Shown here piece by piece: positions 1 to 52,186 of a stretch of DNA of 52,186 bases. A program made the translations under genes and the position numbers. Origin of the DNA: a virus; IMG/VR virus record IMGVR_UViG_3300048091_000150, positions 1-52,186 of that record. One strand, written 5' to 3'. The notes below the pieces were generated by a model, which was given only the letters and a program-made list of their open reading frames with translations, was not told the DNA's origin and ran no database searches. Within the stretch, counting starts at the first letter, position 1. Each line of letters begins with the position of its first letter.

Positions 1-425
1 CATTAAGTAAGTCCATGTTGCTGACAACGCGCACATGGCTACCTCATAACCGATTGGCCGGGCGGACCGCCGCTTATACCGCTAGATCCTGTGGAGTAGT
101 CACCGCAGGGGAAATGATCCCGCAGTTACCCACTTAGTGACGGGGAAAGGGCAGCGGCAATAACCAGCGAACTAGTGGTGACGTAGAAGGAACGGGCAAG
201 GGCCCGTTGTAGCGAGCCAATCGGGGCAATACCGAGCGCATTACTGCATTGCCTACGGTAGGCATGGCAATACCCGGATTCAGCAGGACCATGGCAACGC
301 GAGTGACTGATACTCACTCGGTTGTGGGCTGGTCCCTATGGCCGGTGAGCGTGCCTACCTAGGGGAGTGTCGTAAGGCACTTGCAAGGGCCCGTAAGGGC
401 CGAGCACAACCCCTAAGGGGAAGCA
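1..425. other. Noncoding, hairpin-rich leader of left arm
   Basis: No convincing gene is seen. The stretch holds several short perfect inverted repeats: GGCGG-A-CCGCC (61-71), AACGGGC-AAGG-GCCCGTT (about 191-208), TGCCTAC-G-GTAGGCA (250-264), GGCCC-GTAA-GGGCC (388-401) and CCCC-TAA-GGGG (410-420, which ends in the ribosome site of the first gene). A weak promoter-like pair, CTGACA (21-26) and CATAAC (45-50) with 18 bp between, lies at the left edge. It is probably the structured 5' leader of the rightward operon; the promoter is a guess. Confidence 0.45.
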
Positions 426-731
426 ATGGCAACAGTAGCGGCAGAGTTCCGTGTGGAACGGCGTAAGCGGGAGTCCATCCCTCTGCGTCCGTTCGGTTTC
501 TGGTCTGAATATCAGCGTCACGACACGTTCCGAGTCAGCATCATCGGACGTGGTGAGCGTGAGCCGTTTGTCTATGACGTGCGCTCATTCGGAAACATGA
601 CTGCATCTGTACGTTCCTTCGCTGAGTGCGCCGGTATGGCCGGTGAGGCAACGCGAGGCATGGCAGACATTTACCGGACCGGATACGGGATGGTGAACGG
701 GTTCAACGTGCGGGTAACGCCAATCGCGTAA
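426..731 (+). CDS. Hypothetical protein, 101 aa
   Basis: First gene of the left arm. The ATG follows an AGGGGAAG ribosome site. The product is basic at the N-terminus (arginine-rich around residues 9-16) and has no motif that I recognise: no membrane segment, no cysteine cluster. It is followed by a 12-bp gap and then a strong conserved hairpin (744-772). Function unknown; small early actinophage proteins in such positions often act on the host, but nothing here shows that. Confidence 0.7.
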   Translation: MATVAAEFRVERRKRESIPLRPFGFWSEYQRHDTFRVSIIGRGEREPFVYDVRSFGNMTASVRSFAECAGMAGEATRGMADIYRTGYGMVNGFNVRVTPIA

Positions 732-743
732 GGGTAGGTCGAG

Positions 744-772
744 CGCACGGGACAGAGTCAGTGTCCCGTGCG
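744..772 (+). promoter_or_regulatory. GRGTCAG-loop hairpin, copy 1
   Basis: Perfect 11-bp stem CGCACGGGACA / TGTCCCGTGCG around the loop GAGTCAG (755-761), between stop 731 and start 823. It belongs to a family of five intergenic hairpins with a constant GRGTCAG loop. No U-run follows, so it is not a classic terminator. Confidence 0.8.
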
Positions 773-781
773 TTTCCTTAC

Positions 782-803
782 CCGTTACGACAATGCGTAA
801 CGG
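782..803 (+). promoter_or_regulatory. Second hairpin, just before ribosome site, copy 1
   Basis: CCGTTACG (782-789) pairs with CGTAACGG (796-803) around a 6-nt loop. The ribosome site GGGAGG (810-815) follows after 6 nt. The same position is held by unlike but again self-complementary sequences at 1623-1647 and 1994-2018. Confidence 0.65.
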
Positions 804-822
804 AGCAATGGGAGGTAACGCA

Positions 823-1344
823 GTGAAGGTCATTCCTTGGATGTACCACACCCGTAACGGCCGTGGCTATCAGTTGATCATGTCTGGGCACCGTCAATAC
901 AACGTGGTTTGGATGTACGGAGCGGATCACGTCGTCATACAGGTCTGTGACAAGCACGAGGACCCTGACGCTAAGTTCACCGAGCACAAGCGCGTGAGCA
1001 TCCCTGGGGACTACAAGGGGAAGTGGTGGGAGGACATTGCAACGGGCATGGAAGATCACATGCGCGTCATTTGCAGCGGCCTTACCCGTGATTGGGAGGG
1101 TTACAGCGGCATGGATGAATTCCGCGAGGAATGGTCCATGCACAAGTGGACTCCCAAGCAAAGGGTCACGCTCCGGTCCATTACTGGGGGGGACGTGCTG
1201 GGAATCGTCACGGGTACCGAACGTCTGGGAACGCGACGTGTCGTAAAGGTCCGTGTGACGTCCCGTAAAAATGGCCTGTACCGGTGTGGAGAGATACTTG
1301 AGATCTCCCCCACTAACCCGTGGCTTAAGTCTCGGGAGGTCTGA
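823..1344 (+). CDS. Hypothetical protein, 173 aa
   Basis: Chosen start is GTG 823, 7 nt after GGGAGG (810-815). In-frame ATGs at 793 and 808 exist, but 793 lies in the second hairpin and 808 has only GGAG two bases upstream. The product is mixed in charge with many tryptophan and tyrosine residues; no motif recognised. Stop at 1344 is 2 nt before the next start, so the two genes are probably cotranslated. Confidence 0.65.
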   Translation: MKVIPWMYHTRNGRGYQLIMSGHRQYNVVWMYGADHVVIQVCDKHEDPDAKFTEHKRVSIPGDYKGKWWEDIATGMEDHMRVICSGLTRDWEGYSGMDEFREEWSMHKWTPKQRVTLRSITGGDVLGIVTGTERLGTRRVVKVRVTSRKNGLYRCGEILEISPTNPWLKSREV

Positions 1345-1346
1345 CC

Positions 1347-1559
1347 ATGGCAACGGAGTTTCATACGTTTCACGTGACGCTCGGACACATGATGGGCCCT
1401 CATCGGTCCCGTGACAAAGCTGAGCGGGAAGCGGACAAGCTACGGGCAGAGTGCCCGTGTGAGGGGGATGAGTCATGCGCGAATGACGACATGTTCCCGC
1501 ACGGCATATCCGTTAGTAAGTCCGTGGACGGTTATTGGGGCAACGGTCCCGACTACTAG
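1347..1559 (+). CDS. Hypothetical protein, 70 aa
   Basis: Starts 2 nt after the previous stop, with the ribosome site GGGAGGTC inside the end of that gene. The N-terminal half is histidine-rich and the middle carries three cysteines (CPCEGDESC), which might bind a metal. The C-terminal half has no recognisable feature. Function unknown. Confidence 0.65.
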   Translation: MATEFHTFHVTLGHMMGPHRSRDKAEREADKLRAECPCEGDESCANDDMFPHGISVSKSVDGYWGNGPDY

Positions 1560-1585
1560 GCCAGTCCGCTGAATAGGTATCGGAT

Positions 1586-1612
1586 GCACAGGACAGGGTC
1601 AGTGTCCTGTGC
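1586..1612 (+). promoter_or_regulatory. GRGTCAG-loop hairpin, copy 2
   Basis: Perfect 10-bp stem GCACAGGACA / TGTCCTGTGC around GGGTCAG (1596-1602). Compared with copy 1 the stem has paired changes on both sides, so base pairing is kept while sequence changes; the loop differs only at its second base. Confidence 0.8.
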
Positions 1613-1622
1613 TTCCCCTTAC

Positions 1623-1647
1623 CTACTGCGTACAGGACGTGCAGTAG
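1623..1647 (+). promoter_or_regulatory. Second hairpin, just before ribosome site, copy 2
   Basis: CTACTGC (1623-1629) pairs with GCAGTAG (1641-1647). The ribosome site GGAGG (1655-1659) follows. Same place and similar size as the hairpins at 782-803 and 1994-2018, with a different sequence. Confidence 0.55.
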
Positions 1648-1666
1648 CGCAAGTGGAGGTAAAGCA

Positions 1667-1930
1667 ATGGACATCATGTTCATGGTTACGTTTATCGGCA
1701 TCAACGGGCGCACGTACATGGAATCTCGTCTGTGTCCGGATCGTGTGGAGGACCGACAGGCTTTCGCTAAGTGGTGTGGCCAGACCGGGTTGGAGCGTCA
1801 CAAAGAATACGTGTGCGCTCAGATATCCGGATTCAATGCGGACGATCCGGAGCTTGGGACCGTCAGCCTCGCTACGTACAACCGTGAGTATTTCGCACGG
1901 TTCCCTCAGACCATGCCTGCCAACTACTGA
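1667..1930 (+). CDS. Hypothetical protein, 87 aa
   Basis: ATG 7 nt after GGAGG. Starts with a hydrophobic stretch (MDIMFMVTFIGING) and then becomes acidic and polar; three cysteines are scattered. It does not look like a full membrane segment. Function unknown. Both flanks carry members of the GRGTCAG hairpin family. Confidence 0.65.
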   Translation: MDIMFMVTFIGINGRTYMESRLCPDRVEDRQAFAKWCGQTGLERHKEYVCAQISGFNADDPELGTVSLATYNREYFARFPQTMPANY

Positions 1931-1955
1931 TCTAAGCCGTAACCGGTAGGTCGAG

Positions 1956-1984
1956 CGCACGGGACAGAGTCAGTGTCCCGTGCG
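1956..1984 (+). promoter_or_regulatory. GRGTCAG-loop hairpin, copy 3
   Basis: Same 11-bp stem and GAGTCAG loop as copy 1; about 40 bases here match the stretch around 734-774, so these two are recent duplicates. Confidence 0.8.
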
Positions 1985-1993
1985 TTCCCTTAC

Positions 1994-2018
1994 CTGTTGC
2001 GTATCAGACACGTGACAG
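1994..2018 (+). promoter_or_regulatory. Second hairpin, just before ribosome site, copy 3
   Basis: CTGTTGCGT (1994-2002) pairs with ACGTGACAG (2010-2018), using two G-U pairs, around a 7-nt loop. The ribosome site AAAGG (2026-2030) follows. Confidence 0.55.
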
Positions 2019-2037
2019 AGCAATGAAAGGCAAGCAA

Positions 2038-2397
2038 ATGCAGACGTACGTCAAGCGTGACGCATGGGGCAACTCTGAGACTCGGCCGATTGGTGCGCCG
2101 GTTACCCACAAGGGTGAGTCGCCGGAATCCCTGGTTGGCCGCTCGGTCCTGGTTCGACCGTATTACCACGTGCCGCATGGACGTTCCTCCCTCACCTCTG
2201 CCCGTTCGCCGTTCGTGTTCGAGGCAGATGTCATTGAAACGTTCGGCGGGGAAATGGTCAAAGTCCGGTTTACCTGGGTAACGGACTCCCCTTGGAAGCG
2301 GGAAGCCATCTTCTACCCCAACGAGCTGCACATGGTGCACGTGTGTGAGTGCGACGCATGCAAGGGGGACGGAATCCAGGAACTCAGGGGCGCCTAA
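2038..2397 (+). CDS. Hypothetical protein with C-terminal cysteine cluster, 119 aa
   Basis: Start ATG 2038 is 7 nt after AAAGG; an upstream in-frame ATG at 2023 would read through the ribosome site. The C-terminal end carries CECDACKGDG, a small cysteine knot resembling half of a zinc ribbon. The body has a predicted beta-rich look (alternating hydrophobics VLVRPYYHV, VKVRFTWV). Function unknown. Confidence 0.65.
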   Translation: MQTYVKRDAWGNSETRPIGAPVTHKGESPESLVGRSVLVRPYYHVPHGRSSLTSARSPFVFEADVIETFGGEMVKVRFTWVTDSPWKREAIFYPNELHMVHVCECDACKGDGIQELRGA

Positions 2398-2416
2398 AGT
2401 CATCCGCTAGGCAACC

Positions 2417-2449
2417 GGCACACGGTACAGGGTCAGTGTTCCGTGTGCC
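2417..2449 (+). promoter_or_regulatory. GRGTCAG-loop hairpin, copy 4
   Basis: 13-bp stem GGCACACGGTACA / TGTTCCGTGTGCC with one T-T mismatch, loop GGGTCAG (2430-2436). The second hairpin seen after copies 1-3 is missing here. Confidence 0.75.
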
Positions 2450-2478
2450 TTCCCGCTCACTCTGAAAGGCATAAAGAC

Positions 2479-2664
2479 ATGGGTATGAGGACTGTTGTGA
2501 TCGCGCTCGCTAGCGCGCTCCTGTCTGCCGCTACGGCGGCAGGAATCACGTATCACGCCATGGAATCCCGCGTGTTCAGCGTGACCGTGGACAAGTTCAA
2601 CGAGGGTTTCCGGGACGGCGCATGCCGGAACGGGGAGGACGGTTTCGGGAACATCTGCCGCTAG
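2479..2664 (+). CDS. Small membrane or exported protein, 61 aa
   Basis: ATG follows AAAGG (2465-2469) by 9 nt; an in-frame ATG two codons later is also possible. Residues 4-25 (TVVIALASALLSAATAAGIT) form one hydrophobic segment with a positive N-terminus, so this is a signal peptide or a single membrane anchor. The remainder is short, acidic and has two cysteines. No family recognised. Confidence 0.65.
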   Translation: MGMRTVVIALASALLSAATAAGITYHAMESRVFSVTVDKFNEGFRDGACRNGEDGFGNICR

Positions 2665-2745
2665 AGATTGACCGTAGAGGGCATGGGCAGTGTCACCCGG
2701 TTATCCGGGCAGGATCACTCATGCCCTACTCGGCCAGTCTCTAGA
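2661..2745 (+). promoter_or_regulatory. Long 85-nt extended hairpin
   Basis: The arms 2661-2685 and about 2720-2744 pair end to end (CTAGAGA with TCTCTAG, CGG with CCG, AGGGCATG with CATGCCCT), broken by a small internal loop. An inner stem CCCGG (2696-2700) / CCGGG (2705-2709) is capped by TTAT. It lies between stop 2664 and the ribosome site of the gene at 2780, where the other intergenic gaps have a GRGTCAG hairpin. No U-run follows. Confidence 0.7.
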
Positions 2746-2779
2746 GACAGGCTCTGAGACGAGACAGGAAGGCAAACAC

Positions 2780-3514
2780 ATGAGCATTGTTGACCTTACG
2801 AACGTGTGGCGAGAAAACCCTCACACGGCGGATATCCGCTACCTGGGGGGATGGATGACCTCCCCCACCTACCGAGGATGCATTGTCCGTGAGTCGTCCG
2901 GACAGTGGGCGGTCCGGCCCCGTGATCCGTGGACGGATACGGACTACACCGTCACCTACGCTCAGACGCTTGAGGACGCGCGTAAGGCACTTGAGAACGT
3001 GACCCCTGGTGGTCACAAGTGCGAGATATTCGTAGACCAGTGGGTAGGCCACTGCCCGGAACGGGCCTCTGTCGTTGTGTCGCAGGGAGACGAGACTCCG
3101 CTATCACGCCTCCTGCTTTGCAGGGTGCATGCGGTGCACGTGTTCAAGGGTGCGAACCGAGTGTCCGTAGAGGAATGGGAGGCCACTCGCGGACGCCTGA
3201 CGTCCGAGGGTGGGCCTATTGTCGGTGAGCGCATCGCGCCTCCCATGGCGCCGGTAAAGCGTAGTGACTTCCTGAGTGAGCCCGTTGTGTGGGGTGATGA
3301 CTGGAAGGGTCATGTCCTCGGAATGACGCTTACACAGGACGTACGTAGAGGTGACCTGGTGATGTTCCAAGGAACGGGCGCCTATGAGGTCCAGTCCATA
3401 GACGTCTGTCCGATTCCTCACAGTGAGGATCTCTGGCGATTCTCGTGCAACGGCGGAACCGTTTACGGCACGTATTACGACCGTGCCGTTCCGGTCCTTT
3501 ACAGGCCTTTCTAA
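2780..3514 (+). CDS. Hypothetical protein, 244 aa
   Basis: ATG 2780 follows AGGAAGG; a longer frame from 2690 would run through the long hairpin and is unlikely. The middle holds a possible metal site (HKCEIF, GHCPER, CRVHAVH). The rest is mixed, with a C-terminal stretch of alternating hydrophobics. No family recognised. Confidence 0.65.
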   Translation: MSIVDLTNVWRENPHTADIRYLGGWMTSPTYRGCIVRESSGQWAVRPRDPWTDTDYTVTYAQTLEDARKALENVTPGGHKCEIFVDQWVGHCPERASVVVSQGDETPLSRLLLCRVHAVHVFKGANRVSVEEWEATRGRLTSEGGPIVGERIAPPMAPVKRSDFLSEPVVWGDDWKGHVLGMTLTQDVRRGDLVMFQGTGAYEVQSIDVCPIPHSEDLWRFSCNGGTVYGTYYDRAVPVLYRPF

Positions 3515-3529
3515 CGGTCGAATGGAAGC

Positions 3530-3560
3530 GGGAGGCAGTCAGGGTCAGTGACTGCCTCCC
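3530..3560 (+). promoter_or_regulatory. GRGTCAG-loop hairpin, copy 5
   Basis: Perfect 12-bp stem GGGAGGCAGTCA / TGACTGCCTCCC around GGGTCAG (3542-3548). The stem has almost nothing in common with copies 1-4 while the loop is kept: strong evidence of selection on structure plus loop. Confidence 0.8.
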
Positions 3561-3579
3561 CTGGATTAGGGGAGGACGC

Positions 3580-3921
3580 ATGGACGTTGTGACGGAGGAA
3601 ACGGCGACGCATTGCGCGGCAGGGGGCATTGGTGAGCCCTTGGATTTGCGCGTACGCGTCTACTGGGTCGCGGGTAAGTCGGGTGCCCGGCTCGTGCTCT
3701 CGGACCTGGAAACGGCCGAGGAATACGGGTATTGGGACGTCGATACGGTCGATCCCATGCCGGGAGAGACGATCCCTGATCAGGAACTCAATAGGTTCGT
3801 GGGTACGCATCTGCGTAAGTGGCAGATGATCGGATCCGGGTGGACCGTGGACCCAATATCCCTCGCAGCCCATTTCTCGCTTGAATGGGGCTGGAAGTGG
3901 GTCCCTGAGAAGTTGGCCTAG
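3580..3921 (+). CDS. Hypothetical protein, 113 aa
   Basis: ATG 3580 follows TAGGGGAGGACGC; the longer open frame from 3445 runs through the hairpin and is rejected. Acidic protein with several tryptophans near the C-terminus (WSGW-like spacing around GSGWTVD and EWGWKWV). Function unknown. Confidence 0.65.
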   Translation: MDVVTEETATHCAAGGIGEPLDLRVRVYWVAGKSGARLVLSDLETAEEYGYWDVDTVDPMPGETIPDQELNRFVGTHLRKWQMIGSGWTVDPISLAAHFSLEWGWKWVPEKLA

Positions 3922-3934
3922 TTCGGAGCTTTGT

Positions 3935-3957
3935 GGACCGGCCTTATGCGCCGGTCC
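3935..3957 (+). promoter_or_regulatory. Intergenic hairpin
   Basis: Perfect 8-bp stem GGACCGGC / GCCGGTCC around the 7-nt loop CTTATGC. The loop length matches the GRGTCAG family but not its sequence. It supports placing the next start at 4005 rather than 3933. Confidence 0.6.
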
Positions 3958-4004
3958 TCATTGCCCAGCACTGGGAACGGCTGGAGACAAGGGGAGGACA
4001 GCAG

Positions 4005-4280
4005 GTGTCGGAAGTGAGGCAGTACGGGCCCGTACCTACGGGCGGAGTCAAGACGTGGGCCGAGGATGTGAGGCTCGCGCACGAGGGCTCTTGGGTGGCC
4101 GCAGGGCTCCCTACCTCCACGGAACGGCTGGCAGCGCTCACAAGGCTGTTTCAGGCCCTGGGGGAGGCCTCCACTCGGTACGCTTGCCCGCGTGAGGCCG
4201 CTAGGCGCCTTGTGTGGGAGGCAGTCAGGAGCTACCGATCCGCTCTCGCGGCTCGTGTCCTGAAAGGGGTGAGGGTGTGA
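4005..4280 (+). CDS. Hypothetical protein, 91 aa
   Basis: GTG 4005 lies 7 nt after GGGGAGG (3991-3997). A longer frame from GTG 3933 would overlap the hairpin and has only CGGAG. The product is alanine- and arginine-rich and looks largely helical (residues about 25-91). The stop TGA shares a base with the next ATG (TGATG). Function unknown. Confidence 0.55.
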   Translation: MSEVRQYGPVPTGGVKTWAEDVRLAHEGSWVAAGLPTSTERLAALTRLFQALGEASTRYACPREAARRLVWEAVRSYRSALAARVLKGVRV

Positions 4281-4447
4281 TGGGCGAATACAGGGTGTGT
4301 CTACAAGCCACGGTGTCCGTGTGGGTGACCGTTACGGCAAACTCGGGGCAAGAGGCCAACCGAAAGGCACGGGAGCAAGCTCCGACGGTCAAGGGTGTGA
4401 AGTCGTGGAGTCCCGTAATGACTTGCGACATGAACAGGAAGTTCTGA
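4280..4447 (+). CDS. Hypothetical protein, 55 aa
   Basis: ATG overlaps the previous stop, with AAAGGGG about 11-15 nt upstream. The N-terminal part alternates hydrophobic and polar residues (CLQATVSVWVTVTA), suggesting a beta hairpin; the rest is basic. Resembles many small actinophage proteins of unknown role. Confidence 0.6.
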   Translation: MGEYRVCLQATVSVWVTVTANSGQEANRKAREQAPTVKGVKSWSPVMTCDMNRKF

Positions 4448-4448
4448 G

Positions 4449-4754
4449 GTGAGCACGATTAACAGCGCTAATCAGCAGGAATCAGAAACTGTCCGCGCAA
4501 TGGATCGTGGTTACGAGGCCATGAACAAGGCAATTGCGTTCACCGAACGCCACGGGTTCAAGTCGTACCGGTTCGGCATTGGCGTTGCCATAGGCAGTAA
4601 GCGGGAACTTCGAGACGTCCACATTGGCGTTAACACGTGGGCATTCAAGGGCGCCTCTGTGGAGTTCGATGAGGCTGCGGGGACGATAACCGTTACGCCT
4701 TCCGAGTCGGACGGCCGTAGGGCATTCATCTATCACGGACGGAAGTCCAAGTGA
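4449..4754 (+). CDS. Hypothetical protein, 101 aa
   Basis: GTG start one base after the previous stop, with AGGAAG upstream. N-terminal half helical and polar, C-terminal half beta-like. No cysteine, no membrane segment, no recognised family. The stop overlaps the next start by four bases (GTGA). Confidence 0.6.
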   Translation: MSTINSANQQESETVRAMDRGYEAMNKAIAFTERHGFKSYRFGIGVAIGSKRELRDVHIGVNTWAFKGASVEFDEAAGTITVTPSESDGRRAFIYHGRKSK

Positions 4755-4837
4755 CCGGGGGCGAACTGGCCTGGTTCATAGTCGCGTATGTGCTCGGCAG
4801 CCTGGTTACGGCTGCCGCCATGAAACGTGGCAGGTAA
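4751..4837 (+). CDS. Membrane microprotein, 28 aa
   Basis: GTG start in a GTGA overlap with the gene before. The product is almost entirely one membrane helix (ELAWFIVAYVLGSLVTAAAM, residues 4-23) followed by KRGR, so it would sit in the inner membrane with a positive cytoplasmic tail. Translational coupling is the main support; there is no separate strong ribosome site. Confidence 0.5.
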   Translation: MTGGELAWFIVAYVLGSLVTAAAMKRGR

Positions 4838-4948
4838 AGGGTAACTGAGCTGCTTTGGGGAGGGCATAGCCGCTTACGCGTCTGGCCCGAACCATGGACG
4901 CTCATGCGCTCAGCATGACGTGCAAGTAACCGACTAGAGAGAGGCCAC

Positions 4949-6541
4949 GTGGAAACGCAAGGGCGATATGAGGACATGGCCTATGGGCCCATCGGTAAAG
5001 AGGTCTTGGCATCGCAGCCGTATACGGAAGCGGACCCGATCGGAGTGCACGCGGCCATGCTCGCGCTCTTCTCGGCCGCTACCAACGGGCATGTGACGCA
5101 GCCTGGTGGACGACCCATTGTGGTCTGGACGGCCCTCGTTGGCCGGTCGTCCATCGGATGCAAGGGAACGGCGCTTGAGGCTGCGGAACACATCCTCAGT
5201 GAGGGTCTCGGTACCTTCCTGAATATCCACCGTCGGGGAGGTATCTCCTCTGGCCCGTCGCTCATCAACACACTGCATGAGCAGCACGAAAAGAGCCTAC
5301 TCACCGATGGTGGACCGGACGGCCGGATCGTTGTGATTGAGGAGGAGTGGCAGAACCAACTACGGCGCACGAATCGGTGCCCTACCTTCTCGGGCAACTT
5401 CCGTACCGTGTGGGACGGTAAGACGGTCACGAACACGACTAAGGGGAAGAAGGCTGGGGAGCGGGAGGAACAGCGGGTAGACAGTCCGCTTATGGGCTTC
5501 CACTCGCATATCCAGCCGGGGGCATGGTCCAAGTACATCAGCAGCACGGAAGCGCTGGGAGGCTCGTATAACCGCATCCTTCCCGTGCTCGTGGAGATGT
5601 CCAAGGTTCTCCCCTCTCCGGAGGATGGAGAGGAGCGGCCCATCTACCAATACGAGCCGTCCAAGGCTTTCAAGTTGGCATACGAGTGGGCACGCAAGGA
5701 ACCGCGTGTGATGACGCTGAGTTCTGCGGCGCGTAAGCGGTATGACCAACTGCGTATGCAATACCTAGAGGAGACCGCGAAGCTTCCGGAAGTGCTGGCT
5801 TCGTTCATCGAGAGGTCTGCTGAGCAGGTTTGGCGGGTGGCTGCCGTTCTCACGGCAGCGAACCGGAAGACGCTCATTCCCCTTGACGCTGTCGAGGCCG
5901 CTGCCGCATTCGTGAATTACTCGATTGACAGCGTCACCACGTTGCAGAGCAACGCGGGAAGCACTGGAGGACGTACGCCTACTCCCCTTGACGAGTTGAT
6001 CCGTAGGGCTCTCCATAAGAGGGCCGACAGGGAAGCTACCCGCTCTCAGCTTTACAGGGCCCTTGGCTCCGGTCGCTTTACTGCCGACGAGATCGAGCAA
6101 GAGGCAACCCTCATGCCGGACGTGGAGATCTATACGCCGCCTCGCAAGGTGGGTAGGTCGGGGGCTCCTGCTCGTCTTTTCCGGCTCATCGAGGCGGAGC
6201 CGACTCCGGAACCGAAGGCGGCCACGGTTCCGCAACAGGCGGAAGCGGAAGCGTTCCTCAACCAGTACGCGGAGTGGGCCGGACAGGCGGGCAACGCTGG
6301 CAAGAGCTTTACCGACTTCCTGAGTCACCTTCAGCAGGCGGCCAAGCCTCCCGCCCGGAAGGCGGCTGCGAAGCGTTCAGCGGCCCCCAGCTCGACCACC
6401 ACCAGGACCAGGGGCACGGCAGCGAAGAAGGCCACGGCCAAGACTGCTGCCAAGGCCGTTGCCAAGACTCCTGCTCAGCGGACAGTGTCAGCGGCAGGTG
6501 CTAAGAAGACTGCGGCGGCGAACACGCCCGCCGGTAACTGA
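4949..6541 (+). CDS. DUF3987-like ATPase with histone-like C-terminal tail, 530 aa
   Basis: GTG start after GAGAGAGG. Residues about 55-240 look like the DUF3987-type ATPases of actinobacterial plasmids and phages: a P-loop-like GRSSIGCKGTA, a Walker-B-like IVVIEEEW, a sensor-like MGFHSHIQP and a YNRILPVLVEMSKVLP block. The P-loop departs from GxxxxGK[ST]. Residues about 350-415 look like a winged-helix region. From about residue 465 the tail is lysine/alanine-rich in the manner of histone H1 or HupB, suggesting DNA binding. In related proteins a link to replication or primase-helicase work is suspected; here that is inference. By far the largest gene of this arm and probably its functional centre. 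Confidence 0.6.
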   Translation: METQGRYEDMAYGPIGKEVLASQPYTEADPIGVHAAMLALFSAATNGHVTQPGGRPIVVWTALVGRSSIGCKGTALEAAEHILSEGLGTFLNIHRRGGISSGPSLINTLHEQHEKSLLTDGGPDGRIVVIEEEWQNQLRRTNRCPTFSGNFRTVWDGKTVTNTTKGKKAGEREEQRVDSPLMGFHSHIQPGAWSKYISSTEALGGSYNRILPVLVEMSKVLPSPEDGEERPIYQYEPSKAFKLAYEWARKEPRVMTLSSAARKRYDQLRMQYLEETAKLPEVLASFIERSAEQVWRVAAVLTAANRKTLIPLDAVEAAAAFVNYSIDSVTTLQSNAGSTGGRTPTPLDELIRRALHKRADREATRSQLYRALGSGRFTADEIEQEATLMPDVEIYTPPRKVGRSGAPARLFRLIEAEPTPEPKAATVPQQAEAEAFLNQYAEWAGQAGNAGKSFTDFLSHLQQAAKPPARKAAAKRSAAPSSTTTRTRGTAAKKATAKTAAKAVAKTPAQRTVSAAGAKKTAAANTPAGN

Positions 6542-6555
6542 GGAAGGAACACACG

Positions 6556-7041
6556 ATGGCTGACCAGCCGATCATGTATCCCGTCAAGGTCCCTAACAGC
6601 CTCATGGAGTGGTACTCGGAAACCGGCGCCTACTTGGGTACGGACAAGAATGAACAGTCGTGCGTCAATGCCGAGTTGAACGCCCTTAAGTGGACGGGTA
6701 AGGGTGCCACGGGGGAGGTAAGCCTCCACACCCTTGGGTGGATGGCCGATCAGGTCGAGAACGGATACCTGGAAACGGACGCGTCCGCGTCTGCCCTTAA
6801 GGCCGGTCGTGCTGCCGCTCAGCGGTACGCAGAGGCCTATTTGGAAGGCCGTGAGGCTGAGGGCCCTAAGGAGCCTTCCGGGCTCCTGGTGGACGGTGTG
6901 GCCGTTCCTCTGTCCTTTGGTCTACCGGTCTACCACGTGCGGGACACGTCCCGTGTGGTGGGGTTCCTGACCCCCGGCAATGCAAGGTTCGTTCCTGTGG
7001 AGGACGTCAAGGCGGAACTGAGCAGGGCCAATGACTCCTAA
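6556..7041 (+). CDS. Hypothetical protein, 161 aa
   Basis: ATG 14 nt after the ATPase gene, with GAGGAAGG upstream. Helical N-terminal two thirds, then a short beta-rich tail (PVYHVRDTSRVVGFLTPGNARFVPVEDV) that resembles the end of the next gene's product (ARTGKLVGYLKDGKFIPVED): both end in a 'V-G-F/Y-L ... F-V/I-P-V-E-D' pattern. Overlaps the next gene by 11 nt. Function unknown. Confidence 0.65.
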   Translation: MADQPIMYPVKVPNSLMEWYSETGAYLGTDKNEQSCVNAELNALKWTGKGATGEVSLHTLGWMADQVENGYLETDASASALKAGRAAAQRYAEAYLEGREAEGPKEPSGLLVDGVAVPLSFGLPVYHVRDTSRVVGFLTPGNARFVPVEDVKAELSRANDS

Positions 7042-7696
7042 GGCGGATAAGCCTCTGTCCGATGAGGAGAAAGAAGGGCTCGGAATACTGGCCCGTAATA
7101 GCGCTCTCGTAAACAGAATGGGTGTCAGCCTCAAGGCCGCTCGGTCTCTGGAGTCTCGTGGACTGATTGAGCTTGAGGTGATGCGAAATGGCCGTACTTG
7201 GTACAGCACCCTGACGGACAAAGGGGAGCCGGTTGCCGAGTCCCTCAGAGACTTCGTGGCACCGGTAAAGGTGGACACGAAAAAGGCCACCAGCCGTGTG
7301 TACGTGGAGCTGTGCAAGTACAAGCATGAATCCGGCGCATTCGCGGAAGTGTGGGAGAGCCTCTCGCTTGAGAGCTTGGACCGGTTCACCCGTGATGCAA
7401 AAGCGTGGCTCGGGGACAGGTCCGAACTGTTGGGGCCAGTGATTGACGGAGCGGATTACGAAGAACTCTTCGGAGACTTCCGGACGCAAGCCGGACTGCC
7501 TCCACTGGCCGAGAAGGTGAGCGAGGAGACCGACGCGGCATCTGTGAAGGCGTGGGCCATTCTCGACACGCTTAAGGAGCGACAGGCCTACGGGAAACCC
7601 GTAAAGCACGCTCGCACAGGAAAGCTTGTCGGTTACCTCAAGGATGGGAAGTTCATTCCCGTTGAGGACACACAGGGAGGGGGCGACAATGACTAA
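7031..7696 (+). CDS. Protein with winged-helix-like N-terminus, 221 aa
   Basis: Overlaps the previous gene by 11 nt. Residues about 10-60 (LGILARNSALVNRMGVSLKAARSLESRGLIELE...WYSTLTDKG) read as a small winged-helix DNA-binding domain of the type that ends in a strand-turn-strand wing. The rest is helical. The C-terminal 25 residues repeat the F-I-P-V-E-D pattern seen at the end of the preceding protein. Could be a regulator or an accessory of the ATPase; not assigned. Confidence 0.55.
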   Translation: MTPKADKPLSDEEKEGLGILARNSALVNRMGVSLKAARSLESRGLIELEVMRNGRTWYSTLTDKGEPVAESLRDFVAPVKVDTKKATSRVYVELCKYKHESGAFAEVWESLSLESLDRFTRDAKAWLGDRSELLGPVIDGADYEELFGDFRTQAGLPPLAEKVSEETDAASVKAWAILDTLKERQAYGKPVKHARTGKLVGYLKDGKFIPVEDTQGGGDND

Positions 7697-8042
7697 AAAT
7701 CTCAAGCTTTACCGCTTCCCGGTCTACCTCCAGAAATCTGACTGGGAATACCTGATGAGGGGGTGGGAGGCCCGTAAGCGGCGTATACGGTCCTCCGCCA
7801 CCTGGTCCCGTTATCAGGCCGTTGACAGCGAGATCAGTAACGCGGTGGCCAACGCTTACCCGGACGATGACGGGGACATGAAATATGCCCTCTACCTGAA
7901 GGTTCCGGATTACGATTGGCTCCTAGACTCCCTCAAGAAAGTTCCGAAGGCGGAGCGGGACGAACGGGCAGACGGCAGGATACGACGTGAGTTCTCCGGG
8001 GCTTGCTGCGACATGACGGAAGTTGAGGAAGAGGACGAATGA
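7689..8042 (+). CDS. Hypothetical protein, 117 aa
   Basis: ATG 7689 follows GGGAGGGGG; the longer frame from 7626 is a chance extension. The product is rich in aromatic and charged residues and ends in an acidic tail (EVEEEDE). Overlaps the next gene in an ATGA. Function unknown. Confidence 0.6.
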   Translation: MTKNLKLYRFPVYLQKSDWEYLMRGWEARKRRIRSSATWSRYQAVDSEISNAVANAYPDDDGDMKYALYLKVPDYDWLLDSLKKVPKAERDERADGRIRREFSGACCDMTEVEEEDE

Positions 8043-8350
8043 TTCCCACGGGTGCACGGGTCACAAAGCGGACCATGACGCTTCCGCGAGAGATCGTGGA
8101 CGAGCTTTTCCGCCGGGCGATCGAGCCTCACAAGCTCTTCCACTACGAATCGCCGTACGACAGTGTCAAGCACCGCATTCTCAGCATTAGCTATGAGGGT
8201 TCGGTGTACGGGGTTATGATCGAGCTGGACGGCTCTAAAGCCTTCGTGGATTGGTACTGGGGCAATTCCCAACTGATGGTCACGGGAGATAACGTGGCCA
8301 CACCGGAACAACTGAGCGCGCTTGTGGCGCGCTGGAAGGTGGGGGCGTAA
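8039..8350 (+). CDS. Hypothetical protein, 103 aa
   Basis: ATGA overlap with the gene before. Has a tyrosine/tryptophan-rich beta region (ISYEGSVYGVMIELDGSKAFVDWYWG). Stop overlaps next start (TAATG). Function unknown; tight coupling with its neighbours suggests one operon. Confidence 0.6.
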   Translation: MIPTGARVTKRTMTLPREIVDELFRRAIEPHKLFHYESPYDSVKHRILSISYEGSVYGVMIELDGSKAFVDWYWGNSQLMVTGDNVATPEQLSALVARWKVGA

Positions 8351-8577
8351 TGGAACAGACGGAATGCCTGGAAGAGCGGCAGGGTGGGTGTGTGGGTCCG
8401 GTAGTTGGTCGGCCCTCGTACGCCGGTACGGGAACCCCCATCTACCGGTGCACGCACCACGATGATGTGGCCTACCGGAAGTTCGAGGAGACTCGGAACC
8501 GGTACCCGGACAGCTCGACTCCGCCGGGCTGGTTCGATCCCACGGTGGCCGGTGAAACGTGGGATGAGGAATACTGA
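8350..8577 (+). CDS. Hypothetical protein with possible metal site, 75 aa
   Basis: Starts in a TAATG overlap. Cys6, Cys14, Cys34 and HH at 36-37 could form a zinc site. Proline-rich C-terminal half. No family recognised. Confidence 0.55.
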   Translation: MEQTECLEERQGGCVGPVVGRPSYAGTGTPIYRCTHHDDVAYRKFEETRNRYPDSSTPPGWFDPTVAGETWDEEY

Positions 8578-8578
8578 G

Positions 8579-8746
8579 ATGCCGTCTCAATCGACTGGGG
8601 GCCGGAATGGTCCGGCCCCCTCGGGGATGCCCAAGGTTCGGCCGGTCAAGTCACGAGCGGTGCAGGGCCGGTATTCGCAGCTCTGCCGGAAGTGGTCCGT
8701 CATCTCGTCTGACGAGAGTGCACGTGACCTGCACGAGCTTTTCTAA
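8579..8746 (+). CDS. Small basic protein, 55 aa
   Basis: ATG 1 nt after the previous stop, with GATGAGGA upstream as a possible ribosome site. Strongly basic N-terminal two thirds (KVRPVKSRAVQGRY), acidic end. Might bind nucleic acid; unproven. Confidence 0.5.
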   Translation: MPSQSTGGRNGPAPSGMPKVRPVKSRAVQGRYSQLCRKWSVISSDESARDLHELF

Positions 8747-8750
8747 CCAG

Positions 8751-8807
8751 TCACACAGGTCACAGGGGCGTTCGGCTATCAAGGTGCCGGGCGCCTTCTC
8801 TGTGTGA
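8751..8807 (+). promoter_or_regulatory. Nested hairpin upstream of lsr2
   Basis: Outer arms TCACACAG (8751-8758) and CTGTGTGA (8800-8807) enclose a second stem, GGCGTTCGGC / GCCGGGCGCC. It lies in the gap before the Lsr2 gene. With ATCTCATAG rather than a U-run after it, a plain terminator is less likely than a regulatory leader, but both are possible. Confidence 0.5.
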
Positions 8808-8859
8808 TCTCATAGCAGCACTCCACATCAAGACGTTCCACGGAAGTAGGGAAACCAGC

Positions 8860-9201
8860 ATGGCTCAGCAGGTCATTACGACGCTCGTTGACGACCTGGA
8901 CGGCGGGACGGCTCAGGAGACGGTCATCTTCGCTCTGGACGGTCGGACTTTCGAGATCGACTTGAACGAGGCCAATGACACCAAGCTTCGTGAGTTCTTG
9001 GCCCCGTACATCGCGGCCGGTCGGCGGGTGTCCGGGGGTCGTAAGCCGGGTCAGACGGCCACCAGGAGCACGGGCAAGAGCGCTGGTGATGTCGACCCCC
9101 AGACGGTTCGTGCGTGGGCCAAGGAGAATGGTGTAGAGGTCTCGGACCGGGGCCGTGTCGCGGGCTCGGTCGTTGAGGCCTACAAGAAGGCCACTCAGTA
9201 A
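8860..9201 (+). CDS. lsr2: Lsr2-like nucleoid-associated protein, 113 aa
   Basis: Close to the full length of host Lsr2. N-terminal dimerisation domain starts MAQQVITTLVDDLDGG and contains the family block FALDGRTFEIDLNE; C-terminal DNA-binding domain carries VRAWAKENGVEVSDRGRV, whose RGR enters the minor groove of AT-rich DNA in known Lsr2. Host Lsr2 silences foreign AT-rich DNA, so a phage copy may mimic, titrate or poison host Lsr2, or silence phage genes in the lysogen. It stands alone between a hairpin leader and a terminator, so it is its own expression unit. Confidence 0.92.
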   Translation: MAQQVITTLVDDLDGGTAQETVIFALDGRTFEIDLNEANDTKLREFLAPYIAAGRRVSGGRKPGQTATRSTGKSAGDVDPQTVRAWAKENGVEVSDRGRVAGSVVEAYKKATQ

Positions 9202-9221
9202 CCCAAATCGTTCACAGCAGG

Positions 9222-9256
9222 CGGCTCCCTCCCCGATACTGGGGCGGGGGCCGTTT
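9222..9256 (+). terminator. Terminator after lsr2
   Basis: CGGCTCCCTCCCC (9222-9234) pairs with GGGGCGGGGGCCG (9241-9253) around GATACT, followed by TTT. One G-U pair and one mismatch. Confidence 0.7.
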
Positions 9257-9275
9257 CCGTAGGGAGGGAAGCGTC

Positions 9276-9593
9276 ATGACGGTGATATCGCAGGAACGTA
9301 AGCACTTTGCGGAGAGATTGCGGGAGAAGTACGGGCAGGCGTACGCGTCCGTGCTCTGCACTATGGCAGGGCTGGAGTGCCGGGCTGGAAAGCCGAAGGG
9401 TCGCGATATGGCCCGACGGATATTGAATGCGAAACTGGACGGGTTTCGGCAGTCCGCCGTGCTGATCCTCCAGGCAGATGATTACAACGACGTCGGGACC
9501 GAGGAGCAGGCGAAGGAACTCGTCAGGCTGCACAGGTTCCTGTACCGGGAAGCATTTGAGAAGGACGAGAAGGATAAGGAGACCTGGGTATGA
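9276..9593 (+). CDS. Hypothetical protein, 105 aa
   Basis: ATG after AGGGAGGG. Highly helical and charged, rich in lysine, arginine and glutamate; ends in a lysine/glutamate-rich helix. No recognised family. Confidence 0.6.
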   Translation: MTVISQERKHFAERLREKYGQAYASVLCTMAGLECRAGKPKGRDMARRILNAKLDGFRQSAVLILQADDYNDVGTEEQAKELVRLHRFLYREAFEKDEKDKETWV

Positions 9594-9609
9594 GTAGGCC
9601 GGTGACATC

Positions 9610-9888
9610 ATGGATGTACTGCTGAGCTTCTACTACCGGAACCCGAACGGTGACGGGTACGTAGACCTTGGCTGCGGTAGGGCAACCGTCAAGACGAATG
9701 AAGGTCTGACGGAGACTGTTGCCCGCGAATGCATGGCGGCATTCGCCAACGAAGCACTACCGAGGGAATGGAAGTCCTCGGAACCCTATGACCCATCAAA
9801 GGTCGTCATCTCAGGAACATTCGGGGATCTCGGAACCCTGTACGTGGACGGCAACGGAGAACCTAAGCAGAAAGCGAGCACGGAGTGA
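9610..9888 (+). CDS. Hypothetical protein, 92 aa
   Basis: ATG 17 nt after the previous stop. The N-terminal half reads as beta strands (VLLSFYYRNPNGDGYVDLG), the middle as one helix. Overlaps the next gene in GTGA. Function unknown. Confidence 0.55.
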   Translation: MDVLLSFYYRNPNGDGYVDLGCGRATVKTNEGLTETVARECMAAFANEALPREWKSSEPYDPSKVVISGTFGDLGTLYVDGNGEPKQKASTE

Positions 9889-10100
9889 AGCGCACGTTTC
9901 TGAATGCAGAGGACGCGTACAGGGCCATTGAGGAAGCGCTCAACTTCCTTGAGGAGCAGGGGGAAAAGCCTTTTCGGGGAATGACCTCCTTCGGACATTC
10001 GTGGTGGGGGTACCGGGGCAAGAGCGGCTCTGTACGAAAAGTTGAGAACACCTGGAAGTACGAGCACGCTTCGGAGTTCCCCAAGGTGGAGGACAAGTGA
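9885..10100 (+). CDS. Hypothetical protein, 71 aa
   Basis: GTG start in a GTGA overlap. One helix (NAEDAYRAIEEALNFLEEQG) followed by an aromatic, glycine-rich part (GHSWWGYRGKSG). Function unknown. Ends overlapping the next GTG. Confidence 0.55.
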   Translation: MKRTFLNAEDAYRAIEEALNFLEEQGEKPFRGMTSFGHSWWGYRGKSGSVRKVENTWKYEHASEFPKVEDK

Positions 10101-10471
10101 CCAACCGGCAGGCAGGCTCTGAGGGTCCGGCCAAGAGCTGGACCCTTCGGGGGCTCTCAGAGGAAGACATGGGGGCTTTGAGCCTCACTCTTCAGGTGCG
10201 GGAGCATCAGGCCCAACACCCCACCGACGAAGCCGCATACGGGCGCCTGGTGGCTTCCGTACAGCAGGCGGTCAACGAGGACCAGGAGCAGAGGGAGCCC
10301 ACCCACACCTATGAGGTAGAGGTCAAGCCGGGCAACGGTGGGTGGCGTGTCCTCAAGAGGCCCATCGGGGCCAGTGGGGGAGTGGTCCTCGGCGAATACG
10401 CCGAACGTTCTGCCGCTGATGCCGTGGCAGGCGTGATGAACGCACTTCGGGACAAGGAGATTGGGCGATGA
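10097..10471 (+). CDS. Hypothetical protein, 124 aa
   Basis: GTG start overlapping the previous stop. The C-terminal half (YEVEVKPGNGGWRVLKRP ... EYAERSAADAVAGVMNALR) resembles DUF2188-like folds of two strands and a helix, but I am not sure. Overlaps the next ATG. Confidence 0.5.
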   Translation: MTNRQAGSEGPAKSWTLRGLSEEDMGALSLTLQVREHQAQHPTDEAAYGRLVASVQQAVNEDQEQREPTHTYEVEVKPGNGGWRVLKRPIGASGGVVLGEYAERSAADAVAGVMNALRDKEIGR

Positions 10472-10644
10472 GTCCGGCCAAAGGTCTCGGCAAGTCCCTG
10501 GCTCAAGTCGTCAAGGACAAGCCGGTATATGCAAAGGAATACTGCCAGAACTGCCGGAAGGATCGGGATAGGTCGGATACGGCTTATCACTCGGCTCCCT
10601 GCGGTAGGTGCGGGAGTGACGGACATGCATCCTGCCAGCACTAG
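10468..10644 (+). CDS. Small zinc-ribbon-like protein, 58 aa
   Basis: ATG overlaps the previous stop by four bases. Contains CQNC (residues 26-29), CGRC (45-48) and a terminal C-H, a pattern fitting a zinc ribbon. Last gene of the left arm; the strong terminator at 10677 follows. Function unknown. Confidence 0.6.
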   Translation: MSPAKGLGKSLAQVVKDKPVYAKEYCQNCRKDRDRSDTAYHSAPCGRCGSDGHASCQH

Positions 10645-10676
10645 GGAGAAGGTAACCGGATAGACCACAAACGACG

Positions 10677-10708
10677 AAAAGCCCCCTGCCATGAGGCAGG
10701 GGGCTTTT
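10677..10708. terminator. Bidirectional terminator between converging arms
   Basis: AAAAGCCCCCTGCC pairs perfectly with GGCAGGGGGCTTTT around ATGA. A-run on one side and T-run on the other make it work for both the left arm (plus) and the lysis/structural arm (minus). Confidence 0.93.
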
Positions 10709-10759
10709 CTGTTTTCTCTCTCACCCTAGACGGACCCCTCCGCCTAAGACGTGGGGCGG

Positions 10760-10993
10760 TTACCTCCCAGAGGCCTCAGCCTCAAACGGGGAGTCCGCAT
10801 ACAGGGCTCTGAGCGTCTTGGTGTCCTCGTGGGAGGCAGCGACCACACCGACACCCAGGAGGGCCGCAGAGGCGCTTACAAGGGCCTGCCAGGGGACATC
10901 AGGCCAGACCAGTACGAGAGCCGGGACAAGGGCCGAAGCCACGGCAAAGATTCGAACGCCGTGAACAGAAAGAAACGAACCGATAACGTTGAT
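10760..10993 (-). CDS. Holin-like membrane protein, 77 aa (AUC start proposed)
   Basis: Two membrane helices (about residues 13-30 and 36-54) joined by a short WPDVPWQ turn, then a polar tail with HEDTKTLRALYADSP: the layout of small actinophage holins, which open the membrane for the endolysin. It lies directly downstream of the endolysin gene on the same strand. The frame has no ATG, GTG or TTG before the first helix: the only common start, GTG 10942, falls inside that helix and has no ribosome site. AGAGG (11007-11003) lies 9 nt before an ATC codon at 10993. Either AUC is used, or a point change or sequencing error removed an ATG. Confidence 0.6.
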   Translation of the reverse strand: MNVIGSFLSVHGVRIFAVASALVPALVLVWPDVPWQALVSASAALLGVGVVAASHEDTKTLRALYADSPFEAEASGR

Positions 10994-11030
10994 GCTGCAT
11001 CACCTCTTTGATGTAAGAACCCCGAAAGTC

Positions 11031-11900
11031 TTAGCTGAAAAGGAGCTTCCAGGTCAGAGGGCCGGGGTAACCGTCGGCATCCGCCTTCAGCTCCTTGTGA
11101 GCGAGCTGGAAGGCCTTCACCGCAGCACGGTCCACAGCCGTCCAGGACGGGCCTGGACCCTCCTTGTAGTGCCCGTAACCCTTCTTCACGAGCTGGGTTC
11201 CGAGCTGGGTCACGTACCGGTTCTTCGCTCCCGGACGGAAGTAACCGGCTCCAGGGAAGGCCGGAACGGTCGGCTTACTTGGCTTGCTTGGCACGGTCGG
11301 CGTGCCCGAGCTGCCGCCGGTCGAGGGCTTGGGAGCCGCAGCGAACAGAGCCTTGGTATCGATCAGACCTGGGTCCCAGTGCTCATTGCCGGGAATGTTG
11401 CAGTGCCCGTAATGGCCACCCTTGGTGAGCCAGACATCCCGCGTGCGCTTAGCGTCAGCATCCGCGTAGTGGTCGGCGAGTGCACCCATAGGGAAGATGT
11501 CCGGGACACCCCAAGACCGGATTGCAGTCATGAGTGCCTTGAAGTTCTTCCCCGGCTTCCAGTAGCCGGTAAAAGGCGTTCCAGCCTTAGCCAGAACCTC
11601 AATCTGAACACACACCTTGCCTACGCGGTTCGTACGCGTAGAGCCGTCATTCTGGAGAGCACGGGCCGACTCGTTGAGCGGTCCGAACTGGCCAATTCGG
11701 TCAGTCGTTGGATCGTAGAGAATGTGTGGCTCAAAGGCCTCTGCAATCAGGTACTTAGCGACGCTGTCAAAGGCAGCGTTACCGGCACCGGACTCCGTGG
11801 TGTGCCATACAACGCGTGCAGGCGCATCAGGCTTGTCCATGGCTCCGCCAATGGAGCCGTCTCCGAGACGCTCAGCGCCAGGAATCCAAACAGTAGACAT
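11031..11900 (-). CDS. Endolysin: N-acetylmuramoyl-L-alanine amidase with peptidoglycan-binding domain, 289 aa
   Basis: N-terminal amidase_2 (type 2 amidase) domain, residues about 20-185, with candidate zinc ligands His33 (VVWHTTES), His166 and Asp176 (HCNIPGNEHWDPG). A serine/threonine/proline linker (about 190-215) leads to a C-terminal peptidoglycan_binding_1-type domain (PGAGYFRPG ... DADGYPGPLTWKLL). It cuts the stem peptide from the glycan of the host wall at lysis. No signal peptide is seen, so release needs a holin. The start shares one base with the stop of the upstream gene. Confidence 0.9.
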   Translation of the reverse strand: MSTVWIPGAERLGDGSIGGAMDKPDAPARVVWHTTESGAGNAAFDSVAKYLIAEAFEPHILYDPTTDRIGQFGPLNESARALQNDGSTRTNRVGKVCVQIEVLAKAGTPFTGYWKPGKNFKALMTAIRSWGVPDIFPMGALADHYADADAKRTRDVWLTKGGHYGHCNIPGNEHWDPGLIDTKALFAAAPKPSTGGSSGTPTVPSKPSKPTVPAFPGAGYFRPGAKNRYVTQLGTQLVKKGYGHYKEGPGPSWTAVDRAAVKAFQLAHKELKADADGYPGPLTWKLLFS

Positions 11901-12181
11901 TAGTCCTCCGTGGGGTTAGTAGCCAGGCGGATAGCCGCAAGGCGGTTGGGTTCGAGAGCAGTAAGGAGCTGGATAAGGCGTTGGTTCTCCCGCTCAATGG
12001 CGGTGAGTCGTGCCTTAATCTCAGTGAGGTCATTCGCTAGCCGGTCAGCCCTCACCTTTTGGGCCTCGGCCTCTTCCTTCCAGACCCTCGCGGAACTGGT
12101 GCGGAGAGCCGCTAGGACGACCACGACGGCAGCCACTACAGAGGAGAGCGTCCCTGCCAGTGGGAGAAAGTTTTGTGCCAT
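11900..12181 (-). CDS. Membrane protein with coiled coil, possible second holin or holin partner, 93 aa
   Basis: Residues about 8-27 are one hydrophobic helix (AGTLSSVVAAVVVVLAALRT). The rest is a heptad-like coiled coil (EEAEAQKVRADRLANDL ... IERENQRLIQLL). Position just before the endolysin gene and a one-base overlap point to a role in lysis. A tail-tip or spanin-like role is less likely, because Gram-positive hosts lack an outer membrane. Confidence 0.65.
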   Translation of the reverse strand: MAQNFLPLAGTLSSVVAAVVVVLAALRTSSARVWKEEAEAQKVRADRLANDLTEIKARLTAIERENQRLIQLLTALEPNRLAAIRLATNPTED

Positions 12182-12208
12182 GCCAGGGGCTCCTTTGGGG
12201 CAGCAGAA

Positions 12209-12236
12209 AGGGCCCCGACTCGAAGCCTGGGGCCCT
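12209..12236 (-). terminator. Terminator, minus strand
   Basis: GGGGCCC(T) arms at 12229-12236 and 12209-12216 form an 8-bp stem, with TTTCT following on the minus strand. Separates the tail genes from the lysis genes; leaky at best, given the short U-run. Confidence 0.55.
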
Positions 12237-12253
12237 ATCCGACGTTTACTGAG

Positions 12254-12421
12254 TTAGGGGGTGACCTTCGTGACGAGTCGCACGTAAGGGCGTTCGTCCG
12301 GGTTCCCGTTCGGGTTGTTGTCGATGAGGACAACGCAATAAGCGATGGCTTCGTCCTTGTCCTCGAACTCACCGTAAAACCCCTGATTCGACGAGACGAT
12401 ATAGATCTCTTCAGTGGTCAA
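12254..12421 (-). CDS. Hypothetical protein, 55 aa (TTG start)
   Basis: A TTG at 12421 lies 5 nt after GGAGG. The protein starts MTTEEIYIVSSNQGFYGEFED and reads like a small beta-alpha-beta fold: many actinophages have a similar tiny gene after the tail fibres. The frame has the high-GC third positions expected of a real gene. Confidence 0.6.
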   Translation of the reverse strand: MTTEEIYIVSSNQGFYGEFEDKDEAIAYCVVLIDNNPNGNPDERPYVRLVTKVTP

Positions 12422-12429
12422 TTTGCCTC

Positions 12430-13938
12430 CTAGCTAAGTCCCGCCCAAAGGCAGCTACCGGATGCGGCACGGCCCGACATGGTGACGGTCGACGGCAGCG
12501 CAGTAAGACCGGTGCCCGTAGTGCCCCAACGAAGCGTGGCGTTTGAAAGGTTGACATTCACCGTGCTGGCTGACGCGCTGCTTCCCACAGTCCTAAGGAA
12601 CTGAGGGGGAGTCGTTCCTACGGACAGGAGCCCGACGTAATAGGTGCCCGGAGAAAGGGCAACACCTGCCGTGAGAGCCATTGACTTGTGTCCCGAGGAA
12701 ACCCAGTTGGATGCCTGGTCAGCAGTGGACCCGAGAAGGACTCCATTCGCGTCGTACAGGCCTGCGAGGTTCTGACCGGCGGTGAGGGAGGCACCAGCCG
12801 TCTGGATCGACACCACGAGGTTCGTAGCCGTCGCACTGACCGGCACATCAACCCTGGTCATGTGGAGAACGCCTGAGGTCGTACCGCTCTGTCCTACGGC
12901 CGAAGCGGGGTCATAGTTCCATGCCACGTAGCCGTTACCGGCAGGCGAGAAAGGAGAACCGTTGTTGAGGATTCCCACGCTGCCGTCAGCGTTACGGACC
13001 TTCGCTATGCCGTTCTGTGAATACAGGATGGCTCCGCCGGACGCATTGGAAGTAGGGAGCGGGGAAGCGTCCTTAATGCTGAGGACACCGCCACCCCCGC
13101 CCGTGTCGGGCGTGGTAGAGCCAATTTGAATGCTGCTGGTGTGCAGCGACTGACCACGGTGGATAACCTGACCCTGAGCGTTCACCTCAAACCGGGCAAT
13201 GCCGTCTGCGTCCTTCACAAGGACAAGCTGAGGAGTGCCTCCGACGGTGGTGAATCCAATGACTTCAAGAGCGACGGTCGAGCCGTCATTCTGCTGAATG
13301 AATGTACGGCCCACATTCAGAGGGCCGGTAACGGTAGCGGTGTCGGCAACGAGGTTCTGAACCGCCACTGCACCGGACGTAAGCTCAGCTGGACCAGGAC
13401 CCGCGTGAGCTGCCTGGTAGATATACCCAGAGACACCCTTCTTGGCGATGTCTGCCGTGTAAATGCCTTCCGCGTACGCGGGCAGGCCGTAACCGTAAAC
13501 GACAGCGTCAGCACGCTTACGCTTACGAATGTAGACGCCGTCACCCTCGGTCGATCCGTTGTCGTTCGTGTTGGCCTCGACCGTCCAAATGTAAGTGGCG
13601 TCGTAGGCGATTACGATTCCCGTGTGATCCTGTCCGGAAGTGCCGTACATGACCTGAGCACCGAGGGCCGGATACCAGGACCATCGTCCCGCATTGTTGT
13701 AGAAGGTAACGGCAGCAGAGCAATCCGCAGTACGAGCGAAGAGCGAAGCCACACCAGCCCGCATTGCAACCCAGCTTGTGAAGGTTGCACACCAGGACTG
13801 GCCCTGAGCCCAAGTGAGCCCAGGGACCTCGTTTGCATAGCGGGCAATGTTGTTCCATCCGCCCTCGACATAGCCCTCTCGGACTCCGACTTGAGACTTG
13901 GCCACAGCAATTACCTGGGCCATCTGGTTATTCGTCAT
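12430..13938 (-). CDS. CHAP-domain tail protein (virion hydrolase), 502 aa
   Basis: ATG 13938 after GGGGACC; a longer open frame from 14319 runs in the wrong frame inside the next gene and is rejected. Residues about 1-145 form a CHAP amidase/endopeptidase domain: catalytic Cys50 (GQSWCATFTSW), His105 (QDHTGIVI) and Glu121/Asn123. After it come low-complexity beta-rich segments (about 180-350) and a C-terminal beta domain (about 360-500) like those of phage fibres that bind the cell surface. Likely a tail-tip protein that both binds and locally cuts peptidoglycan during DNA entry. A second endolysin is the alternative. Confidence 0.8.
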   Translation of the reverse strand: MTNNQMAQVIAVAKSQVGVREGYVEGGWNNIARYANEVPGLTWAQGQSWCATFTSWVAMRAGVASLFARTADCSAAVTFYNNAGRWSWYPALGAQVMYGTSGQDHTGIVIAYDATYIWTVEANTNDNGSTEGDGVYIRKRKRADAVVYGYGLPAYAEGIYTADIAKKGVSGYIYQAAHAGPGPAELTSGAVAVQNLVADTATVTGPLNVGRTFIQQNDGSTVALEVIGFTTVGGTPQLVLVKDADGIARFEVNAQGQVIHRGQSLHTSSIQIGSTTPDTGGGGGVLSIKDASPLPTSNASGGAILYSQNGIAKVRNADGSVGILNNGSPFSPAGNGYVAWNYDPASAVGQSGTTSGVLHMTRVDVPVSATATNLVVSIQTAGASLTAGQNLAGLYDANGVLLGSTADQASNWVSSGHKSMALTAGVALSPGTYYVGLLSVGTTPPQFLRTVGSSASASTVNVNLSNATLRWGTTGTGLTALPSTVTMSGRAASGSCLWAGLS

Positions 13939-13948
13939 AGGTCCCCTA

Positions 13949-15478
13949 TCAGCTATTGAGGAGAGCGGTAAGCACTCCCGCCATGTAGGAGTTGCCTGCG
14001 TCAGAAAGAAGCGAGTTGTCTGTACCGGCAGTGCCGGGAGCGGACGAGTTACCCCAGTAACCCAGTGAGTTGAAGAAGTTCCAGGAGTTCCGGCCAAGAT
14101 TCCAGAAGTCCACCACCGCAGCTTCAAAGGTGTTAGCCAAGGCGTAGGTACGGTCTGCGAAGTCCTGGAATCGGTATCCCTGAGTGTCAGACAGACCAAT
14201 GTGCGGGAGGACAAAGACAATGTCGGTTGCCCCCATGTTGGAGCCGCCGTCCTTGACCTGGGCAAGGTGCTGACGAACCTGAGATGCCCAGGTGTCGACG
14301 GCAACGCCGTCAATGGCATCCTGAGGGCTCACACCGTAGATCAGGAGATCCGCCGGATAAGAGCTGCCGCCATTCCAGCCCACCTTTCCCGAAGGGAGGT
14401 ACTGGGCCGCATTAGCGTTCTTCTTGGCGAAGTTGTTGAGCACAACCCCGGAGTTCATCTCAGCGGACACACCGCAGAGGGAGAGGTACTGAGCAGCCGT
14501 ACCTGTGTGCGTGACCTTGACCGTGTGAGAACCGGCGCTGAGACCGGTCACAGTGGTCTTGAGGACCGTCAGGCCGGTTGTGGTCGAGTCGGTGACGGAG
14601 ACGGCCGTAGCGCCGTCGATGGAGTACGTCCAGGAGGACCGGCCTCCGTCGCCTCCGAGGGTGTAGATGGTCACGGAGGTCCCTCGGACCGTCCACGTCA
14701 TCGAGCTGCTGGGCGTAGACGTGTACAGGTAGCCCCAGCCCGGACCCACGGGGTATCCCCCGACAGCCCAAGTGCCTGTCTGGGGAACGAGGCCACCGCT
14801 CGTGTTCCACTGAGTAATGGCCGTGGTCTCACTGCCAGCGATCCCGTTCGCACTAAAGAGTGCAGAGACAAAGCCCGAGCCGCCATCCCCGTTGGCCGCC
14901 TGGAGGCTGGTCCTGAGGACTCCTGGCCAACTCTTGGTGACAAGGTTCGAGGCGTAGAAACCGGCGGCTGTAGATCCGCCTATGACCGCAATGGAAGCCT
15001 TACCGGTACCTGCCAGGGCTGCGGCCCTCTTAGGGCGCCAGAACTCTCCCCATTGGCGGGGAACCTGCACACCCTTGCCAGTGGCCTTCCCGTTAGGGGT
15101 AACGAGCCATCCGGCATCAGACAGCTTCACGAAGGTGGTGTCTGCATAAGCCCGGTCCCCATGAGGGTCTGGTACGAGGTTGTTTACGTGGTTCTTAAGC
15201 CGGTTACCGATGTCAATGGGTGTGATGGCAACTCGACCACCGCCGAAGTCAACCCACAGAACCTCAGTCCCGTCAGGGCCCATGAATGCGGGGACCATGC
15301 CTTGGGAGTCGGCGACAAGCTGACCTATGGCATGCCCGTTCATGTCGGTGAGGTCGGTTACCTGTAGCGCATTCCCTCCAATGCCGTCCCAGACGGTACC
15401 CATAGCACCCGGAACGCGAGAACCGTTGACGTCCTCCGCAACGTCCGCAGCCGTGCCGCCGAACTGATTACGAGCCAT
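13949..15478 (-). CDS. Tail fibre with SGNH/GDSL-type esterase domain, 509 aa
   Basis: N-terminal part (residues 1-145) is the virion-binding segment common in actinophage fibres. From about residue 160 an SGNH-like domain begins: block I SIAVIGGSTAAGF, a beta insertion (about 215-340), LLIYGVSPQDAID and FVLPHIGLSDT. At the block V position the protein reads SDAGNSYMAG, so the expected D-x-x-H is D-x-x-N. Such domains deacetylate or de-esterify surface glycans. With the histidine missing it may be a binding rather than a cutting domain. Confidence 0.7.
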   Translation of the reverse strand: MARNQFGGTAADVAEDVNGSRVPGAMGTVWDGIGGNALQVTDLTDMNGHAIGQLVADSQGMVPAFMGPDGTEVLWVDFGGGRVAITPIDIGNRLKNHVNNLVPDPHGDRAYADTTFVKLSDAGWLVTPNGKATGKGVQVPRQWGEFWRPKRAAALAGTGKASIAVIGGSTAAGFYASNLVTKSWPGVLRTSLQAANGDGGSGFVSALFSANGIAGSETTAITQWNTSGGLVPQTGTWAVGGYPVGPGWGYLYTSTPSSSMTWTVRGTSVTIYTLGGDGGRSSWTYSIDGATAVSVTDSTTTGLTVLKTTVTGLSAGSHTVKVTHTGTAAQYLSLCGVSAEMNSGVVLNNFAKKNANAAQYLPSGKVGWNGGSSYPADLLIYGVSPQDAIDGVAVDTWASQVRQHLAQVKDGGSNMGATDIVFVLPHIGLSDTQGYRFQDFADRTYALANTFEAAVVDFWNLGRNSWNFFNSLGYWGNSSAPGTAGTDNSLLSDAGNSYMAGVLTALLNS

Positions 15479-15489
15479 GTGATACCGCC

Positions 15490-16557
15490 TTATTCGCTAA
15501 ATTCATTGGCCTCGATTACCCCAGAGATGGAGAACGATGAGCGGGCAGGGAACTGCCTAAGACCGTCGAGGCCTTCGGCAAGGTTCGTAGCGTTCGGGTA
15601 GTGCAGGAACAGGATGTTTGACCCCGGCTGAGTCGTTGCCGTAACAGAGACCATGTTGGGCAGTCCGCCACTCAGGTACGGGTTCGAGAGGTACCCGTGA
15701 AACGTCTGAATCGCCTTGCTGTTTGAGTTCACAGGAAGGGAGACACCTACACGCCAGTTGGAGCCCGAAACGGCAAGACCCTGATCCTCATAGTCGTTGT
15801 TGATGGTCACGGAGAACCAATAGGTGTTAGGCGCAATCCAGCGCCAACGGCCCAGTCGGTTACCGGCAGCAAGAGAGCCGTTTACATAGAGAGTGCTAGG
15901 CGTATAGGTCCGACTCTTTCCGAAGTGCCGAGTAGTCACGTAGCCGTCTCGGCCGTTGAATGCCTCGTACTGCGTATCTCCGCCGTTACTGTCCAGGTCG
16001 TAGACCATCTGACCTCGTGGCATGAGGGCCGCACTATCCGTCACATTCCACGGGTAAGCCACCGAAGGGGGCATGTAGTGGGGGGCTCGCCGAATGGCAG
16101 AGATGGCACCCTGGTTAGCCGGTACGTCCACCGCAAAGAGGGGCATCTCCCAGACAGCACCAACCTGCCGTGTGGGCTGGGGTTCAACCGGCGTAGTGGC
16201 TGCGGAGCCCTGTACGACCGCTAGATTCACCGCAGCCTTAGCCATGTCGGCCCGGAGGACGATCAGATCTCTACGGCCCTTACTGGTGGTGTTATCGGCA
16301 ATGGTGAAAACCTTGGTGCCTGTGAGCTTGTAGTAAAATCCCCCGACCCACGCTGTACCCGCTCCGATGGTGACGTTTCTGCCGCTGATCGTGGCAGTGA
16401 ACGGAAGGCTGTTGCCGTCGTACGTGGTATTGACTAGGGGGAAGTCGATACGGTCTCCGGTCCACGCAAGGGCCATCTGTTGCCACTGCGTCTGAGAAAC
16501 GACCTGAGAACCGCCATTGGCATTATCCGCATCGAACGGAAAACTCAGTTCAGCCAT
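15490..16557 (-). CDS. Minor tail protein (tip or fibre), 355 aa
   Basis: ATG follows a GAGG-containing ribosome site 6 nt after the previous gene. N-terminal part has the 'WTGDRIDFPLVNTTYDGNSL' and 'VTIGAGTAWVGGFYYKLTGT' blocks typical of actinophage baseplate-proximal fibres; the C-terminal part is beta-rich. It sits between the Gp37-like protein and the SGNH fibre, so it probably links the tip complex to the receptor-binding fibres. Confidence 0.7.
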   Translation of the reverse strand: MAELSFPFDADNANGGSQVVSQTQWQQMALAWTGDRIDFPLVNTTYDGNSLPFTATISGRNVTIGAGTAWVGGFYYKLTGTKVFTIADNTTSKGRRDLIVLRADMAKAAVNLAVVQGSAATTPVEPQPTRQVGAVWEMPLFAVDVPANQGAISAIRRAPHYMPPSVAYPWNVTDSAALMPRGQMVYDLDSNGGDTQYEAFNGRDGYVTTRHFGKSRTYTPSTLYVNGSLAAGNRLGRWRWIAPNTYWFSVTINNDYEDQGLAVSGSNWRVGVSLPVNSNSKAIQTFHGYLSNPYLSGGLPNMVSVTATTQPGSNILFLHYPNATNLAEGLDGLRQFPARSSFSISGVIEANEFSE

Positions 16558-16563
16558 GGGGCC

Positions 16564-17814
16564 TCACATCCTTGCTTGGAGACGACGCAGTTTCTTTTGC
16601 ATCTCGGATACCGTCTTGTACAGGTTCAAAGGTTCGCCTGAACCCTGCTGACCAATCTTGGGTGCGACGTCTTGCGTGTTCCCGCCGTCATCGACGGAGA
16701 CCGTTACCTCACGTACGACGTCCACGTATTCAGTGCCGTCGACAGATACCGTGACTGTGTCCCCAACGAAGTAGTCACGCCCGAAGGCGCATTCTGCGGT
16801 GTCGATTGGGTAAATCTGGAAATTGCCGTCCTTGGCACCTTCCGCAAAAGCCTGGTCGGCTGCATCTTGGGCTGCCGCCTTTGCGTCAGCCACATCAGAG
16901 TCAGTCATCGCAGGATCGCTCTTGACTGCCTCACCCGTATTCAGGTCGACCTTTAGCTGAATGTCACCGCGGTCGATGAATTGCTCAATTGACATTCCCC
17001 ACTCGGCCTCAGTGGCAGTGTCAATCTTCTGGTAGTAGTAGCGCTCTCGCTTCTCACCAGCACAGCCGACAATTGCGCGGGTTATCTTGGGGGCGCCCAG
17101 GGTCCAGATGTACTCACGAAGATTGCCCAGCTCGGGGCTGAAACGGACCTCCTTGGAAAGGTCCCTAGGACGGAATACCTCAAAGTCGATCTGCTGAGTG
17201 TCGGCATTGTAGATGAACCGGTAGGCGACACCCTTAGCGGTGAACCAGTCTTCGAGCTTGGAGCCGATACCGTCCATGCGGAGGTAATCCAGGACTGACG
17301 GCCAAGGGAATACGGGGCCCTCTGGCTCTTCACCCCAGTTGATTCCACTGATACGACGGTTGGACTGGGCACCAGGGCCGAGAGCGTTGTACAGCTCTTC
17401 CCATATGGTCTTCTCCATGGGCTTGAGCGGCGACACGAAACGCTGCCAACGAGCGTTCTGGTACTGGTTCGTTAGTGCCTTAGAAGGGTCGGGAAAAGCT
17501 AGCCTGCGATAGGCCAAAGTGTTGTGACACTTACCGGCGATGTAGATGGAGCCAGGACCGGTGTGCTGAAGCTTCGTCCAATACTTCTGGAAGGTATCTA
17601 CGGGGCCACTCAAGACGGGCTTGTCGACTCCGTCTTGCCAAATGGCGATCCCGCCCCCCTTCTGGATGAGATCAGACTGAGGGGTGCCGTCCTTGATGAG
17701 GAGCTGCCATGCACCCTCTTGGGCGAGGCGCACAGTGAAGTCAAGGGACAGCCATTCGTCGATCTCACCAATACGCTTAAGGTTCTTGTCGAACACTTCA
17801 ATGCGGTATCCCAA
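16564..17814 (-). CDS. Minor tail protein, ReqiPepy6 Gp37-like, 416 aa
   Basis: Begins YRIEVFDKNLKRIGEIDEWLSLDFTVRLAQEGAWQLLI, the strand pattern of the ReqiPepy6 Gp37-like family of siphovirus tail proteins (tail-tip hub, Tal-like). It ends in a short coiled coil (VSEMQKKLRRLQARM). The gene follows the Dit-like protein, as in many Gram-positive siphoviruses, and would form the distal hub through which DNA passes. Confidence 0.8.
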   Translation of the reverse strand: MGYRIEVFDKNLKRIGEIDEWLSLDFTVRLAQEGAWQLLIKDGTPQSDLIQKGGGIAIWQDGVDKPVLSGPVDTFQKYWTKLQHTGPGSIYIAGKCHNTLAYRRLAFPDPSKALTNQYQNARWQRFVSPLKPMEKTIWEELYNALGPGAQSNRRISGINWGEEPEGPVFPWPSVLDYLRMDGIGSKLEDWFTAKGVAYRFIYNADTQQIDFEVFRPRDLSKEVRFSPELGNLREYIWTLGAPKITRAIVGCAGEKRERYYYQKIDTATEAEWGMSIEQFIDRGDIQLKVDLNTGEAVKSDPAMTDSDVADAKAAAQDAADQAFAEGAKDGNFQIYPIDTAECAFGRDYFVGDTVTVSVDGTEYVDVVREVTVSVDDGGNTQDVAPKIGQQGSGEPLNLYKTVSEMQKKLRRLQARM

Positions 17815-17822
17815 GGTCCCCC

Positions 17823-18821
17823 CTATACGAATGACGCATACCGGGGGAAGTAGGAGAGGACGACTGCGGCCTTACCTACGCCGGTTACGACGCTGACTGT
17901 TGCGCTGGTTTCGCCTGGATCAACACTCCAGAACTGTGGGTTTGAATCAAGCTTTGACCAGTAGTTATTGCCCAGATCGTCGCTGACGGTCTTTTGTCCA
18001 GGGCGGGTGTCAATGGTCAGAATCCGTCCCGAGGGGACGAGATCGGAGCCGTCAGAAGGTGGCGAGGCCTTAACGGTGTCACCGTATGGACTCGTTAGCG
18101 TGAAGCTCTTGATAGGCCCGTACAGATTCCATATGGGCCATGCCTCGATGTCTCCGGGATTTGAAATTATGAGGTCCGAGCCGGCGCCCATTACCCCAGA
18201 GCTGATCTTCATCGGGAAGAACTTTTGTGAGCTGCTTAGGAACGGCGTTCCAGTTCCAAAGTCCCAGCGGGACACCCTCATCCGGTCCGGGTAGAACCAA
18301 GGGTCCATGGCGCTGAATGTCAGGCCGTACTTAGCCCAGGTGAACCCTGCTGTGTCTGTGACCTCTGAGCCCTCCATGCCGCCCTTGTAATAGGCCTTGA
18401 GAAGCCTGGTGGTGTTGTCTCCCTCGGTGAACTTCAGGAGGCAGTACCCACGCTTAGGGTTGAGGCTCTGGAAAAGCTTGCGCTTGATGTGGTTAACGGA
18501 CGGCCGGTCAATACCGTAGAGGTAGACCGGAATCATGACCTCTCGTGCAGCAGCACGAGCGGAACGGTAGATAGCGCCATCAAGATTGGGGGAGTCGTCA
18601 GAGAAGAGTGCATACGGGGGCATGTCCAATCCGGTAGCCCCCGGCTGCATGATGATGGAAGGCCAAGCAGAGTCATGGAAGCCGGTGAGGGAGATCTCCT
18701 CTCCCTCACCGTTCCTCCCGATCACTGAGACGTTTGTCCGGCCCCACTTCTCCGGTACCGGCGGCACCACATGACCGAGTGGTGGCGCTGTTACGACTCT
18801 TGGCCGTACCGGAATTGGCAT
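17823..18821 (-). CDS. Distal tail protein (Dit-like), 332 aa
   Basis: Directly downstream of the tape measure gene and upstream of the hub gene, the standard Dit position. Central block (AREVMIPVYLYGI ... KRKLFQSLNPKRGYCLLKFTEGD) and C-terminal galectin-like beta domain (DLIISNPGDIEAWPIWNLYGP) match the siphovirus tail-component family. It would cap the tail tube and anchor the tip. Confidence 0.8.
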   Translation of the reverse strand: MPIPVRPRVVTAPPLGHVVPPVPEKWGRTNVSVIGRNGEGEEISLTGFHDSAWPSIIMQPGATGLDMPPYALFSDDSPNLDGAIYRSARAAAREVMIPVYLYGIDRPSVNHIKRKLFQSLNPKRGYCLLKFTEGDNTTRLLKAYYKGGMEGSEVTDTAGFTWAKYGLTFSAMDPWFYPDRMRVSRWDFGTGTPFLSSSQKFFPMKISSGVMGAGSDLIISNPGDIEAWPIWNLYGPIKSFTLTSPYGDTVKASPPSDGSDLVPSGRILTIDTRPGQKTVSDDLGNNYWSKLDSNPQFWSVDPGETSATVSVVTGVGKAAVVLSYFPRYASFV

Positions 18822-18830
18822 AGAGCCTCC

Positions 18831-21800
18831 TTACAGGGTCGTGTAAAGGGCCTCCGCAGTCTGAAGGGCCCTCAGCACCGCCTGAGGTGTTGGCTCATTG
18901 CGAGCCTCGTGGACGTGAATCTCGTACTTCTTTCCGTTGAGGAGCCCCTCGGTTTCCTGGTTGTTGAACACGCGCTCACCACCACCGAAGGCCACCAACT
19001 CACGGCCCTTCTCGCCCACCATGGCTAGGCCTGGAGAAGCGGAAATGGTGCCGGTTGCATAGCCCTTGTTTCCGGATAGGACCGACTGCCACTTAGAGCC
19101 GTAGCGGTGAGAGGCATAGTTCAGTCCGGCATAGATGTTGGCGAGTGGGTTAACCGAGGTCCCAAACTTGAAAGGACCCGTCCCGGCAAAGGGACCAGCC
19201 CACCGCTTGTACGTCGGTCCAATGACCTGCATAAGGCCAACGGAAGGCGTCCCCATCTTTGCGTTGGAGTCCCAGTTATTGACGATGTCCGGGTTACCTC
19301 CGGACTCGACACCAATACGGTGCAGGACCGTTCCCAGAGCACTGGAAGGGAGACGCAGCATAGACAGGGCCGACTTAGCGACTGGTGCCCAACGCTGAAC
19401 ACCCTTACCCGATCCAGGCTCCGTGATGGAGTTGACTAGGTCGGGAATGTCAGCCTTGACCTTTGACCCGTTGTCGAAATCAAAAAGGCCCTTGGTGTTC
19501 GGTAGTGCTTCCTTTGCGTTGTCCAAGAAGCCGCTTACAACACGGCCCCCGTACTCGTAAGGAGAATTTATGATCTCCTTCACGACTTCCACGTTGTCAA
19601 TCATGCGATTGAACGAACCGGAGAAAATATCCGCGATGTCACCGAAAGCGTTCTGGAAGGTGTCGATCGGGTTAGAGATCGTGTCCCAGATTGCCCCGGC
19701 AGAGTCCTTCACTCCACCCCACAGGTTGTCCCAAACGGCCCCCAGGGTCTTCGTAGAGAAGACGTCCCCTAGGTAGGACTTACCTCGGTCGACAATGTTT
19801 CCATGACCCTTCCAAACGTCATCCATGAAGTAATCGGTCAACGTTGGGGAGAGGGCCCCTCCGAGAATACCGGCCACCTGACCAACAACATCAGGTGTCT
19901 TCTTGGCGAACTTGAAGACGTCATGCGTGAACCAGTCGAGCAGGTCATAGAACCTGTCTGCCGCAGCCGTTCCACCGATGTGGGCCGACACGTCACCAGT
20001 CCCAAGAATGCCGTTCTGAGTGGACCCGCCAAGGTCATCAGAGGTCGCATCAAAGCCCATGGTCTTGAGCATTGCCGTGCCGATAGGCGCAATGTTCTGG
20101 AGCTGCTGAAGGTTCTTGAGTTCGTCAAGACCTATTCGAGCCCCACCACCAGTACCCCGAGCATGACGAGAGATCTTCCCTCGGACCGCAAGAGCGTTCC
20201 AAGTATTGATCTTCTCCTCACCGAGAGCCGCTGTGACCTCTGGACGGAGGACAGCCTCACCAGGCGACAGAATCGCCGGGATGTTGTCGACCCATGGCGA
20301 ATAGCCAGGGAGGACGCCGTACCGGTTAGCGTCGTCGTGAGTTACCCGACCACCACGGGCAGAGTGCTTACCTTTGGGCTTCTTCGTACCCGAGGAAGAG
20401 GACCCGCCACCACCAGGAGACTTCTTGCCGATCCGGTCGAGGGCCCCATCAAGGCCGTCGCCCTCATCCTTGGCACTCTTGAGGGCCTTCTCTAGATCCT
20501 TAATGGCATCCGTGACCTTCTTGAGGCTTCGGCCATTCAGGAGGCCTACACGACCCGCAAGGGACTTAGAGCCGGTGCCCATTCCAATGATCTCGTACGC
20601 CTTGTGTGCAGCGTCCTCGACATTGCCGAACTGATCCTTCAGGGCCTTGAGGCTCTTAACCTTCAGCTTGTCGACGGCAGAGGACGTTTCCTTGACTGCC
20701 TTGGTCGTGCCGTTGGCTGCCTGGGTAACGCCCTTGAAGTGGTCCCGCAGGTTGGCCAGGGAACGGCCGTTAAGGGCGTGTACGGCCTTCTCAGCGTCCT
20801 TCGTGGCCTTCTCCAGCTCACCGACTCGCTTAGTGGTCGTCTCGACCTGCTGAGCCCTTAGAGAGCCAAGCTTCCGGTCGTTGAGGTTCTTCGCCTCAGT
20901 ACCGGCATCCTTGAACGCCTTCGTAAGGTGGTCGGCCTTCTCCTTGACCTTGGTCAGTTCCTGCTCAACCTGGGTCAGGTGAACGTCATTCAGACGTCCC
21001 GCAGCCTGGTGGGTATTCCCAAGAGACTGGTTGGCCTGATTGGCAGCACCCTGAACGGAGTTACGGCCATTACCACCAAGAGCGTCGGCAATCTGCCGCA
21101 TGGTCGAGTTGTTTACATCCCTCAACTCGTCCCGAAGCTCAGACATCTTTCGCTGAGCCTTTTCAATCTCGTCCTCAAGCGCACGGATCTGACGCTGATC
21201 ACCGCTGGTGTCTGCACCGCGAGAGCCAAAGACTCGGTCCACTACACGACGGCCAGCACCACGGGTGTCACCGCCGTTCTGACCTGTCCGCGTGTCCCGG
21301 TAAGCCTGACGGCCTGCCTGACGGGCAGACCTGCGGACACTGCCGCGAGTCATGCCAGCGTCGTTACGAGCCTGCCTACCGACCCGCCTAGCGTCCCGGC
21401 GGGACATGCCGCTGTCTCGTGCGTCCTGACGGGCTGTACGGCCTGCTGTACGGCGGACTCGGCGACTCGCAGAGTCGGAGTTCTCCCGTACCTCACGTCG
21501 AGCTGCGTCACGCGCGTCCCAACGGTCAGTGGCGTTTGCAGCCCTCTGACGGCTTCCACGTACCGCGTCATAGGTGCCGACGACTCCACGGCCGACCGCT
21601 CGGAGAGGACCGAGGGCAGCCCCACCAATCTTCAGGAGCTTTCCGAAGAGCTTGGAGAGAAGGCCAACGGCAAGAATCATTGGCCCCCACTGAACGAGGA
21701 AATTGCCAACGGCAATGGCAAGCTTGTCCAGCCCCGAGGACTTCACCCATCCAACGACCTGATCAATCATCTTGACGAAACGGGAGACGGAGTCCAGGAA

Positions 21801-23594
21801 GGAACCGAGGAACTTCTTAACGTCAGGCGCGTACTTCTTCGCCATGTCCTGAACCTGATTGAGGATGCCGCCCTCGTTGCGGTAACCGACAAGGGTCTGT
21901 TCACCCTTACGGTCGTACTTGTACATGGGCACCTTCTTGCCCATGATCTTCTCGCCAAGACTGGTGTAGTCGTACTTGCCAGTCTTCTTGTCCTCCTTGA
22001 TGAACAAGTTGCCCAGCTCGAACGTGGCCCGTTCCTTCATCTGCTGGACTCGGCCGGTAATCGTCTGACTGGTCAGCTTCTCGGCGAAGCCCTTGGACCC
22101 GTCACCCTTCTGGTGACCCTTGTACTCGTCAGGGTTCCAGTAGTTCAGAAGGGCATTCATAATTTCGGTGCCCTGGACGCCTGCCTTAACGCCCTTCTTG
22201 GCCTTGTTGGCAGGAGTACCAACGACCTTCCAAAGCTCCTGAGAGTTCTTGAACCCAAGGAGGTGAGCCAACTCAGAAGCAGGCATACCCGAAGCCGAAG
22301 CAAGCTGCTTAAGGTTTCGGGTCGGAGCCCGGTCCATGTCCATGATCATATCCATGGCGTACATAGCCCGGCGGAATTGCTCAGGGTCGAGGTTTCCCGC
22401 ACGAGCCATCGAGTCACCGATAGCCATAATCAGGTCAGTGGTCTTGCCCGCAGCCTTGTTAGCGGCGTTCGTGCGTACGTCAGGATCCTTTGAGTACCAC
22501 TTCTTATCCGAACCAGCCACGGAACGAATCAGCTTCATTTGGTACTCATGCATGACGTCAATGCTGTACGGCGTGTTAATGGCGTACTGCTGGATTGCGG
22601 TCATCTGCTTGGCAGATTCCTTGGTGGATACGCCAGCGGAAGTCAGACCAAGCTGACCAAGAAGCCTCTTGTCTGCGTTCGTGATGCCAATAGCCGAAAG
22701 GGCAGTACCGGCCATCGCCAGAGGAGCAAGGAACTTGGTCGAGATCAGGTTTCCAGCCTCGGTGATGCTCGTACCAGCCTCGTGGAACCAAGTTCCCATG
22801 TTCTTGAGGCTTGTCTCAGTACGCTTGAACATGGATGCAGTAGCCGTATTGGCGTCGGCGATAGACCGACGAAGGCCCCGGATATCAGACCGGGCCTGGA
22901 GTATGGCGCTCTGCTGGTCACTGATCTGCTGCTGAATAGCCGTCCGCTGTGCGGTGGCCTGAGCACGAATATCTGCAACCTGCTGCCGGACAGCATCCCG
23001 CTGAGCCTGGACCTGCTGACGAAGCGCTTCTCTCTGTGCCTGTACCTGCTGCTGCTGAGCACGCTTCTGGTCAGTGACCTGCTGCCGCTGCTGCCGGTCG
23101 GCATCCTGCGTCTGCTGACGGGCCAGGCGCTCGGACTCCCTGACACGGTCCTTCTCCGCCTGGAGGCGGTCCTTAGCGGCCTTCTCCTCCTGCCGGACAG
23201 TTTCCCTGAGGGCCTGCTTAGTCGTACCAGTGGCTTCCTCGGTCATGCCCTCGTACGACTCGTAAAACTTCCGAAGCTCAGCAAGTCGCTTCTTAGCCTG
23301 TTCGCCGTACTGCTTGGTGACGAATTTTTCCAGCTCAGCAATCGTCTCCGCAGAGTCCTTAGCCTCTGCTTCTACGGCCTGCTTAGCCTTCGTGGCCTGC
23401 TTCTTGACTTCCTTCGGGAGATTGGCCAGACCCTTGGTTACGGCCTCGTTCATCTCCTTCGAGGCAGCAAGACCGATCTTCTCAAGTTCGCCGGTGATCT
23501 TTCCGCGAAGCTCTGCCATGTCCTTAGCAAGAACCTTAGGAACGATCTCAACGTAACCAGTACCGACCTTGATAGGTCCGCGCTCACTCGACAT
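18831..23594 (-). CDS. Tape measure protein with C-terminal transglycosylase domain, 1587 aa
   Basis: Sets tail length and helps DNA entry. N-terminal third is coiled coil with a glutamine/arginine-rich run (about residues 140-230). Hydrophobic segments lie near residues 280-300 and 635-665. An arginine-rich stretch (about 680-790) follows. Residues about 1420-1510 form an SLT lysozyme-like domain: catalytic Glu1430 in RIGVESGGNP, GLMQV about 1453 and NIYAGLNYA. At about 4.2 A per residue of tape this predicts a tail of a few hundred nanometres; the exact figure depends on processing. Long open frames on the opposite strand here are shadows. Confidence 0.95.
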   Translation of the reverse strand: MSSERGPIKVGTGYVEIVPKVLAKDMAELRGKITGELEKIGLAASKEMNEAVTKGLANLPKEVKKQATKAKQAVEAEAKDSAETIAELEKFVTKQYGEQAKKRLAELRKFYESYEGMTEEATGTTKQALRETVRQEEKAAKDRLQAEKDRVRESERLARQQTQDADRQQRQQVTDQKRAQQQQVQAQREALRQQVQAQRDAVRQQVADIRAQATAQRTAIQQQISDQQSAILQARSDIRGLRRSIADANTATASMFKRTETSLKNMGTWFHEAGTSITEAGNLISTKFLAPLAMAGTALSAIGITNADKRLLGQLGLTSAGVSTKESAKQMTAIQQYAINTPYSIDVMHEYQMKLIRSVAGSDKKWYSKDPDVRTNAANKAAGKTTDLIMAIGDSMARAGNLDPEQFRRAMYAMDMIMDMDRAPTRNLKQLASASGMPASELAHLLGFKNSQELWKVVGTPANKAKKGVKAGVQGTEIMNALLNYWNPDEYKGHQKGDGSKGFAEKLTSQTITGRVQQMKERATFELGNLFIKEDKKTGKYDYTSLGEKIMGKKVPMYKYDRKGEQTLVGYRNEGGILNQVQDMAKKYAPDVKKFLGSFLDSVSRFVKMIDQVVGWVKSSGLDKLAIAVGNFLVQWGPMILAVGLLSKLFGKLLKIGGAALGPLRAVGRGVVGTYDAVRGSRQRAANATDRWDARDAARREVRENSDSASRRVRRTAGRTARQDARDSGMSRRDARRVGRQARNDAGMTRGSVRRSARQAGRQAYRDTRTGQNGGDTRGAGRRVVDRVFGSRGADTSGDQRQIRALEDEIEKAQRKMSELRDELRDVNNSTMRQIADALGGNGRNSVQGAANQANQSLGNTHQAAGRLNDVHLTQVEQELTKVKEKADHLTKAFKDAGTEAKNLNDRKLGSLRAQQVETTTKRVGELEKATKDAEKAVHALNGRSLANLRDHFKGVTQAANGTTKAVKETSSAVDKLKVKSLKALKDQFGNVEDAAHKAYEIIGMGTGSKSLAGRVGLLNGRSLKKVTDAIKDLEKALKSAKDEGDGLDGALDRIGKKSPGGGGSSSSGTKKPKGKHSARGGRVTHDDANRYGVLPGYSPWVDNIPAILSPGEAVLRPEVTAALGEEKINTWNALAVRGKISRHARGTGGGARIGLDELKNLQQLQNIAPIGTAMLKTMGFDATSDDLGGSTQNGILGTGDVSAHIGGTAAADRFYDLLDWFTHDVFKFAKKTPDVVGQVAGILGGALSPTLTDYFMDDVWKGHGNIVDRGKSYLGDVFSTKTLGAVWDNLWGGVKDSAGAIWDTISNPIDTFQNAFGDIADIFSGSFNRMIDNVEVVKEIINSPYEYGGRVVSGFLDNAKEALPNTKGLFDFDNGSKVKADIPDLVNSITEPGSGKGVQRWAPVAKSALSMLRLPSSALGTVLHRIGVESGGNPDIVNNWDSNAKMGTPSVGLMQVIGPTYKRWAGPFAGTGPFKFGTSVNPLANIYAGLNYASHRYGSKWQSVLSGNKGYATGTISASPGLAMVGEKGRELVAFGGGERVFNNQETEGLLNGKKYEIHVHEARNEPTPQAVLRALQTAEALYTTL

Positions 23595-23602
23595 GGAGCC
23601 TC

Positions 23603-24339
23603 CTAAAGCGAATTCATCCGCCCGAAGAAGGCCACCACTTCATCATTGGACGAGAAGTCAGATTGGGGCTCGGGCTTGGGCTCCGGATCGCCGGGCCTCG
23701 TAAGGGGAGAGGGAACTTCAAGGTCGTCGCTTTCACTGGCATTCGCCTTGATGAAGAGGAAGTTAGAAAGCTCGGCGGCATCACTGAGACGGGCCAAGAG
23801 GTAGTCCGTCTCGGACCACGTTGCCCGTTCATCCATAGCCATCAGGAGAGTGCTCCTGCCCGGCTTACGCATAAGGGAGTCAATGAGAACGCCGATACGG
23901 CGAATGGAGAGCCGTCCGCGCCAGAGGTCGAGTAGATCCACCTGGTAGAACTCCAGGAGATCAGCCTCTAGTTCGTCGTGGAACTCACGAATGACGCGAA
24001 CGACTGCGATCAGTTTCCCTCGTCACCATCCCGACCACGGGCCTCGGACATCTTGTCAACGAGGGTGCCGAAGTCCTCAATCGTGGGGTTGGTGGCGAGG
24101 TACTCAGTGAACTGGCTCTCACCAAGGACAAGGCGAGTCGCCTCAATCTCGTCATCCGTCATCAGGAGCGCAAGAGGGAGCTTCTTAGGGTCCGTCGGCA
24201 GAGTGAACGTGATTCCGGCGTGCTGAAACGAGACCTCTTCGTTCAGGGCCTCAGCCTCCACCGCCTCCAGCTTGGCGGTAACGGCCTTCTTAGCGGCAGT
24301 CTTACGAGGAGGGCGAGGGGAAGTGTTCTCAGCGGTCAT
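23603..24339 (-). CDS. Tail assembly chaperone GT fusion by -1 frameshift, about 245 aa
   Basis: Ribosomes reading the chaperone G gene (24339 to 24010) meet G-GGA-AAC (24019 to 24013) just before its stop. A -1 slip reads base 24013 twice and continues to 23603, adding 136 residues that begin LIAVVRVIREFHDELEADLLEFYQ and hold the conserved LLDLWRGRLSIRRIGVLID block. As in lambda, the long form would bind the tape measure and recruit tube subunits. The short frame that starts at 23941 is the 3' part of this product, not a separate gene. Confidence 0.9.
24010..24339 (-). CDS. Tail assembly chaperone G, 109 aa
   Basis: Unshifted product. Basic, proline/alanine-rich N-terminus (TAENTSPRPPRKTAAKKAV) and a core with FTLPTDPKKLPLALLMTDDEIEATRLVLG, typical of actinophage chaperones. 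Sits between the major tail protein and the tape measure genes. The slippery heptamer is its last two codons plus one base. Confidence 0.88.
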   Translation of the reverse strand: MTAENTSPRPPRKTAAKKAVTAKLEAVEAEALNEEVSFQHAGITFTLPTDPKKLPLALLMTDDEIEATRLVLGESQFTEYLATNPTIEDFGTLVDKMSEARGRDGDEGN

Positions 24340-24379
24340 AGGGTCTCCTGGAAAGCTTGGGTGGGGTAAGAGAGAGGGT

Positions 24380-24404
24380 GCCGGGGACGTATCCCTGCCC
24401 CGGC
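24380..24404 (-). terminator. Hairpin between major tail protein and chaperone genes
   Basis: GCCGGGG (24380-24386) pairs with CCCCGGC (24398-24404) around 11 nt; on the minus strand a CT-rich run follows. Likely lowers expression of the chaperones relative to the tail tube gene. Confidence 0.6.
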
Positions 24405-24416
24405 TCAGGGCATCAC

Positions 24417-24992
24417 TTACGGGATGATGTCGTCGTTGGTGAGCACGTAACCAAGGTTGCCGTTGTAGTCCATGGCCTCAATGGTCAGTTCGTACTTACC
24501 GTTCTCGGTCCGGTTAAGCTGGATAGCGCCACGGTCCGAAATCATGGCGCGAGGGATGACGCACCGGGACTTGATGGCACCCTGATTCCAGTCAATGACA
24601 AGAGAGATTTCCTTCAGGTCGGGAGTGCTGGAAAGGTTCAGCTTGAAAGTCCCGGAACCCACGGAAGTCTCTACCCACTCGGCACCCCAGAAAAGTTCTG
24701 TAGTTACCTCGTTCGTCTCCTGGAGAGTGGCCTTAATGGAGAACGAAGCCGAAGTGACGTTGTACAAAACTGGCACCGCGGACTGCCATGCATTTACCGG
24801 GTTGGTCTGAATAGCGGGAGTCAGAGTGACGCCGCCTTCGTCGACATACCCGAGGGGCTTGTAACCGGCTGGGGGAGTGGTAGTCCCCAGATCAGTAGGC
24901 GGAACGGTGCCGCCTCCACCCTGAACGGGTGCTGGAGCGACGTAGATAGATCCGTTGGGGGCAAACCGAATCTTGCTCGGATCATTGGCCAT
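24417..24992 (-). CDS. Major tail protein, 191 aa
   Basis: ATG 24992 after AGGAGG; a frame opening 18 nt earlier begins inside the T-run of the upstream hairpin and is rejected. Beta-rich (VLYNVTSASFSIKATL, KYELTIEAMDYNGNLGYV), with a proline/glycine-rich N-terminal region, as in tail-tube subunits. Position between the tail terminator and the chaperones supports the call. A strong hairpin with T-run lies 19-45 nt before the start. Confidence 0.85.
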   Translation of the reverse strand: MANDPSKIRFAPNGSIYVAPAPVQGGGGTVPPTDLGTTTPPAGYKPLGYVDEGGVTLTPAIQTNPVNAWQSAVPVLYNVTSASFSIKATLQETNEVTTELFWGAEWVETSVGSGTFKLNLSSTPDLKEISLVIDWNQGAIKSRCVIPRAMISDRGAIQLNRTENGKYELTIEAMDYNGNLGYVLTNDDIIP

Positions 24993-25010
24993 AGGGCCTC
25001 CTGGGGGCAT

Positions 25011-25037
25011 AAAAAAAGCCCCCCAGTGATGGAGGGC
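25011..25037 (-). terminator. Hairpin plus T-run in front of the major tail gene
   Basis: On the minus strand GCCCTCC-ATCACT-GGGGGGC is followed by TTTTTTT (25017-25011) and then, after 12 nt, by the ribosome site of the major tail gene. Near-copy of the element before the capsid gene (27811-27837). Confidence 0.85.
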
Positions 25038-25052
25038 TAAGACAAAAAGGGA

Positions 25053-25439
25053 TCAGGCGGAGGTGTAGTAGATCTCGACCTCTCCGCCGTACATGTGCTC
25101 TCGGGACGAGTCATCTGGGTAGTAGCGGGGAAGGGCGATGTCCTTAACGTCAAGGATCAAAGCACCTGCAACCGCCTTGCCTGGAAGCTCTTCTAGGAGC
25201 TTCTCCCGCACCAAAAGGGCGAGGTCGATACAAGCCTTACGGTCCATGCCATAGACGTCGTACTCGACGTGGGCGCAATCCTCAGCGTCCCGTACATGGC
25301 GGTAACCGCCCGAGGTCTCCAGGTAGATGCAGGTTTCCCCGGTCACATGCTCTGTCATGTCACCAAGGGGAGCGTCAGAGGGGATCTCTGGATGGTTCCT
25401 GAGGAACGAGACCAGGATCTCAACTGGATCGAGCTTCAT
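25053..25439 (-). CDS. Tail terminator protein, 128 aa
   Basis: Order (last connector gene before the major tail protein) and size fit the tail terminator or tail-completion protein. Starts MKLDPVEILVSFLRNH; the block AEDCAHVEYDVYGMDRKACIDLALLVREKL resembles lambda gpU-like and actinophage tail terminators. It would cap the tail tube at the head-proximal end. Confidence 0.7.
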   Translation of the reverse strand: MKLDPVEILVSFLRNHPEIPSDAPLGDMTEHVTGETCIYLETSGGYRHVRDAEDCAHVEYDVYGMDRKACIDLALLVREKLLEELPGKAVAGALILDVKDIALPRYYPDDSSREHMYGGEVEIYYTSA

Positions 25440-25792
25440 TAAATCCTCGCCTTCAGCAAGGCGCCCTTGAGCCAGCGACGGCCGGGATGCCTACGGCCGG
25501 ATCTATCGGTGAAGCCTCGTTCAATCAGCATGGCGTGACGTACTCGGTCGTTCGCTTCGGTATAGACACCGGCGTACCAACCGTCACGGTCCATAGCAAC
25601 CACAGAGTCAATCTGTTCTCTGATGGAGTTCCAAGAAGTCTTGCCCGCAGCACCACGGCGGGGAGCATCTCCCTTGGCGTATGCCTCAATGCGTTTGGTC
25701 GCAAGCTCTAGAAGTTCCTTCGTACCGAACGACGTATAGAGTTCCTTCTCCCAGTTCCTCCGAAAGGTGACCTTGCCTCGGGATTCGCTCAT
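25439..25792 (-). CDS. HK97 gp10-like connector or minor capsid protein, 117 aa
   Basis: ATG 25792 follows GGAGGG and overlaps the previous stop (ATGA). Blocks LLELATKRIEAYAKGDAPRR, DGWYAGVYTEANDRVRHAMLIERGF and a basic end match the HK97 gp10-like family that joins head and tail. Stop overlaps the start of the tail terminator gene. Confidence 0.7.
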   Translation of the reverse strand: MSESRGKVTFRRNWEKELYTSFGTKELLELATKRIEAYAKGDAPRRGAAGKTSWNSIREQIDSVVAMDRDGWYAGVYTEANDRVRHAMLIERGFTDRSGRRHPGRRWLKGALLKARI

Positions 25793-26118
25793 CGGATATC
25801 CCTCCAAGCCACCAGGCGGATATGTCGACGTGACGTCTGGGTGTGGTGTCTTGGCTCTCCCTCTACCTCATACCAGTGCCCTTCGAGATAGAGCCTGTCT
25901 GTGGCAGTCACGTCAGCATCGACGGGAAGGAAGACAGCACGTCGTTCCTGGGAGATGTCACGAGCAGGAGAATAGGACTCATAGGCGCTATCGGGCTGGA
26001 CGCTCCCAAGGCCTTCCCAGACCTTCACGGCCTGGGTCCAGTCCGGCTTGGACGTGTACGCGTTCTGAGCCTTCACGCTCGTACGCCAGACCTCGACGGG
26101 GTCAGTAGCCGTAAGCAT
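25789..26118 (-). CDS. Head closure (stopper) protein, 109 aa
   Basis: Third small gene after the capsid gene, overlapping both neighbours. The block ISQERRAVFLPVDADVTATDRLYLEGHWYEVEGEP is typical of head-closure proteins of the SPP1 gp16 / HK97 type, a small beta barrel sealing the portal vertex. Confidence 0.7.
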   Translation of the reverse strand: MLTATDPVEVWRTSVKAQNAYTSKPDWTQAVKVWEGLGSVQPDSAYESYSPARDISQERRAVFLPVDADVTATDRLYLEGHWYEVEGEPRHHTQTSRRHIRLVAWRDIR

Positions 26119-26683
26119 GGGGGCCCTCCCTCCGGAGGGTCATGACACCGACACCACGGCGCCGGTACGACTTCAGAGCCGTCCTGGTGAGGGCTGAGAG
26201 AGCCTGAGTACTGGAAGCGCCTGAGAACTCGATCTCGACCTCTCCCACGCGCTCTTTGGAGACACCAGGAGAGACGGCAAGCCACCGCATGACCTCAGAA
26301 CAGGTGATGGCCTTGAGGGAGGCCGGGGACGTCGGGAAGCCCCAGGACGCTGTAAGCGTCACGAGGCCCTCAGGCCAGTAGCTCAGACCGTCCGTGAACA
26401 CGAGCTGCCTGCCGTTGAAGGTCCAGCCGGTCACGGCCTGGCCCTCGACCTCGACGGCCGAGACGGTCATGAAGGTCAGGTACCGAGCCGGTACGGAGAG
26501 CCGACATCCGCCGTCGGCGTACACCCCAAGCTCTTGGTCCTGGCGCCGGTCCATGTCCCTACCGCAGTAGTCCTCTATAAGGCCTGTGACGTCCTCAAGG
26601 AACGCAGAAATACGGGGGGATTCATCCTGAGAGACGGGCTGCCCAAGACGGGCAGCCACGTCCTCTACAGAAGCCAATGGCAT
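26102..26683 (-). CDS. Head-tail adaptor, 193 aa
   Basis: First gene after the capsid gene. Starts LASVEDVAARLGQPVSQDESPRISAFLEDVTGLIEDYCGRD, the helical pattern of gp6-like adaptors that ring the portal. Its ribosome site GGGAGG lies inside a small hairpin (26690-26710), which may hold its translation far below that of capsid. Confidence 0.75.
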   Translation of the reverse strand: MPLASVEDVAARLGQPVSQDESPRISAFLEDVTGLIEDYCGRDMDRRQDQELGVYADGGCRLSVPARYLTFMTVSAVEVEGQAVTGWTFNGRQLVFTDGLSYWPEGLVTLTASWGFPTSPASLKAITCSEVMRWLAVSPGVSKERVGEVEIEFSGASSTQALSALTRTALKSYRRRGVGVMTLRREGPHAYGY

Positions 26684-26689
26684 TCTGAC

Positions 26690-26710
26690 CTCCCTAACTA
26701 GCTAAGGGAG
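26690..26710 (-). promoter_or_regulatory. Hairpin covering the adaptor ribosome site
   Basis: CTCCCT and AGGGAG pair around 9 nt between the capsid stop and the adaptor start. On the minus strand the second arm AGGGAG is the Shine-Dalgarno sequence itself. Confidence 0.6.
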
Positions 26711-26711
26711 A

Positions 26712-27791
26712 TCAGGGGGTCTCCGTGATGGTGATCTTCAGACCACGGACGAACTTCTCACCAATGGTCGTGCCCCGGACGTTGTAATCAGGGTCTTCCT
26801 TGACGGTGGCAATGCCGTACATGGTGTCAAGGCCGATGGTGTCCATCTTTTTGCCGTAGTCGTAATCGACCAGCATTCGGGTAGCGATCCCGTTCACGTC
26901 CTGGACAGAACCAGTAACCGCACCCATTGGCAGGGCCGGGCAGACCGAAGCGATGAGCATCGCCGACTTGTGGAAGAGGTACATCTCCAGACCGAAGGAG
27001 TTGTGAACCACGATGTCGAAACCGTAGATACGGCCAATCGTGGCCCGACGCAGAGCGTTGGTGTCACCGGAGTAATCCACGGCAACAAACTCGGGGTCCT
27101 TCAGGAGGATTGCCTCAACCTCAGGACCAGCAATGAGGTATCGCTCACTGGTAGGCACAAGGGCAAGGTTCATGTTCATTCGGGCGTCGACAAGCGCCGT
27201 ACGAATGTTGAGGGCTCGCTGAGTAAGCTTCGCCGCTGTGCCGTCCGCAGCCGGAATAGAAACCGCGATGTCACCACCAACGGCGTTCTTCTGGCCAGTG
27301 GTCAGAGACGACCGGTTAATGTTCGCCTTGATAAACGCTGCAACAGTGTCATCGAAGTACTCGGCGAAACCCCTGGTGAGCTTCGAGAGGACCTGAGCAC
27401 CGAACTGACGGAGGTCGAATGCAACCGACTCCATACCCAGCGAAGTAGCGTTCTGGGCCAGCGTGGTGAGCTGGACCGGAAAACGAGATTCGTTGACGAA
27501 GCCGTTAGGCGCCCGACGGTCGGCCGCAGGAAGCGGGCGGTCCGAAGCCGCCGCAAAGACGTTCTTGTCACCCGTGATTGGGTTCACGATCGGGTTGGAG
27601 ATACCACCAGCCACAACCGGAATACCGCGAGACTCGCGGTTCACGTTGATGACGTCACCGATCCCACCACGGAAGTTCAGCTCAGAGTATCGAGCCGGAA
27701 GACCACCAAGGGTGAGCTGTCGGTCAAGGATGCCCAGTGCAGCAATGGTCACCTGAACTGGGTCAAGATTAAAGTGATGCTGAGTAGCCAT
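26712..27791 (-). CDS. Major capsid protein, 359 aa
   Basis: Size, abundance-type ribosome site (TTGGAGGC) and place after the scaffold gene identify the coat protein. The N-terminal part (LGILDRQLTLGGLPARYSEL ... GDVINVNRES) and LIAGPEVEAILLKDPEFVAVD ... IYGFDIVVHNSF resemble P22/HK97-fold coats of actinophages. No cleavable N-terminal delta domain is obvious, and a separate scaffold gene exists. Confidence 0.9.
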   Translation of the reverse strand: MATQHHFNLDPVQVTIAALGILDRQLTLGGLPARYSELNFRGGIGDVINVNRESRGIPVVAGGISNPIVNPITGDKNVFAAASDRPLPAADRRAPNGFVNESRFPVQLTTLAQNATSLGMESVAFDLRQFGAQVLSKLTRGFAEYFDDTVAAFIKANINRSSLTTGQKNAVGGDIAVSIPAADGTAAKLTQRALNIRTALVDARMNMNLALVPTSERYLIAGPEVEAILLKDPEFVAVDYSGDTNALRRATIGRIYGFDIVVHNSFGLEMYLFHKSAMLIASVCPALPMGAVTGSVQDVNGIATRMLVDYDYGKKMDTIGLDTMYGIATVKEDPDYNVRGTTIGEKFVRGLKITITETP

Positions 27792-27810
27792 TCAGCCTCC
27801 AAGAGGGCAT

Positions 27811-27837
27811 AAAAAAAGCCCTCCAGGCGTGGAGGGC
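27811..27837 (-). terminator. Hairpin plus T-run in front of the capsid gene
   Basis: On the minus strand GCCCTCC-ACGCCT-GGAGGGC is followed by TTTTTTT (27817-27811), ATGCCC and the ribosome site TTGGAGGC. It sits between the scaffold and capsid genes. Matches the element before the major tail gene. Confidence 0.85.
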
Positions 27838-27859
27838 TGAGAAGAGGGAGGGGAGAGGC

Positions 27860-28420
27860 TTAGAGGAAAGATCCCCCGGAAATGAAGTCCGCCAACTCGT
27901 TTGGATCGTTGCTGGTGAACTTGCCGGTGCCACCCCGGTTATGACCGGCGCCCGCAAGATGCGGGAACCCCGATCCGGAATTCTGCTTAGGCAGCGACTC
28001 AATGAACTGCTTGACCGCATCCGCATTGGGACGCTCGTTCTCGCCCTTGAACTGGGCAAGGTCCAGAAACTTGAGGTCGGGAAGCTCCGCACCAAGAGTC
28101 ACGGCCTGAAGCCGAAGTTCTGCCGTGACCAGCTCCGTAGAGACCTCTCCGAGCGCGGACGTCCGGCCCTCGGTCTTAGCGGCCTCAATGGCTGCCTGCT
28201 GGGCTGCCTGGAGCTGCTGAAGCTCTGTGCGGGTGGTGTTGTAGTTCGTCTCGTTCTGGCGAGAGAGCGCCTTCCACCGGTCCCGGTCGGTAGTCAGCTC
28301 CTCAACAGTCGGCGTAGCCGGTGTAACCGGCGGAACCGGAGGAGTGACCACAGGAGCTACAGGAGGATTGCCCTCGGTAGTGGCTGGGGCCTGCTGACCA
28401 GGTTCATTCTGAGTCGTCAT
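27860..28420 (-). CDS. Scaffold protein, 186 aa
   Basis: Proline/valine-rich N-terminus (about residues 10-45), a long central helix rich in glutamine and alanine (RTELQQLQAAQQAAIEAAK), and a glycine/asparagine-rich C-terminus: the usual make-up of actinophage scaffolds. Lies between portal and capsid. Start is uncertain: ATG 28420 is chosen; ATG 28432 is four codons upstream. Neither has a strong ribosome site. Confidence 0.82.
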   Translation of the reverse strand: MTTQNEPGQQAPATTEGNPPVAPVVTPPVPPVTPATPTVEELTTDRDRWKALSRQNETNYNTTRTELQQLQAAQQAAIEAAKTEGRTSALGEVSTELVTAELRLQAVTLGAELPDLKFLDLAQFKGENERPNADAVKQFIESLPKQNSGSGFPHLAGAGHNRGGTGKFTSNDPNELADFISGGSFL

Positions 28421-28466
28421 ATGGGATTCCATTTCGGAAGGGACCTAGCGCCATTTCGGCAGGTCG

Positions 28467-29891
28467 TTACTTGGCCTCGTTGATCTTCCGGTTTGCATTA
28501 CCGGCGTTGCCCTGAGGGGGCTTGGAGGCGGAGGGGTTCTGAGGTTCCGGCTGTGGCAGAAGCTTTTGGATTTCAGCCTGTGCCTTAGCGTCGTCCTTCC
28601 GCATTTCGCGGAAGGAGTCGATTTGGGCAGCGGTGAAACCAGCCTCAGACCAGAGAACCTCTTCAGGCACATTGAGCTGCTTAAGCTTGAGCAGGGCATC
28701 AATGTGTTGCGCTTCAGTTCTGTACTCGGGATCACGCCAACGAGTTTCCATCTCGAAAGCGTCCTTGCGCTTGTCGCCCTTCACGGCGAAGCACAAGCGG
28801 ATGATCCTTTCCCAGGACTCACCGAAGTGCAGCATTCGTTCCCGGACCTTGGCCACGAGTCCAGCCTCAGCCGAAATGATGGCCTCACCGGAGATAGTTC
28901 CGGAGGAGTTGACCAGGAAGTAATGGGACGGTACCCGGCTAACACTCGCAAGGTGCTGGACGAGCATGTCTACGAGGGTTACGTAATTCTTGAGGTCAGC
29001 AGCAGCGAAGGAACCAAACTTGGCGTTAGGGTCCTCGGCCTGCAAGAGCTTGTCGTGACCGACGTTGAACGGCTCAATGGGATTGCCGTTAGCGTCCTCC
29101 TGGATCTCCAGGCCGGTCACAAAGCGCTGAGGGAAGGCAGCAAACTCGGAAGCCGTCAGAGCGTCCATGACGGTCTTGTTGATGGCATCCTGAATGGGAA
29201 TGACGTTAGCGAGATCAGAGAACGGCTCACCTATCAGGCGAGAGCGGTTCTCAAATGGCACCACAGGAACGACACCCAATGGGTTGGGCTGCCTCGTGCC
29301 TCGGTCCCATTCAAGCGTTCCGTAGGCAACCTCGTAGACGTATTCCTCAGTCCACAAGGTCACCTGCTGACGGCCCCATGAGTCCATCTCGAACCGTGCT
29401 GCGGCCTCCAGCTCCCAGAGGGAACCGGCCTTGTAGCAGACGGCCATACGGTCAGGCGATACCGGCGTAATCGTCGGCTCCCCATCCTTGTCAGCCCAGA
29501 CAACTGCGTAGGCCTTGCCCTGGATCAGGGCTTCAAGGTGAACCGAGTTGGAATAGGCATCCATGGAGGAACGCTGCCAGAAGACTCGTGCGTCCTTGTC
29601 GGTACCCGACTCACCAGGGATACGAAAGCTGTCGACGTTGAGACGCTCGTTCGTGGCATCCACAATCATCCCGCAGAAGTTGTCTCGCCACTGTTCAAAG
29701 ACGCTGGAGAACGCAGCCTTATAGCGCATCTGAGAGAACGCTAGCTTCTGCTGATCGCCCTGGTAGTACTTGCTGAAGTCCTTAGACGGATGATTAGGAC
29801 CAGGGAGCTTCCCATAGAGGTACATGAGCCACTGGTCTGGAGTCTCAGGCTTGCCGATAAAAGCCGTATGGCTTCCTGGTGGCACGATCAT
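28467..29891 (-). CDS. Portal protein, 474 aa
   Basis: SPP1/HK97-type portal: MRYKAAFSSVFEQWRDNFCGMIV near the N-terminus, VVPFENRSR ... DAINKTVMDALTASEFAAFPQRFVTGLE in the wing/stem, and VSRVPSHYFLVNSSGTISGEAIISAEAGL, a block widely kept in actinophage portals. Its dodecamer forms the DNA channel. Disordered proline/lysine-rich tail after residue 440. Confidence 0.92.
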   Translation of the reverse strand: MIVPPGSHTAFIGKPETPDQWLMYLYGKLPGPNHPSKDFSKYYQGDQQKLAFSQMRYKAAFSSVFEQWRDNFCGMIVDATNERLNVDSFRIPGESGTDKDARVFWQRSSMDAYSNSVHLEALIQGKAYAVVWADKDGEPTITPVSPDRMAVCYKAGSLWELEAAARFEMDSWGRQQVTLWTEEYVYEVAYGTLEWDRGTRQPNPLGVVPVVPFENRSRLIGEPFSDLANVIPIQDAINKTVMDALTASEFAAFPQRFVTGLEIQEDANGNPIEPFNVGHDKLLQAEDPNAKFGSFAAADLKNYVTLVDMLVQHLASVSRVPSHYFLVNSSGTISGEAIISAEAGLVAKVRERMLHFGESWERIIRLCFAVKGDKRKDAFEMETRWRDPEYRTEAQHIDALLKLKQLNVPEEVLWSEAGFTAAQIDSFREMRKDDAKAQAEIQKLLPQPEPQNPSASKPPQGNAGNANRKINEAK

Positions 29892-29903
29892 AGGCAGGCC
29901 TCC

Positions 29904-31466
29904 TTAGAAGCCCACTACGCGGCTCCTACGTATCTTGAGTCGTCCATCTGCGATGGCATCGGCGCGTGCCTCCATGGCGAGTACGGCGCAAACAGCAAGG
30001 TCAATTTTCCGCTTAGAGCGCGGACTGTCTTTTTGAATCAGGATTCCTTGAGGAACCTCACGAGTAACGGCATTGAGGACGTGGCGGGTTAGCTTCGGGT
30101 CGTTCTCATGCTTAAGGTCCCCGACCGTCACAGCACTACGGAGACGCTCAATCGCTTGCGTCATCCTCGTTGGCTTGTTGGTCCAGAACTCAAAGACGTA
30201 ATCATCGCCATACTCGATTGACCACCGGCCGATAGCCTCTTGCCAATAAGGCGGGTCACCGTAGAACCACTCGACCCGGTACGTCTCAAAGGCTCGCTTG
30301 ACTGCGGCCTCTACTGCGAGGACGTCAATTTCCCAGTCGTCGTGAGCGTTCTCAGGACGCTCCCAGACGTCCAGGACGAATACCTTGGCGTCCCTCAGCC
30401 TGGCTCCCACAAGCCCTGTTGAGTCTCCTCTGATACTTCCGTCAAAGCCGATAGCGATCTGATCGCCCGGCATAATCGGGTCCGTGTCGGAGAAACAGGC
30501 ATCCCACTCCGTCTTACTCATCCAACCGTCGGAAGACTCCGCGATCTGGTTGAAGAAGAACCGGCAATAGGTGCTGTCAGGGGTCGTACGGTCATAGAGG
30601 ATCGTCCTCGTAAGACCGTCGATGTCAGCCCAGGAGGCGTCTCCGTAGGCCTCTATGAGGGCCTTACGGACCAGGGACTCATCACGGATGTCCTCAACGT
30701 CTATGCCGCCCTCAAGGCAGTCATAGAGCCAATAGCCCTGAGCGACCATGTCAGACTCAAAGATGATCTGAGCCACAGAGTCTTCGTTGGGGTTGAAAGC
30801 GTTGGTCGTGCAGACCCACCGAGAACCGGCCTTGGTCGTCTTCTCAATGTTTCGCTTCAACGTCTGGTAGAAGTCCGGGCCCCCATTCGAGGAAACCCAG
30901 TGATGGACCTCATCCATCAGACAAAACGATGGCCTGTTTCCCTCATTAGTACGCCCCGCGGTGGCCTTTGGCCGGATGCTTCCGGGCTTACCAGACTTGA
31001 ACTGGATCGTGGACTTGGTGATCTCTAGCCCGAATTCCTTCTCAGCTGGAGACTCCGACAGCATGCCTCGGATAAAGTCGACGGTCTGTTCAGTCTGGTC
31101 GAGCGCTGTAGCACCGATCTGCACAACAGGCAGAGGGACACGCTTGCCGACAGGGAGGCCGAAGGCGTCAAAGTGGCTGAAGCGACAGGGACCGAGGAAT
31201 TCAACAATTGCGAGAGCTGCGAGGAGAGGGGTCTTACCCCAACCCTTTGCCCGCCTTAGCGTGGCAGCCGCGTACTTCCAGGAACCGTCAGGGTTAATGG
31301 CATAGAACCAGAGCACAAAGCGGAGTTGCTCGGGAGTAAACTTCCAAGCCTCACCGGCCGAGTCTCCGTCAGGCTGAACGATGTACTTCTGACACCAACG
31401 AATAATGGCGTAGCCCAGGGTTTCACTGGGCTTCGGAACCCCCGCAGGCAGATTTCCAGTCTGCAA
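29904..31466 (-). CDS. terL: Terminase large subunit, 520 aa
   Basis: ATPase half: Walker-A-like RRAKGWGKTP (residues 71-80) and Walker B CLMDEVHHW (Asp185, Glu186). Nuclease half from about residue 335: AIGFDGSIRGDSTGLV, the YGDPPYW region and KIDLAVC near the end supply the acidic RNase-H-fold residues. It pumps DNA into the prohead and cuts the concatemer. Starts 17 nt after terS. Confidence 0.93.
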   Translation of the reverse strand: MQTGNLPAGVPKPSETLGYAIIRWCQKYIVQPDGDSAGEAWKFTPEQLRFVLWFYAINPDGSWKYAAATLRRAKGWGKTPLLAALAIVEFLGPCRFSHFDAFGLPVGKRVPLPVVQIGATALDQTEQTVDFIRGMLSESPAEKEFGLEITKSTIQFKSGKPGSIRPKATAGRTNEGNRPSFCLMDEVHHWVSSNGGPDFYQTLKRNIEKTTKAGSRWVCTTNAFNPNEDSVAQIIFESDMVAQGYWLYDCLEGGIDVEDIRDESLVRKALIEAYGDASWADIDGLTRTILYDRTTPDSTYCRFFFNQIAESSDGWMSKTEWDACFSDTDPIMPGDQIAIGFDGSIRGDSTGLVGARLRDAKVFVLDVWERPENAHDDWEIDVLAVEAAVKRAFETYRVEWFYGDPPYWQEAIGRWSIEYGDDYVFEFWTNKPTRMTQAIERLRSAVTVGDLKHENDPKLTRHVLNAVTREVPQGILIQKDSPRSKRKIDLAVCAVLAMEARADAIADGRLKIRRSRVVGF

Positions 31467-31483
31467 GGGGCCTCACCACCTGT

Positions 31484-31987
31484 TCAGTTTTCAGTAAGCA
31501 ACTTGAATAGCGCCTCATCGGTTATCTGAGTTTCTGGGGGACCCCCAGCCGGCGCCTCGTTATCAGAGTCGTCCTCGGGGTCCTCAAGCTTCATACGGAG
31601 ACGGTTTCTGTCCTCGACCGTGGCGCCCCACTTGGCAACCCTCTGACGGATTTCACCGGCAAGCTTCGTATCACCCTTGAAAAACTCGTCAACCAACTTG
31701 CAAGTGATCTCAAGTTCAGCCCAGTCGGTATCAACCCAAGTGGTTGTCTGAGGAGCCGTTGACCACGTCTTCCAGAAGCGCTTAGCGCCCCCTGTGGTGA
31801 CTCCCAGGACCCTGGGAAGCTCTCGGCCCGGCTGGGCCTCCTTGGACAGCTCCTGAGCGTGCTGGTGGACGTTCCTGCGCACAGCGTTGTCCTTCGGTGC
31901 GGGACCTCGTGTCACAGCCTCACCACCGGCAGGACCGGGTACAGGTCTGCGAGGTCGTCCAGCTCCCACAGGGCTTCCTGTCGCCAA
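31484..31987 (-). CDS. terS: Terminase small subunit, about 167 aa
   Basis: Immediately upstream of terL. Proline/arginine-rich N-terminus (GRPRRPVPGPAGGEA), then a P27-like helical region and an acidic tail. Start is uncertain: TTG 31987 or GTG 31969 (with AGGAAG before it). It would recognise the packaging site. Confidence 0.8.
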   Translation of the reverse strand: MATGSPVGAGRPRRPVPGPAGGEAVTRGPAPKDNAVRRNVHQHAQELSKEAQPGRELPRVLGVTTGGAKRFWKTWSTAPQTTTWVDTDWAELEITCKLVDEFFKGDTKLAGEIRQRVAKWGATVEDRNRLRMKLEDPEDDSDNEAPAGGPPETQITDEALFKLLTEN

Positions 31988-32101
31988 CTGCGTTCCCGCT
32001 CAGCCCTGTTGGGCTGTCCAGCGTCCCGCAGGCGTGGGCCGTCCTGGGCCTGGTCGTCCTCGTGCATTCCTGCATCAACCCCCGTGATGTAGTAACAACA
32101 A

Positions 32102-32122
32102 CGGCCCCCACCGAGGGGGCCG
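32102..32122 (-). terminator. Terminator at the end of the tRNA array
   Basis: CGGCCCCC pairs with GGGGGCCG around ACCGA; TTGTTGTT follows on the minus strand. Separates tRNAs from the terminase genes. Confidence 0.75.
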
Positions 32123-32127
32123 GATGG

Positions 32128-32200
32128 TCTGACTAGCAGGTCTCGAACCTGCCGCCTCTCGCTCCCAAAGCGAGCGCTCTACCTACTGAGCTATAGCCAG
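32128..32200 (-). tRNA. tRNA-Pro (TGG)
   Basis: Complete cloverleaf. Acceptor CTGGCTA/TAGTCAG, anticodon arm CTCGC-TTTGGGA-GCGAG, T-arm GCAGG-TTCGAGA-CCTGC. CCA end not encoded. Confidence 0.9.
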
Positions 32201-32204
32201 ATGG

Positions 32205-32279
32205 CTGGGCGGGCCGGAATCGAACCGACGCCTCTCGGCTTTGGAGACCGAGCGTGCTTCCAGTTGACACCACCACCCA
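32205..32279 (-). tRNA. tRNA-Trp (CCA)
   Basis: Acceptor TGGGTGG/CCGCCCA, anticodon loop CTCCAAA with anticodon CCA, T-arm GTCGG-TTCGATT-CCGGC. The anticodon stem can form six pairs. Confidence 0.85.
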
Positions 32280-32281
32280 TT

Positions 32282-32340
32282 GCAAGAGAGCCGCTGTCTC
32301 ACAGCGCCAAGGGAGTGCATGCCCTACATATGTCTCTTGC
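32282..32340 (-). pseudogene. tRNA-like relic with 8-bp acceptor stem
   Basis: GCAAGAGA and TCTCTTGC pair end to end around about 43 nt. Inside are a CGCTG-TGAGA-CAGCG stem in the T-arm place and AGGG-N8-CCCT in the anticodon place, but no TTCRA T-loop, no normal D-arm and no usable anticodon. It sits at tRNA spacing between Trp and Val. Probably a decayed tRNA, or a tRNA-shaped RNA with another role. Confidence 0.45.
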
Positions 32341-32344
32341 TCCG

Positions 32345-32416
32345 TGAATCTGGAAGGACTCGAACCTTCGGCACTCGGGGTGTAGGCCCGATGCTCCGCC
32401 GCTGAGCTACAGATTC
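32345..32416 (-). tRNA. tRNA-Val (TAC), with C33
   Basis: Acceptor GAATCTG/CAGATTC, anticodon arm TCGGG-CCTACAC-CCCGA, T-arm GAAGG-TTCGAGT-CCTTC. Base 33, before the anticodon, is C instead of the near-universal U. Confidence 0.82.
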
Positions 32417-32420
32417 AAAG

Positions 32421-32493
32421 TGATTCAGGTAGGACTTGAACCTACGGCCAGAGGATTAAGAGTCCCCCGCTCTACCAACTGAGCTACTGAACC
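32421..32493 (-). tRNA. tRNA-Lys (CTT)
   Basis: Acceptor GGTTCAG/CTGAATC, anticodon loop CTCTTAA, T-arm GTAGG-TTCAAGT-CCTAC. Confidence 0.9.
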
Positions 32494-32497
32494 GAAG

Positions 32498-32570
32498 TGG
32501 CGGGAACGGGGATCGAACCCGTGACCTCCGGGTTATGAGCCCGGCGCGCTACCAACTGCGCTATCCCGCT
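32498..32570 (-). tRNA. tRNA with CAT anticodon (Met; initiator-like features)
   Basis: Anticodon arm CCGGG-CTCATAA-CCCGG has the three G-C pairs next to the loop that mark initiator tRNAs, and the first acceptor pair is a mismatch (A1/C72), also an initiator trait. The D-stem C11-G24 pair is of the elongator type. Elongator Met or Ile2 (modified C34) remain possible. Confidence 0.85.
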
Positions 32571-32574
32571 AAAG

Positions 32575-32645
32575 CTCTCTGCCATGGATTCGAACCACGA
32601 TTACCCGATCCAGAGTCGGGTGTACTGCCGTTGTACGAACAGAGA
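32575..32645 (-). tRNA. tRNA-Gln (CTG)
   Basis: Acceptor TCTCTGT/GCAGAGA, anticodon arm CCCGA-CTCTGGA-TCGGG, T-arm CGTGG-TTCGAAT-CCATG. Confidence 0.88.
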
Positions 32646-32650
32646 ATGTA

Positions 32651-32721
32651 GGCGCGTTACGGGATTCGAACCCGTGTTACCGGGTCACCCCCGGAGTCCT
32701 GAGCCACTAGACGAAACGCGC
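32651..32721 (-). tRNA. tRNA of uncertain type with shortened anticodon arm
   Basis: Acceptor GCGCGTT/AACGCGC and T-arm ACGGG-TTCGAAT-CCCGT are perfect and the D-arm is good, resembling tRNA-Glu. But only 20 nt separate D-stem and T-stem instead of about 22-23: the best anticodon arm is CCGGG-GGTGA-CCCGG with a 5-nt loop, or CCGG-GGGTGAC-CCGG (GTG, His) with G33 and a 4-bp stem. Decayed or specially shaped. Confidence 0.6.
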
Positions 32722-32777
32722 TAGCCGTCCGTCCCCTGATCAGGGGGAGTTTCAGGCTACGGGGAGCTACCCCTCTG
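32722..32777. other. Spacer in tRNA array with palindrome
   Basis: Contains CCCCTGATCAGGGG and outer TAGCC/GGCTA arms. No tRNA is recognisable. Could be an RNA-processing element or the scar of a lost tRNA. Confidence 0.3.
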
Positions 32778-32849
32778 CTGACATGGCTGGACTCGAACCA
32801 GCAACACGCGACTTAACAGGCCGCTGCTCTGCCATTGAGCTACACGTCA
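32778..32849 (-). tRNA. tRNA-Asn (GTT)
   Basis: Acceptor TGACGTG/CATGTCA, anticodon arm GCGGC-CTGTTAA-GTCGC, T-arm GCTGG-TTCGAGT-CCAGC. Confidence 0.9.
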
Positions 32850-32858
32850 TTGACCAAG

Positions 32859-32937
32859 AGAGAAGCCGGGGACTCGAACCCCAGGAGGTCAACCACCCAA
32901 TTGCGTCAGGCGTTGGTACCCACCAACCTAGCCTCTC
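32859..32937 (-). tRNA. tRNA-like gene, possibly Cys (GCA), degenerate
   Basis: Acceptor GAGAGGC/GCTTCTC and T-arm TGGGG-TTCGAGT-CCCCG are sound. The D-arm is unusual (GTTGG-N6-CCAAC), the anticodon stem GCCTG/TGGGT relies on wobble pairs, the loop ACGCAAT has C33, and 11 nt of variable region follow. Isotype is uncertain; function doubtful. Confidence 0.5.
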
Positions 32938-32943
32938 TCCTTG

Positions 32944-33017
32944 CGCCCCCTACCGGATTCGAACCGGTGGCCCTCCGCTCGACAGGCGGACGCTCTAGAC
33001 CACTGAGCTAAGAAGGC
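32944..33017 (-). tRNA. tRNA-Asp (GTC)
   Basis: Acceptor GCCTTCT/AGGGGGC (two G-U pairs), anticodon arm TCCGC-CTGTCGA-GCGGA, T-arm ACCGG-TTCGAAT-CCGGT. Confidence 0.88.
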
Positions 33018-33070
33018 GTACCGGTTTCTCAATGCAGTACCGGAAAGTGCACACGGGAAGAGTTTAGACA

Positions 33071-33097
33071 TAGGAGTAGGACCGTGAATCACTCCTA
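33071..33097. promoter_or_regulatory. Hairpin between tRNA-Ile and tRNA-Asp
   Basis: TAGGAGT and ACTCCTA pair around 13 nt in the longest gap of the array (33018-33098). May guide RNA processing. I see no clear promoter. Confidence 0.35.
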
Positions 33098-33098
33098 G

Positions 33099-33173
33099 TT
33101 GACCATCCAGGATTTGAACCTAGGACCCCCGCCTTATCAGGGCGGTGCTCTAACCTGACTGAGCTAATGGCCA
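33099..33173 (-). tRNA. tRNA-Ile (GAT)
   Basis: Acceptor TGGCCAT/ATGGTCA, anticodon arm CCGCC-CTGATAA-GGCGG, T-arm CTAGG-TTCAAAT-CCTGG. Confidence 0.9.
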
Positions 33174-33178
33174 TTGCG

Positions 33179-33252
33179 TCGGCCCTGGTGGACTTGAACC
33201 ACCGCGCCCGGGATTTCACTCCGGTGCTCTCCCCTGACTGAGCTAAGGGCCG
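33179..33252 (-). tRNA. tRNA-Phe (GAA)
   Basis: Acceptor CGGCCCT/AGGGCCG, T-arm GGTGG-TTCAAGT-CCACC, anticodon loop GTGAAAT with U33 and GAA. The A31/C39 pair closing the loop is a mismatch. Confidence 0.85.
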
Positions 33253-33274
33253 TTTCCCTCCCACAAGGAGGGCA

Positions 33275-33607
33275 TTACGTGTGTCGATCTCGTACTGACT
33301 TCTCCCTGTGGCAGTCAGCGCAGAGCGTCTGAGCGTTCTCCAGGGTCCATGCGCCCCCCTTGGCAATGGGCTGCACGTGGTCTACCTCCAGGCGCTCACG
33401 AGCCCCACAGAGGACGCAGGCGAAGCCGTCACGAGCCAGGGCACGAGGCCGGACAACCCGGCTCCAAGCTCTCTGAGCTGGTCCCTGCTGGCTGTTCCTG
33501 GCGCTCTTTGCCTCCCAGGCAGGTGGAGCGTGTGTAACGCATCGGCCACGGTATGCGCTCCTAGAAGTGCAACCACGGACGTAGCAGATGGAGGCGGCAC
33601 GAGGCAT
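33275..33607 (-). CDS. HNH endonuclease, 110 aa
   Basis: Zinc-finger HNH nuclease: CVLCG and CADCH knuckles around LEVDHVQPIAKGGAWTLENAQTLC, with a further cysteine pair near the N-terminus (CYVRGC). In many siphoviruses an HNH protein next to the terminase genes works with TerL in packaging (HK97 gp74 type); here the tRNA array lies between them. Start ATG 33607 is chosen, after GTGAGG; GTG 33616 is possible. Confidence 0.88.
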   Translation of the reverse strand: MPRAASICYVRGCTSRSAYRGRCVTHAPPAWEAKSARNSQQGPAQRAWSRVVRPRALARDGFACVLCGARERLEVDHVQPIAKGGAWTLENAQTLCADCHREKSVRDRHT

Positions 33608-33806
33608 CGGCTGCACCTCACTTCATGATCACGTTGTTGCCAGGCAACGGAAGGAGAGTGGGCGGCCCCGGCGGGTGCTGGTCTAGCGCCGGGGCCGCTG
33701 TCCCAACTGGCTCTCTACCTAGGCGACTTGCTACACCGGGGAGACTCAACAGAGGGAAGACAGATATGACTGAGGGTGTCTAACCAAACTCTAACTAAAT
33801 CGTGTA

Positions 33807-33835
33807 TTGCTCAACTTTAGTGAGTACTCTAAGTT
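33807..33835 (+). promoter_or_regulatory. Candidate rightward promoter with operator-like repeat inside
   Basis: TTGCTC (33807-33812), 17-bp spacer, TAAGTT (33830-33835). The spacer contains TAGTGAGT (33818-33825), so a protein binding that repeat would block the promoter. Confidence 0.45.
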
Positions 33836-33887
33836 ACTAGTGAGTGGACAGAGTGTTTATTTAGCTACTTACTTGTTCTCTCACTAG
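33818..33887. repeat. TAGTGAG repeats (two direct, one inverted)
   Basis: TAGTGAGT at 33818-33825 and 33838-33845, 20 bp apart (two helical turns), and the inverse CTCACTAG at 33880-33887. Spacing and orientation fit operators for a dimeric regulator. Confidence 0.6.
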
Positions 33888-34084
33888 GTATGTAGGTGTC
33901 CTCTCCTACCCCTTCGGACACGAGTCCTCTACAGTGAGAGCTAGGTCACATCACCATGTATGAGCGCCACCCCTCACATGATCGTTACGTAAGGTACGGG
34001 CACGACACGTCCGTACGGCTTGGAGGGGGGGACCCTCTAGCGGTAGGAAATTCAATACTAAACAGACCAAAGGAAAGATAAACG

Positions 34085-34561
34085 GTGGCTGCACTTCCTG
34101 AAAGCGATCTCGAATTGCAACAGCTCCTTTCCGCTGGCCTGACTGGCGTTGAGATTGCGCGGAGCTATCACGTGACCCCCGAGGCCGTTTACAAGCGGTT
34201 CGACAAAATGGGGATTAAGCATAAGGGCCCCGAGAGCCCTGTTACTGCTGTCCTGCCATGGGACATTGCGAATCACCCAGAGAAGAGACGACTAACAAAC
34301 CAAGCGCCTTTCAGGGGATTGAGGTACTACCTGATGAGGCGCATGGGTCAGTCCCTGAGTGAGCGGGCAGAGGCAGACCTGAAAGCCTTCCTCAACCGCG
34401 TGCGGAACGGGGACGTCCTGGAGCTGGCAGAGGGCGCAGGCTTCCGGTACGTGTCTCGACAGCCCTCGGACGGCCGCTTGGTCATCCGCTGGCCAGACGG
34501 CATACCGATGGGGCCAGGGGCGCCGTACTTCGTGGATGACCTAGCCCAGGAGGAGGGGTAA
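34085..34561 (+). CDS. Helix-turn-helix DNA-binding protein, repressor candidate, 158 aa
   Basis: GTG start after AAAGGAAAG. N-terminal helix-turn-helix (about residues 8-42: LELQQLLSAGLTGVEIARSYHVTPEAVYKRFDKMGI). Next, a basic region (MRRMGQSLSERAEADLKAFLNRVRNG) and a beta-rich C-terminus. It is the first rightward gene after the control region and is closed off by its own terminator, as expected of a regulator. Whether it is the lysogeny repressor is inference; no second repressor candidate is seen in the window. Confidence 0.7.
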   Translation: MAALPESDLELQQLLSAGLTGVEIARSYHVTPEAVYKRFDKMGIKHKGPESPVTAVLPWDIANHPEKRRLTNQAPFRGLRYYLMRRMGQSLSERAEADLKAFLNRVRNGDVLELAEGAGFRYVSRQPSDGRLVIRWPDGIPMGPGAPYFVDDLAQEEG

Positions 34562-34610
34562 CTCGGCCCAAGCAGGGGGCCCACGGCGGGGAGTTGGTGT
34601 GTGAAGATCA

Positions 34611-34634
34611 CCTGTTGACACAAGCGTCAACAGG
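34611..34634. promoter_or_regulatory. 24-bp operator-like inverted repeat
   Basis: CCTGTTGAC-ACAAGC-GTCAACAGG, perfect 9-bp arms. It contains TTGACA, a consensus -35 box. A dimeric regulator bound here would cover that box. Lies just after the regulator gene. Confidence 0.6.
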
Positions 34635-34646
34635 GCGGGAACGGCG

Positions 34647-34684
34647 AGGCCCGGCAGGCTATGACCTGTCCGGGCCTCTTTTGG
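34647..34684 (+). terminator. Terminator after the regulator gene
   Basis: AGGCCCGGCAGG pairs with CCTGTCCGGGCCT around CTATGA, followed by CTTTTGGTTGT. Confidence 0.85.
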
Positions 34685-34838
34685 TTGTACTGTGAACGAG
34701 CTGTGAAGATGTGACATGAGTCACTCAGAAAAGGAGTGAGAAGTTCCGGTGGCTGCTGGTTAGAGTCGTTGAACGGTTGAACCGTACGCACGTTCGATAG
34801 CGGGTCGAACGGCAGGGCGGAGAGGTCACCAAGGCCAC

Positions 34839-35336
34839 ATGAACATGCTGATGCGAGACGGCCAGGACGAACCCACGTCGACGGGCAGCCCTCACCCGCA
34901 TATACGCCACAGGGAAGACGTGCCCCACGAGGGAGCCCTAGCCGACTTCTACGGCAGGAGCCCGCTCAGCACGGTTGGTGGGGGGGTTGCGTTTCACTGG
35001 TCCACGCGGGAAGAGGCTATCGCGGGTATACATGCAGCAAAGATCGTGTCCAGCGTGGAGGAGTACCACTCCGAGAGCCTCATCATTACGAGGGTTGTCT
35101 CCCTTCAAGCGGGGACTTATTTCCTTGTGGTCGAGTCCGATTGCGTGTTTCCTGAGGACGTAGACGCCCTCGAAGCCTTGGGGGTGGAAGTGGGGGAGCC
35201 GTGGCGTACACGAGTCTTGGAAACTTCGTATTGGGGGAGGCCGCATCCGGCGCTTGCCATGTCGAGTACTTTCCAAGTGCACGTGGTGCACCCGGGGTGC
35301 CCTGACAGCAAAACAAGGAGGACTGTGCTTGTCTGA
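34839..35336 (+). CDS. Hypothetical protein, 165 aa
   Basis: ATG with AAGG 6 nt before. Residues about 35-75 (LADFYGRSPLSTVGGGVAFHWSTREEAIAGIHAAK) and the following strands recall ADP-ribosyltransferase-like or toxin-fold small proteins, but I cannot find catalytic residues with confidence. Overlaps the nuclease gene by 8 nt. Function unknown. Confidence 0.55.
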   Translation: MNMLMRDGQDEPTSTGSPHPHIRHREDVPHEGALADFYGRSPLSTVGGGVAFHWSTREEAIAGIHAAKIVSSVEEYHSESLIITRVVSLQAGTYFLVVESDCVFPEDVDALEALGVEVGEPWRTRVLETSYWGRPHPALAMSSTFQVHVVHPGCPDSKTRRTVLV

Positions 35337-36126
35337 GCGATATAACCGAATACGCACGATGACACGCTCTGTCTCGCAGACGGAGCAGTATCTAGACAAG
35401 TGCGCGCACGCCTATTACCTACGCCGGGTTGAGGGGGTTACCCCTAGCCCGGCTGCTTGGTCTATGCAGGGAAACGCCTTCCACTCGGCCATCGAAACGT
35501 TCGAGATGGGCGGTAGGCGCCTTGGCGAGGAGTCCACGGCTGAGCTGTTCAGTCAGGACTACTCCGAGCGCATCAACAAGGAGTTGGACAAGGAGCCCGA
35601 CCTCTCCAAGTGGCTGACGGCCGGACCGGACGGCGGCACGGACATTGAGGCTCGGTACGTCCTAGGACGGGACCAAACCAAGGCGTACGTCTCCTGGTCC
35701 AAGGACCACGGCCCAAGCCTCTGGAAGGACCCTCAGGGGCGTCCTGGGGTCGAGCTGCACCTACAGGCCGAGATAGGCGGCGTACAGGTGCAGGGCTACA
35801 TAGACCAGCTCCCTCAGGAGCCGGACGACTCCGTGAGGATCCGGGACCTCAAGACCGGCAGCACCAAGTCCAAATTTCAGCTTCAGACGTACGCCATCCT
35901 CGTACGCAAGGCGTTGGGCCTGGTGGTCAACAAGGGGGATTGGTACATGGCCAAGAAAAACGGTCTGTCCCGCCCCCTCGACCTCTCCCAGGTGTCTGAA
36001 GACGAAGTGGGACAGAAGTACGCAGACATGGACGCAGGTGTAAAGCGCGGTGACTTCCCGGCCAATCCGGGATTCGGCTGTCGTTTCTGTGACGTTTCGC
36101 ACTCGTGCACCTTCAAAAGGCGTTAG
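35329..36126 (+). CDS. Cas4/RecB-type Fe-S exonuclease, 265 aa
   Basis: TTG 35329 lies 7 nt after AAGGAGG; the longer frame from 35254 is rejected. PD-(D/E)XK nuclease: GNAFHSAIE (His52), VQGYIDQL, RIRDLKTG and the QLQTYA helix in order. Cys25 with Cys251, Cys254 and Cys260 makes a 1+3 cluster like the 4Fe-4S site of Cas4 and AddB. Would trim DNA ends for recombination or replication; in a phage it may also matter against host DNA repair. First gene of the long replication operon. Confidence 0.88.
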   Translation: MSERYNRIRTMTRSVSQTEQYLDKCAHAYYLRRVEGVTPSPAAWSMQGNAFHSAIETFEMGGRRLGEESTAELFSQDYSERINKELDKEPDLSKWLTAGPDGGTDIEARYVLGRDQTKAYVSWSKDHGPSLWKDPQGRPGVELHLQAEIGGVQVQGYIDQLPQEPDDSVRIRDLKTGSTKSKFQLQTYAILVRKALGLVVNKGDWYMAKKNGLSRPLDLSQVSEDEVGQKYADMDAGVKRGDFPANPGFGCRFCDVSHSCTFKRR

Positions 36127-36135
36127 ATATTCAGG

Positions 36136-36164
36136 TTGCGGTGACACTGCCGCAGGCATATGCT
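36136..36164 (+). promoter_or_regulatory. Candidate promoter inside AGGTTGCGGTGA motif
   Basis: TTGCGG (36136-36141), 17-bp spacer, TATGCT (36159-36164). The -35 box lies in AGGTTGCGGTGA, a motif repeated at 36216-36227 and, inverted, at 50503-50514. Confidence 0.5.
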
Positions 36165-36173
36165 CCGGCTAGA

Positions 36174-36200
36174 TCCCCCGCTGATCAGGCGGCTTTTTTT
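36174..36200 (+). terminator. Terminator or attenuator
   Basis: CCCCGC-TGATCA-GGCGG-C followed by TTTTTTT. It would end the transcript of the nuclease operon, or cut short RNA begun at the promoter just upstream. Confidence 0.75.
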
Positions 36201-36211
36201 ATCCCTCACGG

Positions 36212-36245
36212 GTTAGGTTGCGGTGATGCGGGGGCTCGGTACAGA
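36212..36245 (+). promoter_or_regulatory. Candidate promoter with 16-bp shared motif
   Basis: GTTAGGTTGCGGTGAT (36212-36227) is repeated exactly, inverted, at 50503-50518. TTGCGG (36218-36223) and TACAGA (36240-36245), 16 bp apart, could drive the next gene. Confidence 0.5.
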
Positions 36246-36259
36246 AGGGAGGGGAAGCG

Positions 36260-37087
36260 GTGTACTCACTGGCGCAGTCAGTAGACATCAGGGGTGCGGC
36301 AGGGGAGCCGATCCCCCACAGTTTCAAGAGCCTTTCAAGGCTTGAGGTCGAGTTCCGGCGGGCCGAGTTCTCTTTGGTCGCAGCCGGACCCGGTACGGGT
36401 AAGTCGCTCTTTGCTGCCATGCTGGCAACTCAGGGCAATATCCCTGCCTTCTACTTCTCGGCGGACTCGTCCGCTGCCACACAGACGGCACGAGCAACCG
36501 CCATGATCACGGGCGATGACGTCAAGGTCGTGAAGGATGCTCTCCTCGGCGGAGACTTCTCCGAGTACGCAAAGGTGCTCGGTGCTCGTTGGTGGATGCG
36601 TTACAACTACGACGCGAGGCCAAAGCCGAGTGACATTGAGAGAGACCTCCTGTGCTATTACGAGGTCTACAACGTAAACCCCCACCTGATTATCGTGGAC
36701 AACATCACAAACGTTGACACGGGAGTCGTGGGTGATGCCGAGTCGTACACATTCGGTCTTGAAGGCCTGTGTGAGTACCTCTCGGAAATGGCTAGAGTCA
36801 CAAACGCTCATGTGCTAGGACTGCACCACGTCACGGGAATACATTCCGATGGGCTGTCTCCTATCCCGCTCAGCGGGGTAAAGGGGCAGGTGCACCGAGT
36901 GCCTAACGTGATCCTCACTATTCACAAGGAGATTGACGGGATGAACTCCCGGATACTCCACGTGTCGCCGGTCAAGAACCGGGACGGTTTCGAGGATTCG
37001 AGCGGAAACACATTTGCCAGCTTCCGGCTGAACCGCAGCAATCTGCGGTTGGAAGAGATCGACGAAGACATTCCAGGTCTCGTCTAA
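36260..37087 (+). CDS. RecA/DnaB-like ATPase (replicative helicase or recombinase), 275 aa
   Basis: GTG start after GGGAGGGG. RecA fold: Walker A AAGPGTGKS (residues 41-49), Walker B HLIIVDNIT, and HVLGLHHVTG in the place of motif 3; VKGQVHRVPNVILTIHK is typical of DnaB-type phage helicases without the N-terminal primase-binding domain. Together with the primase genes downstream it probably forms the fork engine. Confidence 0.82.
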   Translation: MYSLAQSVDIRGAAGEPIPHSFKSLSRLEVEFRRAEFSLVAAGPGTGKSLFAAMLATQGNIPAFYFSADSSAATQTARATAMITGDDVKVVKDALLGGDFSEYAKVLGARWWMRYNYDARPKPSDIERDLLCYYEVYNVNPHLIIVDNITNVDTGVVGDAESYTFGLEGLCEYLSEMARVTNAHVLGLHHVTGIHSDGLSPIPLSGVKGQVHRVPNVILTIHKEIDGMNSRILHVSPVKNRDGFEDSSGNTFASFRLNRSNLRLEEIDEDIPGLV

Positions 37088-37121
37088 AAATCACTTGAGT
37101 CGCGGGAATTGGGGAGCAACC

Positions 37122-37481
37122 ATGTTCAAGGGATGCACGGCAGCACCGGTCAAGAAGACGCACACGGGCGGATTCACGGCCACCAAGGAATTCGGGTTCT
37201 CGCTGGAGAAGAAGTTCCCGGACCTCGATCTGTCCAAGGTCGACACCGAAGGCGCTGCCGTCATCGTGCGAGTGGACAACCCTAGGGCCCTCCACCTGCA
37301 CAAGCTCTCTCGGTACCTCACCAGTGCTGCCAAGGGTGGTGTAAAGACGGCAGTCATCAGCGTGCCCTCTCGGGGCCTCCTGACGGCTGTACCTCTCTTC
37401 AATCTCTTCCTCATGGTGGACACCGGCGCTCAGGAGAAGGACATGGCACGGCTTGAAAGGGTCATGCGAACGGGGGGCTGA
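37122..37481 (+). CDS. Hypothetical protein, 119 aa
   Basis: ATG 37122 after GGGGAG. Compact alpha/beta protein (AAVIVRVDNPRALHLHKLSRYL ... VKTAVISVPSRGLLTAVPL). Its place between helicase and endonuclease VII suggests a DNA-metabolism accessory. Ends overlapping the next ATG. Confidence 0.6.
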   Translation: MFKGCTAAPVKKTHTGGFTATKEFGFSLEKKFPDLDLSKVDTEGAAVIVRVDNPRALHLHKLSRYLTSAAKGGVKTAVISVPSRGLLTAVPLFNLFLMVDTGAQEKDMARLERVMRTGG

Positions 37482-37915
37482 TGGCCGAACCCAAAAAGGG
37501 ATACCGGCTCTGTCAGAAGTGCGATAAGAACAGGTCTGAGAAGTTCTTTACTCCTCGGGGGAAGACCTGTTCTTTCTGCCGAAAATCCAGTAGACGTACG
37601 GCAGCGCGAAACAATCGAATACTGAGCACCTACGGATTGACCGCAGACGAGTACAAGAAACTCTTTGACTACCAAGATGGTCGCTGCGCAATCTGTCGAG
37701 AGACACGCACAACCAATTTGGCCGTGGACCACTGTCACAAGACAGAGGCGGTACGCGGCCTTTTGTGTGCCCGCTGTAACGGTCAGCTCCTAGCGCGGGG
37801 GGCTAGGGACCGGCCAGAGGTTCTAAGGCGGGCAGCGGACTACCTAGAGGACTATCCGGCTTGGAAAGCCCTCGGACCCAGATACACATTCGATAAGGGG
37901 AACGAAAATGGCTGA
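37481..37915 (+). CDS. Recombination endonuclease VII, 144 aa
   Basis: N-terminal zinc motif (CQKC, CSFC), then CAICRETRTTNLAVDHCHKTEAVRGLLCARCN, the T4 endonuclease VII signature with its HNH-type catalytic loop. It resolves Holliday junctions and branched DNA before packaging. Confidence 0.92.
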   Translation: MAEPKKGYRLCQKCDKNRSEKFFTPRGKTCSFCRKSSRRTAARNNRILSTYGLTADEYKKLFDYQDGRCAICRETRTTNLAVDHCHKTEAVRGLLCARCNGQLLARGARDRPEVLRRAADYLEDYPAWKALGPRYTFDKGNENG

Positions 37916-38189
37916 GGTCAAGCGCACCACCGTTGAGAAGCTCGTCACCAAGACCGAGCAGGTTCCGGCCTACACGCTCACCCTGTCCAAGGATGAGGCC
38001 CTTGCCGTCATGGTCCTCGTGGGCAACGTGGGGGGCTCGTCGCACGACACTCCGCGCAAGCACGCGGATGCCGTTTACCACGGCCTTCGTCGGGCCGGTC
38101 TGGACGTTGTCAGCCACGACTTTCAGCGTCAGCTTAAGGGCACTGTTCGGTTCGAGAAGAACCCCACGAAGAGCCCTTACTCCTTCTGA
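37908..38189 (+). CDS. Hypothetical protein, 93 aa
   Basis: Overlaps the endonuclease gene by 8 nt; AAGGGGAAC precedes the ATG. Helix-rich, basic; ends in KNPTKSPYSF. Function unknown. Confidence 0.6.
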   Translation: MAEVKRTTVEKLVTKTEQVPAYTLTLSKDEALAVMVLVGNVGGSSHDTPRKHADAVYHGLRRAGLDVVSHDFQRQLKGTVRFEKNPTKSPYSF

Positions 38190-38218
38190 GGTTCCCAATT
38201 CAGGGATAGGCGCCCACT

Positions 38219-38617
38219 GTGAGCGAATCCCAGTCAAAGCCGTCAATCGGTAGGGTCCTCGCGCACTTCTATGGGTTCGAGACGAAGGCCGTGAGGGGGC
38301 GAGTGAAGATTCCTTGCCCCCTTCCGGGCCACCCGGACTCAAATCCCTCCGCAAGCGTGGACCTGGATAAACAACGTTGGAACTGCTTCGGATGCAACTT
38401 GTCTGAAGACTCCTACGCAGTGATCATGAGGGAGAGGAAATGTGGCTTCACTGAAGCCAAAGAATTTGCGCATAGCGAATTCGATGGAGGTAGCCCGGAC
38501 ATACCACAAGATGTACGAGGACAGTCCGGCTCAGGCCTACGTCAAGGCACGAGGCCTAAACGAAGTGGCAGCGGGGTTCGGTCTGGGGTATGTCGCTTCG
38601 GCGATACCTGGACATGA
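38219..38617 (+). CDS. Primase zinc-binding domain (DnaG N-terminal part), 132 aa
   Basis: GTG start. CHC2 zinc finger: Cys33, His38, Cys56, Cys59 (IPCPLPGHPD ... WNCFGC), the DNA-reading domain of DnaG primases. After residue about 90 the frame turns into serine/glycine/arginine-rich sequence, as expected if the coding sense passes to the +1 frame, where the catalytic half lies (38442-39140). So the true product may be shorter, or fused. Confidence 0.78.
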   Translation: MSESQSKPSIGRVLAHFYGFETKAVRGRVKIPCPLPGHPDSNPSASVDLDKQRWNCFGCNLSEDSYAVIMRERKCGFTEAKEFAHSEFDGGSPDIPQDVRGQSGSGLRQGTRPKRSGSGVRSGVCRFGDTWT

Positions 38618-39140
38618 GCGGTTCACTGGCTTCCTTACCATCCCGTACCTGAGGCCTTCAGGCGGAGACGATTCCGTCGCAACTGTTCGTTTCCGCTGCG
38701 TCGCTGATCAGTGCGTCAAGGACAGTGACGGGACGTACTTCTTTGAGAAGCAGCAGAAAGAGCAGCACGAAGGGCACGGGAAGTACCTGACACTTCCCGG
38801 AGACCCGCCCCGCATCTACAACACTCCAGCGCTCATTGAGCCGTCCCCTTTCCTAGTGGTGGTTGAGGGGGAGTTCGACACCATGACCTGGAAGGCCGCA
38901 GGCGTCCCGGCTATCGGCGCCCCTGGCACCGGTACATGGCGGGACTACTGGACTCCAGCTCTCAGGGGATACCAGGCCGTATATCTCATCTCTGAGGATT
39001 CAGCCGGATTCAAGTTCATGGAGTCCCTTGCGGCAGAGATGCCCAACGCCAAGATTATTGAAATGGTGGGGAACCTCGACACCAACTCCACTTACCTGCT
39101 TGAGGGCCCTGGGGCTCTTCTGGAAAGGATCGGGCTGTGA
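38442..39140 (+). CDS. Primase TOPRIM catalytic part (DnaG-like), 232 aa
   Basis: GTG 38442 follows GGGAGAGGAAAT, so it may start on its own. TOPRIM features: FLVVVEGEFDTMTWKAAG, GAPGTGTW and VYLISEDSAGFKFMESLAAEM, with Glu-Asp where many primases have Asp-x-Asp. Overlaps the zinc-finger gene by 176 nt in the +1 frame. Either two subunits or one protein made by frameshift. Confidence 0.78.
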   Translation: MASLKPKNLRIANSMEVARTYHKMYEDSPAQAYVKARGLNEVAAGFGLGYVASAIPGHERFTGFLTIPYLRPSGGDDSVATVRFRCVADQCVKDSDGTYFFEKQQKEQHEGHGKYLTLPGDPPRIYNTPALIEPSPFLVVVEGEFDTMTWKAAGVPAIGAPGTGTWRDYWTPALRGYQAVYLISEDSAGFKFMESLAAEMPNAKIIEMVGNLDTNSTYLLEGPGALLERIGL

Positions 39141-39556
39141 GATTCAAGGCCGGTGACAAGGTCCGTCTCATAGGCGGAGGAGAGAACAAGGGCATAGAGG
39201 GCTCTATCGCTGCCGTCAATGCTGCCTACACAGCTCCATACCCGTATTACGTCAAGTTGCTCTTTGAGGACGGCAGCTCAAAGCACCTGGCTTTTGGAGA
39301 GGCCGAGTTGGAGCCCTGGAGTCCCAAAGGAGCTGCCGACAACGTCAACAGCCCGAGCCATTACACGTGGCTGCCGAACGGCCTGGAGGTCATTGACCTC
39401 ATCGAGCACCTGATGACTAACCGGGGCAACGCCGTGAAGTACCTGTGCCGGGCCGGACTGAAGAGCCCGGATACGGAACTGGAAGACCTCAGGAAGGCCG
39501 CTTGGTACGTCCAGCGGGAAATCAAGCGGATCGAGAAGGTGAAGGGTAATGGCTGA
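39137..39556 (+). CDS. DUF3310 protein with KOW-like N-terminus, 139 aa
   Basis: GTG start overlapping the primase stop. C-terminal half (VNSPSHYTWLPNGLEVIDLI ... GNAVKYLCRAGLKSPDTELEDLRKAAWYVQREI) is the DUF3310 / SaV-like family found in many phages next to replication and nucleotide genes. The N-terminal half (FKAGDKVRLIGGGENKGIEGSIAAV) looks like a KOW-type barrel. Possibly nucleotide handling; unproven. Confidence 0.8.
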   Translation: MRFKAGDKVRLIGGGENKGIEGSIAAVNAAYTAPYPYYVKLLFEDGSSKHLAFGEAELEPWSPKGAADNVNSPSHYTWLPNGLEVIDLIEHLMTNRGNAVKYLCRAGLKSPDTELEDLRKAAWYVQREIKRIEKVKGNG

Positions 39557-39785
39557 GCTTCTAATCACCATTCAGCACAAGACGGCTGAGGGGAAGGGGG
39601 CGTACTTCTCTACGTCTCTGGAAGACGTCGATCCTGAAGAGTGGAAGAAGGAAGTCTCTGAGGGCTCGAACATCCTCCTTAAGGACGGCTTCTGTGTCGA
39701 GGAGAGCCCTGGGCATTACGTCTTTGTTCCGCCGCACGCCATCTATCGGGCTGACTTTGAACTGATCCAGGAGGACGGCAAGTGA
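39549..39785 (+). CDS. Hypothetical protein, 78 aa
   Basis: Overlaps both neighbours. Acidic, beta-rich small protein with no recognised motif; function unknown. Confidence 0.6.
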   Translation: MAELLITIQHKTAEGKGAYFSTSLEDVDPEEWKKEVSEGSNILLKDGFCVEESPGHYVFVPPHAIYRADFELIQEDGK

Positions 39786-40150
39786 CTGTCACGGCTACCG
39801 ACACTCAGGTTCTGTCCATGCTCAAGGAAGTTGTTTCCGAGCGCCCCGAGTACACCTATTCGGCACCTGAGTACATGCTCGACGGAGATTTCTGCTTCTA
39901 CGTCCACCAGGACCAAGAGGGGAACAACGTGGGTGCCGGGTGTGGGGTGGGCGTTGTACTTCACCGGCTCGGCGTTCCACTGGAGGAACTCCGCAAGCAT
40001 GAAGGTAAGTCCGCTCTCCAGATACTTCGGCTTGTTGTTGACGGAGCCAGCCGGAAGACCGCAAGAATACTGGACAATTTCCAAGGCGCTCAGGATCAGA
40101 AAATGCCTTGGGGAGAGGCGTACGCAAAGGCTACGGGGGAGACCATTTGA
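39782..40150 (+). CDS. Hypothetical protein, 122 aa
   Basis: GTG start in an overlap. Contains a cysteine/glycine-rich turn (GNNVGAGCGVGVVLHRLGV) and a helical C-terminus. Function unknown; coupled to the phosphoesterase gene. Confidence 0.6.
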   Translation: MTVTATDTQVLSMLKEVVSERPEYTYSAPEYMLDGDFCFYVHQDQEGNNVGAGCGVGVVLHRLGVPLEELRKHEGKSALQILRLVVDGASRKTARILDNFQGAQDQKMPWGEAYAKATGETI

Positions 40151-40956
40151 AGCGTGTAGTTGTTCTATCGGACCTTCAGGTTCCGTACCAAGATCCGAAG
40201 GCACTCAACAACGTCATCGGGTTCATTGGGGACTATCAGCCTGACGAGCTGTACCAGATCGGTGACCTGAACGACTACGAGACCCCTAGCCGTTGGAACG
40301 AGGGCACTCGTTACGAGTACCGGCAGCAGGTTCGTAGCGACTCGGACGTCACCAAGAAACGCGTCCTGGAGCCGATCAGGGCTGTCTATGACGGCCCCTT
40401 CGGGATCCTTGAAGGTAACCACGACCTTCGGCCGAGAACGTACCTCAGTGCCAAGGCCCCGGCTCTTGCCGAGTACGCCGATGACTTCCACTTCTCCAAG
40501 CTCCTGGACTTCGGCGCCTTCGGTATCGATCTGACTCCGCCGTTTCACAAGGTTGGGCCCGACACGGCACTGATACACGGCCATGAGATCAAGGGCCTGT
40601 CGAGCATCGCCGGAACCACTGCGTACGGACATGCGAGCAAGGCCACGATGAATCTGGTTATGGGCCACACTCACCGGCTGGGCATCCGCCGTCACGGCCC
40701 ATCGCATCTCGGGGGAATGCGTTGGGGAATGGAAGTTGGTCACATGATGGACCCGAGGAAGGCTCAATACCTCGGCCCGGGGGCTGTGGCCAACTGGCAA
40801 TCCGGCTTCGGCATTCTCTACGTCGGAGACCACGACGTATCGCCGGTTGCCGTCGACATTCGCCGAGACGGCTCCTTCGTTGTGGAGGGGACCAGGTTCG
40901 GAAAGGTAGCGCGAGGCGCCGGGGGGCGTTTCGCTAAGCGGGGGGAAGCAGCATGA
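40147..40956 (+). CDS. Calcineurin-like metallophosphoesterase, 269 aa
   Basis: TTG 40147 after GGGGGAG, overlapping the previous stop. Metal-binding motifs in order: VVLSDLQVPY, GDLNDYE, GNHD, LIHGHE and GHTHR. Phage members of this family are thought to act on DNA ends, RNA or nucleotides; the substrate cannot be read here. Confidence 0.88.
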   Translation: MKRVVVLSDLQVPYQDPKALNNVIGFIGDYQPDELYQIGDLNDYETPSRWNEGTRYEYRQQVRSDSDVTKKRVLEPIRAVYDGPFGILEGNHDLRPRTYLSAKAPALAEYADDFHFSKLLDFGAFGIDLTPPFHKVGPDTALIHGHEIKGLSSIAGTTAYGHASKATMNLVMGHTHRLGIRRHGPSHLGGMRWGMEVGHMMDPRKAQYLGPGAVANWQSGFGILYVGDHDVSPVAVDIRRDGSFVVEGTRFGKVARGAGGRFAKRGEAA

Positions 40957-41507
40957 CCCAAGTCGATTGGGCCCACATGGCGGAGGTGGCTGACAAGGTC
41001 GCTCGCTCGATCGCTCTTAACTGGAGCATCGTTGAGAAGGACGACGTAAAGCAGCACATCCTGATGAACGCTTACGAGCGTCGCCAATCCCTTGAGGAGC
41101 ACTGGGGTGATGAGGCGTTCGTTTACGCCTTCTGCAAGAAGGTGGGAAACCAGTACGCGTCAGCCGAGCGGGACGCTCGGGACGTCGAGGACGGCCAGTA
41201 CTACTACACGCCGCAGGAAGCCCGGCAAGCCCTTGAAACCTTCGTCTACTCAGACGACGAGATGGGGCAGCTAATAGGCCGTGAGGACGACCTCCTAAGG
41301 GCCCGTATCACAGACAGCCTCATGACGGCCCGTATGGATGCCTCCAAGGGCCTCAACAGGCTGCCAAAGCAGACCAGGGCCGTACTCATGAAGCGGTACG
41401 TCTACGGCCTGCCTGCGGCCGACGACGCAGAGCGCAAGGCGGCTAACCGAGCCGTGGACGCTTTGGCGCGTCAGATGAACCGAGATCTACGAAGGGTGAC
41501 CGTATGA
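40953..41507 (+). CDS. Sigma-factor-like protein, 184 aa
   Basis: N-terminal part (EKDDVKQHILMNAYERRQSL ... FVYAFCKKVGNQYASAERDARD) resembles sigma-70 region 2, and the C-terminal part (GLNRLPKQTRAVLMKRYVYGLPAADDAERKAANRAVDALARQMNRDLRRV) resembles region 4. Might direct host RNA polymerase to phage promoters; such proteins sit next to nucleotide genes in several actinophages. Confidence 0.7.
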   Translation: MTQVDWAHMAEVADKVARSIALNWSIVEKDDVKQHILMNAYERRQSLEEHWGDEAFVYAFCKKVGNQYASAERDARDVEDGQYYYTPQEARQALETFVYSDDEMGQLIGREDDLLRARITDSLMTARMDASKGLNRLPKQTRAVLMKRYVYGLPAADDAERKAANRAVDALARQMNRDLRRVTV

Positions 41508-43507
41508 CCTTTTCCACCGAGACGGCAGAGACCGTCTTCAAGAGGACGTATTCCCGAGTCAAGCCCGATGGGCAGCAGGAGACTTGGGAGGAGACGACTG
41601 AACGTGTAGTAGACGGAAACCTTGCTCTTGTGGCTCCCCGCTACATTGAGAAGGGGGAGCGGGAAAGTCTCCTCGCTCTGATCCGCAGCTTCAAGGTTCT
41701 TCCCGCCGGACGGCATCTCAAGAGTTCTGGGGTCAATAACTTTGCCCTCAATAACTGTTGGGCTGCCGGATGGGACCCTGAAAAGCCTGAGGAGCACTTC
41801 ACCTTTAGTCTCTTGAGACTTGCTGAGGGCGGGGGTGTCGGGGCGAACTTCAGCAGCCGATACCTTGCCGACTACCCTGATGTAGTCGTGCCGGTAGAGG
41901 CCCACATCGTCTGTGATCCGACCCACGCTGACTATCCGGACCTTGTTGAGGCCGGACTCATCAGCCCGGAGTACAGCCACGAATGGACCGGCGCCTATGA
42001 GGTGGGCGACAGCCGAGAGGGGTGGGCTGAGGCCCTGGGGGACCTTGTACGGACGTCGATGGAGCCTAAGACGGCTCACACTGATCGCGTGTACGACGTA
42101 AGCCGTGTACGGGCCAAGGGGAGCCCGCTGAAGCAGTTCGGGGGGACTGCTAGCGGTCCGGCCCCGTTCGCTCAGATGCTCCGTGCCGTCGGCAAGGCTC
42201 TGAAACGGACTGAACGCGCTGGTGGTCGGCTGACTGGCATTGAGGCCATGGAGATTGATCACGAGATTGCACAGTGCATCGTGTCGGGTGGTGTTCGCCG
42301 GTCGGCTCGAATGTCCATCATGCATTGGCGAGATCCACTGATCTGGGACTTCCTGACCATCAAGGCCCTGGGAGGCCACTGGACTACCAACATCTCTGTT
42401 GAGATCGACGATGAGTTCATTGCCGAACAGGACGACCCGAATTCTTCGGCCGGCGCAGTATTTCAGGCGATAGCCGAAGGAATGCTCAATAACGGTGAGC
42501 CGGGTATTTGGAATTCGTCTCTGACTGCCGTTGGGGAGGTGGACGGCACTTACACAACCAATCCATGTGGAGAGGCAACTCTCACCCCTTGGGAGCCGTG
42601 CAACCTCGGCTCTGTCAACCTCGGCGCGTTCGTCGACGAGGCTGGAGAGGTTGACGACGAAGGTCTACAGGACGCACACAGGTACCTGACCCGATATCTG
42701 ATCCGTGCAACCTTCGCCAAGGTGTCTGACCCGAAGTCGGCCGAAGCCATCGCCAAGTACCGGCGAATAGGCGTGGGCCACCTAGGGTTCGCTGACTTCC
42801 TGGTGAAACTCGGCATCAAGTATTCCAGGGCAACGGAAAAGGGGATTGGCTATGAGCTTGACATCATGGCGACGACCGTAGACCTTGCAGCCCGAGAGTA
42901 CGCAAACGAGCTTCGGATACCTGTTCCGATCAAGACGCGAGTAATCGCGCCTACCGGAACGACCTCCAAGCTTGCTGGTGTCTCCGGTGAGGCCACTCAC
43001 CCTCCGTTCGCTGGATACTTCATCAGGCGTATCAGGTTCTCGGATCTGGAGCCTTCCGAGGTTGCTCAGGTCGAGAAATACCGGCTGAAGGGGTACCACG
43101 TTGAGCCGGACATGTTCGCGCTCAACACGACCGTGGTCAGTATCCCTACGAGAGACCCGCTAGTAGACGCTGGTGGTGGAGTCTTCTTCCAGGACGCCGG
43201 GCAGCTTTCTCTACGGGACATGCTGAATGTTCAGGCTCTCTATCAGGAGTATTGGGCGGATCAGGCCGTGTCCTACACGATCAACGTGGACCCTAAGAAG
43301 TACACGGCAAGGGATCTAATAGCGGCCCTAAAGCCGTACCTCCCCAAACTTAAGGGAACGACCGTGTTTCCTGAGATGAGTTTCCAGCAACCGCCTTACG
43401 AGCGGATTGACAAGGCGACTTACGAAAAGCTCATTGCTGAGATCGGGGAAGAGACCACCGATACCAGTTACGACGAGATCTGTGCATCTGGGGCTTGCCC
43501 CATCTAA
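41504..43507 (+). CDS. nrdJ: Class II (B12-dependent) ribonucleotide reductase, 667 aa
   Basis: Overlaps the sigma-like gene. Monomeric NrdJ type: LNNCWAAGW, GGGVGANF, CIVSGGVRRSARM, NPCGEATLTPWEPCNLGSVNL (active-site cysteine region) and the redox tail CASGACPI. Converts ribonucleotides to deoxyribonucleotides without oxygen need, using adenosylcobalamin made by the host. No separate radical-generating subunit gene is present, as expected for class II. Confidence 0.93.
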   Translation: MTFSTETAETVFKRTYSRVKPDGQQETWEETTERVVDGNLALVAPRYIEKGERESLLALIRSFKVLPAGRHLKSSGVNNFALNNCWAAGWDPEKPEEHFTFSLLRLAEGGGVGANFSSRYLADYPDVVVPVEAHIVCDPTHADYPDLVEAGLISPEYSHEWTGAYEVGDSREGWAEALGDLVRTSMEPKTAHTDRVYDVSRVRAKGSPLKQFGGTASGPAPFAQMLRAVGKALKRTERAGGRLTGIEAMEIDHEIAQCIVSGGVRRSARMSIMHWRDPLIWDFLTIKALGGHWTTNISVEIDDEFIAEQDDPNSSAGAVFQAIAEGMLNNGEPGIWNSSLTAVGEVDGTYTTNPCGEATLTPWEPCNLGSVNLGAFVDEAGEVDDEGLQDAHRYLTRYLIRATFAKVSDPKSAEAIAKYRRIGVGHLGFADFLVKLGIKYSRATEKGIGYELDIMATTVDLAAREYANELRIPVPIKTRVIAPTGTTSKLAGVSGEATHPPFAGYFIRRIRFSDLEPSEVAQVEKYRLKGYHVEPDMFALNTTVVSIPTRDPLVDAGGGVFFQDAGQLSLRDMLNVQALYQEYWADQAVSYTINVDPKKYTARDLIAALKPYLPKLKGTTVFPEMSFQQPPYERIDKATYEKLIAEIGEETTDTSYDEICASGACPI

Positions 43508-43519
43508 CCGGAGGACCGA

Positions 43520-44053
43520 TTGAGTTTCCCCAACCCATTTGATGGCCCCAATCCGTGGGGCGAGAAGGACCAGCCCAAGGAGGCCCCGCCTATGACCGAG
43601 ACCGTTACCGCGAACCCCAACAAGTTCGTCATCGGCCTGACGCTGAAGGCCGGTACCGGCTTTGAGTGTGAGTGGGTGACACCGAAGGTCTACGGCGCGA
43701 CTGCCGATGAGGCCGCTCAGAACACCATTGACCTCATTAAGGCCCTGGCAGACAAGGGCGTTGTGGAGATGGCCTCGAACGCTGCTGCGGCCGTCCGAGG
43801 GGCCCACAAGGGCTCTGGTGGGGGCAATGCCTCCCGTGGGGGAGCTGCGGCCCCGAAGACCTTCCAGAACGGCCGTGTACAGGCTCAGAGCGGCGGTGGG
43901 GCTCCTGCGGGGGACTCCTGCCCTCACGGCCGGACCCTGCGAGAGGGGCAGGGCGCCAAGGGCGCGTGGGCGGCCATGTTCTGTAGTGCCCGTGAGAAGT
44001 CCGAGCAGTGTGACCCGCTGTGGAAGGACCAGAAGACCGGCGAGTTTCGCTAG
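43520..44053 (+). CDS. Possible ssDNA-binding protein with zinc-like C-terminus, 177 aa
   Basis: TTG start after GGAGG. Residues about 30-75 are beta-rich (KFVIGLTLKAGTGFECEWVTPKVYG); a glycine/alanine-rich linker (about 95-135) leads to CPHG-x(n)-FCSA-x(n)-CDPLWKD. Layout fits actinophage single-strand-binding proteins, which lie near polymerase and nucleotide genes; the family is not certain. A clear terminator follows. Confidence 0.5.
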   Translation: MSFPNPFDGPNPWGEKDQPKEAPPMTETVTANPNKFVIGLTLKAGTGFECEWVTPKVYGATADEAAQNTIDLIKALADKGVVEMASNAAAAVRGAHKGSGGGNASRGGAAAPKTFQNGRVQAQSGGGAPAGDSCPHGRTLREGQGAKGAWAAMFCSAREKSEQCDPLWKDQKTGEFR

Positions 44054-44068
44054 GTCTTAGGTGCAAGT

Positions 44069-44101
44069 GGGGGCCCAGCAAATTGAGTTGGGCCCCCTTT
44101 C
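44069..44101 (+). terminator. Terminator between the nrdJ operon and thyX
   Basis: GGGGGCCCA (44069-44077) pairs perfectly with TGGGCCCCC (44089-44097), followed by TTT. Only 14 nt lie between it and the thyX start. Confidence 0.85.
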
Positions 44102-44114
44102 CTATGGAGTGAAA

Positions 44115-44822
44115 GTGACTGACATCAAGACTCGGTCTGACGTGACCGTGAAGCTCGTCAACATCTCTGCCAATGACGCAATGGTTGCAAGGGCTGCACG
44201 AGTCTCGACCATTGGCAAGGATTCGGCTGCGGACAACCTCCCTACCGAACGCCTTATCAACTTCCTCATGCGTGACCGGCACGGCTCACCCTTTGAGCAC
44301 ACGTCGTTTACGTTCCTTGTTGAGGCGCCAATCTTTGTGGCTCGTGAGCACATGAGGCACAGGGCCGGATGGAGCTATAACGAGGAATCAGGCAGGTATA
44401 AGGAGCTGGAAGGCGTCTTCTACGTTCCTCCGGGGAGTCGAAAACTCCAGCAGGCGGGAAAGCCGGGGGCTTACACCTTTGAGACCGGAACTGAAGATCA
44501 GTGGCACGCGGTTGATAAGGAATTTATATACGCTTACCGCGTTGCCTACTGGAGCTATCAAGCGATGCTGTCGGCTGGCGTCGCCCGTGAAGTTGCTCGG
44601 ATGGTTCTGCCGGTCGGCATCTTCACGTCGTACTACGCGACATGCAATGCAAGGTCGCTCATGCACTTCCTGAGTCTCCGCACCATCAACGAGGGTTCCA
44701 AGTTTCCGAGCTTCCCTCAGCGTGAGATTGAGATGGTCGCAGAGCACATGGAAAAGGAATTCGCCCTCTCCATGCCCCACACCTACGAGGCCTTCCAGAA
44801 GAACGGAAGGGTGGCGCCGTGA
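44115..44822 (+). CDS. thyX: Flavin-dependent thymidylate synthase ThyX, 235 aa
   Basis: GTG 44115 after GGAG; an upstream frame from 44061 passes through the terminator and is rejected. ThyX motif RHRAGWSYNEESGRY (residues 81-95), with one residue more between RHR and the serine than the textbook RHR-x7-S. Makes dTMP from dUMP using FAD and methylene-folate. Works with the dCMP deaminase downstream, which makes dUMP. Followed without gap by two microproteins. Confidence 0.93.
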   Translation: MTDIKTRSDVTVKLVNISANDAMVARAARVSTIGKDSAADNLPTERLINFLMRDRHGSPFEHTSFTFLVEAPIFVAREHMRHRAGWSYNEESGRYKELEGVFYVPPGSRKLQQAGKPGAYTFETGTEDQWHAVDKEFIYAYRVAYWSYQAMLSAGVAREVARMVLPVGIFTSYYATCNARSLMHFLSLRTINEGSKFPSFPQREIEMVAEHMEKEFALSMPHTYEAFQKNGRVAP

Positions 44823-44893
44823 ATGGCTGGTTCTTTGTCGGCTTCTTCGGAGTGCTCTTCGTTCACTACGTGATTAGGGGCATCTGGAAGTGA
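44819..44893 (+). CDS. Membrane microprotein, 24 aa
   Basis: GTG in a GTGA overlap with thyX. Almost all of it is one hydrophobic helix (GWFFVGFFGVLFVHYVI) ending RGIWK. Stop overlaps the next GTG. Support comes from coupling on both sides. Confidence 0.5.
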   Translation: MNGWFFVGFFGVLFVHYVIRGIWK

Positions 44894-45054
44894 GTAACAG
44901 GACTCCGGAGAACGGGCTAATCATCCTTCTGCTTCTAGCCGTAATCGGCGGGAGCTTCTTTGTCTGGACCCATGCCCCCTGTGGGCTCTGGAAGTTCTCC
45001 AAGGCAGGGGAGATGCCTGCCCGATGCATTGCTGAGGTGGTCAATCACAAATAG
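44890..45054 (+). CDS. Small membrane protein, 54 aa
   Basis: GTG in a GTGA overlap. Residues 10-26 are a membrane helix (LIILLLLAVIGGSFFVW); the tail has two cysteines (C31, C46) and would be outside if the positive-inside rule holds for the short N-terminus. Function unknown. Confidence 0.6.
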   Translation: MSNRTPENGLIILLLLAVIGGSFFVWTHAPCGLWKFSKAGEMPARCIAEVVNHK

Positions 45055-45068
45055 TAAACGGGGGGCTC

Positions 45069-46883
45069 ATGCGGAGCATTCACTACAGCATCAAGGGGAG
45101 CCCAGTACACATCCGGGTAGTCGAGACTGAGGAAGACCTCAACCCATTTCGGGACTGGATCAGACGTACCCGAATAGCTGGATTCGACACGGAGACCACT
45201 GGGCTTGACTGGTGGAATACTGACCGAGGATTCCGTGTCCGGCTTGCTCAGTTCGGCAATGGGTCTGAGACATGGGTCATCCCCGTCGAGCTGGGCCCCG
45301 TCTTTGCTGAGGCGGTCAGGCAGGCTCTCCACCGACTTGAGTGGCTGGTAGCCCATAACGGCACGTTCGACCTCCACGCCGTGGAGGCCTGTCTAGACAT
45401 TCCCATGGAGGAGCTTGCTCCGAAGATGTGGGACACGTCGCTTCTCGCTCACCTCGTTGACCCGAGAGGCGTCAAGGAGCGAGGCCCAGGCCTCAAGCTT
45501 GAGGAGCTGGTCAAGTACTACATTGACCAGAAGTCGGCCGAAGAGGTGAAGGGGTCGATGACCGCTATTGCCAAGCGGTACAAGACCACCAAAGAGAAGA
45601 TCTGGGCCCTTGTCGACCTGTTCGATGAGGAGTACCTCCTTTATGCGGGCATGGACCCCGCTTGGGCCTACAGGCTCTTCCAGGTCCTCTACAAGCTCGT
45701 GCCGCATCGCTCGAAGGAGCGTGGCCTCATTGGCTGGGAACACCGGCTAGCGCACGTAACCGCAAAGCTTGAGCGAACCGGGTACCTCATGGATGTGGGG
45801 TACGCCGAAAAGCGGTGTGCGGAGTTGACTGCCGAACAGGAGAAGTGGTCTGCCGTCGCCAAGTCCTTTGGCGTCGAGAACCCCAACTCTAGTGCCCAAC
45901 TTATTGGGGTCTTTGAGGCCCTGGGCGTGAAGCTTACGAAGCGAACCAAGCCGAGTAAGAACCATCCCAATGGCCAGTTGGCTATGGATGACGATGTCCT
46001 TTCCGGGCTGAATCACCCCATGGCCGATGCGGTAATAAAGTCGCGTAAGGCTGGCAAGTGGCGTAAGACGTGGTTTGAGCGAGCATTGAACGGCAGGGAC
46101 TCTCTAGACAGGGTCCATGCAAGTATCAATTCCCTCCAAGCCCGAACGTCCAGGATGAGCATTTCGGGGAGCATCCCGGCACAGACATTCCCTTCGGGGG
46201 ACGGGTATGTCAGGCATATGTTCCTTGCCGATGAGGGGCATGTCTCGTGTTCCATCGACTTCGGGAACATGGAGCTTCGCTATCTGGCTGCGTTCTCTCG
46301 TGATCCAACGATGTTGAACGCGTTCCTGAACGGCCTGGACCTCCACCAGATCACTGCTGACGCTGCGGACGTTGCGCGCAAGATCGGCAAAATGGCGAAC
46401 TTCCTTACCGTCTACGGGGGCGGTTGGGCCGCCCTCATGGAACAGGCCAACGTCGATGAGGACACGGCTCGTGCGGTTCTGAAGGCGTTTAACGATACCT
46501 ATCCGGGTGTCGGGGCCTTCGGTAGGAAGCTTGCCGACGAAGCCAAGCGCACTGGCTATGTCTGGACGGCTACCGGGCGCCGTCTTCCTGTCGACCCCGG
46601 TAAGTGGTTCCGAGCCCTTAACTACTTCATCCAGGGCGGGAGCCGTGACGTAACAGCCCGCGCAATCCTGGAGCTGGACAAGGCAGGCTTTACGCCTTTC
46701 ATGCGTCTGCCAATTCACGATGAGATCGTGTTCAGCTTTCCGAAGAACGAAGCTAGTCAGATGGCGCGTGAGGCCGCTCGAATCATGCAGTTCCCGGTAC
46801 AGGGGCTCATGATTCCGGCTGACGCGGAAATAGGTGGACGTTCCTGGGGGAGCGTCCTCGAACTGGAAGAGAGCAAGCATTGA
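45069..46883 (+). CDS. polA: DNA polymerase I (family A) with proofreading, 604 aa
   Basis: 3'-5' exonuclease domain with Asp40/Glu42 (FDTETTGLD), HNGTFDLHAV and YAGMDPAWAY all intact. Polymerase domain: motif A SIDFGNMELRYLAAF, motif B ARKIGKMANFLTVYGGG (with Phe at the nucleotide-selectivity position), motif C PIHDEIVF. No 5' nuclease domain. Phage replicative polymerase. ATG after GGGGGG. Confidence 0.95.
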   Translation: MRSIHYSIKGSPVHIRVVETEEDLNPFRDWIRRTRIAGFDTETTGLDWWNTDRGFRVRLAQFGNGSETWVIPVELGPVFAEAVRQALHRLEWLVAHNGTFDLHAVEACLDIPMEELAPKMWDTSLLAHLVDPRGVKERGPGLKLEELVKYYIDQKSAEEVKGSMTAIAKRYKTTKEKIWALVDLFDEEYLLYAGMDPAWAYRLFQVLYKLVPHRSKERGLIGWEHRLAHVTAKLERTGYLMDVGYAEKRCAELTAEQEKWSAVAKSFGVENPNSSAQLIGVFEALGVKLTKRTKPSKNHPNGQLAMDDDVLSGLNHPMADAVIKSRKAGKWRKTWFERALNGRDSLDRVHASINSLQARTSRMSISGSIPAQTFPSGDGYVRHMFLADEGHVSCSIDFGNMELRYLAAFSRDPTMLNAFLNGLDLHQITADAADVARKIGKMANFLTVYGGGWAALMEQANVDEDTARAVLKAFNDTYPGVGAFGRKLADEAKRTGYVWTATGRRLPVDPGKWFRALNYFIQGGSRDVTARAILELDKAGFTPFMRLPIHDEIVFSFPKNEASQMAREAARIMQFPVQGLMIPADAEIGGRSWGSVLELEESKH

Positions 46884-47134
46884 GTGACGAGACCGCAGAC
46901 GGCCTTTTCGGTGACCTCATTGAGGGTCTGGAAGAGGAACTAAACACCAAGATCCTTCAGAAGAAGGCTGCTTACGCCGTCGCTTCCGCCCGCATCACCG
47001 GCGCTGTGTTCACCGAGGCCGTTGCCAATGGTGTTCCGGCGCCCCTGGCTCAGGAAATGGCCACTGATACGTGGATGGCGGTCATGGGAATCCCTACTCC
47101 GGTCATCGAGCTGACGACCGATGGCGAGGACTGA
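46880..47134 (+). CDS. Hypothetical protein, 84 aa
   Basis: TTG start overlapping the polymerase stop. Acidic, helical; one amphipathic helix about residues 25-60. Function unknown. Confidence 0.6.
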   Translation: MSDETADGLFGDLIEGLEEELNTKILQKKAAYAVASARITGAVFTEAVANGVPAPLAQEMATDTWMAVMGIPTPVIELTTDGED

Positions 47135-47136
47135 AC

Positions 47137-47328
47137 TTGAGGGCCTACAAGAAGACGACCCGACACCCGTACTGCCTCTACCTCACGTCAGAAGAGCTGA
47201 TTCAGCTTCTGAATGAGGCCTCTGGAGCTATCCACGTGGCTTGGTGGCAGGGTCAGAAACTTCCGACCCTGAACAAGGTTCACGACCAGCTCAATAGCCT
47301 GTTGAAGGAGCCTTCACAGACTTCGTGA
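47137..47328 (+). CDS. Hypothetical protein, 63 aa
   Basis: TTG 47137, 2 nt after the previous stop, with GAGG upstream; a longer frame from 47071 is rejected. Basic N-terminus, two helices. Function unknown. Confidence 0.55.
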
Positions 47329-47690
47329 GGGTCCTTGTCACGGGCGCTCGGTTCTGGACCGACGTGGCACTGATTGAGGGGGAGCTAGCCCGAGTCATCT
47401 GGCTAGTAGGTAGGCCCTGTGATGTTGTGTTGGTTCACGGGGCCTGCCCCAGAGGGGCCGACGCCATCGCCCACCAATTCGGCGTGGACGTCGGAATGCG
47501 GGTCGAGCGGCATCCTGCCGACTGGGAGACCTGGAAGAAAGCGGCAGGATTCCGGAGGAACGCAGAGATGGTCAGCCTTGGAGCTGATCTCTGCCTTGCC
47601 TTCATCAAGAACGGGAGCCGGGGGGCTTCCATGACTGCGGAACTGGCTGGGAAGGCCGGTATTCCAACCAGCGTCTACAGGGGGAAGTGA
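47325..47690 (+). CDS. SLOG-family nucleotide-binding protein (YspA/DUF2493-like), 121 aa
   Basis: GTG start in an overlap. Rossmann-like SLOG fold: [10 protein letters not shown] at the N-terminus, [27 protein letters not shown] and [21 protein letters not shown] proteins bind or cleave nucleotide signals and turn up in anti-phage systems as sensors; a phage copy could destroy such signals, but the fold alone does not prove this. Confidence 0.82.
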
Positions 47691-47712
47691 ATGGAAGACA
47701 TGGAGATGGACT

Positions 47713-47964
47713 GTGAATGACTCCCTTGGTACCCCGATTGAGGTTGGGGACTTCGTTCTATCGGCATCCACCACTCATGGCCGAGTGAAGCTAGGCCGTG
47801 TTGAGCAGGGGCCAAACTCTCTGCGAATGAACATCACCGCTTCTTTCCACTGGGGGAAGCGGGAGACGGACGGCCCGAAGCGGCAGTCTTTCGGTACTAA
47901 CGTCATCGTCCTGGAGAAGGCCGACGGCACCATTCCTGAACCACTGGGGGCACTCCTTGGCTGA
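47713..47964 (+). CDS. Hypothetical protein, 83 aa
   Basis: GTG start. Beta-barrel-like pattern (IEVGDFVLSAS, RVKLGRVEQG, NVIVLEKADG) resembling small KOW/SH3-like phage proteins. Function unknown. Confidence 0.55.
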   Translation: MNDSLGTPIEVGDFVLSASTTHGRVKLGRVEQGPNSLRMNITASFHWGKRETDGPKRQSFGTNVIVLEKADGTIPEPLGALLG

Positions 47965-48175
47965 CAACCCGACCCACATTGTTGAGTCCGACGGCTACGG
48001 CTGGAACAGCGGCCGTTTCCGCCTGGCATTCGGCGATGAGAACGTGAAGCGGATTCTTCGGGGCCTGGTCACTCGGTACCCGGACGCGAATATCACGGTC
48101 CTGTCCCTGGCTCAGTTGGAGGACGTCACTTCCTCGTTCGTTGTGAAGGAGTCTGAGGATGTCGCGCCCTTCTAA
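47957..48175 (+). CDS. Hypothetical protein, 72 aa
   Basis: TTG start overlapping the gene before. Has one helix and beta strands; no motif known. Overlaps the next gene by 17 nt. Confidence 0.5.
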   Translation: MADNPTHIVESDGYGWNSGRFRLAFGDENVKRILRGLVTRYPDANITVLSLAQLEDVTSSFVVKESEDVAPF

Positions 48176-48359
48176 CCGTAAGAGCATTGCCCTAACGGCC
48201 TTCCTCCTGGAACTGAGTGGACTCTCTCAGAAGTACGGGTTCCGTATTGAAGGGCCTGTGGATTACGAGGGGTACAAGGAAGACCCATACGTGATCGGAA
48301 ACGGCGTTCACCTTGCGCTGATCTACGACGAGAGCAGGCAGGAGTACTCCGCTGTCTGA
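48159..48359 (+). CDS. Hypothetical protein, 66 aa
   Basis: ATG after GAAGGAG-type site inside the previous gene. No recognised motif. Its last 8 nt overlap the proposed CTG start of the deaminase gene, so translation may be coupled. Confidence 0.5.
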   Translation: MSRPSNRKSIALTAFLLELSGLSQKYGFRIEGPVDYEGYKEDPYVIGNGVHLALIYDESRQEYSAV

Positions 48360-48786
48360 CCGTCCCTCTTGGGATGCTTGGGCACTCGGAATTGCTGACG
48401 CTGTGGCGGCTCGGGGGGACTGCACCAGAAGTAAGGTTGGTGCGGTCCTCCTGGACCGTAGGCAGCGTGTCTGTATGTCGGGGTACAACGGCACGGCTTC
48501 GGGGGAGAAAGGCTGCCTGGCAGGCGCCTGCCCCCGTGGACGGCTTACCTACGACCAGATACCGGCTGGCAGCGATTACGGGAACTGCATCAGCATCCAT
48601 GCAGAAGAGAACTTGTTGATTCATGCCCGACGTGAAGACCTGGAAGGCGGCACGGTCTACGTGACTCGTGCTCCCTGTTACAGGTGTCTGCCCCGCCTGA
48701 AGGCGGCTGGTGTCTTCCGTGTTGTGTGGCGCACAGAGACCGACTACGAAGCCAAGGTCTTGGACTGGGGGAGAAAGCCGTGTTGA
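48352..48786 (+). CDS. dCMP deaminase, 144 aa (CUG start proposed)
   Basis: Zinc deaminase: His83-Ala-Glu85 (SIHAEEN) and Pro108-Cys109 to Cys112 (PCYRC). Deaminates dCMP to dUMP for ThyX. The conserved N-terminal block DRPSWDAWALGIADAVAARGDCTRSKVGAV lies in frame upstream of the first common start (GTG 48403), and no ATG, GTG or TTG is in frame between the stop at 48319 and there. CTG 48352 is 7 nt after AGGAG. Without these 17 residues the fold would lose its first helix. Confidence 0.8.
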   Translation: MSDRPSWDAWALGIADAVAARGDCTRSKVGAVLLDRRQRVCMSGYNGTASGEKGCLAGACPRGRLTYDQIPAGSDYGNCISIHAEENLLIHARREDLEGGTVYVTRAPCYRCLPRLKAAGVFRVVWRTETDYEAKVLDWGRKPC

Positions 48787-48950
48787 TGAGTCCCGATCAG
48801 GCAGCCGAGTTCCTGAGCGTTCCCAAGCGCTCGTTGATGGACTCTTACAAACGGTGGGGCCTGCCCTACGTGAAGGTGGGGAAGCACGTCAGATTTCCAA
48901 CTGACGGACTTCAGCAGTGGGTTGACGACCGTTTGAGCACCGTGGAATAG
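48786..48950 (+). CDS. xis: Excisionase (HTH_17/MerR-like), 54 aa
   Basis: ATG overlaps the deaminase stop; GGGGGAG upstream. Winged helix-turn-helix of the excisionase type: SPDQAAEFLSVPKRSLMDSYKRWGLPYVKVGKHVRFP. Next to the integrase gene, so it probably sets the direction of recombination. Confidence 0.82.
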   Translation: MSPDQAAEFLSVPKRSLMDSYKRWGLPYVKVGKHVRFPTDGLQQWVDDRLSTVE

Positions 48951-48999
48951 TCAACAACCGTCAGCACGAAGGTACTTGAACCTGTAGGAGGTTCTGAGC

Positions 49000-50193
49000 G
49001 TGGCAACGGTCTGGAAAGAAGATTGCGCCTGCCCGAAGGCGAAGAAGACGACGTGTCGTCACAAGCCCTGGAAGGTCCGTTACCGGACTCCGGGGGGCCG
49101 AGTGGGCAAGCAGCAAGAGGCGTCCTTCAAGCTGAAGGGCGACGCCGACGACTTCGCTACGAAGGTCGAGCGAAACAAGCAGGTCGGAACGTATATCGAC
49201 CCCAAGCAGACGGGCCGGTTGTTCTCTGCCGTCTGGGAAGAGTGGATTGAGGCTGGTCCACGAGAGCTGTCCACCCTCGCCTCCTACAGGTCCACGTACC
49301 GGAACCACCTTGAGAAGCCGTTCGGCCTCAAGACCATCGGTTCCATAACGTCATCGGACATTGCTGCCTGGAAGCGGGACCAGGACAGCCGGTATGCGGC
49401 CTCTACGGCGCATCACCGGATGGTGGTCCTGAAGACTGTTTTTCGGTATGCACACGAAATGGAGATAATCGCTCGTAACCCTGCGCTGAGTCAGAGGCAG
49501 CGCGGTCGGTCCGTCCCCATCACTCGCCAGGTGAAGCCCACCGAGATCCCTACGACGGGGGAAGTGGAAGACCTCTTTGAGGCCATGTGGGGCCCCCTGA
49601 GAGCAACTATCTGGATCCAGGCAGGGTCCGGTGCCCGAGTCGGTGAGAGCCTCGCAGTGAGCGAGACATCGCTAGAGGCAAGGTCCGGCCTGCTGAAGCT
49701 CTGGCAACAGCTCACGACCCACGGGCAGAACGAGGGGAAGGGTCGGGGGGTTGCCTTCAAGGATGAGCTGAAGTGGTCCCGTGAGGCCCGGCTGACGCCT
49801 CTCAGCTACACCGTTCAACAGGCGGTAGACCGGCACCTGAGCGAGTACGGGTCGTGGGGAGAGCATGGCTGGCTCTTCGAGAGTCCCAAGTACGCCGGTA
49901 GCCCGATCTCATTCAAGTCGTACTCGGATCACTGGGCGAAGGCACTGAAGAAGGCAGGGCTAGAGGACAGTGGGTACACCCCCAAGAGCCTTCGACACTA
50001 CTTCGCTTCGGTCTGTATCGCTGGGGGGGTTCCACTGTACGAGGTAGCTCAGTGGATGGGCCACAAGTCGACTCGGGTCACTGAGACGACGTACGCCCAT
50101 CTCCTTGCTGACGCCCCCAACCGGACGATGGACGCAGTCGAGGTAGCGATCTTGGAGCACGCCCGCACGATGCTTGGCCAGCGGGCTGCGTGA
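49000..50193 (+). CDS. int: Tyrosine integrase, 397 aa
   Basis: GTG after AGGAGG. N-terminal arm-binding domain with cysteine/histidine-rich start (CACPKAKKTTCRH), core-binding SAM-like domain (about 75-170), catalytic domain with Arg in GSGARVGES, KSLRHYFAS, GHKSTRVTETTYAHL (His and nucleophile Tyr). At the place of the usual HxxR histidine there is lysine (KSLR). Integrates the phage at a host attB. Confidence 0.93.
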   Translation: MATVWKEDCACPKAKKTTCRHKPWKVRYRTPGGRVGKQQEASFKLKGDADDFATKVERNKQVGTYIDPKQTGRLFSAVWEEWIEAGPRELSTLASYRSTYRNHLEKPFGLKTIGSITSSDIAAWKRDQDSRYAASTAHHRMVVLKTVFRYAHEMEIIARNPALSQRQRGRSVPITRQVKPTEIPTTGEVEDLFEAMWGPLRATIWIQAGSGARVGESLAVSETSLEARSGLLKLWQQLTTHGQNEGKGRGVAFKDELKWSREARLTPLSYTVQQAVDRHLSEYGSWGEHGWLFESPKYAGSPISFKSYSDHWAKALKKAGLEDSGYTPKSLRHYFASVCIAGGVPLYEVAQWMGHKSTRVTETTYAHLLADAPNRTMDAVEVAILEHARTMLGQRAA

Positions 50194-50444
50194 TGGCAGT
50201 CGGGCGCCGTACTGGCTCCGTGATGACTGTCACCCACCTGCGTGACATTTCCGCAGGTCAGACGAACTAGGTTCGTTTACAACCACGAGAACATCGAAGG
50301 GGGCCCCTACGGGGGTCCTCTTCTTTGTTTCCGCAGGTCAGAGGCTTACGGGCTCTGCTGCTGACTCCCAGCACAACCACGCGTTAATACCGGTTGAAAC
50401 TGGACTCTGCTGGGTCTCGTGCTGGCCCTGTGATGGCAGTCGGG
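50190..50444. repeat. attP: Candidate attP with nested 15-bp repeats
   Basis: Direct repeat A, GTGATGGCAGTCGGG, at 50190-50204 and 50430-50444. Direct repeat B, TTTCCGCAGGTCAGA, at 50248-50262 and 50328-50342. Smaller repeat ACAACCACG at 50279 and 50373. A core-like dyad CGAAC-TAG-GTTCG lies at 50263-50275. Order A-B-B-A right after int fits arm-type sites around a crossover core. Confidence 0.6.
50295..50326 (+). terminator. Terminator after int
   Basis: GGGGCCCC-TAC-GGGGG-TCC core with T-rich TCTTCTTTG after it, within the candidate attP. Confidence 0.55.
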
Positions 50445-50502
50445 ACGGTCCTCCGGGGGCCGTGACCATGGCTCCCCCGTAGGTGGGTGTGTTACGGTCC
50501 CG

Positions 50503-50518
50503 ATCACCGCAACCTAAC
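50503..50518 (-). repeat. 16-bp motif, inverted copy of 36212-36227
   Basis: Reads ATCACCGCAACCTAAC on the plus strand, the exact reverse complement of GTTAGGTTGCGGTGAT at 36212. No -10 box fits on the minus strand, so here it looks like a protein-binding site. Confidence 0.7.
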
Positions 50519-50541
50519 TGGGGGGCGGGACAGAACAAGAC

Positions 50542-50573
50542 GGCCCCACAGAGGCGGGAACCTCTGAGGGGCC
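50542..50573 (+). promoter_or_regulatory. Structured leader of plasmid-like gene
   Basis: GGCCCC-AC-AGAGG-CGGGAA-CCTCT-GA-GGGGCC folds into a two-step hairpin; a second, CCCGG-N6-CCGGG, follows at about 50580-50596. Similar strong leaders precede the matching gene on actinobacterial plasmids and integrative elements, as far as I recall. Confidence 0.5.
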
Positions 50574-50624
50574 TGATCCACCCGGCGCCAACCGGGCGGT
50601 TACACCCAGGGAGAAGAGCCCTAG

Positions 50625-51500
50625 ATGCAGGTCCAGCGTACCCGGCACACCCGTGCCTACGTGCAGATCCCCAACGGGATTGCCCAGAACCACAGCCTGA
50701 GCCTTGAGGCTCGGGGACTCCTGACTTACCTCCTGTCGCTCCCGGACGCCAACCGCGCCACGGTCGAGCGCATCACTTCCCTGGTCCCCAACGGACGCCG
50801 AACCGTCTCCAACGCCATGAACGAGCTGGAGACCGCCGGACACATCCGCCGAGCCCGCGTCCAGGACCCTGAGACCGGCCGTTGGGTCACCCTCACCTCT
50901 GTCTCTGACTCACCGACTGACCACATGCCGACGGTCGGTCTCCCGACTGGTCAGGTTGTCGGCGGCTCTCCCATAGGGAGTAAGACAGAGAGCAAGAAAG
51001 ACGTAGAGACCACCCCACCCCCGAGCAAGGCTCAGGAAGCGGCTCCGACCGCTCCTGAGGGCACCGAGAAGGGTGGGGAGGGAGAGTCCGCCTTCCTGCA
51101 CAAGATCGGCCGCGAGATGGCCCGTGAGGCCCGCCGCGTCCTTGAGCGGCTGAGCCTGCACAAGAGCCTGCCTCTGACGGACCAGGAGATAGCCCGCCTG
51201 GCTCCCAAGGTCGTGCCGTGGCTGCGTGAGGCGTACCAGAGTGACGAGATCCTCCGGTGCCTCACGGACGCTCTTCCCGACCAGATCGACTCTGTTCCGG
51301 GCCTGATCTCTCACCGGCTGAAGAACTTCACGCCTGTGAGGTCCATCCCTCAGCAGCCCTCCAAGCACTTCAAGCCCGCTCAGCGGGCTCGCTGCGAGGC
51401 ATGCGAGGTGATCTTCCCTCTCGGCCACCAGGGCGGCGTCTGCCGCACCTGTCAGGGCGAGATGGACCGTGCAGCCGCCGTTCTCGGCGCCACTGCATAA
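50625..51500 (+). CDS. Winged-helix protein of actinobacterial plasmid/ICE type, 291 aa
   Basis: ATG after GGGAGAAG. N-terminal region (HTRAYVQIPNGIAQNHSLSLEARGLLTYLLSLPD ... VERITSLVPNGRRTVSNAMNELETAGHIRR) is the helix-turn-helix protein common on Streptomyces plasmids and integrative elements, where it often precedes transfer or replication genes. A disordered proline-rich linker (about 100-150), a helical domain, and a C-terminal zinc-ribbon-like CEAC ... CRTC follow. Role unproven: regulator or replication initiator. Confidence 0.7.
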   Translation: MQVQRTRHTRAYVQIPNGIAQNHSLSLEARGLLTYLLSLPDANRATVERITSLVPNGRRTVSNAMNELETAGHIRRARVQDPETGRWVTLTSVSDSPTDHMPTVGLPTGQVVGGSPIGSKTESKKDVETTPPPSKAQEAAPTAPEGTEKGGEGESAFLHKIGREMAREARRVLERLSLHKSLPLTDQEIARLAPKVVPWLREAYQSDEILRCLTDALPDQIDSVPGLISHRLKNFTPVRSIPQQPSKHFKPAQRARCEACEVIFPLGHQGGVCRTCQGEMDRAAAVLGATA

Positions 51501-51529
51501 CACCCTCCAACCCACTGAAAGGCACCACC

Positions 51530-52186
51530 ATGTCTAGAGCTGTGCCCTGGTACATCTCCGCCGTGCTGTACGTCGGTATCCCGGCGGCCGTCTCCGCCGC
51601 GCTGTACATGTCCATCCCCGGGGAGATGGCTCTCGCTGGAGTCGCCGGATGGACCTCTCACTACGCACCGGCCATGCCGGTCTGTCTCAGCGTCTATGCC
51701 CTCGCTGCTGGGTCCATCTCTTGGTACCGCCGGAAGATGAAGCTTCCCGGCGAGTGGACGGCTCTCATCGGGGGCGCCTTCGCTCTCCTGCTGGCCATGT
51801 CGGCTCAGTCGATCTCTCACCTGATCGAACAGGACTACATGGAGACCTCCGCCCTTCTGACGGTGGCTGTCTCCTGTGTCCCTCCCCTGGTGATCGCCCA
51901 CCTGATCCACATGGCAGAAACCCCCTCACAGGCCAAGAGCGCCACTGAGGAGCTGGAGGAGTCCCGAGGGCTGATCGAGCACCTCACCACCGCCCTGGTG
52001 GCCTCTGAGAGCGCTGCTCTGGTCTCCCATGCCGGTGCCGTCCTGGTGGAGGTCGAGAGGGTCACTGAGACGGTGGAGGAGCTGTCTCAGGAGGCCGAAG
52101 GAGTCACGGAGGAGCTGGAGGCCTCTCTCAAGGCGGCCGAGAGCCAGCCCCGCCGGAAGGCGCTCACCATGAGCCGAGAGAAGATC
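51530..52186 (+). CDS. SpdB/DUF2637-like membrane protein, partial (219+ aa)
   Basis: ATG 7 nt after GAAAGG; no stop before the window ends. About four hydrophobic segments (YISAVLYVGIPAAVSAALYM, APAMPVCLSVYALAAGSISW, TALIGGAFALLLAMSA, SALLTVAVSCVPPLVIAHLI), then a long coiled coil rich in glutamate. This is the layout of DUF2637 and SpdB spread proteins of Streptomyces plasmids. Suggests a plasmid-derived module in the phage. Confidence 0.7.
   Translation, partial: MSRAVPWYISAVLYVGIPAAVSAALYMSIPGEMALAGVAGWTSHYAPAMPVCLSVYALAAGSISWYRRKMKLPGEWTALIGGAFALLLAMSAQSISHLIEQDYMETSALLTVAVSCVPPLVIAHLIHMAETPSQAKSATEELEESRGLIEHLTTALVASESAALVSHAGAVLVEVERVTETVEELSQEAEGVTEELEASLKAAESQPRRKALTMSREKI

Follow-up and report, generated by a model that had tools for sequence, protein, structure and literature searches.

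Five intergenic hairpins in the early operon of a Streptomyces siphophage related to phages Success and Ponzi, whose genome makes up the window (the whole stretch of 52,186 nucleotides analysed here), display one constant loop word on stems that vary, and about 20 related phages have hairpins in like places with a loop word that differs in nearly every phage. Hairpins with such phage-specific words suggest virus-specific lock-and-key control of early genes, and we know of no earlier description of this kind of control by loop words. The phage-private word was not foreseen in the preliminary description of this DNA.

The five tag hairpins and their pairing

All five hairpins of that description (744-772, 1586-1612, 1956-1984, 2417-2449 and 3530-3560) are present where it placed them, each in the gap from a stop codon to the following start, with the loop G(A/G)GTCAG in every copy and with copies 1 and 3 identical over 29 nt. 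The stems, described as nearly perfect and 10-13 bp long, have 10-12 bp, plus 13 pairs including one U-U mismatch in copy 4. An additional outer stem in copies 1-3 had been overlooked, and the constant core, CAGRGTCAGTG (11 nt), is longer than was stated. By analogy with genome layout, the region that bears the hairpins is probably the early transcript. The features are the following (z, folding relative to shuffles of the same stretch):

426-731, + strand: first early-operon gene, immediately preceding hairpin 1; product of 101 aa without known family
741-775, + strand: tag hairpin 1; stem 744-754/762-772 (744-772 forming 11 bp, extended by G-U pairs to 741-775), loop GAGTCAG at 755-761, outer stem 732-738/777-783; z -7.0
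1582-1616, + strand: tag hairpin 2; stem 1586-1595/1603-1612 (10 bp), loop GGGTCAG at 1596-1602, outer stem 1574-1579/1620-1625; z -4.4
1953-1987, + strand: tag hairpin 3; 11 bp at 1956-1984, loop GAGTCAG at 1967-1973, outer stem 1945-1950/1989-1994; z -6.7
2417-2449, + strand: tag hairpin 4; 13 pairs, one of them the U-U mismatch, loop GGGTCAG at 2430-2436; z -2.3
3530-3560, + strand: tag hairpin 5; 12 bp, loop GGGTCAG at 3542-3548; z -3.8
4845-4945, + strand: orthologous site before a primase-like gene, with a tag hairpin in relatives and none in the window

All five stretches fold better than their own shuffles, from copy 4 as the weakest to copy 1 as the strongest, and the site at 4845-4945 folds no better than its shuffles (z -0.8). 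At Rfam gathering scores tRNAs were the sole matches in the window, and the leader of Success matched no Rfam family up to E 1. The core CAGRGTCAGTG is found five times in the 52 kb window against 0.12 expected (none of 100 shuffles reaches five), and all five copies are the hairpins, on the + (coding) strand only. By itself the 7-mer GRGTCAG shows no enrichment in the window (21 found, 24.8 expected), so that what is special is the loop plus the stem. Strong hairpins with a common 7-mer loop number five in the window, seven in Success and five in each of two other relatives (G009 and G017), against a maximum of two with the same loop in 270 shuffled genomes. Dinucleotide shuffles were used as the control instead of reversed sequences, since a reversed hairpin is still a hairpin.

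The pairing itself has been kept. Among the copies in the window, both partners have changed at 8 of 11 pairs (0 of 500 shuffles), in line with the paired changes already described, and across eight phages there are double changes at 11 of 11 pairs with 98% paired, a value reached by none of 500 shuffles, orthologous sites in these comparisons not being independent of each other. The stems contain 76 G-U and 15 A-C combinations, with background values of 0.115 and 0.120; this large excess of G-U over A-C indicates that the sense RNA is where pairing has been maintained. The Ponzi-type group lacks the G-U bias, and its stems are nearly perfect.

Private loop words among related phages

Further intergenic copies in related phages had been proposed as a test of these elements, and they were found in the approximately 20 relatives by a hairpin-loop scan rather than with a covariance model. 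The loop words include AAGGACAC in Success, GATGCG in G001, AGGGGTAC, GTCGAGA in Ponzi, GAGTAAG, GTAGCAG and others. In Success all nine copies of AAGGACAC are on one strand, each in a hairpin loop, and the opposite strand has none. Success also has 26 copies of TGCCGGCGG, almost all inside genes and on both strands, which are unrelated to the tags.

Loop identity is 0.97 within a phage and 0.38 between phages, whereas the stems give 0.63 and 0.57; the constancy of the loop within a phage is partly circular, because the families were found through their loops. Together with the G-U excess and the double changes, this difference supports the earlier proposal that selection acts on pairing plus loop. 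The switch of the word can be seen in a pair of orthologous hairpins in which 58 of 60 flanking bases are identical, yet the loops are GAGTAAG and GTAGCAG, and the base of the stem of hairpin 5 (GGGAGGC/GCCTCCC) is common to G001, with its different loop. The hairpins lie a median of 14 nt past the upstream stop codon, convergent operon ends included. Thermobifida phage P318 was considered as a further case and rejected, its stems being alike and its loops variable, unlike the tag pattern.

What may read the loop

We tentatively favour, at a little less than an even chance, the reading that the hairpins, at gene boundaries of early mRNA, serve as docking sites for an RNA-binding protein which the phage encodes and whose specificity is boxB-like and phage-private. 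As cis-acting RNA elements of an early polycistronic transcript, they would each display on the stem a short loop word (CA-GRGUCAG-UG in the window), constant within a phage and different in nearly every relative. The putative reader would recognise this word on the nascent early mRNA and decide whether the polymerase stops, pauses or reads through at the hairpin that closely follows each stop codon, with a specificity as private to the phage as is known for the lambdoid N protein and boxB. That the hairpins control or mature the early RNA, as was proposed from the sequence, is plausible; we infer a protein as the reader, a phage gene as its source and transcription elongation or termination, as opposed to mRNA processing, as the controlled step. 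A bolder idea, which we consider somewhat unlikely, is a diversifying RNA-loop code, in which the same early-mRNA hairpin array would have its word changed at all sites together with the reader protein and co-infecting or resident phages could not read each other's early transcripts.

Nothing in the window hairpins indicates termination: they have no U-run, as described before, and an intrinsic-terminator scan of positions 1-5000 gave no match. The GC-rich stem followed by a U-run that characterises intrinsic terminators is partly seen in the Ponzi-type group, and in one subclade GC-rich stems end in GGGCCTTTT and resemble such terminators. The missing U-run in the window, the position right behind stop codons and the pairing kept in sense RNA would fit endonuclease or translational-regulator sites on early mRNA (processing, 3'-end protection) with a phage-specific reader, but a host nuclease leaves phage-private words unexplained and many sites are far from the next gene's ribosome-binding site, so that we regard this as rather unlikely. 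Ordinary terminator-like cassettes of the T4 PeSL kind, dispersed by recombination and with a loop constant through recent duplication only, could account for the identity of window copies 1 and 3 and for the return of similar stems inside a single phage. Such cassettes, already disfavoured, are improbable given that within a phage the stems differ but the loop does not, and that between phages orthologous stems are retained while the loops switch.

The reader of the loop had been proposed to be a protein or an RNA. A phage RNA that paired with the loop, as an antisense or kissing partner, would yield arbitrary words changing together; however, complements of the loops in whole genomes, conserved flanks and hairpin loops are absent or at about chance level, and among hairpin loops, complementarity to the phage's own tag is no more frequent than complementarity to foreign tags (0.37 and 0.40). 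An RNA partner, likewise already disfavoured, is thus highly improbable, and a protein is the remaining option, as a candidate. An 11-nt leader match in L039, considered as an RNA partner, proved to be the genome-wide operator-like motif of L039. Among the early proteins scanned we found no known RNA-binding family and no reader protein; small basic proteins are present, with no family match to an arginine-rich N-type protein and none was observed to vary with the tag. Other candidate readers considered were the first early gene, the gene that follows the repressor gene, the Lsr2-like protein and a 46-60 aa protein that precedes it; for these, too, no tracking of the tag was seen.

The immunity repressor was favoured as reader at first, because a repressor-type site coincides with the loop in one subclade and the recognition-helix residues track similar words. 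The loop would then be a double-stranded DNA stoperator of a cluster-A-type monomeric repressor that silences the early operon in lysogens, the words differing with immunity specificity. An HTH repressor of one family is encoded in 18 of 18 genomes compared, that of the window being akin to the repressor of cluster A mycobacteriophages (PHROG 357, E 1.6e-9; PDB 7r6r, E 0.0097), and phages with similar words have identical recognition-helix residues. Repressor divergence ranks 40 of 62 in the pair G017/G020 and 1 of 49 in Success/G002. In G014, G018 and G019 AAGTTGGnnTGTGA, the loop word, recurs in sense orientation over the whole genome and adjoins the repressor gene; this motif resembles a site bound by a DNA-binding repressor, and at least in these phages the reader may act on DNA. 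Most other phages, however, have a separate stoperator-like motif (AAnTTG...GACA type) distinct from the tag. In the window it is AGGTTGCGGTGA, alongside the tag, and in Success AAGTTGCCTCCTGGGTG, as opposed to the tag, may be the candidate repressor-site DNA. The motif is nearly identical in G017 and Ponzi, whose tags differ, and in G016, G021, G011 and G012 both elements occupy one intergenic gap. Outside G014, G018 and G019 no exact tag was found near the repressor gene except for one chance-level match to the short word of G015, and the G-U bias shows the importance of RNA pairing. The cluster-A-type repressor therefore appears to have binding sites apart from the tags, one subclade excepted, and the stoperator explanation is quite unlikely.

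About 20 natural phages with one hairpin scaffold and differing words offer ready material in the search for a new RNA-binding protein and the code by which it recognises RNA. Should the reader prove to be phage-encoded, it would reveal how Streptomyces phages govern early transcription and whether their RNA signals stay private from one another; if the loop code is true, it would be an RNA-level counterpart of immunity groups. The hairpins are also possible orthogonal RNA tags for Streptomyces engineering.

Comparison with known systems

In lambdoid phages the boxB of the N/nut system is a short RNA hairpin of the early transcript with a phage-private loop, which is (nearly) the same at all sites of one phage. 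The tags are likewise hairpins in a transcript that is early by layout analogy, with a loop private to the phage. They differ in occurring at 5-9 sites in the best-sampled phages, in many gene gaps, whereas boxB occurs once per operon, and in their longer stems and loops of mostly 7-9 nt. Unlike nut sites, they have no boxA beside them; the single rrn-type boxA-like sequence that some phages have per genome is located in the leader, away from the hairpins. The PeSL cassettes of T4 are also stem-loops between early genes, but tag sites showed no promoter in a simple scan; we know of no phage-private loop word for PeSL. In the conserved inverted repeats of phiC31 type, it is the palindrome that recurs as the operator, a pattern resembled by phage Shady, with several hairpin-like sites around a common central word, whereas in the tags the arms vary and the loop is constant.

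The preliminary description named the SAS/ESAS of cluster K mycobacteriophages as the nearest kin, a comparison that fails on position, sequence constancy and the part conserved. Both are repeated, oriented and intergenic, with inverted repeats in only part of SAS/ESAS (PMC3203893). SAS, however, lie 3-7 bp before the start codon with one sequence cluster-wide (PMC3203893), and the tags are placed by the upstream stop, with a loop word that differs among phages. ESAS have conserved inverted repeats and a variable spacer (PMC3203893), the opposite of varying arms around a constant loop. Closer in several respects are the stoperators of cluster A mycobacteriophages (L5, TipsytheTRex), which are asymmetric, sense-oriented and intergenic, with a word that varies by phage (PMC9283540, PMC6550527). 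The tags share all these properties, and the phages encode a repressor that is homologous by sequence. They are unlike stoperators in lying in RNA-hairpin loops, in most phages nearly only in the early region, and, in all groups but G014, G018 and G019, in coexisting with a separate stoperator-like motif and in being placed away from the early promoter and the repressor gene.

Tag hairpins in the window and its relatives

The window, a virus record of 52 kb, is organized like the Streptomyces phage Success, with a left-end operon (+), late genes (-), 11 tRNA genes and replication genes, and it is from this likeness that the operon is presumed to be early. The five hairpins reported in it (744-772, 1586-1612, 1956-1984, 2417-2449 and 3530-3560) are all present as described, the first three with an extra outer stem. 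Their core, CAGRGTCAGTG, appears exclusively at these sites, each time on the coding strand; the loop 7-mer alone shows no enrichment across the window. Strong hairpins with a common loop 7-mer number five in the window and seven in Success; none of 270 dinucleotide-shuffled genomes exceeded two (229 had one, 41 had two).

Success, Ponzi and Ibantik, each isolated on S. lividans, are the named phages closest to the window; the IMG/VR records G001 and G002, numerous other contigs and parts of Streptomyces genomes are related as well. Querying with an alignment of the primase-like protein encoded nearby brought up 12 loci in bacterial genomes and 43 in viruses. Success has hairpins in the gaps corresponding to those of the window, with another constant loop sequence (tag), AAGGACAC, whose nine genomic copies are all in hairpin loops and on a single strand, one of them within a gene. 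Such families were found in about 20 distinct phages, nearly each with its own word, although those of just two or three copies are weaker taken singly.

Loop words of tag hairpins in relatives of the window
G001: GATGCG
G002: AGGGGTAC
Ponzi: GTCGAGA
Further relatives: AGGCTA, AGGGATG, GAGTAAG, GTAGCAG, GTCGATG, GAGGAAG, ATGAGTAG, AGGGACAC, ATGGTGC, TTGATGT, ATTGACG, CCAAAGT, TCCTAAG, TTGGGATG, TTGGAATG, TTGGAGTG

The hairpin scan detected no family in Ibantik and some other relatives, and at most two hairpins with a common loop in the distant controls R4, Kimona, VroomVroom and a stretch of P318. A further control, Shady, has five with GTAACGTT at the centre, in keeping with the conserved inverted repeats for which phages related to phiC31 are known. 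One relative (L055; 2176, 3908 and 4635) has three hairpins, all with a GAAA tetraloop and no private word.

A long, almost perfect extended hairpin with an untagged loop separates two early genes of the window (2661-2744; z -6.6 against shuffles), and the leader ahead of the first early gene (300-425) carries a series of short hairpins, GAGTGACTGATACTCACTC, GTGTCGTAAGGCAC, GGCCCGTAAGGGCC and CCCCTAAGGGG; its CTGATAC hairpin and GTGTCGTAAGGCACTTGCAAGGG are common to Success. TGCCGGCGG has 26 copies in the Success genome (1.4 expected), nearly always intragenic and on either strand, and none in the window.

Conserved pairing and replaced loops

The paired stem changes noted in the preliminary description are borne out by double-sided changes in 8 of 11 pairs among the five window copies. 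In a gapless alignment of 26 hairpins with 7-nt loops from eight phages, all 11 pairs show them and 98% of the cells are paired, a value approached by none of 500 shuffles. Imperfect positions on the coding strand, with stems scored by Watson-Crick pairs only, are G-U in 76 cases and A-C in 15, which composition makes about equally likely (the p-value of this bias is too small, since orthologous sites are not independent). Pairing is accordingly maintained in the sense transcript or, less likely, in that single DNA strand. Most groups show the bias clearly; the Ponzi-type group, with nearly perfect stems that offer few informative positions, lacks it.

Within a phage, loops are 97% and stems 63% identical, against 38% and 57% between phages; the within-phage loop value is partly by construction, because families were found via their loops. 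Switched orthologous hairpins are less affected by this. In the relatives G017 and G020, 58 of 60 flanking bases are identical, yet the loops read GAGTAAG and GTAGCAG; Success and G010 also share 58 of 60, with AAGGACAC against AGGGACAC; and the hairpin ahead of the Lsr2-like gene is GTTTCCGTGTAAGGACACGACGGAAAC in Success and TTTTCCGTGTAGGGGTACGACGGAAAC in G002. The loop was thus replaced at a genome's sites while stems and surroundings were kept, a pattern that recent duplication within a phage does not yield.

Candidate readers and the role of the hairpins

The median distance of the hairpins from the stop codon before them is 14 nt, and Success, G001 and G009 have one additional copy at the opposite genome end, which in Success and G009 lies 3' of a two-gene operon facing a convergent gene. 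Terminators, processing sites or nut-like sites would be expected in such positions, and translation-start elements would not. The stems of the Ponzi-type group end in GGGCCTTTT and come near to intrinsic terminators in form; in the window the terminator scan of 1-5000 gave no match, in agreement with the earlier view that these are not ordinary terminators.

The best-supported reading is that the hairpin would be an RNA docking site of phage-private specificity, acting at gene boundaries while the early mRNA is still nascent. Recognition by a complementary RNA, initially offered as an alternative, was not supported, and as the word is private and an RNA partner was not found, a phage protein is suggested as the reader. 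Position and terminator-like forms lead us to infer an action on elongation or termination, with processing or protection of mRNA ends a close rival. The best-documented alternative, for one subclade, is a DNA operator located in the loop. The immunity repressor, homologous to the cluster A mycobacteriophage repressor whose structure has been solved in complex with its asymmetric DNA site, was a serious candidate reader, and the loop word of G014, G018 and G019 recurs genome-wide in the sense orientation, including near the repressor gene. Most other phages, however, have a separate AAnTTG-type motif at the expected operator places, sometimes side by side with the tag in one gap. Being distinct from the tag, this putative repressor site weakens the candidate, and in most phages the tag is probably not a repressor site. 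In the window the motif is AGGTTGCGGTGA, with four copies when one mismatch is allowed (0.34 expected), perhaps bound by the immunity repressor encoded at 34085-34561. Its exact copies are:
36133-36144 (+), AAnTTG-type motif
36215-36226 (+), AAnTTG-type motif
50504-50515 (-), AAnTTG-type motif

The repressor-type motif of G014, G018 and G019, AAGTTGGnnTGTGA, exceeds 10 copies in each genome; almost all are oriented with transcription, and they often directly follow a stop codon or precede a terminator.

The Lsr2-like gene is present in every tag-bearing genome and missing from Ibantik, a presence-absence pattern amounting to one data point. Shortly upstream of it, many of these phages encode a protein of 40-60 aa whose signature is MPxxR...VQGR(Y/F)...KW (about 8590-8746 in the window).

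Comparison with known systems

A boxA-like sequence of the actinobacterial rRNA type, CCTTGA(G/A)AACT(C/G)AA(C/T)AG, precedes the early operon as a single copy in several of these phages and suggests rrn-type antitermination of early transcription. Its locations are:
L001 (Success leader)
L033, 3203
L034, 1954
L046, 822
L064, 1796
L066, 4874
L067, 4580
Ibantik leader

The hairpins match no Rfam family, and nothing on such hairpins in actinophages was found in the open-licence literature. The proposed kinship with the SAS/ESAS repeats of cluster K mycobacteriophages fails, as these differ in position and in which part is conserved. In the best-supported reading the likeness would be to N-boxB, an RNA docking system whose specificity is private to each phage.
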